DNA from: Rhodocyclaceae bacterium | GTDB taxonomy: Bacteria; Pseudomonadota; Gammaproteobacteria; Burkholderiales; Rhodocyclaceae | Direction: 5' to 3' | Length of the DNA stretch: 42,869 nucleotides | Assembly (NCBI GenBank): GCA_029982755.1 | Contig: JARRBR010000008.1 | Span: forward strand, 1-42,869 | Part shown: one piece after another, positions 1 to 42,869 of the stretch | Position numbering within the stretch: the stretch's first letter is position 1 | Layout of the letters: every line of letters starts with the position of its first letter | Position numbers and translations under genes: made by a program | Notes under the pieces: generated by a model | What the model was told of the DNA's origin: nothing | Seen by the model: only the letters and a program-made list of their open reading frames with translations | Database searches by the model: none

Positions 1-288
1 CACGTAGAGCTGGATGCGGCCCGACAGGTCCTGGATGGTGACGAAGCTCGCCTTGCCCATCACGCGCTTGAGCATGATGCGGCCGGCCACCTTGACCTCC
101 ACCGGGGTGGCTTCCAGTTCGTCCGCCTCCTTGTCGCCATAGAGCTCGTCGAGCTTGCCGGCGGTGTTCTCGCGCGAGAAGTCGTTGGGGAAGGCGCGGC
201 CACCGGCACGCCAGGCGGCGAGTTTCTCGCGGCGCTCGGCGATCAGGTGGTTTTCGTCCTGGGGCTGGGTGTTGGTCTGGTCGGCCAT
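1..288 (-). CDS. lysS: Lysyl-tRNA synthetase, N-terminal part (runs off the window)
   Basis: This is the first 96 codons of a class II lysyl-tRNA synthetase, which charges tRNA-Lys in the cytoplasm. The translation starts [20 protein letters not shown]. It continues with the N-terminal helix ([18 protein letters not shown]), then the beginning of the OB-fold anticodon-binding domain ([20 protein letters not shown], then [10 protein letters not shown]). The catalytic domain lies outside the window. The ATG at 288 is the natural start because the family-like sequence begins there. In E. coli and many proteobacteria lysS directly follows prfB; here about 7.6 kb of other genes lies between them. 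A promoter-like element at 352-380 suggests that lysS can be transcribed separately from the upstream genes. Identity is clear from sequence and synteny. Confidence 0.93.
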
Positions 289-351
289 GGCTCGGTGTTC
301 GATGCGGAGGAATCGGATGCGCGGCAGCAAGGCGCCGGCGCGAAAGACGTA

Positions 352-380
352 ATTGTGGCAGGGCCGGCAGGGCGGGGCAA
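352..380 (-). promoter_or_regulatory. Probable lysS promoter with overlapping palindrome
   Basis: Read on the minus strand, TTGCCC (380-375) and CACAAT (357-352) are separated by exactly 17 bases, about 64 bases upstream of the lysS ATG. The -35 element overlaps the perfect 10-base palindrome GGCAATTGCC (376-385). This resembles a sigma-70 promoter. Whether the palindrome binds a regulator is inference. Confidence 0.5.
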
Positions 381-468
381 TTGCCGCGGCCGCCGGCACA
401 AGTGAGGTGAGGCGTACGCGGAATGTATGAGGCTCACCTGCGCCCCGAAGTGCGCGCCTGCTCGAGCT

Positions 469-1704
469 TCAGAACAAGCCTTCCTGCTCGCCTTTCCGAC
501 CGCTCGAACGCATCGCCGCTGCGAGCGCGACGAGAGCCGGGGGGAGCGTGTCCCTCTCCAGGCGGTCCAGCAAGGCCAGATCGCGCACGCTCAGCTCCCG
601 CTTCGCGGGCAGGCGTTCGAGGGCGTCGGCGTCCATCTGATCCGGCGCCCAGGACAATCCGCATTCCTGCCACAGCGATCCGGCAAGCATGGCGATGGCG
701 ATGCCGTCCGGGTCCGGGTCGCAGGCGATGCCTGCCGGTGCGGGCGCGAGACGCAGCAGGTGGCGCACGGCCTTCGACCACCATCCGGGTGGGTAGCCTG
801 GCAGCCAGAGCAGGGCTTCATCGGCGGAAAGCTTCGCCGCGAGCCTGTCGAAGACCGTGCGGTTCTCGACCAGGCGCCAGCGGCGCGGTGCGGGCTCGAT
901 ACCGGTGATCGCCGCGACGGCGGTAGGCGGCAGGCCGATGAAACCCGGAAGCGCGCCCAGTTCGACGCGGCCGGCCAGTGTGCTGCAGGCGAAAGACGCG
1001 CGCACGAGCAAAAGCGGCGCGTGCGCGACGATGCCGTCGGCGGCGAGGTCCAGGCGCTCCTCCAGCCAGGTCCAGTCGGCGTCGCCGATCGCCTTGGTGT
1101 CGCCGCGCGCGAACAGGGAAAAGTCGCGCCGGGTGGCGGCCGTCGGCCGATCGCGGCGCCAGCGCGCCAGCGCATCGAGCAGATCGGCCCGTCCCAGCGC
1201 GGTCCGCGGGGCGCAGGTATCGAGATCATGGGCTGCCGCGGCGAGATCGGCGTCGGCGTAGTCGAGGGTGTCGCGCCGCTGCAGCCAGGCGCGCAGGTCG
1301 GCATCGGGCTCGGGCAGGCCGAGACCCCGGCGGAGCGCTGCCGGATCGGTGAAGCGCAGCCGCTTCAGTTTCCATCCGCCGCGGTCGCGGGTCTCCTCGG
1401 CCTCGATCTGGCCATGGGCGAGCAGGTTCTCGTACAAGGCGAGCGCAGTGTTCGCACCTTCGGCCCCGGCCTTGCGCAGCAGGGCCTCCCACTGCAGCCG
1501 TGTGTCCGCGCTCGTGGCCCCCTTGAGCCACTGCGCAGCCAGCCGCCGCCATGCGCCGGGCCACACCTCCGGGTCCGGCGCCCGGGGCGCCAGCGCACGG
1601 CGCAGGCGATGGCCGCGCAGACTGGATGCGTCGGCCTTGCCGAGCACGGCGGTGGAGATACCGTGCTCGTCCGGCCCGCTCCAGGCGATCTCGTCGGCGG
1701 GCAT
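469..1704 (-). CDS. JetD/MksG-like Toprim (topoisomerase VI-like) nuclease subunit
   Basis: This 411-residue protein matches the Wadjet JetD / MksG pattern. The N-terminal half (about 30-170) is helical and arginine-rich. The segment FSLFARGDTK (195-204) resembles the conserved GD-S/T-K stretch of JetD. A Toprim-like core follows: the acidic motif VEN (279-281) and DPDPDG (329-334). The C-terminus carries the family-typical EQE (406-408). In characterised Wadjet systems this subunit is a dimeric nuclease that cleaves plasmid DNA brought to it by the SMC complex. Its ATG lies 12 bases after the SMC gene stop, so the two are almost certainly cotranscribed. All expected acidic residues are present, so it looks catalytically competent. 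The DUF2220 versus DUF2399 assignment cannot be settled by eye; the DPDPDG-IAIA core looks closer to the latter. Confidence 0.75.
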   Translation of the reverse strand: MPADEIAWSGPDEHGISTAVLGKADASSLRGHRLRRALAPRAPDPEVWPGAWRRLAAQWLKGATSADTRLQWEALLRKAGAEGANTALALYENLLAHGQIEAEETRDRGGWKLKRLRFTDPAALRRGLGLPEPDADLRAWLQRRDTLDYADADLAAAAHDLDTCAPRTALGRADLLDALARWRRDRPTAATRRDFSLFARGDTKAIGDADWTWLEERLDLAADGIVAHAPLLLVRASFACSTLAGRVELGALPGFIGLPPTAVAAITGIEPAPRRWRLVENRTVFDRLAAKLSADEALLWLPGYPPGWWSKAVRHLLRLAPAPAGIACDPDPDGIAIAMLAGSLWQECGLSWAPDQMDADALERLPAKRELSVRDLALLDRLERDTLPPALVALAAAMRSSGRKGEQEGLF

Positions 1705-1716
1705 GATCGTGCGGCC

Positions 1717-4509
1717 TCAGTCCACCGCTCGCTGCAGCACGCCGATCGGCGGCGCCCAGTCGCTGCCGGGCTGCTTCTTGCGCGTGACTAGCGTGAGCTG
1801 CGCGGGGGCGAAGACGTTGGCGTTGTGGGTGACCGGGGTGGTGATCAGGTACTGGGCGCGGGTGGCGCGCAGGAAGGTGCCGACGCGGTCGATGTTGGCG
1901 ACGTCGAGGTGGGCGAAGGGTTCGTCGATGAACACGAAGCCGCCCGGGCGCGACTCGTCCATCAGCAGGCCGATCAGCAGGATCAGCGACTTCATGACCT
2001 GCTGGCCGCCCGAGGCCTCGCCGTCGTTCAGGCCCACCGCGCCCTTGCGGTCGAAGTCGAAGCGCACCTCGAGCCCGGCCTGGGCGAGCGAGAGGTCGTC
2101 GTTTTCCAGATGGGGGGTGGGGCAGTCGACGCTGAGGTTGGCGAGCTCGCCGAGCGCCTTCAGGTTCTTCGCATACTGGCGCACGGTGGCGCGCAGCTTG
2201 GCGATGTAGGCGGCGCGCGCGTTGTCGGTGTGGAGCCGCGCGGTGGTGCAGTAGCCCTGGCGGTTGAGGTAGTCGCGCTCGCGCAGCGCGACGTCGGCGG
2301 CGAGGCGGTCGCGCACCACCAGCACCGCGGGGTCGGTGATCCAGTCGCCTTCGTCCAGGCGCCTGTGCAGACGGTCGAGCTCGCGCCGGGCGCCGGTCGC
2401 GCCGCCGTACCGGTCGGCGAGCAGGGCGAGTTCGGCGGCGTCGAGCCAGTGCGCGGGCATGCCGCGCCGGCGGCGGCGCAGCTTCATGATGCGCTCGGCC
2501 TGGGCGTGACGGCGCGGGCCGTGCTCGCGCGCGATGTCGGCCAGGCGCAGGTCGATGGCCTTGAGCTCGCGGCTGCGGCGGTCGAGCTCGATCTGGATGC
2601 CGTTGAGCCTCTCGCCGAGGCGGTCCAGCTCGCCGCGGGTTTCGGTGCGCTCGGCGATCGCCTCGGTCAGCGCCTTGCGCGCGGCGGGGAGCTCGGCCTC
2701 GGCGCTGGCGTAGGTATCTGCCTTGGCGGCGAGCAGTTGCGCCGACTGCAGGCCGAGCAGGCGCTGGCGGATCGTGGTGAGTCTTGCGGCGGCGGCGTCG
2801 AGCCTGGGGCGCAGGACCTGGAGCTGACTGTCGAGGCCGGCGATCTCGTCCTGCAGCGCGGCGATGCGCGACTGGCGTGCAAGCTCGCCGAAGTGGAATT
2901 CCTGCGGCCGGCCGAGGTGACGGGCGCCGCGCCTCTCGCGGTGGTAGCCGTCGCGGGTGATCCACTCCTGCTCGCGCGGCAGCCCGCGTGCGGCTTCCGC
3001 ATTCTCGACACGGCGGATGCGGTTGAGCAGATCGGTCAGCCAGCGCGGCACCGGGGCGCTGAATCCCACCACCTCGGCCAGGCTCGTCGGCCGCGGCGGC
3101 GGCGCGGGCTCGCGTTCCGGCACGATGAAGTGGCGGAAGCGCTCGCGCTCGCCGAGCGCCCACGCGGCGTGGCGGTCGGCCTCGCGCTCGAGCAGGATCA
3201 GGTGGCGGTAGGGGCGCAGGATGGCTTCGAGCGCAGCCTGCCACGCCGGGTCGGTCACTTCCACCACCTCGGCGAGGCTGTTGTGCGCGATGCCCTCGGC
3301 GCTCAGCTTGACGCGGAAGCGCGCGACCTCCGTGTCGCCGGGCGGGCCGGCGCGGTTGCGCTCGGCACGCAGGGTGTCGGTCCTGTCCTCGAAGGCGGCG
3401 ACGAGCTCGCGCTCCCTGCGGCGCAGGGCGGCAAGTGCGGCATCGGCTTCCTCGTGTTCCCGCTCCAGCGCGACGGCATCCGCGCCGTGCTCGCTGGCGA
3501 GCTGGGCGCGCAGGGTGTCGCGTTCTTGGAGCAGCTTCTCCAGGTCGCGCACGCGGTCGTGGGCGGCGAGGTAACGCTGCTCGGTGGCGGTGTCGCTTTC
3601 CTTCAGGTGCCTGCGTTCGGCCTGGGCAGCCTCCTGCTCGCTGCGCACGATCTCCAGGCGCTGGCGGGATTCGCGCTGCTCCACGAGCTTCTCGCTGCGC
3701 TCGCGGCCAACGCGGTGCAGGGCCTCGCGCTCGGCGGCGATCTCGCGCTCGAGCTCCGCGATCTCCAGCCGCGGCACGATCTCGGCCGCCAGCGCCTGGG
3801 TCTCGTCGGCGAGCTGCTTCCACTCCAGGAAGCGGTTGGCCTCGGCCTTCTTCTCTTCGGCCTGGGTCTTGAGACGGTCGAGGTCGATGCCGAGCTCGCC
3901 CAGTTCGCGCTCGGCCGACTTTTGTTCCTCGCGCGCGGCCTGGTAGTTGTCCAGCACCTCCTTGTCGCCGAAGACGTCGAACACCAGCTCGAGCAGCGCC
4001 TTGGGCGAGTATTCGCACAGCTTGTCGGTGTCGCCCTGCTCCAGCGCCAGCACCTTGGTGATCGCCGGCGTCAGGCCGCCCCAGGCGAGGCGGTTCTGGT
4101 AGTCGCGCAGGCCGATCCAGTCGCTGGTTTGCTCCAGCGCCTCGATCGGCAGGTTGCCGTCGACGATGGTGTAGTCGCGGATCCAGTCGCCGCCGGCCTT
4201 GCGGATGCGACAGGCGAGCGTGACCTCGTCGGCCAGGCAGGGGAAGAAGGGACGCCTGCCGCCGTGCCCGGGCCGGTTGGCGACCACCGCGCGGATCCAC
4301 GCGAAGCTGCGCTCGGCGCGGCGCACGTAGCGGCGGAAGTCGCGCTTGCCGGAGCAGCGCAGCGCGAACAGCGTGCGCAGGGCGTCGAGCAGCGTGGTCT
4401 TGCCCGAGCCGTTGGGGCCGACGATGGTGATGATCTGCGCGTCCAGCGGCAGCGAGAAGCGGCGCCAGAAATCCCAATGGACGAGCTCGAGGGTCTTGAT
4501 GTGGAACAT
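1717..4509 (-). CDS. SMC/MukB-like ATPase (JetC/MksB-like)
   Basis: This 930-residue protein is an SMC-type ATPase. Walker A is GPNGSGKT at 31-38 and the Q-loop is ALEQGD near 155-160. A charged coiled-coil arm spans about 185-385, a non-coiled hinge-like domain about 395-540 (including TDPAWQAALEAILRP), and a returning arm about 540-700. The ABC signature ASGGQQ lies at about 832-837, Walker B FVFIDEP at 858-864 and the D-loop HLD at 867-869. Both halves of a composite ATPase head are intact. The arms are short compared with MukB (about 1,480 residues), which fits JetC/MksB subunits. The role by family is ATP-driven DNA loop extrusion that presents circular DNA to the nuclease subunit. The gene starts 21 bases after trmA and is followed 12 bases later by the nuclease gene. 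Confidence 0.85.
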   Translation of the reverse strand: MFHIKTLELVHWDFWRRFSLPLDAQIITIVGPNGSGKTTLLDALRTLFALRCSGKRDFRRYVRRAERSFAWIRAVVANRPGHGGRRPFFPCLADEVTLACRIRKAGGDWIRDYTIVDGNLPIEALEQTSDWIGLRDYQNRLAWGGLTPAITKVLALEQGDTDKLCEYSPKALLELVFDVFGDKEVLDNYQAAREEQKSAERELGELGIDLDRLKTQAEEKKAEANRFLEWKQLADETQALAAEIVPRLEIAELEREIAAEREALHRVGRERSEKLVEQRESRQRLEIVRSEQEAAQAERRHLKESDTATEQRYLAAHDRVRDLEKLLQERDTLRAQLASEHGADAVALEREHEEADAALAALRRRERELVAAFEDRTDTLRAERNRAGPPGDTEVARFRVKLSAEGIAHNSLAEVVEVTDPAWQAALEAILRPYRHLILLEREADRHAAWALGERERFRHFIVPEREPAPPPRPTSLAEVVGFSAPVPRWLTDLLNRIRRVENAEAARGLPREQEWITRDGYHRERRGARHLGRPQEFHFGELARQSRIAALQDEIAGLDSQLQVLRPRLDAAAARLTTIRQRLLGLQSAQLLAAKADTYASAEAELPAARKALTEAIAERTETRGELDRLGERLNGIQIELDRRSRELKAIDLRLADIAREHGPRRHAQAERIMKLRRRRRGMPAHWLDAAELALLADRYGGATGARRELDRLHRRLDEGDWITDPAVLVVRDRLAADVALRERDYLNRQGYCTTARLHTDNARAAYIAKLRATVRQYAKNLKALGELANLSVDCPTPHLENDDLSLAQAGLEVRFDFDRKGAVGLNDGEASGGQQVMKSLILLIGLLMDESRPGGFVFIDEPFAHLDVANIDRVGTFLRATRAQYLITTPVTHNANVFAPAQLTLVTRKKQPGSDWAPPIGVLQRAVD

Positions 4510-4530
4510 GGGCCGGGGTCGCGGTGAGGT

Positions 4531-5637
4531 TCAGCGCCGCTGCAACAGCAGTCCGCACTCGAGGTGGTGGGTGTAGGGGAACTGGTCGAAGGCCGCCGCG
4601 GCCGCGATGCGGTGGGTGGCCGACAGCGCGGCGACGTTGGCGCGCAGGGTCTCGGGGTTGCAGGAGATGTAGAGGATGTTGTCGAAGCCCTTCGCCAGCG
4701 CGATCGTGCCGTCATCCAGGCCGGCGCGTGGGGGGTCCACGAAGAGCGTGGAGAAGCGGTAGCCGGCGAGATCGACGCCCGCCATGCGGCGGTACTCGCG
4801 CCCGCCGGCGAGCGCGTCGCTGATCTCCTCGCTCGCCATGCGCACCATGGTCACGTTGGCCACATTGTTGTCGGCGAGGTTGGTGTGGGCGGCGCGCACC
4901 GAAGTTTTGCTCATCTCGGTGGCGAGCACGCGGCCGAACAGCGGCGCCAGCGCGACTGTGAAGTTGCCGTTGCCGCAGTAGAGCTCGAGCAGGTCCCCTG
5001 GGCCTTGCGGGCTGGCGCCCACGGCCTTCGCCTGCGCGCGCGCCCAGCTCAGCATGTGCTGGTTCACGCCACCGTTGGGCTGGGTGAAGCTGCCTTCGAA
5101 CTGCTGGTAGCGCAGGCGCTGGCCGTCGACCTCGAGCACCTCCTGCACCCAGTCGCGCTCGAGCACGATCTTCTGCTTGCGGCTGCGGCCGATGACCTGG
5201 ATGCCGAGGTCGGTGGCGAGCGCGCGCGCGGCGGCTTCCCAGGCCTCGTCGAGCGGGCGGTGGTAGACCAGGCTCACCAGGCACTCGCCGCTCAGGGTGG
5301 CGAGGAACTCGATCTGGAAGATCTTGCGCCGCAGCGGCTCGCTCGCCTGGATGGCGTCGCGCAGGCGCGGCATCAGGCTCGCGATCGGCTCGGCGGCGGC
5401 GGGGAAGCTGTCGAGCAGGATCGGCTGCTTCGGGTCGGCGCTGTCGAACATCGCGTAGTCGATGCGCCCGTCCTGGTGCCACAGGCGGAATTCGGCGCGC
5501 AGGCGGTAGTGCAGCGGGGCGGAGCGGAAGACTTGCGGTTCGGGGAGCGCGAACTCGGCGAAGTCGACCCGGTAGCGGTCGAGCTTGGCGGCGAGCTGCT
5601 CCTCGTAGTGCGCGGGGTCGATGTGGGGCAGGGGCAT
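4531..5637 (-). CDS. trmA: tRNA (uracil-5-)-methyltransferase
   Basis: This 368-residue protein is the SAM-dependent enzyme that makes 5-methyluridine at position 54 of tRNA (the T-loop). Diagnostic features are the glutamine-rich stretch FTQPNGGVNQ, the SAM-binding motif LLELYCGNGNFT, the motif FVDPPRAGLD, and the catalytic cysteine in ISCNPETL. The C-terminus HHLECGLLLQRR is typical. Length matches E. coli TrmA (366 residues). The unusual point is position: it sits between the MukE-like and SMC-like genes of a condensin/nuclease operon, 98 bases after the former and 21 bases before the latter, on the same strand. No family knowledge links TrmA to Wadjet systems, so any functional connection is unproven. 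The enzyme looks complete. Confidence 0.95.
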   Translation of the reverse strand: MPLPHIDPAHYEEQLAAKLDRYRVDFAEFALPEPQVFRSAPLHYRLRAEFRLWHQDGRIDYAMFDSADPKQPILLDSFPAAAEPIASLMPRLRDAIQASEPLRRKIFQIEFLATLSGECLVSLVYHRPLDEAWEAAARALATDLGIQVIGRSRKQKIVLERDWVQEVLEVDGQRLRYQQFEGSFTQPNGGVNQHMLSWARAQAKAVGASPQGPGDLLELYCGNGNFTVALAPLFGRVLATEMSKTSVRAAHTNLADNNVANVTMVRMASEEISDALAGGREYRRMAGVDLAGYRFSTLFVDPPRAGLDDGTIALAKGFDNILYISCNPETLRANVAALSATHRIAAAAAFDQFPYTHHLECGLLLQRR

Positions 5638-5692
5638 GGATTAGCGGGATCTTGTGACAGAAATGCAGGGTGGCCGCGCCGCGGCGACGCAC

Positions 5693-5734
5693 GCTGTGGG
5701 AGCGGATGCTGTGGGAGCGGATGCTGTGGGAGTG
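5693..5734. repeat. 15-bp tandem repeat, nearly three copies
   Basis: The unit GCTGTGGGAGCGGAT begins at 5693, 5708 and 5723; the third copy diverges at its end (GTGGGAGTGAT). It lies in the 98-base gap between the MukE-like gene and trmA. The core GTGGGAGCGG resembles part of intergenic REP-type repeats seen in some pseudomonads. That is a resemblance only. Confidence 0.85.
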
Positions 5735-5735
5735 A

Positions 5736-6446
5736 TCACGCGTCCTCCGCGGGAGCATCCTCATCGGCCAGCACGTCGGCATGTTCGAAGGCATTGGCCT
5801 CGGGCAGTGCGTGGCCGGCGGCGGCGAGCAACTCGCCGAGCGTGCCGTGGATGATGCGGTCGGCCATCACCCGGTAGTCGAGCGCGAGGTCGAGCAGCGG
5901 GCCCTCGCTGATCAGGCCGTTGCGACGCTCGATGAAGCCCAGGCGGGCGAGCTTGCCGAGCATGAAGTTGCGCACCTTGGTGCGTCCGCCGAGGCGCGGG
6001 CCGAAGTCGGCGATCAGCGAGGCCTCGGTCAGCGTGCCGGAGACCGTCTCGCCATGCGCCACCGGCCTGTCGCCGCCGCCGAAGAGGTCGCTCTGGCCGT
6101 CGTCGACAAGTTCGCGGCGGGTGACCTGGCGCTCGCGCTTGGGCAGCACGATCAGGGACCAGATGATCACCAGCAGTGCGATCTCGTCGCGGGTGAGGCC
6201 CATGTTGCTGGCGGCGTACTCGCGCCCGGCGCCGAACACCGGCTCGGCGAGCTCGGACTCGAGCGCGACGCCGACGTGGGCGGCGTAGGGATTGTCGAGC
6301 AGACGCAGGCCGACGTCGGCGAGACGGCGGTCGAGCTCGTGGCGGAAGGTCTCGTCCACCAGCGCGCGCCGCACCAGCTTGTCGCTGCGCGGCAGGCACC
6401 GTTGGGCGAGCAGACGCGCGGTGAGGGTCTTGAGTTCGAATTCCAT
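5736..6446 (-). CDS. MukE/JetB-like (KITE, DUF4194-like) SMC accessory subunit
   Basis: This 236-residue acidic protein occupies the slot of JetB/MksE, the winged-helix KITE partner that binds the kleisin in MukBEF-like complexes. Visible features are an N-terminal helical/winged-helix region, a hydrophobic helix (LTRDEIALLVIIWSLIVLPK, about 84-103), a basic QVTRREL turn, a second winged-helix segment (FMLGKLARLGFIERR, about 162-176) and an acidic tail ending EDAPAEDA. The assignment rests on this wHTH pattern and on gene order (kleisin-like, this gene, then SMC); pairwise similarity in MukE-type families is low, so the exact Pfam family is uncertain. It starts 30 bases after the kleisin-like gene. 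The 98-base gap downstream, before trmA, is the largest inside the operon. Confidence 0.65.
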   Translation of the reverse strand: MEFELKTLTARLLAQRCLPRSDKLVRRALVDETFRHELDRRLADVGLRLLDNPYAAHVGVALESELAEPVFGAGREYAASNMGLTRDEIALLVIIWSLIVLPKRERQVTRRELVDDGQSDLFGGGDRPVAHGETVSGTLTEASLIADFGPRLGGRTKVRNFMLGKLARLGFIERRNGLISEGPLLDLALDYRVMADRIIHGTLGELLAAAGHALPEANAFEHADVLADEDAPAEDA

Positions 6447-6476
6447 GGTGGCGCGTGGCGTTGGAAGCCGGGGTGC

Positions 6477-7784
6477 TCAGCCGGCGGGTTGTTGCTGGGG
6501 GGCTGCCGTGGGCGTCGCCGGCTGGCGCGGACGGACCTCGCCAAGTGTCGCAGCGGCGATCTCGTCCTCGCCGACAGGCGTCAGGGTGTCGCCGAACTCG
6601 ACCTCCACCGGCAGCCGCATGAAGCTGCCGACCGGGCCGTCTTCCGGTCCCGCCTCCGCGCCATCGGCCAGCAGTGCGAGCAGCGACAGGCGATAGCTCG
6701 CGGGCGCGAAGCCGCCGCCGGCGATGACCCGATGCAGCGGCTGGGGAGCGGGCAGGGCGTCGAGGCGGTGGGTGAAATGCTCGAGCAGGCGCAGGTCCTC
6801 GGCCTGAAGCGTCACCTCGGCGGTCTCCGTGTCGGGCGGGGGCAGGCCGGCCTGCGCGTCGAGGGCGGCGGCTTCGCCCTCCAGCATCGCCTCGGCACGG
6901 TCGAGCAGTTCATGTCCCCCGGCCAGTAGCGGAAGCTCCGGTACGGCGGCGAAGGCGTCGATCGCCAGCCCGGCGATCTGCCCTGCATCCAGGCTGCGCA
7001 GCCACGCGGCGACGTCCGAGGACGAGATGCCCGATCCGCCCAGCGTCACCCGCTGCGCCTCGATCTTGTTGAGCGCGCGCTGGAAGGCCGCGTCCACCCG
7101 CGCCAGCCGCGACTGCGCCAGCCCGATGCGCTGCGCGATGCGGGCGATGTCGAAATCGACCTCGGGGTCGGCGAGCAGGGCGTTGAGGATGTCGGTGCCG
7201 CGTTCCAGCCAGCGCCCGTTGGCCGACAGGCGGCGGCGGGCGTCCAGGATGCGGAACTCGGAGCCCGAGGCGATCGCCTCCTCGAAGTGCCAGCTGAGAT
7301 CGTTGAGCTTGGACAGCAGGTGGCCGAGGGCCTCGGCGGTGATGCTGCCCACCGCCTGCAGGCCGGCGAGCTGGGCGGTCAGGAAACCGAGCTCGGCGTC
7401 CTCTTCCTCGCCGAAGCGCAGCAGCATCGCGATCGCCGCCACCGCGTTGCGGCCGACGTCCGACAGTGCGTAGTGGCCGTCCTCGCCGATCGCCAGCAGC
7501 GCGTTGTCGCGCAGGCGCTTGAGCACGGTCTCGAGCTTGACCGCATCGAGGTAGCTGAAGCGCGCGCGCAGTGCGTCGGGCGACCAGCGCGGCGAATCCG
7601 CCTCGCGGCCGATCTCGCGCAGCACCAGCAGGCGCATCAGGACTTCGGCCTCGGTGCCGCGGAATAGCGTGATGAAGGCGTCGAGCAGCGGGCGCGCCGC
7701 GGCCAGCGCCGCGAGCTCGGGCACTTCGTCGGCATCCACGCCGGTGGCGAGAAAGTCGGAGAGGAAGGAGGGGGCGGTGCTCAA
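6477..7784 (-). CDS. Kleisin-like subunit (JetA/MksF-like), probable TTG start
   Basis: By position this is the kleisin of the SMC complex (JetA/MksF/MukF role), bridging the SMC heads and binding the KITE subunit. The 435-residue translation begins LSTAPSFLSDFLATG if the TTG at 7784 is the start. An N-terminal winged-helix-like region (about 20-120) is followed by a long helical middle (about 150-250) and a C-terminal region ending in a proline/glutamine-rich tail. The open frame continues upstream to 7973, but that part is serine/arginine-rich and overlaps prfB, so it looks like an antisense-type artefact. No strong Shine-Dalgarno precedes the TTG; a GTG at 7739 is an alternative. I do not recognise a strong family signature. 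The assignment depends on gene order and predicted winged-helix/helical layout. Confidence 0.55.
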   Translation of the reverse strand: MSTAPSFLSDFLATGVDADEVPELAALAAARPLLDAFITLFRGTEAEVLMRLLVLREIGREADSPRWSPDALRARFSYLDAVKLETVLKRLRDNALLAIGEDGHYALSDVGRNAVAAIAMLLRFGEEEDAELGFLTAQLAGLQAVGSITAEALGHLLSKLNDLSWHFEEAIASGSEFRILDARRRLSANGRWLERGTDILNALLADPEVDFDIARIAQRIGLAQSRLARVDAAFQRALNKIEAQRVTLGGSGISSSDVAAWLRSLDAGQIAGLAIDAFAAVPELPLLAGGHELLDRAEAMLEGEAAALDAQAGLPPPDTETAEVTLQAEDLRLLEHFTHRLDALPAPQPLHRVIAGGGFAPASYRLSLLALLADGAEAGPEDGPVGSFMRLPVEVEFGDTLTPVGEDEIAAATLGEVRPRQPATPTAAPQQQPAG

Positions 7785-7923
7785 GGGCGGCGACCGGGAG
7801 CTGCGGGCGCAGGAGTCGGGCAGGGTGTTCGAGAAGGCAGCGAGGACTGTCCGAGCCCGAAGGGCGAGTTCCGCAGCTGCCGGAGCGAATACCCTGTCCG
7901 ACTCCGGGTTCGTACCCGATACA

Positions 7924-9028
7924 TCAGACGCCCTGCTTGAGGCTCGCCGCGATGAAGTCGTCCAGGTCACCATCGAGCACGGCCTGGGTGTTGCCGACCT
8001 CGTAGTTGGTACGCAGATCCTTGATGCGCGACTGGTCGAGCACGTAGCTGCGGATCTGGTGGCCCCAGCCGATGTCGCTCTTGGAGTCTTCCAGCTTCTG
8101 CTGCTCCGACTGGCGCTTGCGCAGTTCGGCCTCGTACAGGCGCGCCTTCAGCATCGACATGGCCTCGGCCTTGTTCTTGTGCTGCGAGCGGTCGTTCTGG
8201 CACTGCACGACGATGCCGGTCGGTTCGTGGGTGATGCGCACCGCGGAGTCGGTCTTGTTGATGTGCTGGCCGCCGGCGCCGGAGGCGCGGTAGGTGTCGA
8301 TGCGCAGGTCGGCGGGGTTGATCTCGATCTCGATCGAGTCGTCAACCTCCGGATACACGAACACCGACGTGAAGCTGGTGTGGCGGCGGGCGTTGGAGTC
8401 GAAGGGCGACTTGCGCACCAGGCGGTGGATGCCGGTTTCGGTGCGCAGGTAGCCGTATGCGTACTCGCCGGAGAACTTGATCGTGCAGTTCTTGATGCCG
8501 GCGACTTCGCCCTCGGTCTCTTCCATCAGCTCGACGGTGAAGCCTTTCTTTTCGCCGTAGCGCAGGTACATGCGCTCGAGCATGCCCGCCCAGTCCTGGG
8601 CCTCGGTGCCGCCGGCGCCGGCCTGGATCTCGATGAAGCAGTTGTTGGGGTCCATCGGGTTGCTGAACATGCGGCGGAACTCGAGCTTCTCGATCGCGCC
8701 CTGCAGCTCGACGAGGTCGGCCTCGACCGCCTCGAAGGTGTCGTCATCGTCCTCGGCTTCGGCGAGCTCATAGAGATCCTTGAGGTCGCGCGACTGCGCG
8801 TCGATCTGCTGCAGCGTCAGCACCACGTCCTCGAGCTGGCGCTTTTCCTTGCCGAGCTCCTGGGCGCGTTCGGCGTTGTTCCAGACCGCCGGGTCTTCCA
8901 GCGCGCGATTGACTTCTTCGAGCTTCGATGCCTTCACATCGTAGTCAAAGATACCTCCGTAGTTCGCGACCGCGGGCGGCGAGGTCGGCGAGTTTTTCGG
9001 CGATGGCGTTCTGGCGTTCGGCTTCCAT
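7924..9028 (-). CDS. prfB: Peptide chain release factor 2 with programmed +1 frameshift
   Basis: RF2 terminates translation at UGA and UAA. The protein is made from two frames. The ATG at 9028 opens 27 codons ending ...RELRRYL, followed by an in-frame TGA (8947-8945). After a +1 shift translation continues DYDVKASK to the stop at 7924, giving 367 residues. Motifs are the UGA/UAA-reading SPF (in [11 protein letters not shown]) and the catalytic GGQ (in [12 protein letters not shown]). Length fits E. coli RF2 (365). A conventional caller would start at the GTG at 8937 and lose about 30 residues. A TATAAT box lies about 35 bases upstream of the ATG. The gene stands between the dehydrogenase cassette and the SMC operon rather than between recJ and lysS directly. 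Confidence 0.96.
8944..8959 (-). promoter_or_regulatory. prfB programmed +1 frameshift site
   Basis: On the minus strand the sequence reads CGGAGG-TAT-CTT-TGA-C. It has an internal Shine-Dalgarno-like GGAGG (8958-8954) three bases before the slippery CTT, then the UGA stop followed by C. This is the classic autoregulatory RF2 site: when RF2 is scarce, ribosomes pause at UGA and slip +1 to read GAC. Confidence 0.95.
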
Positions 9029-9062
9029 GGCTGCGGCTCCGGCTGAATCTGGGAAACCGTGC

Positions 9063-9068
9063 ATTATA
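9063..9068 (-). promoter_or_regulatory. Probable prfB -10 box (TATAAT)
   Basis: A perfect TATAAT on the minus strand lies 34 bases upstream of the prfB ATG, in the 73-base gap after the E2 gene. The -35 region is weak (TGCAGG at 17 bases spacing). It probably gives prfB, and perhaps the downstream SMC operon, its own transcription start. Confidence 0.6.
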
Positions 9069-9101
9069 GCGGCAGCCGGCCGAAGCCTGCAGGCGAGTGC
9101 A

Positions 9102-10238
9102 TCAGGCCGCCTGCTGCAGGTCCTCGATCACCGCCTTCAGGAAGCGTGCAGCCTCGCCGCCGGTGACCACGCGATGGTCGAAGGAGAGGCTGAGCGGGAG
9201 CACCCGGCGCACCGCCGGCTTGCCCTGGACCGCCAGCACCTGCTCATGCACCCGGCCCGCGCCGAGGATGGCGACCGTGGGCGGCAGCACGATGGGCGAC
9301 GCGTATTTGCCGCCGATCATGCCGAAGTTGGACAGCGTGATGGTGTTGCCGCGCAACTCTTCCGCGGGAATCCTGCGTGCGGCCACGTCGGCCCGCATGC
9401 GCTCCAGCCCGGCGCGCAGGTCGGCGGCGTCGCGCGCGGCGACGTCGCGCAGCACCGGCACGAACAGGCCCTCGGGCAGGTCGAGCGCGATGCCGACGTC
9501 GATGCGGCTGACCAGGCGGCGCCCCATGGTGTGGCTCTCGTACCAGGCGTTGAGCGCGGGCTCGGCGCGGCAGCCTGCCACCAGGGCACGGATGAGGCGG
9601 ATGGTGATGTCGGCGTCCGGCGCCCAGGCATGGATGTCGGCATCGTCGATGACGGTGGCGGCGGCGACCTCGCTCTGCGCCAGGGCCATGTTCTGCGCCA
9701 TCGCCCGGCGCACGCCGCGCAGGGTCTCGGCGGGGCCGACCTCGGCCAGGATCTTCGCCACCCGGTGCACGTCGGCGGTGGTGATGACGCCGTCCGCGCC
9801 CGAGGGCGTGACCATCTCCAGTTCGACCTTCAGCTGGCGGGCGAGCGCGCGCACCGCCGGTGTGGCGCGGATCGCGCCGCGGGCAGCGGCTGCGCCCCCG
9901 CCGGCCGAGGCCGCGGCGGGAGCGATGGCTGCGGGCGCTTCGGTCCTGACCTCGCCGCCGACCTGCATCTCGCCCACCACGGTGCCGCTGTCGGCCTCGC
10001 TCGCGCCGCTCTCGAAGCCCACCAGCGGTGCACCCACATGCACCAGCTTGCCGGCTTCGACGTACAGGCGGGCGATGCGACCGGCGTGCGGCGAGGGGAT
10101 ATCCACGATCGCCTTGGCGGTCTCCACCGCCACCAGCGGCTGGTCGACCGCCACCTCGTCGCCGACCTCGACGTGCCACTCGACGACCTCGGCCTCCTGC
10201 AGGCCCTCGCCCAGATCGGGCAGCTTGAAGATCTTCAT
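9102..10238 (-). CDS. 2-oxo acid dehydrogenase E2 component (dihydrolipoamide acyltransferase)
   Basis: This 378-residue E2 transfers acyl groups from E1 to CoA. It has one lipoyl domain with the modified lysine K42 in VETAKAIVDI, an Ala/Pro/Gly-rich linker (about 95-125), a peripheral subunit-binding domain (IRATPAVRALAR, about 127-161) and a catalytic domain to the end. The active-site stretch is SFDHRVVTGGEAARF with H355. The acidic residue often found four after the His (HxxxD) is Thr359 here. Its ATG overlaps the E1beta stop as ATGA, showing translational coupling. No E3 (lipoamide dehydrogenase) gene is adjacent, so E3 must come from elsewhere. The substrate (pyruvate or a branched-chain 2-oxo acid) cannot be read from sequence; many betaproteobacteria use a homodimeric AceE for pyruvate, which favours an alternative substrate or accessory role. 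Confidence 0.88.
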   Translation of the reverse strand: MKIFKLPDLGEGLQEAEVVEWHVEVGDEVAVDQPLVAVETAKAIVDIPSPHAGRIARLYVEAGKLVHVGAPLVGFESGASEADSGTVVGEMQVGGEVRTEAPAAIAPAAASAGGGAAAARGAIRATPAVRALARQLKVELEMVTPSGADGVITTADVHRVAKILAEVGPAETLRGVRRAMAQNMALAQSEVAAATVIDDADIHAWAPDADITIRLIRALVAGCRAEPALNAWYESHTMGRRLVSRIDVGIALDLPEGLFVPVLRDVAARDAADLRAGLERMRADVAARRIPAEELRGNTITLSNFGMIGGKYASPIVLPPTVAILGAGRVHEQVLAVQGKPAVRRVLPLSLSFDHRVVTGGEAARFLKAVIEDLQQAA

Positions 10239-11215
10239 GATGCCTCCAGGGTCTTTCTGGCCGCGGCGACGATGCGTTCGACGCTCGGCAGGTACTGGTA
10301 TTCGAGTCGGGACAGGGGCATCACCGTGTCGTAGCCGGTGACGCGCTGCACCGGTGCGAGCAGGGAGTAAAGCCCTTCCTCGGCGAGGCTGGCAGCGATC
10401 TCCGCGCCCAGCCCGGCGGTGCGCGCGGCTTCGTGCACGATGACGCAGCGCCCGGTGCGGGCGACCGACTCGAGGATGGTGTCCATGTCCAGCGGCTTGA
10501 GGGTGGCGAGGTCGATGACCTCGGCGCTGACGCCCTCGGCGGCGAGGACGTCGGCGGCGGCCTGGGTCTCGTGCAGCATCGCTCCCCAGCTCACCAGCGT
10601 CAGGTCGCTGCCGCTGCGCAGGGTGTAGCAGACGTCCAGCGGCAGGGCCTCGCCGTCGTCCTCGACCGGCTGGCGGAACAGGCGGTAGAGCCGGGTGGGC
10701 TCGAGGAACATCACCGGGTCGGGATCGCGGATCGCCGCCAGCAGCAGGCCGTAGGCACGCGCCGGCGAGGACGGCATCACCACGCGCAGCCCGGGGGTGT
10801 GGGCGAGGATCGCCTCGGGGCTCTCCGAATGGTGCTCGGGTGCATGGATGCCGCCGCCGCAGGGCGTGCGCAGCACCAGCGGGCAGGCGAGGCGGCCGCG
10901 GCTGCGGTTGCGCAGGCGCCCGGCGTGGTTGATCAGCTGGTCCAGGGCCGGATAGAGGAAGCCGGAGAACTGGATCTCCGCTACCGGCCTCAGCCCCATC
11001 GCCGCCATGCCGATGGCGGTGCCCGCGATCGCGCTCTCGGCCAGCGGGGTGTCGATGACGCGTTCGGCGCCGAAGCGCTGCTGCAGCCCGACCGTGGCGC
11101 GGAACACGCCGCCGTTGTTGCCGATGTCCTCTCCGAGCAGCACGACCGCCGGGTCCCGCGCCATCTCATGGGCGAGCGCGAGGTTGACCGCCTCGACAAG
11201 GGTGATCTCAGCCAT
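10235..11215 (-). CDS. 2-oxo acid dehydrogenase E1 beta subunit
   Basis: This 326-residue transketolase-like subunit forms the alpha2beta2 E1 with the upstream gene and decarboxylates a 2-oxo acid using thiamine diphosphate. Typical stretches are GEDIGNNGGVFRATVGL, RVIDTPLAESAIAGTAIGMA, CGGGIHAPEHHSESPEAIL and VIDLATLKPLD. The start is the ATG at 11215, where the family sequence (MAEITLVEAVNLAL) begins. The longer open frame back to 11371 lies within the E1alpha gene and is not convincing. It overlaps the E1alpha stop by 8 bases, and its TGA overlaps the E2 ATG. The three genes therefore form a tightly coupled translational unit. Confidence 0.92.
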   Translation of the reverse strand: MAEITLVEAVNLALAHEMARDPAVVLLGEDIGNNGGVFRATVGLQQRFGAERVIDTPLAESAIAGTAIGMAAMGLRPVAEIQFSGFLYPALDQLINHAGRLRNRSRGRLACPLVLRTPCGGGIHAPEHHSESPEAILAHTPGLRVVMPSSPARAYGLLLAAIRDPDPVMFLEPTRLYRLFRQPVEDDGEALPLDVCYTLRSGSDLTLVSWGAMLHETQAAADVLAAEGVSAEVIDLATLKPLDMDTILESVARTGRCVIVHEAARTAGLGAEIAASLAEEGLYSLLAPVQRVTGYDTVMPLSRLEYQYLPSVERIVAAARKTLEAS

Positions 11216-12320
11216 GGTCGCCTCCGTGGTGTTCGCGGTCAGCCGTGGGGGCGAAGCGCAGCGCCGTCTCGCGCTGGGTGGCGAGCGCCCGCGGCAGCTC
11301 CGCATACAGGTGGTCGAACATTGCGCCGACGCCGGGCGGCGGCACTCCGAGGTAGGCTTCGACCGCCGCATTGACCTTTTCCGCGCATTCGCGGGCGAGC
11401 GCCTCCTCCTTGTCCGGCCCCCAGGCGCCGAGCCTCACCAGATGGTTGCGCAGCCGGGTCAGGGGCTCGAAGGACCATTGCTCCTGCACGACGGCAGGGT
11501 CGCGGTAGCGCGAGGCGTCGTCGGCGGTGGTGTGGTCGCCGAGGCGGTAGCTCAGCGCCTCGATCAGGGTCGGGCCGTCGCCCGCGCGGGCCTTGTCGAT
11601 GGCCTGCCGTGCGACGTGATGCACGGCGACCACGTCGTTGCCGTCGACCTGCACGCCCTCGATCCCGGCGGCGATCGCCTTCTGTGCCAGCGTGGCGGAT
11701 GCGGTCTGTGCGCTGCGCGGCACCGAGATCGCCCACTGGTTGTTGGTGACGACGATGACCAGCGGCGCCTTCCACACCGCGGCGAAATTCATGCCCTCGT
11801 AGAAGTCGCCCTTGGAGCTGGCGCCGTCGCCGAGGAAGCTAACCGCCACGCGCGGCTCCCGACGCAGCCTGAAGGCGTAGGCCGCGCCGGCGGCATGGCA
11901 GACCTGGGTGGCGATCGGTACGCAGATGGGGAAGTCCTGGCGCGGTACCGAGAAGTCGCTGCCACGCTCGTCGCCACCCCAGTACAGCAGGCATTCATCC
12001 ATGCGCAAGCCGCGCACGAACTGCGCGCCATGCTCGCGGTAGGAGGGGAAAAGCGCGTCCTCGGGCCGCATCGCGCTGGCGACGCCGACCCCGATCGCTT
12101 CCTGGCCCAGGGCCGAGGCGAAGGTGCCCAGCTTGCCGGTGCGCTGGAGCGCGATGGCCTTGGCGTCGAAGGTTCGGGTGAGATACATCGCGCGATACAG
12201 CGGCACGAGCTGCGCCGGATCGCGGGCGAAATCGGGTAGCGAGGCGGGCGGCCCGAGCGCCTCGCCCTGCGGGTCGAGAAAACGGACGTGATCGATCTGG
12301 AACCGGGCGACAGTGCTCAT
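11208..12320 (-). CDS. 2-oxo acid dehydrogenase E1 alpha subunit
   Basis: This 370-residue protein is the thiamine diphosphate-binding alpha subunit of a heterotetrameric E1 (PDH/BCKDH family). The ThDP motif runs from GDG (164-166) to NN (193-194): GDGASSKGDFYEGMNFA ... VIVVTNN. The substrate-channel region FASALGQEAIGVG and the phosphorylation-loop-like YRLGDHTTADDASRY are also typical. A Shine-Dalgarno-like AGGGAG lies just upstream of the ATG at 12320. The 170-base gap upstream separates it from the histidine phosphatase gene, and I find no clear promoter there. The Bacillus-type PdhA and branched-chain E1alpha families look alike here, so the product name is kept general. Confidence 0.9.
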   Translation of the reverse strand: MSTVARFQIDHVRFLDPQGEALGPPASLPDFARDPAQLVPLYRAMYLTRTFDAKAIALQRTGKLGTFASALGQEAIGVGVASAMRPEDALFPSYREHGAQFVRGLRMDECLLYWGGDERGSDFSVPRQDFPICVPIATQVCHAAGAAYAFRLRREPRVAVSFLGDGASSKGDFYEGMNFAAVWKAPLVIVVTNNQWAISVPRSAQTASATLAQKAIAAGIEGVQVDGNDVVAVHHVARQAIDKARAGDGPTLIEALSYRLGDHTTADDASRYRDPAVVQEQWSFEPLTRLRNHLVRLGAWGPDKEEALARECAEKVNAAVEAYLGVPPPGVGAMFDHLYAELPRALATQRETALRFAPTADREHHGGDHG

Positions 12321-12490
12321 GGCGTGCTCCCTTCAGGCTCGGTCGGCCTCGCATGCCTGCGCGTCCGGTCTCCTCCGCGCAACTTCGGCAAGCGGGCGTG
12401 GATGTCGCGGCGGCGCTCATGACGCTGTCGCGATTCTTCTACGTTTGGCGGGTTGGAGCGCAGGCGCGCGCGGATGTTCCCGGGTGCGGC

Positions 12491-13156
12491 TCAGCGTGCG
12501 CCGTCGAGGCCGGCGCGATGCATGTCGCGGTAGGCGACATGAAGGCCGTCCTCCGCATGCCAGAAGAACGCGGCCTCCAGATAGCGCGGCCAGCGCGGCG
12601 GGCCGGCGGGAGGGCCGAGGAAGCGGGCAGCGGCGACCGCGAGCAGGATGTCGTGGGTGACGAAGACGTGGAGTCCGGGCCGGCCCCGGGCGATGCCCAG
12701 CATGTGGTCCGCCAGCCGCTGTGCGCCGACGCGGGCCGGCAGGGTGCCGGGCAGGTCCTCGTCGGTGGTGGCGAGCTGGGCCATGATGCCCTCGCTGCCG
12801 AGTCGCTTCCAGTTCTCGCCGGCGAGCTGGCGGTCCACGACCCAGGCGCCGGGGTCGCCGAGCATGTGATCGACGATGATCGTTGGTGCGATTTCGGCGA
12901 CGCGGGCGAAGACCTCCGCCGTGTGCATGCAGCGCTGCAGCGGGCTCGTGTGCAGGCTGCGCAATCGCCCGCGCAGGCGGTGGCCGAGCGTGTGGGCGAG
13001 TTCCACGCCGGCTGCGTTGAGCGCCCTGTCGTAGCCAAGGTCGCCCGCGGCGAGCGGGTCGCGTACCGAATGCCGCATCAGCACCGCGACCCCGTGCGTG
13101 GTCGGCACGCTGTCCAACCAGCGCAGGGTGGAAGCCGGGATCCGCCAGTCGTCCAT
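12491..13156 (-). CDS. Histidine phosphatase family protein
   Basis: This 221-residue protein has the histidine phosphatase (phosphoglycerate mutase/SixA-like) pattern. The catalytic LMRHS places His29 in an RHS form rather than the usual RHG. An arginine follows in SPLQRC (R75), an acidic/central region after that, and the second conserved histidine in VFVTHDILLA (H168). The family removes or transfers phosphate through a phosphohistidine intermediate. The substrate is not predictable. The gene starts 15 bases after the recJ stop, so it is probably cotranscribed with recJ. The N-terminus has no signal peptide, suggesting a cytoplasmic enzyme. Confidence 0.85.
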   Translation of the reverse strand: MDDWRIPASTLRWLDSVPTTHGVAVLMRHSVRDPLAAGDLGYDRALNAAGVELAHTLGHRLRGRLRSLHTSPLQRCMHTAEVFARVAEIAPTIIVDHMLGDPGAWVVDRQLAGENWKRLGSEGIMAQLATTDEDLPGTLPARVGAQRLADHMLGIARGRPGLHVFVTHDILLAVAAARFLGPPAGPPRWPRYLEAAFFWHAEDGLHVAYRDMHRAGLDGAR

Positions 13157-13171
13157 GCGTGTGCCCGGCGC

Positions 13172-14863
13172 TCAGGCGGCCTCGAAATGCTCCAGCATCA
13201 GCTGCACGCTGGCGACGCCGTTGTACTCGTTGACGCCGAGGCGGAAGGCCGCGTGGATCTGGCCGGCTGCGCCTTCGGCGTGGTTGAATCGGATCGCATC
13301 AAAGCGCGCGCCGCCGCGCGATAGCTCGAGCTTGAGGTGCTTGTCCTTCAGCAGGCGCTGGCGCTCGACGCGGAACACGTCGTCGAAGACGGGGGCCGGG
13401 AAGCCCTGGCCCCAGATCTCGTTGTCCAGCATGCGCGCGGCGTCGAGTGCGAAGTAGCCGGACTCGAGGCTGCCGTCGGTCTCGATGCGGCGCTCGAGCT
13501 GGGCGGGTTCGAGCAGCTCGCTCACCACCTCCTCGAAGGCTTCGTCGAAGCGCGCGAGTTCCGATTCGCGGATGGTCAGGCCGGCGGCCATGGCGTGGCC
13601 GCCGAAGCGCACAATGAGCTCGGGGTGGCGCTTGGTGACGAGGTCGAGCGCGTCGCGCAGGTGCAGGCCGGGGATCGAGCGCCCGGAGCCCTTGAGCTCG
13701 CCATCGTTGGCGCGTGCGAAGGCGATCGTCGGCCGGTGCAGGCGTTCCTTGATGCGGCCAGCGACGATGCCGATCACGCCCTGGTGCCAGTCGGGCTCGA
13801 ACAGCGCCACGGTGGCCCGGTTGCCGGCGTCGAATCCTGCCAGGCGCGCCAGCGCCTCTTCCTGCATTCCGGCCTCGATGCTGCGGCGCTCGCGGTTGAG
13901 CTTGTCGAGTTCCTGGGCAATGTTCATCGCGCGCCCGGCGTCGTCGGTGATCAGGCATTCGATGCCCAGGCTCATGTCCGACAGGCGCCCGGCGGCGTTC
14001 AGGCGCGGCCCGATCATGAAGCCGAGGTCCATCGTGCTGGCACGCGCCGGATCGCGCCCGGCGAGTGCGAACAGCGCGCGGATGCCCGGCTGCATGCGCC
14101 CGGCGCGCATGCGGGCGAGGCCCTGCGCGACCAGGATGCGGTTGTTGCGGTCGAGCTTGACCACGTCGGCCACGGTGCCGAGGGCGACCAGGTCGAGCAG
14201 GTCGGCGAGGTTGGGCTCCTTGCCGCCGGCGAAGGCGCCGCGCTCGCGCAGCTCGGCGCGCAGCGCGAGCATGGTGTAGAACATCGCGCCCACGCCGGCC
14301 AGTGCCTTGCTGGGGAAGTCGCAGCCGGGCTGGTTGGGGTTCACGATCACGTCGGCCTCGGGCAGCACGTCACCGGGCAGGTGGTGATCGGTGATCACCG
14401 TGGCCATGCCGTGGGCGCGCGCGGCGGCGATGCCCTCGACGCTGGCGATGCCGTTGTCGACGGTGATCAGCACTTCGGGCTCCAGGCGCGCGGCGATCTC
14501 GACCATCGCCGGGGTGAGGCCGTAGCCCAGGGTCACGCGGTCCGGCACCAGGTAATGCACGTCGGCGCCGAAGGCGCGCAGCGCGCGCACGCCGACCGCG
14601 CAGGCGGTGGCGCCGTCGCAGTCGTAGTCGGCGACGATGACCATGCGCGCGCCGGCCTCGATCGCGTCGGCGAGCAGGATCGCGGCTTCCGTGGTGCCGG
14701 TGAGCGCCTTGGGCGGCAGCAGGTTCTTCAGGCTGGTGTCGAGCTCGTCGGCGCGGGCGATGCCGCGCGCGGCGTAGAGGCGGGCGAGCAGGGGATGCAG
14801 GCCGGCGTCGGCAAGGCGGGTGAAGGCCTGCTGCGGGACGGTGCGGGACTGGATGCGGGTCAT
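13172..14863 (-). CDS. recJ: Single-stranded-DNA 5'-3' exonuclease RecJ
   Basis: RecJ degrades single-stranded DNA 5' to 3' in recombination and mismatch/base-excision repair. The 563-residue protein carries the DHH phosphoesterase motifs: VIVADYDCDGATA, LITVDNGIAS, VITDHHLPGD and NPNQPGCDFPSK. It also has the DHHA1 RFGGHAMAAGLTI and a C-terminal OB-fold-like region. E. coli RecJ has 577 residues. The ATG at 14863 overlaps the stop of the upstream RpfE-like gene as ATGA. The same frame stays open to 15343, but that extension lies inside the neighbouring gene and is not coding. In E. coli recJ is followed by prfB and lysS; here a phosphatase and a dehydrogenase cassette intervene. Confidence 0.96.
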   Translation of the reverse strand: MTRIQSRTVPQQAFTRLADAGLHPLLARLYAARGIARADELDTSLKNLLPPKALTGTTEAAILLADAIEAGARMVIVADYDCDGATACAVGVRALRAFGADVHYLVPDRVTLGYGLTPAMVEIAARLEPEVLITVDNGIASVEGIAAARAHGMATVITDHHLPGDVLPEADVIVNPNQPGCDFPSKALAGVGAMFYTMLALRAELRERGAFAGGKEPNLADLLDLVALGTVADVVKLDRNNRILVAQGLARMRAGRMQPGIRALFALAGRDPARASTMDLGFMIGPRLNAAGRLSDMSLGIECLITDDAGRAMNIAQELDKLNRERRSIEAGMQEEALARLAGFDAGNRATVALFEPDWHQGVIGIVAGRIKERLHRPTIAFARANDGELKGSGRSIPGLHLRDALDLVTKRHPELIVRFGGHAMAAGLTIRESELARFDEAFEEVVSELLEPAQLERRIETDGSLESGYFALDAARMLDNEIWGQGFPAPVFDDVFRVERQRLLKDKHLKLELSRGGARFDAIRFNHAEGAAGQIHAAFRLGVNEYNGVASVQLMLEHFEAA

Positions 14864-15957
14864 CGGTCGTGGGGCGGGGCCATGGGCGGCTGGGGCTGCT
14901 GGGACTGGGGCGGGGCCTCCGGGGCCGTCATCGGCGCCGGGGCGACGGACTTCAGCAGCACCTCGAAGGAATGGGGTTTGCGCCAGAACTTCCAGCGCTC
15001 GCTGCGGCGCAGCTCGAGTGTGAGCGTGCCGCGGTCGCCGGGGGCGAGGATGCGCAGCGTGTCGATCCGGCCGCGCTGCGCGGCGTCGGCGAGGGGGGCG
15101 AACCAGTCGCGTTCCAGCGCCTCCAGGCCCCGGCGCCAGGCGTCGAGGTCGAGCTGCTGGGCGGGTTTTTGCAGTGCGTCTAGCACCACCAGGGTGTCCT
15201 GCGCCAGCGCCGCGGCGAGATCCGGTGCCCGGACCGGCACGCCGGCGGCGCGGGCAAGGCCCACACCGAGCGGGTCGCGGGCCTGCACGGCGGCGGCCGG
15301 CGGCCTGAGGGGCAGGGTGAGCGTGCCGGCGCCCCACAGCCACAGGCTGTTGGCCGGCCGCCGCCCGCCGTCCTCACGGGCGCGGCTGATGGCGTGGTTG
15401 TGCAGCACGATCTGCGCTTCGTTCATCGTGCGCTGCCACAGCCTCGCATCCGCGCCTTCGGGCAGGAAATGCTTGATCGGCCGGCCGATGACGTCGTCCA
15501 GCGGGTACAGCGCCACCTCGGTCGGCGCGTTCAGGCGCAGGTACCAGCGGTTCGGGGCGCAGGCCTCGAAGCGGCCGAGATCGGCGAAGACCTCGTTGAG
15601 CGCGGCGATCAGCGCGGCGGATTCCGCCGAATCGAGCTCGCCCTCGGGGAAGGCCTGCAGCAGCAGATGCTCGCGCGCGAAGGACAGGTTGACCGGGTCG
15701 GCGCACAGCCAGTGCACGCCGGGTTCCTGCGCTGGCGCGTCGGCCTCGCCGAGGCGGCGCAGCGCGGCAAGCGGCAGCGGCGCCGCCTCGAGACCGAACA
15801 GGCGGGCCAGCTGGCGATCGCCGGGCTCGAATTCACCCACGTGCCGCCGGCCTCGGCCGAGCAGGGCGGCGAGGCCGTCGAGCGCGAGCCCGGAGGCGGG
15901 CCCGAGCAGCGAGGCGACGGGCCACAGCAGCCCGGGAATGAAAAGCTGGAGAGTCAT
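14860..15957 (-). CDS. RpfE-like protein (phosphoglycerate mutase-like family), function unknown
   Basis: This 365-residue protein resembles the family found directly upstream of recJ in many betaproteobacteria and annotated after Xanthomonas RpfE, or as a cofactor-independent phosphoglycerate mutase-like protein. Visible stretches are the N-terminal MTLQLFIPGLLWP, VHWLCADPVNLSFAREHLLL, RWYLRLNAP, and MNEAQIVLHNHAISRAREDG followed by NSLWLWGAG. No catalytic metal-binding set typical of true phosphoglycerate mutases is obvious to me. The C-terminus is a proline/glutamine-rich tail. The gene is translationally coupled to recJ (ATGA overlap). A TAGACT element lies about 28 bases upstream of the start. 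The biochemical role is not established. Confidence 0.65.
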   Translation of the reverse strand: MTLQLFIPGLLWPVASLLGPASGLALDGLAALLGRGRRHVGEFEPGDRQLARLFGLEAAPLPLAALRRLGEADAPAQEPGVHWLCADPVNLSFAREHLLLQAFPEGELDSAESAALIAALNEVFADLGRFEACAPNRWYLRLNAPTEVALYPLDDVIGRPIKHFLPEGADARLWQRTMNEAQIVLHNHAISRAREDGGRRPANSLWLWGAGTLTLPLRPPAAAVQARDPLGVGLARAAGVPVRAPDLAAALAQDTLVVLDALQKPAQQLDLDAWRRGLEALERDWFAPLADAAQRGRIDTLRILAPGDRGTLTLELRRSERWKFWRKPHSFEVLLKSVAPAPMTAPEAPPQSQQPQPPMAPPHDR

Positions 15958-15984
15958 CGGCAGGACGTGGTGGAAAGCGGGGCG

Positions 15985-15990
15985 AGTCTA
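15985..15990 (-). promoter_or_regulatory. Possible -10 box (TAGACT) for the RpfE-like gene and recJ
   Basis: The minus strand reads CTAGACTCGCCCC about 28-34 bases upstream of the ATG at 15957. No good -35 is seen. It matches the CTAGACT element found upstream of two other genes in this window (24193-24199 and 26890-26896). Confidence 0.35.
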
Positions 15991-16037
15991 GCACGTGCGG
16001 TCGCCGACGCCGCGGGCAGGACCGGCCCGCGTCCGCC

Positions 16038-16086
16038 TTGACAGCACGGTCTCGAAAGCCTTCAATTGATTCAATGTTGTGAATCA
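16038..16086 (+). promoter_or_regulatory. Toxin-antitoxin promoter with operator-like inverted repeat
   Basis: A perfect TTGACA (16038-16043) is followed after 17 bases by TTCAAT (16061-16066), a plausible -10. TGATTCA (16067-16073) and TGAATCA (16080-16086) form a 7-base inverted repeat with a 6-base spacer, just after the -10. TTCAAT is also repeated at 16070-16075. This is the expected arrangement for autorepression by an Xre-type antitoxin or the toxin-antitoxin complex. Confidence 0.7.
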
Positions 16087-16096
16087 GGTGAGCGAG

Positions 16097-16582
16097 ATGG
16101 CAGGCATCAAGTCTTCCCGTGCGGTGGGTGAATCCGGTGTGGTGTATGGCATTCGCGGCGGGTCCGCCGATGCGGGCGGTGCCAGCGTAGAGCGCTACCT
16201 GCACGCGGCCACCGCGCTCGAGCGCGACCGCATGGTGCGCGAGGGCTTCGAGACCGGCTCGGTCGATGCCTTCGCCCATCGTTTCGGCCGCAGCGGACGC
16301 AGCCTCGCGCAGCTGCTCGGCGTGGCGCCGGCGACCTACGACCGTCGCGTGCGCGAGGGCAAGCCCCTGTCGCAGGACGACTCCGACCGCCTCGCGCGCC
16401 TGATCGAGGTCGAACGTGCGGCAACGCATGTATTCGGTGACGAGGGCGCGGCCCGCGAATGGCTGGCGACGCCCGTGCCGGTGCTCGGCGGGGCAATCCC
16501 GATCGAACTGCTGGCGACCACGCCCGGCCACCAGGCGGTGGTCAACGCCCTGCGCCGCATCATGGCCGGTACGGTCGCCTGA
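16097..16582 (+). CDS. Xre/MbcA/ParS-family antitoxin (DUF2384)
   Basis: This 161-residue protein is the antitoxin of a RES-Xre type II toxin-antitoxin pair. The N-terminal half is a helix-turn-helix-like domain (including FGRSGRSLAQLLGVAPATYDRR). The C-terminal half has the DUF2384 pattern: SQDDSDRLARLIEVE, HVFGDEGAAREWLATP, VLGGAIPIELLATTPG, then VVNALRRIMAG. The ATG at 16097 is preferred because AGGTGAG lies about 4-10 bases upstream; a GTG at 16079 in the same frame is possible but overlaps the operator repeat. Its TGA overlaps the toxin ATG by one base. It probably binds the inverted repeat at 16067-16086 to repress its own promoter. Family knowledge says it blocks the active site of the RES toxin. 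Confidence 0.9.
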   Translation: MAGIKSSRAVGESGVVYGIRGGSADAGGASVERYLHAATALERDRMVREGFETGSVDAFAHRFGRSGRSLAQLLGVAPATYDRRVREGKPLSQDDSDRLARLIEVERAATHVFGDEGAAREWLATPVPVLGGAIPIELLATTPGHQAVVNALRRIMAGTVA

Positions 16583-17094
16583 TGGCCGTGCGCACGGCCA
16601 CGCTGTGGCGGCTCGCGCAGGACTGGATCGATCTGGAAACGGGCGCCGTGTTGTGCGCCGCCGAGGATTTCCCCTGTGCGGGCAACGGCGCGGCCGCCGT
16701 TGGCGGGCGGTGGACGAGCGTCGGCAAGGCGGTGATCCATCTCGCCGACAGCCTCGCGCTGGCGCAACTCGAGAAGCGCGTACACACGCCGCTGCGCCCC
16801 CCGCGCGGGATGGTCGCGGTCGAGGTCACGCTGCCCGCTGCCGTGCTCGCTGCGGCCGGGACCATCGAGCCCCCCGAGGGATGGGATGCGGACAATGTGG
16901 ACTGGTCTGTGGGCCGGGCACCCTCGCAGCGCATCGGTGACGACTGGCTGACGCGCGGGGCGTCCCTGTTGCTGCGCGTGCCCTCGGTCGTGGTGCCGGT
17001 GGGGTGGAACTACCTGATGAATCCTGCGCACGCCGACGCGCGCAGGGTCGCCACCCGGCGCGTCGAGTATCGGCCCGATCCGCGTCTGTGGTGA
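16582..17094 (+). CDS. RES-domain toxin (NAD+-degrading family)
   Basis: This 170-residue RES-domain protein is encoded in the classic order after its Xre antitoxin, with start and stop overlapping (TGATG). Conserved features are WRLA near the N-terminus, GGRWTSVGKAVIHLADSLAL followed by AQLEKRV, and LLRVPSVVVPVGWNYLMNP followed by AHADARRV. Characterised members (MbcT, ParT and related RES toxins) consume NAD+ or ADP-ribosylate a target, stopping growth when free of antitoxin. The key Arg and Glu of the RES fold appear to be present, so the toxin looks intact. Ninety bases separate it from the ygiQ-type gene, which has its own -10 element. Confidence 0.9.
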   Translation: MAVRTATLWRLAQDWIDLETGAVLCAAEDFPCAGNGAAAVGGRWTSVGKAVIHLADSLALAQLEKRVHTPLRPPRGMVAVEVTLPAAVLAAAGTIEPPEGWDADNVDWSVGRAPSQRIGDDWLTRGASLLLRVPSVVVPVGWNYLMNPAHADARRVATRRVEYRPDPRLW

Positions 17095-17168
17095 AGGCGG
17101 GCGCACCGCGGCGGGAATGTCCGCGGTCGCCCCCTGTCGAAGTTGGCAATCCGGCTCGCCCCGGCCGA

Positions 17169-17181
17169 TACAATGGCGCCC
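17169..17181 (+). promoter_or_regulatory. Probable -10 box and start region of the YgiQ-type gene
   Basis: TACAATGGCGCCC places a good -10 (TACAAT, 17169-17174) only 10 bases upstream of the ATG at 17185. A weak TTGGCA lies at 17143-17148 with a long 20-base spacer. The predicted mRNA leader would be only about three to five bases, a nearly leaderless transcript. The same TACAAT also overlaps the alternative ATG at 17173, which argues against that start. Confidence 0.5.
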
Positions 17182-17184
17182 ATC

Positions 17185-19430
<2,246 letters not shown>

Positions 19431-19434
<4 letters not shown>

Positions 19435-21398
19435 CGCGGGCTTCCGCCGTTGGTCTCGAGCCGGTTGCGGCCCGCGGCCTTGGCCCGATACATCGCCGCA
19501 TCGGCGCGCCGCAGCAGGTCCTCGGCGCGCTCGTCCTCGCTGCCGAAGCAGGCCACGCCGATGCTCGGGGTGTTGCGGTGGTGTTCGCCGGCGATCAGGA
19601 AGGGCTCGTTGAGCGCGGCCAGGATCTTCTCGCCGATCGCGGCGCCCTTCTCGCAGGCCTCCTCCCCGGTTTCGCCCAGATCCTCCAGCATCACGACGAA
19701 CTCGTCGCCACCCAGGCGGGCGACGGTGTCGCCCTCGCGCATGCTCTGCCGCAGCCGCTGCGCGACTTCGCACAGCAACTTGTCGCCGGCCTCGTGGCCG
19801 TAGCTGTCGTTGATCGACTTGAAGTGGTCGAGGTCGATGAAGAGCAGCGCGCCATGGCGGCCGTGCCGGCGGCTGTTCGCCACGCCCTGGCGCAGGCGGT
19901 CGAGCAGGAAGCGGCGGTTGGGCAGATGGGTGAGGGTGTCCACGAAGGCCAGGTTGCGGATCGCTTCCTCGGCCTCCTTGCGCTCGGTGATTTCGATGAT
20001 GACGCCGTCCAGCCACAGCGGCTTGCCGTAGCGGTCGACATAGACCCGGCCGCGCTCGCTGACCCAATGCGTCTGGCCGTTGCGCGCGCGCATCCGGTAT
20101 TCCACCTCGTAGCTGGTGTGCCGCTCCAGCGCCGTCCGGATGGCGTCCTCGATGGCCGTGAAGTCCTCGCGGAGGATGAAGTCGCCGAACGCCACCCGGG
20201 CCGACATGAACTCTTCCGGCGTCGCGCCGGTGAGGGCTTCGATACCCTGGCTGATGTGGATCACCGCCCACGGCGCGTCGATCTGGCTGCGGAACACCAC
20301 GCCGGGGACGTTCTCGACCAGGGTGCGGAACTCGTCGCGGCTGTGCGCCAGGCTCGCCGCGATGGCCTGCAGGCGGCGGCGATGGCGCGCGCCGGCCTGG
20401 GTGAAGCCGAACAGCATCAGGCTCAGCGCACCCCCGCCGGCCAGGATCAGGACCGGTTCCGTGCTCGCCTGGCTGGCTTCGAACTCGGGCGTGCTGCTGA
20501 AGCGCGCCACCCAGGGCCTGCCGGCGACCTCGATGCAGTGGGTGACCACGAAGCGTGCGGCGCCGTTGCGTCGAGCCGAGGCGAACAGCAGCCCGGCGTC
20601 GGCGATCTCGCTGTCGAAGAGCTCGATGTCGATCCCGCGGGGGCCGCCGGCGAAGATGCGCTCCATGGTGTCGTGGGCACGGAAGGGGCTGTAGACGAAG
20701 CCGCGCAGCGTCGCACGGCGTTCATCGATGGTCGCGGGCTCGGCGGCGCGCTGGTAGATGGGTAGATAGATCAGAAAGCCGGGCTGCACATCGCTGCCAT
20801 ACTCCTGGACCAGCACCAGTTTCGCGGTCAGCGCGGGCCGGCCGCTGTCGCGCGCACGCTCCATCGCCTCGCGTCGCACCGGCTCCGCGTACATGTCGTA
20901 ACCGAAGGCGCGCTGGTTGCGGTCGTCGAAGGGCTCGAGGTACACCACGCCGCTGTAGGGGTCGCGCACGCCCTCGGGATGAATGCGGTAGTCCGGAAAG
21001 CCCTCGGCACGGACTGCGGCGACATGCGCCTCGAGGCGCCCGGCAGGCACGATCTCGGTGAAGCCTGCGCCGAGCACGCCCGGCAGGGCCTCCTCGAGAT
21101 CGAGCGCGGCGACGTAGGCCTTCCATTCCGCGCGGCTGACGTGGTCGCTCGCCGCGAAGAGTGCGGCGGCGCCGCGCAGCACCTGCTCGTGCGCCTGCAT
21201 GCGCGAGACGAGGAGGTCGCGGGTCGCTCCGGCGAGGTGGGTGAAGCGGTCGCGGGCACGTTCCGTGACATGCCGGTCGAGGTACTGCCAGAGCGCGAGC
21301 GTCACCCCCAGGCTGATGGCGAGGATCAGCCAGGCAGCGGTTCCGCGGCGGGGCAAGCCGCGGAGGCGACCGGACGGGGATTGCGACTGCGCCAGCAT
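19431..21398 (-). CDS. CHASE-PAS-GGDEF diguanylate cyclase (membrane sensor)
   Basis: This 655-residue inner-membrane sensor makes cyclic di-GMP. The order is: transmembrane helix about 21-40; periplasmic CHASE domain about 75-295 ([50 protein letters not shown]); second transmembrane helix about 315-333; PAS domain with PAC-like end about 352-475 ([20 protein letters not shown]); then GGDEF. The active-site loop is intact (GGDEF 563-567). The RxxD inhibitory site is kept (R554-E-G-D557, five residues before GGDEF), so product inhibition is expected. No EAL domain is present. The ligand of the CHASE domain is unknown. It is convergent with the YgiQ-type gene and divergent from lolC. Confidence 0.95.
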
Positions 21399-21574
21399 GG
21401 ATCCCGTTGATGATGACGTGATCGGAACAGCAGTCTTTCATGAATTTCAAGCGACCGCCAGTGATGACCATGGCGTCGGGTGGCGACGCCCCCGGAGCAT
21501 CGGCTTCGTGGCCGCATCCGCCCACGATTTACATTCACATGCGCTTTGGTGTCGCCTGCCGGCGCGTCCCCGGG

Positions 21575-21587
21575 CACAATGCCGCCC
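21575..21587 (+). promoter_or_regulatory. Possible lolC -10 box
   Basis: CACAATGCCGCCC lies 37 bases upstream of the lolC ATG and has the same layout as the elements before the YgiQ-type gene, orn and dusC. No convincing -35 is visible at the usual spacing. A run of eight A residues (21594-21601) follows in the leader. Confidence 0.4.
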
Positions 21588-21623
21588 TTGTCGAAAAAAA
21601 AGAACTCGGGACGGCCGGTGTCG

Positions 21624-22880
21624 ATGCCTTACGAATTTCTCGTCGGTCTGCGCTACACGCGCTCGCGCAAGCGGGCGCAAGGGCGCAACCGCTTCATCTC
21701 CTTCATCTCCCTGGTGTCGATGTTCGGCATCGCGCTCGGCGTGGCCGCGCTGATCGTCGTGCTGTCGGTCATGAACGGCTTCCAGGAGGAGCTGCGCACC
21801 CGCATCCTTGGCGTGGCCTCACACGTGCAGGTGCAGAGCGTCGACGGCGGGCTGCTCGCCTGGCAGCAGGTCGCCGACGAATCGCTGCGCCATCCCTCGG
21901 TGCAGGCGGCGGCGCCCTACGTGCAGGAACAGGGCATGCTGTCCTTCGACCAGGGCGTGCGCGGCACCATCGTGCGCGGCGTGATCCCCGCCGAGGAAGA
22001 CAAGGTCGCCGACTTCGGCCGTTACATGAAGGCAGGCGACTTCGCCGCGCTCGAGGCCGGGCGCTTCGGCATCGTGCTCGGCCGCGACCTCGCCGCCGCG
22101 CTGCGCGTGCAGATGGGCGACAAGGTGACGCTGATCGCGCCCCAGGGCCTGGTCACGCCGGCGGCGGTGCTGCCGCGGGTCAAGCAGTTCGAGGTCGTGG
22201 GCATCTTCGAGGCCGGCATGTACGAGTACGACTCGAGTCTGGCGCTGGTGCACGTCGCCGATGCGCAGGCGCTGTACCGGCTGGGCGATGCGGTGAGCGG
22301 TGTGCGCCTCAAGCTCGACGACCTGTTCGCCGCGCCGCGGGTGGCGCGCGAACTGGCGATGAGCATCAGCGAGCCCGGGCTGGTGGTGGCTGACTGGACG
22401 CGCAGCCACGCCAACTTCTTCCGCGCGGTGGCGCTGGAGAAGACGATGATGACCCTCATCCTGTTCCTGATCGTCGCGGTGGCGGCCTTCAACATCGTGT
22501 CCACGCTGGTGATGGCGGTGCAGGAGAAGTACGCGGACATCGCCATCCTGCGCACCCTGGGCGCGAGCCCGGCCTCGATCATGGGCATCTTCGTGCTGCA
22601 GGGCTCGATCATCGGCCTGGTCGGCCTCGCCGCGGGGGTGATCGGCGGGCTGGCGATCGCCAACAACCTCGACGTGGTGATTCCCGCGCTCGAGACCCTG
22701 ACCGGCGCCACGCTGTGGAACAAGGAAATCTATTACATCAACGAACTGCCCTCGAAGGTGCTGCCGGCCGACGTGACCTCGATCGTGTCGGTGTCCTTCG
22801 TGCTGACCCTGCTTGCCGCGCTGTATCCGAGCTGGCGCGCGTCGCGGGTGAACCCGGCGGAGGCCCTGCGCTATGAGTGA
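21624..22880 (+). CDS. lolC: Lipoprotein-releasing ABC transporter permease (LolC/E family)
   Basis: This 418-residue inner-membrane permease extracts outer-membrane lipoproteins from the inner membrane for handover to LolA. It has an N-terminal transmembrane helix ([20 protein letters not shown], about 24-43), a large periplasmic MacB-PCD-like domain, and three C-terminal FtsX-type helices (from about 275, [20 protein letters not shown]). The conserved loop [19 protein letters not shown] contacts the ATPase. The start is the ATG at 21624 ([15 protein letters not shown]); the frame is open further upstream without family similarity. The stop overlaps the lolD start by 8 bases. No second permease gene (lolE) is next to it, so it may act as a homodimer, as reported for single-permease LolF systems. 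That is inference. Confidence 0.93.
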
Positions 22881-23580
22881 CCGCACTTCCTTCCCGGCCG
22901 CCGCGGTGGCGCAGCCGGTGGTGGCCTGCGACGGGCTGAGCAAGCATTTCCGCGAGGGCGCCGAGGCGGTGCGGGTGCTGGACGGCGTGAGCCTGAGCGT
23001 CGCGCGCGGCGAACGCATCGCCATCGTCGGCGCCTCCGGCTCGGGCAAGAGCACGCTGATGCACCTGCTCGGCGGTCTCGACGTGCCCAGCGCCGGTAGC
23101 GTGCGCCTGATGGGGCAGGACTTCTCCGGGCTGTCGGAAACCGCGCGCGGGCGGCTGCGCAACGAGTCGCTTGGCTTCGTGTACCAGTTCCACCACCTGC
23201 TGCCGGAGTTCAGCGCGCTGGAGAACGTCGCCATGCCCTTGTACATCCGCCGCGTCCCGCGCGCCGAGGCGGACGAACGCGCGGCGCAGATGCTGGGCGA
23301 GGTCGGGCTGTCGCACCGCCTCGACCATGCGCCGGGCGAGCTGTCGGGCGGGGAGCGCCAGCGCGCGGCGATCGCGCGTGCGCTGGTGACCCAGCCGGCC
23401 TGCGTGCTGGCCGACGAGCCCACCGGCAACCTCGATCGCCGCACCGCCGGGGCGGTGTTCGACCTGATGCTGTCGCTCAACGAGCGCCTGGCGACCAGCT
23501 TCGTCATCGTCACCCACGACGAGACGCTCGCGGCCAGAGCGCAGCGCACGCTGCGCCTGTGCGACGGCCGGCTGTCCTGA
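22873..23580 (+). CDS. lolD: Lipoprotein-releasing ABC transporter ATPase
   Basis: This 235-residue ABC ATPase powers LolC-type lipoprotein release. Walker A is GASGSGKST (53-61), followed by the family-typical [19 protein letters not shown], the signature LSGGERQR, Walker [13 protein letters not shown] and the switch histidine in [17 protein letters not shown] distinguishes LolD from general MacB-like ATPases. It overlaps lolC by 8 bases (ATGAGTGA), giving translational coupling. The next gene is convergent. Confidence 0.95.
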
Positions 23581-23637
23581 AGACGTAGCCCGCTAGAGCC
23601 GCTCCGGCGCGGCCGATGCTCCGCGGGGGGGCGATGC

Positions 23638-24174
23638 TCACCGCCTGAGCGCGCGCCGCCGCCACTGGCGGATCAGCCACAGCCGCCATCCCCAGCGCAC
23701 CGCCAGGTAGGACAGCATCGACAGGCTGGCGGCGAGCACGATCAGCCCGACGAAGAGCGGCTTGCCCAGCGAGGACGCCCAGCCGGCGAGGTCTGCGATC
23801 CACACTGCCGGATTCATGCCCACCAGGTCCGGCGGCGGGGTGAAGTCGAAGTCCCCGTTCCCCAGGATCACGCTGCCGATGCCGAAGGCGAGCACGTACA
23901 GCGGCACGATCGTCAGCGGATTGCTGTAAAGCGTGGTGATCAGCGCCAGGGGCAGGTTCACCCGGAACAGCACGCAGCAGATCGCCGCGCCCATCATCTG
24001 CAGCGGCCCGGGGATCAGCCCGCAGAACATGCCTACCGCGACCGCGCCTGCCGCCGAATGCCGGTTCAGATGCCACAGCCGCGGATGCAGCAGCGTGGAC
24101 GCGAACGGTCGCAGCCAGCGATTCGAGCTGACTGATTCGTGGTCGGGAAGAAACCGCTTGAGTGTCTTGCGCAT
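23638..24174 (-). CDS. DUF2062 membrane protein
   Basis: This 178-residue protein belongs to the DUF2062 family of small inner-membrane proteins. A basic N-terminus (MRKTLKRFLPDHESV) is followed by the conserved HSAAGAVAVGMFCGLIPGPL and the hydrophobic segment VNLPLALITTLYSNPLTIVP, which carries the family's asparagine-proline element. A third hydrophobic segment lies near 137-160, and the tail is basic. Function is unknown. It is convergent with lolD and divergent from comEC. A TAGACT element on the minus strand lies about 20 bases upstream of the ATG. Confidence 0.85.
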   Translation of the reverse strand: MRKTLKRFLPDHESVSSNRWLRPFASTLLHPRLWHLNRHSAAGAVAVGMFCGLIPGPLQMMGAAICCVLFRVNLPLALITTLYSNPLTIVPLYVLAFGIGSVILGNGDFDFTPPPDLVGMNPAVWIADLAGWASSLGKPLFVGLIVLAASLSMLSYLAVRWGWRLWLIRQWRRRALRR

Positions 24175-24192
24175 GATGGGTCGGGCCGGCGA

Positions 24193-24199
24193 AGTCTAG
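24193..24199 (-). promoter_or_regulatory. Possible -10 box (CTAGACT) for the DUF2062 gene
   Basis: The minus strand reads CTAGACT 19-25 bases before the DUF2062 start. No good -35 is visible. It is identical to the elements before the RpfE-like gene and the alpha/beta hydrolase gene. Confidence 0.35.
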
Positions 24200-24399
24200 C
24201 AGCTGCATGCGGGCGCGCAGCCAGCGTCAGATGCGGCAGGCCGGTCCGGGTTCGCGGCGGGCGTGTTGCCGTTTGTGTCGGTGCCGCGCCATCGTTGGCG
24301 GCGGCGAGCAGGCGGGCAGGGTGCGGATCGGGACGGGTGCATGTTCAGCGTGCCGCCGGCACTGGCTTAACGGTAATCCAATTGGCATCATGGAATGCC

Positions 24400-26781
24400 A
24401 TGAGGATTAATGCGCTCGCCTTCCTGATCGGTGTCTGCCTGGTGCAGACGCGTGCGGCCGTCGACGGCTGGGCTGTCGCCGGCGCGGTGGCGCTGGTCAT
24501 GGCGGTCATGCTGCGCATCGCGCTGGCCCGCGGGCTGGCGCGCCAGCCGACGCTGCGCCGGCTGGCGCAGATCGCGCTCGGCGCAGCGATCGCGCTTGCG
24601 GCCGCAGTGGCGTGGTCCGCCTGGCGGGCGGAGCTGCGGCTCGCCGACGAGCTGCGCGGGGATCTGGAAGGTGTGGATGTGGTGGTGAACGGGCGGATCG
24701 CCGGCCTGCCGCAGGCGCTCGATCAGGGCTGGCGCTTCGACTTCGAGCCCGATGCCGGCCAGGACGGCGTGCCGCAGCGGGTGCTGCTGAGCTGGCGCCA
24801 GGAGGGCGCGGAAGAGGGCGTGCTGCCGGCGATGCCGCAGCCCGGCGAGCGCTGGTCCTTTGCGGTGCGGCTGCGGCGTCCGCACGGCTTCGTCAATCCG
24901 GGGGGATTCGATTACGAGGCCTGGCTGCTCGAGCGCGGCATCCGCGCCACCGGCCATGTGCGCAAGCACGCAGTCCGCCTCGAGGGCGGGGCCGGCTGCT
25001 GGATGCAGCGCGTGCATCGCGTCCGCGCCGCGGTGCGCGAGCGCCTGCTCGCGGCCATGCCGGGGAGCGAATACGGCGGACTGATGGTCGCGCTTGCGGT
25101 GGGTGACCAGGGCGGCATCCCGACTGGGGACTGGGAGGTGTTCCGCCGCACCGGCGTTGCCCATGTGATCTCCATCTCGGGCCTGCACATCGCGCTGGTC
25201 GGCCTGTTCTGCGGTGGCGCAGTGGCCTTGCTGTGGCGCCGGGTGCCGGCGCTCGCGCTGCGCATGCCGGCCCAGAAGGCGGGTGCGCTCGCCGCGCTGG
25301 CCGGGGCGAGCGCGTATGCGCTGCTGGCGGGGCTCGGCATCCCGGTGCTGCGCGCATGGCTGATGCTCGCGGTGGCGGTCTGGGTGCTGTTCAGCGGACG
25401 TGCGGTCGCCCCCTCGCGCGTGCTCGCGATCGCGCTGCTGGTCGTGCTCGTGGCCGATCCGTGGGCGGTCCTGTCGCCGGGGTTCTGGCTGTCCTTCGGC
25501 GCGGTGGCGATCATCCTCGCCAGCGTCGGCGGCCGCACGCGCGCGCGGACGGGCTGGCGCGGGGCGGTCCGTGTCCAGCTCGCGATCAGCGTCGCGCTGA
25601 TCCCGCTGCTGCTGGCGCAGTTCCAGTCCTTTCCGCTGCTGTCGCCGCTTGCGAACCTGGTGGCGATTCCGCTCGTGAGCTTCGTGATCACGCCGCTGGT
25701 GCTGCTGTCGCTGCCGTGGCCGACGGCCTTGCTGCTCACGCCCGCGGCATTCGCCGCGCGGCTGATGATGGACTTCCTGCACTGGCTCGCGGCGTGGGAG
25801 CTGGCGCTGTGGGAACAGGCGCCGCCGCCGTCCTGGCTGCTGGCCTGCGGACTGGTCGCGGTCGCCGTGCTGCTGTTGCCGCGCGCCACGCCGGGCCGGC
25901 TCGCGGCCCCCGCGCTGCTGGGTGGATTGCTCGCCTGGCAGCCCGCGCGGCCGGCGGAGGGCGGCTTCGAGGTGCAGGTGCTGGACGTCGGCCAGGGGCT
26001 GGCCGTGCATGTGCGCACGCGGACCCACGACCTGCTGTTCGATGCCGGGCCGCCTTACGGCAGCGCGGCCGACGCCGGCAGCCGCGTGATCCTGCCCTAC
26101 CTGCGTACGGCGGGCACGCGTTCGATCGACCGCCTGGTCCTGTCGCACGGTGACGCCGATCACGTCGGCGGCGCGGCCAGCGTGATCGGCGCGATGCCGG
26201 TGGGCGAGGTGCTGGCCGGGCAGCCCGCCTCAGCGGTGGGAATCGCGCTCGCCGGGGAAAAGGAAGAACGCACGCCGGCGGTGCGCAGCTGCGCGCAGAT
26301 CCCGCCGTGGACCTGGGATGGCGTGCGCTTCGAGATCCTGCACCCGCTTGCCGGACAGTCCGCCGGTCGTAGGCACGACAACGACGCCTCCTGCGTGCTC
26401 CAGGTCGCGGGGCCGGCGGGTGCGTTGCTGCTCACCGGCGACATCGGCATGGCGGCGGAGGCGGCGCTGCTCGCGCGCGTGACGACCGATGCGCTGCGCA
26501 GCGAGGTCGTGGTCAGCGCCCACCACGGCAGCCGCTCCTCGTCCTCGGCCGCCTTCGTCGATGCGACCCTGCCGGCGCACGTCGTGCATTCGGCCGGTCA
26601 CCGCAACGCCTTCGGCCACCCGCATCCTCAGGTGTGGGCGCGCTGGGCCGGGGCCGGCGCACGCAACTGGCGGACCGATGCCCAGGGCGCGATCGGCATG
26701 GTGTTCGCGGCCGATGCAGACGTCGGTGTGGAGGTGTTCGCCGCCCGCGAACGATCGCCGCGCTACTGGCACGGACGTTGA
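24400..26781 (+). CDS. comEC: DNA internalization channel/metallo-hydrolase protein ComEC/Rec2
   Basis: This 793-residue multi-pass inner-membrane protein takes single-stranded DNA through the inner membrane in natural transformation. It has N-terminal transmembrane helices (residues 1-80), a ComEC OB-fold region (GFVNPGGFDYEAWLLERGI) and the Competence domain with its hallmark HVISISGLHIALVGLF and several helices. A C-terminal metallo-beta-lactamase-like domain has the metal motif HGDADH (583-588) and VSAHHGSRSSS. All metal-binding histidines I can see are intact. The ATG at 24400 starts MRINALAFLIGVCLVQT, a good membrane start, but no Shine-Dalgarno precedes it and a small hairpin covers the start. 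A TTG at 24382 in the same frame is possible. No other competence genes are in this window. Confidence 0.94.
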   Translation: MRINALAFLIGVCLVQTRAAVDGWAVAGAVALVMAVMLRIALARGLARQPTLRRLAQIALGAAIALAAAVAWSAWRAELRLADELRGDLEGVDVVVNGRIAGLPQALDQGWRFDFEPDAGQDGVPQRVLLSWRQEGAEEGVLPAMPQPGERWSFAVRLRRPHGFVNPGGFDYEAWLLERGIRATGHVRKHAVRLEGGAGCWMQRVHRVRAAVRERLLAAMPGSEYGGLMVALAVGDQGGIPTGDWEVFRRTGVAHVISISGLHIALVGLFCGGAVALLWRRVPALALRMPAQKAGALAALAGASAYALLAGLGIPVLRAWLMLAVAVWVLFSGRAVAPSRVLAIALLVVLVADPWAVLSPGFWLSFGAVAIILASVGGRTRARTGWRGAVRVQLAISVALIPLLLAQFQSFPLLSPLANLVAIPLVSFVITPLVLLSLPWPTALLLTPAAFAARLMMDFLHWLAAWELALWEQAPPPSWLLACGLVAVAVLLLPRATPGRLAAPALLGGLLAWQPARPAEGGFEVQVLDVGQGLAVHVRTRTHDLLFDAGPPYGSAADAGSRVILPYLRTAGTRSIDRLVLSHGDADHVGGAASVIGAMPVGEVLAGQPASAVGIALAGEKEERTPAVRSCAQIPPWTWDGVRFEILHPLAGQSAGRRHDNDASCVLQVAGPAGALLLTGDIGMAAEAALLARVTTDALRSEVVVSAHHGSRSSSSAAFVDATLPAHVVHSAGHRNAFGHPHPQVWARWAGAGARNWRTDAQGAIGMVFAADADVGVEVFAARERSPRYWHGR

Positions 26782-26889
26782 CCAGGCCGGCGCCGATCGC
26801 GGACCTGAACGACGGGTCGTGCTCGACCGAGGCGCCTGCGATCGCCCTGCAGCCGGCCGCGGCGCGCGCACCGCATCCGCCGCTTCACG

Positions 26890-26896
26890 CTAGACT
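26890..26896 (+). promoter_or_regulatory. Possible -10 box (CTAGACT) for the alpha/beta hydrolase gene
   Basis: CTAGACT lies 41-48 bases upstream of the ATG at 26938. No clear -35 is visible. It is the third copy of this element in the window directly upstream of a gene. Confidence 0.35.
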
Positions 26897-26937
26897 GCGA
26901 GACCGCTCATGCTTCCTCGCCGCAAGGTCCGCAAACC

Positions 26938-27876
26938 ATGTCGCAAGAATCCACCTCGCAGCAGCCCGCCCTGCAACGAACCACGCCGTCATCGCCGGGG
27001 GTGTCCGCGCCGGCCTTGCAGATGCGCCAGCGCACAGTGCAATGCATGGGCCCCCACGGCCTGCATCGCATGGCCTACACGGAATGGGGCGATCCCGCGA
27101 ATCCGCGGGTGCTGGTCTGCGTTCACGGCCTGACCCGCAACGGGCGCGACTTCGACCACCTCGCGCGCGCGCTGGCCGACCGGTACCGCGTGGTCTGTCC
27201 GGACGTGGTCGGCCGCGGTCGCAGCGACTGGCTGCAGGTGAAGGCGGACTACGGCTTCCCGGTCTATGTGAACGACATGGTCACGCTGATCGCGCGCCTC
27301 GATGTCGACGAGGTGCACTGGGTCGGCACCTCGATGGGCGGCATCATCGGCATGTTGCTGGCGAGCCAGCCGCACAGCCCGATCACCCGCCTGGTGCTTA
27401 ACGACGTCGGACCGGTCATCACCGCGACATCGCTGCAGCGCATCGCGCAGTACGTCGGGCGGGCGCCGCTGTTTCCGACGATGGAGGCCGCGGAAGCCTG
27501 GATCCGCGAGGTCGGTGCGCCCTTCGGCGCGCTCACCGACGCCCAGTGGCGTCATCTCACCGTGCATTCGGTACGCGCGCTCGATGGCGGGCAGGGCGGA
27601 TTCGCGATGGTCTACGACCCCGGGCTCGGCGATGCCTTCCGCGCGGCGCAGATCCTGGAGGACATCGACCTGTGGCCGGTGTTCGAGGCGGTCCGCTGTC
27701 CCACGCTGGCGCTGCGCGGAGCCGAGTCGGATCTGCTGGAACGGGCCACCTTCGCCGCGATGGCGACCCGCGGGCCGTGCGCACGGACGGTGGAGATTGC
27801 CGGCGTGGGCCACGCGCCGATGCTGATGGATCCGGCGCAGATCGCCGTGGTGCGCGACTTCCTGCTTGAGGCTTGA
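26938..27876 (+). CDS. Alpha/beta-fold hydrolase
   Basis: This 312-residue protein has the alpha/beta hydrolase pattern. The oxyanion region is CVHGLTRNGRDF, the nucleophile elbow GTSMGG carries Ser132, a late acidic residue lies in LRGAESDLL, and the catalytic histidine is His292 in VGHAPMLMDP. Residues 1-35 are Ser/Thr/Pro-rich and probably disordered; a later start is possible. The substrate is unknown. It lies between comEC (156 bases upstream) and the convergent rsgA, and seems to be a single-gene unit. Confidence 0.88.
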   Translation: MSQESTSQQPALQRTTPSSPGVSAPALQMRQRTVQCMGPHGLHRMAYTEWGDPANPRVLVCVHGLTRNGRDFDHLARALADRYRVVCPDVVGRGRSDWLQVKADYGFPVYVNDMVTLIARLDVDEVHWVGTSMGGIIGMLLASQPHSPITRLVLNDVGPVITATSLQRIAQYVGRAPLFPTMEAAEAWIREVGAPFGALTDAQWRHLTVHSVRALDGGQGGFAMVYDPGLGDAFRAAQILEDIDLWPVFEAVRCPTLALRGAESDLLERATFAAMATRGPCARTVEIAGVGHAPMLMDPAQIAVVRDFLLEA

Positions 27877-27954
27877 CGGCGCCGGGGCGTGCGTTCGCAC
27901 TCCGGGCCTGCCGCGTCGCTTCGTGCGGCGCGCCCGTCCCGGCACGCCAAGGCC

Positions 27955-28923
27955 TCACCAGCCGGGATTGAGCCGCCTCGCCTCGGCGATTTCGGCGCGG
28001 ATGCTGCGGAAGTGCTCCCAGCGCCGCGGATGGATGGCGCCCGAGGCCACCGCGGCGAGCAGCGCGCAGCCCGGCTCGCTGTCGTGGCGGCAGTCGCGGA
28101 AGCGGCACTGGCCCAGATGGGGGCGGAACTCGACGAAGGCCTCGGCGAGATCCTCCGCCGACAGGTGGGCGAGGCCGAAGACCTGCAGGCCGGGGCTGTC
28201 GATCAGCCAGCCCTCCGCCGCCTCATGTGCATCGCCTGCGGCGTCTGCGCTGGCGTTCGGATCCAGCGGGTAGAGACGGGCGAAGGTGGTGGTGTGCTTG
28301 CCCGAGTCGAGGGCGTCGGAGATCTCGCGGGTGGCCGCATTGGCCTCCGGGATCAGGGCGTTGGTCAGGGTCGATTTGCCCATGCCCGACTGGCCGACGA
28401 AGATCGCGTGCAGGCCCTTCAGGCGCTGGCGCATGTGTGCCGCGCCCTGCAGGGCGGAGACTTCCAGCACCTCGTAGCCGAGGCGGCGGAAGGGTTCGAG
28501 CTGGGCGCGCGCGGCGGGCAGGCGATCCGCGAGATCCGCCTTGTTGAGCACGATCAGCGGCGTGATGTCCTGGCTTTCCGCGGCCGCGATGCAGCGCGAC
28601 ACCAGCAGGTCGGAGAAGCCGGGCTCGGTGGCGACGACGATGACGATGTGGCTGAGGTTGGCGGCGATCAGCTTCTCGCGGAAGGCGTCCGATCGCCACA
28701 GCAGGTTGCGGCGCGGTTTCAGCGTCTCGATCACGCCCTGGCCATCGCCGCCGCGCTGGATCTCGACCTCGTCGCCGCAGGCGTAGTTGCTCTTCTTGCC
28801 GCGCGGGTAGCACTGCAGCCGGCCGGCGGCGGTGTCCACTTCATAATGACGACCGAAGGCGGCGACGATGACGCCTGGCGTGCGCGCTGCGGCCGGGGTG
28901 CCGGGGTGGATGCGTTTTCTCAC
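27955..28923 (-). CDS. rsgA: Small-subunit ribosome biogenesis GTPase RsgA
   Basis: RsgA is a circularly permuted GTPase that checks late 30S ribosome assembly. This 322-residue protein has an N-terminal OB-fold (GVIVAAFGRHYEVDTAAGR), the G4 motif VLNKADL preceding the G1 motif VGQSGMGKSTL (the permuted order), the switch-2-type WLIDSPGLQVFGL and a C-terminal zinc knuckle (CRFRDCRHDSEPGC). The start is taken as the GTG at 28923, which overlaps the TGA of the upstream cytochrome gene as GTGA. The frame is open further upstream, but only inside that gene. RsgA is thus translationally coupled to a cytochrome c, an odd pairing. Confidence 0.95.
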   Translation of the reverse strand: MRKRIHPGTPAAARTPGVIVAAFGRHYEVDTAAGRLQCYPRGKKSNYACGDEVEIQRGGDGQGVIETLKPRRNLLWRSDAFREKLIAANLSHIVIVVATEPGFSDLLVSRCIAAAESQDITPLIVLNKADLADRLPAARAQLEPFRRLGYEVLEVSALQGAAHMRQRLKGLHAIFVGQSGMGKSTLTNALIPEANAATREISDALDSGKHTTTFARLYPLDPNASADAAGDAHEAAEGWLIDSPGLQVFGLAHLSAEDLAEAFVEFRPHLGQCRFRDCRHDSEPGCALLAAVASGAIHPRRWEHFRSIRAEIAEARRLNPGW

Positions 28924-29243
28924 TCGAATTTGTAGTAGAGCTTGTTCAGATAGCCGGCGAGGTGGTGCTCGTCCTCGGGGAACAGGTCGAGGTTGAGCAT
29001 CGTCGTGCACGTGGTCAGTTGCTGCGACAGCGCGCTCGGGGTGGTGACGCGCCGGTCGGGGCGGGTGTAGATGGCCGAGCCGCCCTCGCCGCTGAAGCGG
29101 CGTTCGTGGCACTCGATGCACAGGCGGTCGTGCATGTCCTTGGCGGCGGCGTGGTCGGCGTCCGGGAACGGGTCGGCCTGCGCCGCGAGGGGCAGGGCGA
29201 GCGCGAGGGCGAGCGTTGCCGCGGTGTGAAGGGTCGTTCTCAT
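28920..29243 (-). CDS. Small periplasmic monohaem cytochrome c
   Basis: This 107-residue protein has a signal peptide (MRTTLHTAATLALALALPLA, cleavage likely after AQA, residue 23) and one haem-attachment motif, CIECH (Cys42, Cys45, His46). The C-terminal half (CTTMLNLDLFPEDEHHLAGY) contains a methionine that could be the distal haem ligand. It is expected to be exported by Sec and fitted with haem in the periplasm as an electron carrier. The partner is unknown. It sits 28 bases after the M48 protease gene and overlaps rsgA by 4 bases. Confidence 0.88.
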   Translation of the reverse strand: MRTTLHTAATLALALALPLAAQADPFPDADHAAAKDMHDRLCIECHERRFSGEGGSAIYTRPDRRVTTPSALSQQLTTCTTMLNLDLFPEDEHHLAGYLNKLYYKFE

Positions 29244-29271
29244 CTCCGTCTCCTCTCTTCTCGTCGGGGTG

Positions 29272-30519
29272 TCAGTGCTGCAGGGTTTGCAGGCGCGCGA
29301 CGCGCAGCGCGGCGGGCGGGTGCGAGTCGAAGAAGCGCGAGTACAGCGGGTCCGGGGTCAGTGTCGAGGCATTGTCGCGATAGAGCTTGACCAGTGCCGC
29401 GACCAGGTCGCTGGCGCGTGTCTGGCTGGCGGCATAGGCATCGGCCTCGTACTCGTGCAGCCGCGACCAGTGGCTGAAGAAGGGTGCCAGCGGGAAGGTG
29501 AACACCGGCAGGATCAGGAAGAACAGCGCCAGCGCGCTGGCGGTGTCGGTGGCCGTCATGCCCAGGCCGGCGAAGAACCAGGCTTGCTGCATCGACCAGC
29601 CGAGCAGGGCGAGCAGGGCGAGGCTGGCCGGGGCGAGCACCGCCAGGCGCTTGACGATGTGGCGATGACGGAAGTGGCCGAGCTCGTGGGCGAGCACCGC
29701 CTCGACCTCGTCGGCGTTGAGCTTGTCGAGCAGGGTGTCGAAGAACACGATGCGTTTGGCAGCGCCGAAGCCGGTGAAGTAGGCGTTGCCGTGCGCCGAG
29801 CGGCGCGAGCCGTCCATCACGAACAGGCCCTTGGACTGGAAGCCGCAGCGTGCGAGCAGGGCCTCGACGCGGGCCTTGAGCCCCTCGTCGGCGAGCGGGG
29901 TGAAGGTGTTGAACAGCGGCGCGATGAAGGTCGGCCACACCAGCATCACCAGCACGTTGAAGGCGAGCCAGAAGGCCCACACCCACAGCCACCACAGCGT
30001 GCCCATCGAGGCGGTGAGCCACAGCAGCACGGCGAGCAGCGGCAGGCCGATCACCGCGGCGAGCACGGCCTCGCGCGCCGTGTCGGCGATGAACAGGCGC
30101 GGCGTCATGCGGTTGAAGCCGAACTTCTTCTCGATGCCGAAGCTGCGGGCAAGCACGAAGGGCAGCTCGAGCACCCAGCCCAGCACGGCGAGCGTGGCGA
30201 GCAGCGCGACGCCGTGGGCAAGGCTGCCCGGCGCCAGCACGGCGGACCAGGCCTCATGCAGCGCCTGCAGGCCGCCGCCCAGGGTCATCAGCAGCAGGAA
30301 CACCGCGCTGGCGAGGGTCTGTCGCGCCGACAGGCCGGCCCGCGCCGCGGTGTAGTCGGCGGCACGCTGGTGGGAGGACAGCGGAATCGCGTCCGCGAAG
30401 GCGGCAGGCACCGCGTCGCGATGCGCCTGCACATGGCGCACCTGGCGGCGCAGCAGGCTCAGCTTGGCGGCCACGCCGGCCAGCAGCAGGCCGACGAAGA
30501 GGAGGGCAAAGGCGTTCAT
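29272..30519 (-). CDS. M48 family membrane metalloprotease (Ste24/CAAX protease-like)
   Basis: This 415-residue zinc protease of the inner membrane has the catalytic motif HELGH (278-282) and a third ligand in the later EYEADAYAA. Several transmembrane helices are visible (1-18, about 70-90, 103-125, 148-195, and two after the HELGH). The layout matches M48A Ste24-like CAAX proteases (IEKKFGFNRMTPRLF, ARCGFQSKGLFVMDGSRRSAHGNAYF) rather than the shorter HtpX. In bacteria such proteins are thought to act in membrane protein quality control. The ATG at 30519 gives a hydrophobic N-terminus; the frame extends upstream without similarity. It heads a minus-strand unit with the cytochrome and rsgA and is divergent from orn. 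Confidence 0.92.
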   Translation of the reverse strand: MNAFALLFVGLLLAGVAAKLSLLRRQVRHVQAHRDAVPAAFADAIPLSSHQRAADYTAARAGLSARQTLASAVFLLLMTLGGGLQALHEAWSAVLAPGSLAHGVALLATLAVLGWVLELPFVLARSFGIEKKFGFNRMTPRLFIADTAREAVLAAVIGLPLLAVLLWLTASMGTLWWLWVWAFWLAFNVLVMLVWPTFIAPLFNTFTPLADEGLKARVEALLARCGFQSKGLFVMDGSRRSAHGNAYFTGFGAAKRIVFFDTLLDKLNADEVEAVLAHELGHFRHRHIVKRLAVLAPASLALLALLGWSMQQAWFFAGLGMTATDTASALALFFLILPVFTFPLAPFFSHWSRLHEYEADAYAASQTRASDLVAALVKLYRDNASTLTPDPLYSRFFDSHPPAALRVARLQTLQH

Positions 30520-30665
30520 CGCGGTTCCGGTGGCGAGGATGGGAAAGCCCGGCGAGTCCTGAAGCAGGCTCTTCACACGGTCGTCTGCCGCCGCGGTGAC
30601 GATGCGTCCGGCCTGCGCGGGCGGACCGGGTGCGCCGCGGAACCGGTGGCGGGCAGGAACTGTGA

Positions 30666-30678
30666 CACAATCGCGCCC
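30666..30678 (+). promoter_or_regulatory. Possible orn -10 box
   Basis: CACAATCGCGCCC lies about 45-57 bases upstream of the orn ATG, in the 203-base gap between the divergent M48 protease and orn genes. No strong -35 is visible. It belongs to the NACAAT-N-SCGCCC set described in the findings. Confidence 0.4.
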
Positions 30679-30722
30679 TTGATTGTTTCGCACCAAGGCG
30701 CCCGAAAAAAGGCGGATCGATT

Positions 30723-31271
30723 ATGGCACAGGACCCGAAGACGCTGATATGGCTGGACATGGAGATGACCGGCCTCGAACCCGACCGTGACCGCATCATC
30801 GAGATCGCGCTCGTGCTGACCGACGAGGCGCTGGAAACCATCGCCGAGGCGCCGGTGATCACCGTGCATCAGCCCGACAGCGTGCTCGACGCGATGGACG
30901 AGTGGAACCGCAACACCCACGGCAAGTCCGGGCTGATCGACCGGGTGAAGGCGTCCACCGTGTCCGAGGCCGAGGCCGAGGCTCAGGCGCTGGCCTTCCT
31001 GCAACAGTGGGTGCCGGCGCGGACCTCGCCGATGTGCGGCAACTCGGTGTGCCAGGACCGCCGCTTCCTCGCGCGCTGGATGCCGGCGCTGGAGAACTGG
31101 TTCCACTACCGCAACCTCGACGTGTCCACCGTCAAGGAACTCGCGCGCCGCTGGCGTCCGGAGATCTACGCCGGCGTCAAGAAGGCGGGCAGCCACACCG
31201 CGCTCGCCGACATTCACGAGTCGATCGCCGAGCTACGCCACTACCGCGATCACTTCCTGCGTCTCGAGTAA
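30723..31271 (+). CDS. orn: Oligoribonuclease
   Basis: This 182-residue DEDDh 3'-5' exonuclease degrades two- to five-base RNA fragments, and also pGpG from cyclic di-GMP turnover. Motifs are [11 protein letters not shown] (Asp12, Glu14), [13 protein letters not shown] (Exo II) and [12 protein letters not shown] (the Exo III His and Asp). Its length equals that of E. coli Orn (181). Orn finishes breakdown of cyclic di-GMP, which links it loosely to the diguanylate cyclase elsewhere in this window. Only 11 bases separate it from the convergent glycosyltransferase gene. Confidence 0.97.
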
Positions 31272-31282
31272 GGCGCCGCCGC

Positions 31283-32941
31283 TCAGGGCGTCGCGCGCCG
31301 CAGCAGGCGGAAGGTTTCCTGGCGCTTGCCGGCGCCGCGGCGGAACTCCCACACCGTTTCCCATTCGGGCGCCAGTCTGCCCGATGGGCGCAGACGTTCG
31401 GCGTGCACCAGCAGCAGCGGGCAGGGCGTCGCGTCGGCGCTGACGCGCTCGGCGCGAAGGCCGGCGAAGTAATCCATCGACACCCGCATCGCGTCGGGTA
31501 TGCCCGTGGTGGCGATGCAGGCCGTCGGCTGTTCGGTGCGTTCGCCGCGCACGGCGATGTCGAGCGAAGCCACGACCGCGCGATAGCTGCGTCCGTGGTC
31601 GAACCAGGGCATCAGCAGCACTACCGCCAGGCACCACAGCATCACCAGCCCGATCGCCCAGTTCGCCGGCGCGCGCGCGGGCGAGCGCGGCAGGCGTGCG
31701 ACCAGCAGCACCCACAGCGCGCTGATCGCCAGGCCGGCGACGAGCTGGAAGTTGCCGTCGGGGAGCGCGAAGTCCGGCGCGTTGCGCGCCACGTGGCGGG
31801 CCAGCCCAGGCGGCCAGCCGATCGCCTGCGCGGTCCAGGCCAGCCAGACCAGCACGCCGAACACCGCCAGGCTCATCAGCGCGAACCAGTCGAAGGCGCT
31901 CGCGGCGCCGCGCCGCAGCGTGGTGACGCCGGCCGCGGCGAGCAGGGCGCCGGCCGGAATCAGCAGGATGAAGCGCGCCTGCGACAGGTCTCCACCCACC
32001 ACCAGCCAGCTCAGCGCCAGCACGCCGCTCAGCACCGGAAGCATCGTCGGCAGGGCGGAGAGTGCGCGGCGTCCGCGCCACAGCGCCCACAAGGCGAGCG
32101 GCCACAGCGGCCACAGGAACCAGCCGGCGAGCTCGAGCAGCTCGGCCAGCTCGCGGGCATCGAGCGCCGGACCGGCCAGCCGCAGCCACTCGGCGCGCAG
32201 CCACAGCGCGAACAGCTCCGGCTGCAGCATCTGCAGCGCCAGCGGCCAGGCTGCGGCGAGCATCAGGGCGACGCACAGCCCGAGCAGCAGGGCGCCGCTC
32301 GCGCGCGGCGTACGGCATTCGCGGCTGAACAGCAGGACGAGCGGGAGCAGCGGTGCGGTGACGAGCAGGCCGGCAAAGCCGCCGGCCAGGAAGGCCAGCG
32401 CGCTGCCGAGGCCGGCCTTGAGGCTGCCGGCCAGCGGACGGCCGGGAATCTCGGCCAGGCCGCTGAGCACCAGCGCCTGCATCGCGAACACCGCGAGCAG
32501 GGGCTGGGTCTCGTGGGCATGCAGGACCAGGCCGAGCGCGCCCAGCGCGAGCAGCGCGCCCGGGGTGCGTGCCGGGCGGCCGTGCAGGGTTTCCGTCGTG
32601 CGGGCGAGGAAGAAAACCGCGAGGGCGACGAAGAAGGCACTGGCGAGGCGCGCGGCGCCGTGCGCGGGCAGCACGCTGCCGCCGAGCCAGGCGAACGCGG
32701 AGGCCGTCCAGAAGTACAGCGGCGGGTATTCGGTGAGCGGCTGCCCGGCGAGCATCGGGAACAGCCAGGACTCGCCACGCAGCATCGCCAGCACCGGACC
32801 GAAGTAGCGCGCGTCGTCGCCGCGCCAGGGGTCGTGCGCGGTGAGCCCGACGAGCAGGTAGAGCGCGACCAGCACGGTCAGGCCGACCGTGCCGTAGATG
32901 CGGCGCTGGAACAGGGTGGGAGTAGCGGGCTCGCGAATCAT
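31283..32941 (-). CDS. ArnT/PMT-like membrane glycosyltransferase
   Basis: This 552-residue inner-membrane protein (from the ATG at 32941) has about eleven hydrophobic helices and the GT-C superfamily hallmarks. The first periplasmic loop carries the acidic pair in DPWRGDDARYFGPV (Asp42/Asp43), and YPPLYFW (73-79) follows, as in ArnT and related lipid-linked sugar transferases. Such enzymes move a sugar from a polyprenyl-phosphate carrier onto lipid A or protein. No other lipid A modification gene (such as arnB or arnC) is nearby, so neither donor nor acceptor can be assigned. A soluble C-terminal domain follows the last helix. Confidence 0.82.
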   Translation of the reverse strand: MIREPATPTLFQRRIYGTVGLTVLVALYLLVGLTAHDPWRGDDARYFGPVLAMLRGESWLFPMLAGQPLTEYPPLYFWTASAFAWLGGSVLPAHGAARLASAFFVALAVFFLARTTETLHGRPARTPGALLALGALGLVLHAHETQPLLAVFAMQALVLSGLAEIPGRPLAGSLKAGLGSALAFLAGGFAGLLVTAPLLPLVLLFSRECRTPRASGALLLGLCVALMLAAAWPLALQMLQPELFALWLRAEWLRLAGPALDARELAELLELAGWFLWPLWPLALWALWRGRRALSALPTMLPVLSGVLALSWLVVGGDLSQARFILLIPAGALLAAAGVTTLRRGAASAFDWFALMSLAVFGVLVWLAWTAQAIGWPPGLARHVARNAPDFALPDGNFQLVAGLAISALWVLLVARLPRSPARAPANWAIGLVMLWCLAVVLLMPWFDHGRSYRAVVASLDIAVRGERTEQPTACIATTGIPDAMRVSMDYFAGLRAERVSADATPCPLLLVHAERLRPSGRLAPEWETVWEFRRGAGKRQETFRLLRRATP

Positions 32942-33009
32942 GGGGGCATTTTGCGGCGGACCTGCACCGCAGGCCAAGCGTCATGCGGTCGCGGTTTACG
33001 ACGCGCAAC

Positions 33010-33035
33010 AAAAAAGGCAGCCGGGGCTGCCTTTT
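33010..33035. terminator. Bidirectional Rho-independent terminator
   Basis: The hairpin GGCAGC (33016-33021), loop CGGG and GCTGCC (33026-33031) is flanked by A6 on the left and T4 on the right. Read on the minus strand it gives a GC stem followed by TTTTTT, a strong terminator 85 bases downstream of rpmE. It can also act weakly in the plus direction. Confidence 0.88.
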
Positions 33036-33119
33036 CGTCGGGTGATCGCGGGAGCGTTGCCTGGAGCGGTGTCCGGCGTCTCCGCGATGTCGGGGCCTGT
33101 CGGGCAGGCCCCCGTCCAA

Positions 33120-33338
33120 TCAGCTGGCGCGCTGGACGTTGCCGTACTTCTGGCGGAAGCGCTCGACGCGGCCGGCGGTGTCGACGATCTTCTGCTTGCC
33201 GGTGTAGAACGGGTGGCAGGCCGAGCACACTTCGACGTGGTACTGGGGCTTGCCCATGGTGGAGCGCGTGGTGAAGGTGTTGCCGCAGGAGCAGGTCACA
33301 TTCACTTCGTTGTACTTCGGATGGATGTCCGCTTTCAT
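33120..33338 (-). CDS. rpmE: 50S ribosomal protein L31, zinc-binding type
   Basis: This 72-residue ribosomal protein L31 (C+ form) starts [20 protein letters not shown]. The zinc-binding cysteines are C16 and C18 (CSC) with C37 and C40 (CSAC). Read from the minus strand, AGGAAG precedes the ATG at a proper distance. It has its own promoter at 33399-33427 and terminator at 33010-33035, so it is a single-gene unit. No zinc-free paralogue is in this window. Confidence 0.97.
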
Positions 33339-33398
33339 GATGGCTTCCTGGATTCTGGCGGGCGGCGGTTGTGACCACCCTGAGTAGTAAAGCATGCA

Positions 33399-33427
33399 AT
33401 TATTCCGCACTCCGTGCCGGCTTGCAA
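33399..33427 (-). promoter_or_regulatory. rpmE promoter
   Basis: On the minus strand, TTGCAA (33427-33422), a 17-base spacer and AATAAT (33404-33399) form a good sigma-70 promoter about 60 bases upstream of the rpmE ATG. Confidence 0.65.
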
Positions 33428-33470
33428 GGGAAACGACCGCAAGACTGCGGGATCGGGGCGCCGCTCGCAG

Positions 33471-33483
33471 TACAATCGCGCCC
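33471..33483 (+). promoter_or_regulatory. Probable dusC -10 box
   Basis: TACAATCGCGCCC lies 41-53 bases upstream of the GTG start at 33524. It has the same layout as the element before the YgiQ-type gene. It would place the transcription start near 33483 and leave a leader carrying the Shine-Dalgarno at 33512-33516. Confidence 0.5.
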
Positions 33484-33523
33484 CTGTATGGAAAGCGACC
33501 GCGCTCGCGGTGGAGGAAATGGG

Positions 33524-34585
33524 GTGCGACTGCTGCTTGCGCCGATGGAAGGCCTGCTCGACGACGTCCTGCGCGCGACGCTGACGCGCCCGGGCGGCTA
33601 CGACCACGCGGTCAGCGAATTCGCACGCGTGTCGGGCACGCTGCTGCCCGACCGCTTCTTCCGCCGCATCGCGCCAGAGCTGGACAATCGCAGCAGCACC
33701 GCGGCGGGAACGCCGGTGCGCGTGCAGCTGCTCGGCTCCGATCCGCAGTGCATGGCGGCCAATGCCGCGCGGCTCGCCCGGCTGCGCCCGGCGGGAATCG
33801 ACCTCAACTTCGGCTGCCCGGCCCCGACGGTGAATCGCCATCGCGGCGGCGCCGTGCTGCTCGACGAGCCGGAGCTGCTCTTCCGCATCACGCGGGCGGT
33901 GGCCGGCGCGCTGCCACCCGAGCTGCCGTTGAGCGCGAAGATGCGCCTGGGTGTGCGCGACCCGGGGCGGGCGACCGAATGCGCGCAGGCGCTGGCCGAT
34001 GGCGGCGCGGAACTGCTCGTCGTCCATGCGCGCACCAAGCTCGACGGTTACCGGCCGCCGGCGCACTGGGAGTGGGTGGCCCGGGTGGATGAGGCGGTCG
34101 ACGTGCCGGTGGTGGCCAACGGCGAGGTGTGGACCGCCGCCGACTGGATGCGCTGCCGTGCGGTGTCGGGCGTCGCCGACGTGATGCTTGGTCGCGGCGC
34201 GGTCGCCGATCCGTTCCTCGTCCGCCGCATCCGTGCGGGACACCTTGCGGCCCCCGATCCAGACGAGCGCGCCGCCGAGTGGCAAGCCGTGCTGCCGCTG
34301 CTCGGCGAGTTCCGCGACCGCGTGCAGCGCAAGGTCGAGCCGCGCCACGCGCCAGGACGCATCAAGCAGTGGCTGCACCTGCTTGCGCGCAACTACGCCG
34401 GCGCGCAGGCGCTGTTCGCGGCGATCCGCGGCTTGCGCACGCTGGCCGAAGTGGATGGGGTGCTGTGCGCGCATGGCGTGTCGGCGGCGAAGGCGCCGGA
34501 TGCGGACGCCGTGCGCGGCCCGACGCGGGGCCGCGCACCGGTCGGGGCCGCCGATCTCGATGAAGCGCTGGAGTGCGCTGCCTGA
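33524..34585 (+). CDS. dusC: tRNA-dihydrouridine synthase (DusC-like)
   Basis: This 353-residue FMN-dependent enzyme reduces uridine to dihydrouridine in tRNA. It has the N-terminal [15 protein letters not shown], the catalytic cysteine Cys98 in [10 protein letters not shown], then [16 protein letters not shown] and [13 protein letters not shown]. The sequence is closest to the DusC branch (APMEG rather than APMAG). The GTG at 33524 is chosen because GGAGG (33512-33516) stands 7 bases before it; the upstream ATG at 33488 lies just after the probable -10. Residues after about 310 form a low-similarity tail. A TrmB-like methyltransferase gene follows 95 bases later. Confidence 0.9.
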
Positions 34586-34680
34586 GTGCGCCAGCCGAGA
34601 GCAGACCGCATCCCGGCGCCGCCATGCCGGCGGGGCCGGGAGCACGACGCGGCCACCGCCCACACCAATCTGGAAACCCG

Positions 34681-35373
34681 ATGAGCTACGCCAATTCCCG
34701 CATCCCGCAGAGCGCGCAGCAGGGCGTGCACGACGCCTTGCTCGAACGCGTGCGCAAGCATCTCGCCGCCCCCTTCCGTAAACCCTTCACCGACTACAAC
34801 CGCGCCGCGCTGCGCGCCGCGCTCGCCGGCTGGGACGGCAGGGCGCCGCTGATCCTCGACGCCGGCTGTGGCGTGGGGCACAGCACGATCCAGATTGCGC
34901 GCCAGTATCCGGACCACTGGGTGATCGGCGTCGACCAGTCCGAGGACCGGCTCACCCGGCGCAAGCCTTACCCCGAGGCACTGCTGCCGAAGAACATGGT
35001 GTTCGTGCGCGCCGACCTGGTCGATTTCTGGCGCCTGCTCGACGAGGCCGGCCTGCGCCTGGCGCGGCATTACCTGCTCTATCCCAACCCCTGGCCCAAG
35101 ATCGGTCATCTCGGCCGGCGCTGGCACGCGCATCCGGTGTTCCCGTGGATCGCCAGACTGGGCGGGGTGCTGGAATGCCGCAGCAATTGGCAGGTCTATA
35201 TAGAGGAATTCGCGGTCGCGCTGCAGGAGGTCATCGGCCGCCCGATAGCTTGGGCGCGCTTCGAGGCCGATGTGCCGCTGACGCCCTTCGAGCGCAAGTA
35301 CCGCGATTCCGGCCAGACCCTGTACCGGCTCGGCGTCGATCTGTCCGCCGCCGCTGCGGTAACGAAGAATTGA
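34681..35373 (+). CDS. TrmB-like SAM-dependent methyltransferase
   Basis: This 230-residue protein has a class I methyltransferase core. The SAM motif is ILDAGCGVGHSTIQIA, motif II is VIGVDQSEDRLTRR, and YPNPWPKIGHLGRRWHAHP matches the FPDPWPK-H-KRR signature of tRNA (guanine-N7)-methyltransferase TrmB. A C-terminal TPFERKYRDSGQTLYRL resembles the TKFE(R) stretch of TrmB. Differences from canonical TrmB (YPNP rather than FPDP, with a different N-terminus) suggest a paralogue, so the exact tRNA position is uncertain. It follows dusC on the same strand, giving a small tRNA-modification pair. Confidence 0.75.
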   Translation: MSYANSRIPQSAQQGVHDALLERVRKHLAAPFRKPFTDYNRAALRAALAGWDGRAPLILDAGCGVGHSTIQIARQYPDHWVIGVDQSEDRLTRRKPYPEALLPKNMVFVRADLVDFWRLLDEAGLRLARHYLLYPNPWPKIGHLGRRWHAHPVFPWIARLGGVLECRSNWQVYIEEFAVALQEVIGRPIAWARFEADVPLTPFERKYRDSGQTLYRLGVDLSAAAAVTKN

Positions 35374-35427
35374 CTTGCCCGCGGTGGCCGCTTGCGCCAC
35401 CCTTGGCGCCGATCTTAGGAGACTGCC

Positions 35428-36178
<751 letters not shown>

Positions 36179-36186
<8 letters not shown>

Positions 36187-36508
36187 GGATCACTGCACGC
36201 GCTGCGGCGCCTGCTGTGCGGCCTTCCGGGTCGATTTCCACCCGTCCGAGCTCGCCAGCAGCACGCCCGGCGGCGTGCCCGATGCGCTGACGGTACCGGT
36301 CGCCGCCAATCTGGTGCGCATGCGCGGCACCGACGAGGCCGCACCGCGCTGCGTGGCGCTCGAAGGCGAGATCGGCGTCTCGGTGCGCTGCGGCCTGTAC
36401 GCCTGCCGGCCCTCGCCCTGTCGCGAATTCGCCCCCTATGCCGCGCTCGGCATCGGCGACGATGCCTGCGACCGTGCGCGCCGCCGCCACGGCCTGCCGC
36501 CCTTGTGA
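36179..36508 (+). CDS. YkgJ-family cysteine-cluster protein (first copy)
   Basis: This 109-residue protein has the YkgJ/UPF0153 cysteine cluster: CTRCGACC near the N-terminus, a central cysteine ([10 protein letters not shown]), then [14 protein letters not shown]. These cysteines are thought to bind a metal, zinc or an iron-sulfur cluster. Function is unknown. The ATG at 36179 lies inside the end of the UPF0149 gene (8-base overlap). A second, more diverged copy follows at 36662. Confidence 0.88.
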
Positions 36509-36596
36509 GGTGCTGATCACTCGCGTCGGAGAGCTGCCGCGAGGCCCCTGAACATTGCCGCAAAAATGTTTGCAGGCGATTGATTGAAAAGGGGAT

Positions 36597-36624
36597 TTGA
36601 AGCGCGAGCGGGAGCGGATAGAAT
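36597..36624 (+). promoter_or_regulatory. Probable promoter of the second YkgJ-type gene
   Basis: TTGAAG (36597-36602), a 16-base spacer and TAGAAT (36619-36624) lie about 38 bases upstream of the ATG at 36662. The surrounding stretch is unusually A+T-rich for this genome, which supports a promoter. Confidence 0.55.
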
Positions 36625-36661
36625 CCGTCCCCCATCCACTTCGCCGGCCGACGTTTCCATC

Positions 36662-37021
36662 ATGGAAGGCTTCAATCCCTGTCTCGATTGCGGCATCTGC
36701 TGCACGCATTTCCGCATCTCGTTCTACTGGGCCGAGGCGGACGATGCACCGGGGGGATTCGTGCCGGCGGAGATGACGGAAAAGCTCAATCACACGCTGC
36801 GTTGCATGAAGGGCAGCAACCAGGTGCCGCGCCGCTGCTCGGCGCTGTCGGGCACCGTGGGCAAGCAGGTCGCATGCACGATCTACGAGAACCGGCCGAC
36901 GCCGTGCCGCGAGTTCCCAGTCTATTTCGACGACGGTACGCCCAATCCCAAGTGCGACGAGCTGCGCGCGACGATCGGCCTGCCGCCGCTGCCGCGCACG
37001 CCGCTGCCGCGCGCGGCCTGA
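36662..37021 (+). CDS. YkgJ-family cysteine-cluster protein (second copy)
   Basis: This 119-residue protein is a paralogue of the preceding gene. It has CLDCGICCTHFRISFYW, then RCSALSG, CTIYENRPTPCREFPVY and a late KCDELRATIGLPPLP. The C-terminal REF-and-GLPPL pattern is shared with the first copy. It extends the cluster with one more cysteine near the end (PNPKC). The frame is open further upstream, but the promoter at 36597-36624 and the family start favour the ATG at 36662. It is convergent with the Ap4A phosphorylase gene. Metal type and role are unknown. Confidence 0.88.
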   Translation: MEGFNPCLDCGICCTHFRISFYWAEADDAPGGFVPAEMTEKLNHTLRCMKGSNQVPRRCSALSGTVGKQVACTIYENRPTPCREFPVYFDDGTPNPKCDELRATIGLPPLPRTPLPRAA

Positions 37022-37066
37022 AGCAGGGCTCGCCCGCTCGCCGGCGCCGGGCGCACGGGGGGCGAC

Positions 37067-37975
37067 TCAGGCCGGTGCGCGTCCTACCGCGGCCAGCACT
37101 GAAAGTGGCCCGCAGGCGCGCAGGCGCTCGATCTGCGCGCGGTCGCGGACGAACAGCGAGCCGGCATAGGCCAGCGAGTTGACCGAGACGTCCTGCCATT
37201 TCTCCTCGGTACGCGGCACCAGCAGCAGCGCCGCGTGCGTCACCAGCAGGTTGTAGGGCGGCATCGGGTCGGCCGCGCAGGGCAGGCCGAGCGCGGCGCA
37301 GGCGGTGCGGAACGCGGCCTCGAGCGCCGCGCCGGTGAGCCTTGCGGCGGCATCGGGGGCGCGGTCGAGGCGGACGAAGGCGTGCGCCCAGGGCAGCGCG
37401 GGGTTGGTGCAGGGTTCGCCGGCGCCCGCTTGAAGTGCGGGCGGGAGAAAGGCGTCGAGCGTGGCCGCCGATTCCGGCACCCACTGCAGGTGCTTGTGGG
37501 CCTGGCTGGCGCCCGCGATCCGGCCGCCGTTGTAGAAGCCCAGCCCGCCGTGGGCGTCGACGATGGTGGCCAGGGCGTCGAAGTCCGCCTTCGACAGCGG
37601 CGAGCGCTGGTCCTCGAAGTCTCGGGTCACGATCAGCAGGTGGCGGTCGATCACCGGAAACTTGTTCAGCACCACCAGATGGGCGTCGCCCAGCGCTGCC
37701 ACGGTCAGTTCCGGTTCCGGCGGCAGGAAGGGATTGAAGCCGGGCTGGCGGCGGATCACGGTGTCGACGCGGGCTCGGTCCTTGAGCGCGAGCGAGGACA
37801 CCCAGCGTACCGAGAAGCGGAAACCGCCGTCGTCCAGCCAGCACTGTTCGGTCCGGATCGGCTGCAGGGCACCGTTCTCCAGGGCGCGGCGGATGATGTC
37901 GTCGGCGCGCTCGAGCAAGTCGGGGGCGGCGTGGTGTGCGAAGGCGGGGGCCGGGCAGGCGGGCGTGCTGGTCAT
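37067..37975 (-). CDS. ATP adenylyltransferase / Ap4A phosphorylase family protein
   Basis: This 302-residue protein of the APA1/APA2 (HIT superfamily, GalT-like) family splits diadenosine tetraphosphate with phosphate into ATP and ADP. Its pattern includes NPFLPPEPELTVAALGDAHL, VVLNKFPVIDRHLLIVTRDF and the catalytic ASQAHKHLQWVP, where H160-K-H162-L-Q164 carries the nucleophilic histidine. PYNLLVTHAALLLVPRTEEK follows near the C-terminus. The ATG at 37975 is the most likely start. The open frame back to 38104 overlaps the divergent S4 gene and lacks family similarity. Confidence 0.87.
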   Translation of the reverse strand: MTSTPACPAPAFAHHAAPDLLERADDIIRRALENGALQPIRTEQCWLDDGGFRFSVRWVSSLALKDRARVDTVIRRQPGFNPFLPPEPELTVAALGDAHLVVLNKFPVIDRHLLIVTRDFEDQRSPLSKADFDALATIVDAHGGLGFYNGGRIAGASQAHKHLQWVPESAATLDAFLPPALQAGAGEPCTNPALPWAHAFVRLDRAPDAAARLTGAALEAAFRTACAALGLPCAADPMPPYNLLVTHAALLLVPRTEEKWQDVSVNSLAYAGSLFVRDRAQIERLRACGPLSVLAAVGRAPA

Positions 37976-38063
37976 GCTGGAGCGGGCAGGCGAGAATGGC
38001 TGCCATTCTGACACGGCTGCAGGTGCCTCGAACTGCAGCGGATGCGAAGGCTCAACGGAGAAC

Positions 38064-38288
38064 ATGGCGATGGCGGTACAGTTTGCGGTGCGGGGTGAAT
38101 ACATCCAGCTCGACCAGTTGTTGAAGGCCGCGGGGCTGGTGGACTCGGGCGGGGCGGCTCATGCCGCGGTCGAGCAGGGCCAGGTGCGGGTCGATGGCGC
38201 GGTGGAGAACCGCAAGCGCGCGAAACTGCGGCCCGGCCAGCGCGTGGGTTTCGGCGGGGAAGAGATCGAATTGATTGCGGGCGGGTAG
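38064..38288 (+). CDS. Small S4-domain RNA-binding protein (YbcJ-like)
   Basis: This 74-residue protein is a lone S4 RNA-binding domain: EYIQLDQLLKAAGLVDSGGAA, then AAVEQGQVRVDGAVENRKRA, then KLRPGQRVGFGGEEIELI. It resembles E. coli YbcJ, which is associated with RNA or ribosomes. The start may be the ATG at 38064 or the ATG two codons later at 38070; CGGAG ends at 38060, which gives a better spacing for the second. It is divergent from the Ap4A phosphorylase gene with an 88-base gap. Confidence 0.88.
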   Translation: MAMAVQFAVRGEYIQLDQLLKAAGLVDSGGAAHAAVEQGQVRVDGAVENRKRAKLRPGQRVGFGGEEIELIAGG

Positions 38289-38413
38289 GCGGACGGCCCG
38301 GTGGCCTAGGCAGGGCGGGCAGGGTCGTCCCCCGCTGCGAGGCGCGCCATTGCCGTGCTTTGCAGGTCGTTCTACGCGCGGTCGACGCGGGCGCTTTTCA
38401 GGGGTGGCGCGCT

Positions 38414-40150
38414 TCAGGGCAGCGACGCGCGCGACGGTGCCTGCTTGCGGCGTGACAGCCGCTCCCAGATCCAGCCGCCGGGCAGGTCCTCGCCGCTCAG
38501 GATGTAGGCCAGCGTGTGTTCGTTGGCGATGATCAGGCCCAGGTCATTGAGCGCCGCGCGCCGGCCCGCGAGCAGCAGCTCGTCGCCGGCGCGGATGCGG
38601 GTGTCGGCCGCGGGCATCAGCACATGGTCGTCGTCGTCGCGGTCGAGGAACAGCACCTCGCAGTCGAGCGTGCGCTCGCGATCGGAGGGCGAGCGCAGCA
38701 GCATGCCGAGCGTGATCGTCTCCCCGCGCATCAGCCGACGGTGGAGCGCCGGCGCGCGGCTGAGGTTGATGCGCTCGCTGCGGATCTCCGGCACCCGCCA
38801 GCCCAGGCGGGCGGTCAGGCGCGCGAGTTGGCTGCCGCACCAGTCCTCGTCGCGTGCGCGCACCTCGTCGAGGAAGGGGGCCAGCAGCGGGGTGCTGAGG
38901 ATGGCCAGGCACTCGTGGCCGATCACCCGGCTGGGCACCACGGTGATGTCGGCGTCGTAGGCGTCGAACAGGGCGCGGTTCGATTCGTGGTTCTGGCGCA
39001 CGATCACGAACAGCGACTTGTTCAGTTCGCGCGCGGTGACCGCGATCGACAGGTTGTCGGTATCCGAGCTGGTGCCGCACACGATGCCGGTCGCCTGCTC
39101 CACGCCCGCCTCGAGCAAGGCCTTGGCGCCGGTGCCGTCGCCCTGGACCCAGCGGTGCACGCCGTCGGGCTTGGGATCTAGATCGATGATGGTGACCGGC
39201 ACCGCCTCGGAGTCCATCGCGCTCAGCATCTGCCGGCCGAAGCGGCCATGGCCGCACAGGATCCAGTGCCCGTGCGGCGGGTCGCGGCGCTGTTCGACCT
39301 CGGTCCCGGGCACACCGGTGAGCCAGTCCATCAGTTGCGAGGCCTTCGGGGCGTGCAGCGACAGCGCGAGCGTCTCGCTGAAGCGCTCGAAGGGATTGAT
39401 GATGTGGCGCGTGCCGAAGGAGGCCATGTTGTCGGCGGTGGCGTCGTGCTCGGCGCGGCACAGCGCGGGCACGCGCGGCGCGAGCAGGCGGGCGCTGATC
39501 GCGACTGCGAGGTTGGTGGCGTCGTCGTTGGTCAGCGCGATCACGCCGATGCAGCTCGGATGCGTCAGGCCGGCGAACTTGAGCGTTTCCGGGTTCCCGG
39601 CGTCGGCGCACAGCGCGGGCACATCGGCGGCATAGGCGTGCAGGTCGAGCTCGCCGACCTTGCCTTCGTCGATCTCCACCACCACCGCGCGCAGACCCAT
39701 GCGGTCCAGCGCCTCGCAGATCAGGCGGCCGGTCTCGCCGTAGCCGCAGACCAGGTAGAAGGGTTCGCGCAGCCGGCGCACCTGCCGGACGAAGCGCTGC
39801 ACCGCGATCGCCTGGCGCAGGCTGCGGTCGGACAGCAGGCTGAACACCGAGCCCAGCGTGTAGGCCCAGCCGATCACCGACAGGTAGATGCTGAAGATCA
39901 CCCACAGCCGCTGCTGGTCCGAGAAGGTGTACGGGATCTCGCCGAAGCCGATCGTGGTGGCGGTGTAGCTGATGAAATAGAAGGCGTGGAAGAAGCTCAG
40001 GTAGCTCGTCCTGCCATCGACGACCGGCCCGGGCGCCAGGGTGAGCCCGAGCACCGCGATCGCGAACAGCACGATGAGCAGGATCAGCGGCGCCCGCAGG
40101 CGGCGCAGGATCAGGAAGAAGACGCTGTGGTGGTGGGCCAGGGCCTGCAC
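38414..40150 (-). CDS. Two-RCK potassium channel protein
   Basis: This 578-residue protein looks like a ligand-gated K+ channel. Transmembrane helix 1 is at about 20-39, the pore and selectivity filter follow (TATTIGFGE, filter TIGFG 66-70), and helix 2 is at about 82-106. Two cytoplasmic RCK/TrkA-N Rossmann domains come next, the first with YLVCGYGETGRLICEAL (about 132-148) and the second with WILCGHGRFGRQML (about 296-309). A TrkA-C-like domain lies near the C-terminus (VLMPAADTRIRAGDELLLAG). The two RCK domains in one chain would give an octameric ring per tetrameric channel. The ligand is unknown. The gene is 22 bases after the small membrane protein gene and probably cotranscribed. Confidence 0.9.
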   Translation of the reverse strand: MQALAHHHSVFFLILRRLRAPLILLIVLFAIAVLGLTLAPGPVVDGRTSYLSFFHAFYFISYTATTIGFGEIPYTFSDQQRLWVIFSIYLSVIGWAYTLGSVFSLLSDRSLRQAIAVQRFVRQVRRLREPFYLVCGYGETGRLICEALDRMGLRAVVVEIDEGKVGELDLHAYAADVPALCADAGNPETLKFAGLTHPSCIGVIALTNDDATNLAVAISARLLAPRVPALCRAEHDATADNMASFGTRHIINPFERFSETLALSLHAPKASQLMDWLTGVPGTEVEQRRDPPHGHWILCGHGRFGRQMLSAMDSEAVPVTIIDLDPKPDGVHRWVQGDGTGAKALLEAGVEQATGIVCGTSSDTDNLSIAVTARELNKSLFVIVRQNHESNRALFDAYDADITVVPSRVIGHECLAILSTPLLAPFLDEVRARDEDWCGSQLARLTARLGWRVPEIRSERINLSRAPALHRRLMRGETITLGMLLRSPSDRERTLDCEVLFLDRDDDDHVLMPAADTRIRAGDELLLAGRRAALNDLGLIIANEHTLAYILSGEDLPGGWIWERLSRRKQAPSRASLP

Positions 40151-40172
40151 GGCGGCAGCCTCGCGGCGGCAG

Positions 40173-40556
40173 TCAGCGGCGCTGCATGATGGTCTCGGCG
40201 ATCAGGATGACCACCGAGACCACGTTGGCGAACAGGGCGCCGCCCGACAGCGAGACCACGCGCGCGGTCATCTCCGGGGTCAGGCCGCCCGCGGATACGT
40301 GGACGGCGTAGCCCCAGACGAGCGCGGCGGCGAAGAGCTGGAGGTCGGCGACCAGACTGGTCGACAGATGCACCGCGCCGATCTGGGTGCGGTCGCCGAA
40401 CTTGAGCACGGTGGCGATCAGGCTGACGACCAGCGCCGCGAACAGCTCGTAGACGTCGTGATGCGCGGGGTTCTCGATGTCGCCGACGAAGAAGCCGAAG
40501 TTCAGCGTTGCGGCGAGCACGATGAAGAAACCGAAGATGACTTTTTCGAGGTTCAT
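40173..40556 (-). CDS. Small integral membrane protein (DUF6394-like)
   Basis: This 127-residue protein has four hydrophobic segments: about 6-25, 38-52, 68-88 and 103-122. It has no enzymatic motif. It lies directly upstream of the RCK channel gene on the same strand. I recall a DUF6394 family in this context, but cannot verify the assignment. A partner or modulator of the channel is the simplest idea; there is no direct evidence. A CATAAT box on the minus strand at 40601-40606 could be its -10. Confidence 0.7.
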   Translation of the reverse strand: MNLEKVIFGFFIVLAATLNFGFFVGDIENPAHHDVYELFAALVVSLIATVLKFGDRTQIGAVHLSTSLVADLQLFAAALVWGYAVHVSAGGLTPEMTARVVSLSGGALFANVVSVVILIAETIMQRR

Positions 40557-40660
40557 GATTGGCCTTCGGTGGCGGGTTCGGGTCGGGCGACAACGCTGGA
40601 ATTATGCGCGCTTCGTGTGCCGGTGTCGTCGGCGTCGCGGCCTTCCGTGCGCCGCGGGCC

Positions 40661-41050
40661 TCAGTCGTGGATGTCGCCGTCGACGTAGTACCAGCGCCCG
40701 TCGGCGCGCACGAAACGGCTGGTCTCGTGCAGGCGCTGGGCGCGGCCGCCGACCCGGTAGCGGGCGACGAACTCGACCTCGGCGTGGTCCGCGTCGAGCG
40801 GGCGGTGGCCACGGATCTGCAGCCCGATCCACTTGGGCACCGGCGGCTCGTCGAGGTCGAGCGTGGACGGGCGGGTGCTGGCGTGCCAGCTCGCCAGCAG
40901 GTAGGCGCCGTCGCGCAGCGTGAAGGCCGTGTAGCGCGAGCGCATCAGCGCTTCGGCGCTGGCAGCGGGGCGGGTGCCGGACAGGGCGGGGCCGCAGCAC
41001 TGCGCGAACACGCGTCCGGAACCGCAGGGGCAGGGAGCGTCGGGTTTCAT
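40661..41050 (-). CDS. YchJ family protein (UPF0225) with SEC-C motif
   Basis: This 129-residue YchJ-type protein begins with a SEC-C zinc knuckle (APCPCGSGRVFAQCCG). The conserved ALMRSRYTAFTLRDGAYLLAS and a C-terminal NTF2-like domain follow (ETSRFVRADGRWYYVDGDIH). The ATG at 41050 is the natural start because the knuckle follows at once. Function is unknown. It is the second protein in this window with a SEC-C knuckle, after the UPF0149 protein. Confidence 0.93.
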   Translation of the reverse strand: MKPDAPCPCGSGRVFAQCCGPALSGTRPAASAEALMRSRYTAFTLRDGAYLLASWHASTRPSTLDLDEPPVPKWIGLQIRGHRPLDADHAEVEFVARYRVGGRAQRLHETSRFVRADGRWYYVDGDIHD

Positions 41051-41198
41051 GGCGAAAGTTTAGCCGTTCGCCGGCCGCCCGCCATGCTCGCGCGGCCACG
41101 ACCGACGGCGGCGCGGGGAGTCCAGATGCAACGATCAGCAAGCCGCGCTTCGCTTCGACGCCGATGCGCCCAAGTGCCGGCGGCGGGAGTAAAATCGA

Positions 41199-41225
41199 CC
41201 GGATTTTCCCGGATGGGAAGTCCGG
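41199..41225 (+). repeat. Inverted repeat (hairpin) upstream of acnB
   Basis: CCGGATTTTCCC and GGGAAGTCCGG flank a GGAT loop, forming a near-perfect 11-base-pair stem with one bulge. No T-run follows, so it does not look like a simple terminator. It is the first of three stacked inverted repeats in the acnB leader. Confidence 0.7.
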
Positions 41226-41227
41226 GT

Positions 41228-41240
41228 GGTGCACTGCACC
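41228..41240 (+). promoter_or_regulatory. Palindrome GGTGCA-C-TGCACC in the acnB promoter region
   Basis: A perfect 6-base inverted repeat around a single C overlaps the expected -35 position (about 41237) of the acnB -10 at 41260-41265. The location suits an operator. The binding protein is unknown. Confidence 0.6.
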
Positions 41241-41244
41241 GCAA

Positions 41245-41265
41245 GTCTTATAAAAGACATATAAT
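41245..41265 (+). promoter_or_regulatory. acnB promoter: palindrome GTCTTATAAAAGAC and TATAAT
   Basis: The palindrome GTCTT-ATAA-AAGAC (41245-41258) lies in the -35/-10 spacer, one base before a perfect TATAAT (41260-41265). Transcription would start near 41272, leaving a 65-base leader before the GTG start at 41337. A palindrome in this position would block RNA polymerase if bound, so a repressor site, for example of a GntR-type regulator, is a fair guess. Confidence 0.7.
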
Positions 41266-41336
41266 AGTCACCGTTCCGGCTGGGCGATCCCCGGTCGGAG
41301 TTCCGATCACCGCCACTAGATAGTGAGGAAGTCGCC

Positions 41337-42869
41337 GTGCTTGAAGCCTACCGTGCCCATGTCGCCGAACGTGCCGCCCTCGGCATCCCGCCGCTGCCGC
41401 TCTCCAAGCAGCAGGTCACCGAGCTGGTCGCTCTGCTGAAGAATCCCCCCGCCGGCGAGGAGGCCTTCCTCGTCGAGCTGCTGACCTACCGCGTGCCGGC
41501 CGGCGTGGACGACGCCGCCAAGGTCAAGGCCGAGTTCCTGGCCAAGGTCGCCAAGGGCGAGGAAGCCTGTGCGCTGGTCTCGCGCGCCAAGGCCACCGAG
41601 CTGCTCGGCACCATGCTGGGCGGCTTCAACATCAAGCCGCTGATCGACCTGCTCGCCGACGCCGAAGTCGGCGCGGTCGCCGCCGAGGGCCTTAAGAAGA
41701 CCCTGCTGATGTTCGACTACTTCCATGACGTCAAGGAACTGGCCGCCGCCGGCAACGCCAACGCCAAGGCCGTCATGCAGTCGTGGGCCGACGCCGAGTG
41801 GTTCACCAGCCGCCCGGAAGTCCCCGCTTCGCAGAAGCTGACCGTGTTCAAGGTCACCGGCGAGACCAACACCGACGACCTGTCGCCCGCGCCGGACGCC
41901 TGGTCGCGCCCCGACATTCCGCTGCACGCACTGGCCATGCTCAAGAACCCGCGTCCGGGCATCACCCCGGAAGAGCCGGGCGTGCGTGGCCCGGTCAAGT
42001 TCCTGGAAGAGCTCAAGGCCAAGGGCAACCTGGTCGCTTACGTCGGTGACGTGGTCGGTACCGGCTCCTCGCGCAAGTCCGCCACCAACTCGGTGCTGTG
42101 GTTCACCGGCGAGGACATCCCCTTCGTCCCCAACAAGCGCTTCGGCGGCGTGTGCCTGGGCTCGAAGATCGCCCCGATCTTCTTCAACACCATGGAAGAC
42201 GCCGGCGCGCTGCCGATCGAGATCGACGTCGGCCAGATGGACATGGGCGACGAGATCGAGCTCAAGGTCGACCACGCCACCGGCAAGGTCACCGCGCTCA
42301 AGAATGGCGCCGTGATCGCCGAATCGCAGCTCAAGACCCTGGTGATCCTCGACGAAGTGCGCGCCGGCGGCCGCATCCCGCTGATCATCGGCCGCGGCCT
42401 CACCACCAAGGCGCGCGAAGCGCTGGGCCTGCCGCCCTCGACGCTGTTCCGCCTGCCGCAGGCGCCCGCCGATTCCGGCAAGGGTTTCTCGCTGGCGCAG
42501 AAGATCGTCGGCCGCGCCTGCGGTCTGCCGGAAGGCCAGGGCATCCGCCCGGGCACCTACTGCGAACCCAAGATGACCACCGTCGGTAGCCAGGACACCA
42601 CCGGCCCGATGACCCGCGACGAACTGAAGGATCTCGCCTGCCTCGGCTTCTCCGCCGACCTGGTGATGCAGTCCTTCTGCCATACCGCCGCCTACCCGAA
42701 GCTGGTCGACGTCAAGATGCACCGCGAGTTGCCGAGCTTCATCAGCACCCGCGGCGGCGTGTCGCTGCGCCCGGGCGACGGCGTCATCCACTCCTGGCTC
42801 AACCGCCTGCTGCTGCCCGACACCGTCGGCACCGGCGGCGACAGCCACACCCGCTTCCCGATCGGCATC
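41337..42869 (+). CDS. acnB: Aconitate hydratase B, N-terminal part (runs off the window)
   Basis: This is the first 511 codons of AcnB, the main TCA-cycle aconitase of proteobacteria, which isomerises citrate and isocitrate with a [4Fe-4S] cluster. The translation starts MLEAYRAHVAERAALGIPPL, the typical AcnB HEAT-like N-terminal domain. The swivel domain (VGDVVGTGSSRKSATNS) is followed by the beginning of the catalytic domains (SQDTTGPMTRDELKDLACLG, then GGDSHTRFPIGI). AcnB places the swivel domain near the N-terminus, unlike AcnA. The start is a GTG at 41337, supported by GAGGAA six bases upstream (41325-41330). The cluster-binding cysteines lie partly outside the window. Regulation is likely complex, given the repeats in the leader. 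Confidence 0.96.
   Translation, partial: MLEAYRAHVAERAALGIPPLPLSKQQVTELVALLKNPPAGEEAFLVELLTYRVPAGVDDAAKVKAEFLAKVAKGEEACALVSRAKATELLGTMLGGFNIKPLIDLLADAEVGAVAAEGLKKTLLMFDYFHDVKELAAAGNANAKAVMQSWADAEWFTSRPEVPASQKLTVFKVTGETNTDDLSPAPDAWSRPDIPLHALAMLKNPRPGITPEEPGVRGPVKFLEELKAKGNLVAYVGDVVGTGSSRKSATNSVLWFTGEDIPFVPNKRFGGVCLGSKIAPIFFNTMEDAGALPIEIDVGQMDMGDEIELKVDHATGKVTALKNGAVIAESQLKTLVILDEVRAGGRIPLIIGRGLTTKAREALGLPPSTLFRLPQAPADSGKGFSLAQKIVGRACGLPEGQGIRPGTYCEPKMTTVGSQDTTGPMTRDELKDLACLGFSADLVMQSFCHTAAYPKLVDVKMHRELPSFISTRGGVSLRPGDGVIHSWLNRLLLPDTVGTGGDSHTRFPIGI

What the first reader, a model, noticed from the sequence alone, without database searches (positions are those of the whole stretch)
469..7784. 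Wadjet/MksBEFG-like SMC-nuclease operon inserted between prfB and lysS
Seen directly: four genes in the order kleisin-like, MukE/KITE-like, SMC ATPase, Toprim nuclease, on one strand, with intact Walker A, signature, Walker B and Toprim acidic motifs. From established knowledge: JetABCD/MksBEFG complexes extrude and cleave plasmid DNA. Inference: this is a chromosomal variant of that defence system, or a fixed chromosome-maintenance complex. The kleisin-like subunit does not show a strong known signature, so the variant may not fall into the described Wadjet types.
Basis: partly seen in the sequence, partly recalled or inferred. Interest (0 to 1): 0.85.

Follow-up and report, generated by a model that had tools for sequence, protein, structure and literature searches.

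The report
Condensin-like complex with optional nuclease
A Thauera genome carries a three-protein DNA-loop motor of the Wadjet/Mks group with a detachable Toprim nuclease, and many relatives keep the motor but lack the nuclease, which suggests a chromosome-care machine that can be armed against plasmids.

Summary
The four genes are real: minus-strand group prfB–F–E–[trmA]–B–G–lysS, motifs intact. B is an SMC nearest to Wadjet JetC type I, G a JetD-like Toprim nuclease, E folds like JetB, F is probably a kleisin (weak evidence). It is a divergent Mks/Wadjet-group complex, not SbcC/RecN. New is its evolution. In 29 Thauera genomes B is found in 26 but G in only 7, one broken. Among 82 related loci G changes state at least 10 times, usually right behind B, and has its own history (Thauera G as one clade rejected, p 0.009). 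FEB without G stays under purifying selection (dN/dS of B 0.04–0.24, nine pairs). In the family of Chitinilyticum and Jeongeupia B is in 40 of 41 genomes; Smc and ScpA are both unfound in the same 13, all those of two genera, probably two losses, with no full-length MukB and no G. Best reading: FEB is a housekeeping loop extruder, G an exchangeable nuclease that makes it anti-plasmid. Nuclease-less Wadjet-group members are in print; the cartridge behaviour and likely Smc replacements are the testable part.

The parts
1..288 (-). lysS, 5' part (runs off the window); downstream boundary
469..1704 (-). G: Toprim nuclease, JetD/MksG-like, 411 aa, starts 12 nt behind B
   Evidence: PADLOC JetD1 7e-9 here, best 4e-20 among 16 members, all 16 match JetD1; DUF2399 in 10 of 16; acids invariant in 16
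1717..4509 (-). B: SMC ATPase, JetC/MksB-like, 930 aa
   Evidence: PADLOC JetC1 2e-25, SMC_N and weak SMC_hinge at 409-509, best PDB sequence match JetC 8dk2 7.6e-8, only just ahead of an SMC1 (1w1w, 1.8e-7); motifs intact
4531..5637 (-). trmA: tRNA (uracil-54-C5)-methyltransferase, only copy found, lying between E and B in one Thauera clade
   Evidence: TIGR02143 491 bits; only trmA of the genome; embedded in 13 of 29 Thauera genomes, elsewhere in 13, not found in 3
5736..6446 (-). E: KITE-like subunit, 236 aa
   Evidence: AlphaFold model (mean pLDDT 68.8); top three PDB folds are JetABC chains of JetB size: 8as8_C E 8e-4, 8dk1_F 1e-3, 8dk1_E 3e-3
6477..7784 (-). F: kleisin-like subunit, about 435 aa; start codon (TTG at 7784) inferred from where relatives' conserved part begins
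   Evidence: winged helix, helical bundle, low-confidence linker, C-terminal strands and helices in the model (pLDDT 80.9, pTM 0.42); MukF-size chains among weak PDB fold hits
7924..9028 (-). prfB (release factor 2) with programmed frameshift; upstream boundary
   Evidence: TIGR00020 507 bits on 7924-8937; ATG at 9028 and in-frame TGA at 8947 read (frameshift motif recalled)

Best explanation
F, E and B form a MukBEF/JetABC-type SMC complex: two B ATPases joined by a hinge, bridged by the kleisin F, with KITE E. It extrudes DNA loops and is kept mainly for chromosome organisation. G is an add-on Toprim nuclease that docks on the complex and, as in Wadjet, cuts a small circular DNA once it has been reeled in completely; a genome with G, like this one, is therefore also anti-plasmid. 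G is gained, swapped and lost behind B without loss of FEB. Shown here: the parts, their relatives, G's patchiness and separate history, selection on FEB without G, no Smc or ScpA found in 13 FEB-bearing genomes. Inferred: loop extrusion, plasmid cleavage, docking, chromosome role.
For: Relatives: JetC1/JetD1 profiles, JetB-like fold (55), SMC hinge in 7 of 12 (72). B in 26 of 29 Thauera genomes, G in 7, of which G014 has only pieces. 82-row FEB tree: 16 G+, 55 G-, 9 unknown, 2 remnants; at least 10 changes of state. Where a GGDEF-type gene follows B within 4 kb (30 loci), its match starts 1340-1577 nt behind B in the 6 loci with G and 26-328 nt in the 24 with no G between: the difference is about one G gene. 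A loss-only history fits far worse (lnL -54.2 against -33.8 to -34.2), and Thauera G as one clade is rejected (p 0.0087). dN/dS of B 0.037-0.241 in nine G-/G- pairs and 0.015-0.051 in seven pairs without Smc. 13 genomes with FEB's B show no Smc or ScpA, no full-length MukB (75) and no G (79).
Against: No experiment shows a chromosome role or plasmid cleavage for this family. In C. glutamicum the MksBEFG complex does not fold the chromosome (PMC7022226, passage). Thauera also have Smc (27 of 29 over cutoff, the other two in contig-cut pieces) and ScpA (28 of 29), so FEB is not the only condensin there. F as a kleisin rests on weak fold hits (none at E 0.001 or better). B is sporadic outside Thauera: 5 of 32 other genomes. 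In the second family dN/dS of B without Smc (0.015-0.051, 7 pairs) overlaps that with Smc (0.023-0.123, 8 pairs), so selection there does not show an added load.
Confidence: 0.6

Rival explanations
1. A purely defensive, divergent Wadjet: FEB is retained as an anti-plasmid or anti-phage sensor, and G-less genomes use another effector in trans or act by sequestering DNA without cutting.
For: G is JetD-like with intact acids; B and E are closest to JetC and JetB.
Against: B is near-fixed (26 of 29 Thauera; 40 of 41 in the second family) and no less constrained without G than with it, unlike typical defence genes; no G-type nuclease in trans in G-less relatives at E 0.001, except pieces in G014 (which scored at most 30 candidates a genome); in 13 genomes FEB is the only SMC complex found. 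Other nuclease families in trans were not searched.
Confidence: 0.22
2. FEB is a pure chromosome condensin and G is a decaying, non-functional hitchhiker in the few genomes that carry it, this one included.
For: G is in pieces in G014 and L138 and split between two frames in L098, which may be a draft error; G has higher dN/dS than B in 5 of 6 pairs.
Against: G is open and full-length in 6 of 29 Thauera, this window included, its acids are invariant in 16 members, its dN/dS is 0.07-0.44 in six pairs, and its tree and distribution point to re-acquisition, which argues for use.
Confidence: 0.12
3. The complex is an SbcC/Rad50/RecN-like repair machine rather than a kleisin-SMC complex.
For: SbcC_Walker_B matches 3 of 12 B members weakly.
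Against: SMC_N in 12 of 12 and SMC_hinge in 7 of 12; JetC1 in 12 of 12; E folds like JetB.
Confidence: 0.03

Closest known systems
Wadjet / JetABCD type I (MksBEFG of C. glutamicum, EptABCD of Mycobacterium)
   Same: kleisin-KITE-SMC-Toprim gene order; B nearest JetC1, G nearest JetD1, E fold nearest JetB-size chains; acids of G intact
   Different: F matches no JetA profile and E almost no JetB profile; B is 930 aa against 1096 and 1119 for solved JetC chains; no IFDR in the conserved part of E (0 of 82); nuclease missing in many relatives; trmA embedded here
MksBEF of Pseudomonas aeruginosa (nuclease-less, chromosome role)
   Same: nuclease-less complex; [quoted passage not shown] co-exists with Smc-ScpAB (PMC7022226, passage)
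   Different: here one clade has members with and without the nuclease, with repeated changes; no direct sequence comparison with the P. aeruginosa MksB was made
MukBEF of Escherichia coli
   Same: kleisin/KITE design; nuclease-less (PMC7617805 passages); said to have replaced Smc-ScpAB in its lineage (PMC10586767 passage)
   Different: B is not MukB (PF04310 weak in 2 of 12 members, not in the window's own B); MukBEF is one replacement in a common ancestor, here two separate ones are indicated
Smc-ScpAB
   Same: general SMC design
   Different: B scores 121 bits on TIGR02168 against a cutoff of 567 and coexists with true Smc in Thauera

Membership tests
Wadjet/MksBEFG group | SMC ATPase with Walker A, signature, Walker B and hinge, related to JetC/MksB | tested here: met
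   JetC1 in 12 of 12 members (best E 3.7e-27; mad3, LmuB and AriA profiles follow; long coiled-coil stretches contribute); top PDB match JetC, just ahead of SMC1; SMC_hinge in 7 of 12, below cutoff in the window's own B (20.1 against 22.5 bits)
Wadjet/MksBEFG group | KITE subunit (JetB/MksE) | tested here: met
   top three PDB folds are JetABC chains of JetB size (176-195 aa; chain names not given), E 8e-4 to 3e-3, a MukE-size chain fifth, on a model of mean pLDDT 68.8; sequence profiles only 2 of 25 members, best E 0.005
Wadjet/MksBEFG group | kleisin subunit (JetA/MksF) | tested here: inconclusive
   no JetA profile in 25 members; MukF-like layout in the model; MukF or MukF-size chains among weak fold hits at E 0.037-0.12, generic winged helices as good, no JetABC entry in the 50 listed
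Wadjet/MksBEFG group | Toprim nuclease JetD/MksG with acidic metal site | tested here: met
   JetD1 in 16 of 16 members, best 4.3e-20; E and DxD invariant. Present in only 7 of 29 Thauera, one in pieces
Wadjet type I specifically | JetA1, JetB1, JetC1 and JetD1 profiles all recognise the operon | tested here: not met
   only C and D are recognised in the window at E 0.001
Wadjet type I specifically | IFDR motif in JetB that contacts JetD (PMC10586767 passage) | tested here: not met
   0 of 82 E proteins contain IFDR (the profile-matched part only, so extensions outside it were not searched)
Wadjet/MksBEFG group | ATP-dependent cleavage of circular plasmids | not testable with these tools
   needs biochemistry
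MukBEF | MukB N-terminal domain PF04310 | tested here: not met
   2 of 12 members, best E 0.0017; not listed for the window's own B
Smc-ScpAB | SMC over TIGR02168 cutoff, ScpA partner | tested here: not met
   121 against 567 bits; F has no Pfam match; true Smc and ScpA lie elsewhere in the genome
SbcC/RecN/Rad50 | no kleisin/KITE partners, no SMC hinge | tested here: not met
   hinge matches in 7 of 12 and a JetB-like partner

The most novel reading that the evidence does not exclude
A clade of the Wadjet group has become a housekeeping condensin whose nuclease is a swappable cartridge, and in two genera of the family of Chitinilyticum and Jeongeupia the nuclease-free form has independently replaced Smc-ScpAB as the only SMC condensin of the chromosome.
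Probability: 0.5. Interest if true: 0.8.

Novelty: new variant of a known kind. Interest (0 to 1): 0.6.

Why it matters
A review asks how the same kind of SMC complex can both secure chromosomal DNA and restrict foreign DNA, and supposes that MksBEF and MukBEF came from a defence system by losing the nuclease (PMC10586767, passages). Here one clade shows the nuclease coming and going several times while the motor stays, so near relatives form natural matched pairs, and in two genera the complex must do any SMC work alone if nothing was overlooked. One deletion or one contact map there would decide whether a Wadjet-group motor can run a whole chromosome, and the armed relatives could show how a genome avoids being cut.

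Tried and rejected
Rejected: SbcC/RecN/Rad50; MukBEF and Smc-ScpAB membership; four contiguous genes (trmA inside). Rejected as the sole history: 'G ancestral and only lost'. Gain-only (lnL -34.2) and two-way (-33.8 to -34.2) histories cannot be told apart.

Led nowhere: viral contigs (127 stretches matched a pattern, none a relative); plasmids (3 records, none covering 80%); PDB sequence profiles of F, E and G (nothing credible); promoter and terminator scan (0 promoters, 5 terminators all on the plus strand, near chance). A compositional hint for G as foreign DNA (third-position GC 0.86 in L033 against 0.94-0.95 for B, trmA and E there) was not followed; window GC shows no step at G. A link between G and particular residues of E, F or B was not tested. 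ScpB and the old smc sites of the 13 genomes were not examined.

Errors of mine: one row (L067) was translated on the wrong strand; one search repeats the G tree with it corrected, and only one search is used for the clade tests. Rows dropped before the 82-row tree: of 113 loci considered, those without near-full F, E and B, or with an identical B, were left out; L099, whose B lies in two frames in the draft, is one of them. The 82-row tree is a quick search that flagged long branches.
Full report
WHAT IS THERE. On the minus strand the window reads prfB – F – E – trmA – B – G – lysS. Gaps are 30 nt (F–E), 98 nt (E–trmA), 21 nt (trmA–B) and 12 nt (B–G), so one transcript is likely (inference). 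trmA (TIGR02143, 491 bits) was missed; it is the only trmA found in the genome. The window belongs to genus g1, which is Thauera: a g1 contig of 46,520 bases equals the record of Thauera sp. UBA6194.

IDENTITY OF THE PARTS. B: SMC_N above cutoff; SMC_hinge at residues 409-509 just below cutoff in the window and found in 7 of 12 members. PADLOC JetC1 matches 12 of 12 members (best 3.7e-27), followed by mad3, LmuB and AriA. The best solved relative by sequence is JetC 8dk2 (7.6e-8), just ahead of an SMC1 (1.8e-7), both through short head stretches. B is 930 aa; the solved JetC chains have 1096 and 1119. G: no Pfam match in the window's own copy, but JetD1 in 16 of 16 members and DUF2399 in 10 of 16. 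Its acids E280, D329 and D331 are invariant in the 16. In MksG of C. glutamicum E236 and D279 bind the metal and their loss impairs cleavage (PMC10123090, passages); the residue-by-residue match is my inference from the motif. E: model of modest confidence (68.8); best PDB folds are JetABC chains of JetB size from E. coli (8e-4) and P. aeruginosa, a MukE-size chain fifth. F: model 80.9 (pTM 0.42) with winged helix, helical bundle, loose linker and a C-terminal part with two long strands; MukBEF, MukE-MukF and MukF entries rank 2, 4 and 17 at E 0.037-0.12 among generic winged-helix proteins, none at 0.001. F as kleisin is therefore probable from place and layout, not proven. JetA profiles match none of 25 F members, JetB 2 of 25 E members.

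WHAT VARIES. In 29 Thauera genomes B occurs in 26 (not found in G012, G016, G028; some copies cut by contig ends). G occurs in 7, of which G014 has only pieces. Among all 50 searched genomes that are at least 90% complete and at most 5% contaminated, B is in 23 and G in 4. trmA sits inside the operon in 13 Thauera genomes (the 12 others 86-95% identical to the window's), elsewhere in 13 (69-73%), and was not found in 3. The nine embedded ones that are rows of the FEB tree form one clade with no other row in it, so one relocation. The other Thauera clade often has an amidotransferase-like and a second gene there on the other strand (names by eye).

NAMED RELATIVES. 73 of the 80 show F-E-B in order; six others begin less than 2 kb before B; L100 has B without F or E. 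On a tree of 82 loci, 16 carry G, 55 lack it with downstream DNA seen, 9 are undecided and 2 hold remnants; at least 10 changes. G lies within 35 nt of B in most, 99-743 nt behind it in the Aquitalea, Pseudothauera and T. linaloolentis types, and 5.5 kb away in L112. With 73 informative rows (remnants counted as absent) a loss-only history has lnL -54.2, gain-only -34.2, both directions -33.8 to -34.2. The G tree disagrees with the FEB tree: T. linaloolentis-type G (72% to Pseudothauera's) and window-type G (53% to the former, where FEB is 85%) are not one clade (p 0.0087; with Pseudothauera added p 0.27). Where a GGDEF-type gene follows (30 loci, 5 of them with it on the other strand), its match starts 1340-1577 nt behind B in the 6 with G and 26-328 nt in the 24 others, so the difference is about one G gene.

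SELECTION. Nine pairs without G in either partner have dN/dS of B from 0.037 to 0.241, 0.9 to 3.5 times that of prfB in the seven pairs where prfB was measured. The motor is kept for something other than G.

GENOMES WITHOUT SMC. In Thauera Smc is over cutoff in 27 of 29 genomes, in contig-cut pieces in the other two, and ScpA is found in 28. In the family of G040, however, B is in 40 of 41 genomes, while ScpA and Smc are each found in the same 28 (Smc at E 1e-100). The 13 without are all 6 sampled genomes of genus g13 and all 7 of g39, five of them in one contig at 99-100% completeness. In G040 the best looser Smc match (1e-14) is B itself. MukB's domain gives only short matches (56-114 of 226 positions, 21.7-24.3 bits against a cutoff of 23) in 9 of these 13, in frames of 255-521 aa, too small for MukB. 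G is in 4 of 41, none of the 13. F, E and B are present at the locus in 12 of the 13; in the thirteenth (G097) the contig ends in E. On the tree of B the two genera are apart: 2 changes, one clade rejected. That is a tree of B, not of the species. dN/dS of B is 0.015-0.051 in 7 pairs there and 0.023-0.123 in 8 pairs with Smc, many with dS near or above 1, so no sign of a changed load. Limits: ScpB was not searched, the old smc sites were not inspected, and because B is nearly fixed in that family, the link between FEB and loss of Smc rests on two events, not on a statistical association. G044, of another family, has no Smc over cutoff, no ScpA and no B, so a small genome can do without all three.

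HOW IT WORKS (inference from known relatives). JetABC is thought to extrude DNA; when a small circle is fully reeled in, JetD cuts (PMC10586767, passages). FEB is best read as such a motor in daily use on the chromosome, G as a cutter that can be fitted. P. aeruginosa MksBEF, nuclease-less and active on the chromosome, is the nearest functional precedent (same passages). Against: C. glutamicum MksBEFG does not fold the chromosome (PMC7022226, passage).

PRIOR ART. PMC7617805 (passages) built a Wadjet-group tree with MksG presence and says several members lack the nuclease; its operon list could not be read, and its size limit (MksB over 890 aa) would admit this clade. So nuclease-less members are known. 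In the listings (titles and abstract starts, open-licence library only) of searches (30 of 96 listed; 15 of 30 listed) and 94 I saw nothing on this clade in Thauera, on a nuclease exchanged at such a locus, or on Smc loss in Chitinibacteraceae; subscription papers are mostly not held. I read passages of five papers: PMC10586767, PMC10512200, PMC10123090, PMC7617805, PMC7022226.

VERDICT. A divergent Mks/Wadjet-group complex; new variant of a known kind. Interest lies in the optional nuclease and the two genera without Smc.

Noticed in passing
window 8940-9028 (-): prfB begins with ATG at 9028 in another frame and meets an in-frame TGA at 8947 after TATCTT, preceded by a GGAGG run: the classic release-factor-2 programmed frameshift site (motif recalled).
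   Followed up: no
window 5688-5732 (-): The spacer between E and trmA holds three near-copies of a 15-base unit (ctcccacagcatccg) head to tail.
   Followed up: no
L138 13284-13611; L071/L072 (G014:C6): Remnants of the nuclease gene behind an intact FEB (L138) or on another contig of the same genome (G014); in L138 a nucleotidyltransferase-like gene lies between B and the remnant (label by eye).
   Followed up: partly
L169 (G014:C24:17491-17925): A second, divergent JetD-like frame in one Thauera genome (E 3.3e-12), perhaps another Wadjet system.
   Followed up: no
L105, L108, L056 and 27 other loci: A GGDEF-type gene lies behind B (or G) in 30 loci; in many Thauera a methyl-accepting chemotaxis-like gene on the other strand lies behind B instead (names by eye from the sequence).
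   Followed up: partly
L100, 10 kb before B: Pseudothauera nasutitermitis has B with no F, E or prfB match in the 10 kb upstream; F and E may lie elsewhere or be lost.
   Followed up: no
L187, L190, L199, L206 (coordinates): In the family of Chitinilyticum B often lies within 1.2-5 kb of a contig end, as if a long repeat (such as an rRNA operon) were next to it.
   Followed up: no
G044: A 1.9 Mb genome of the same order with no Smc over cutoff, no ScpA and no B match.
   Followed up: no
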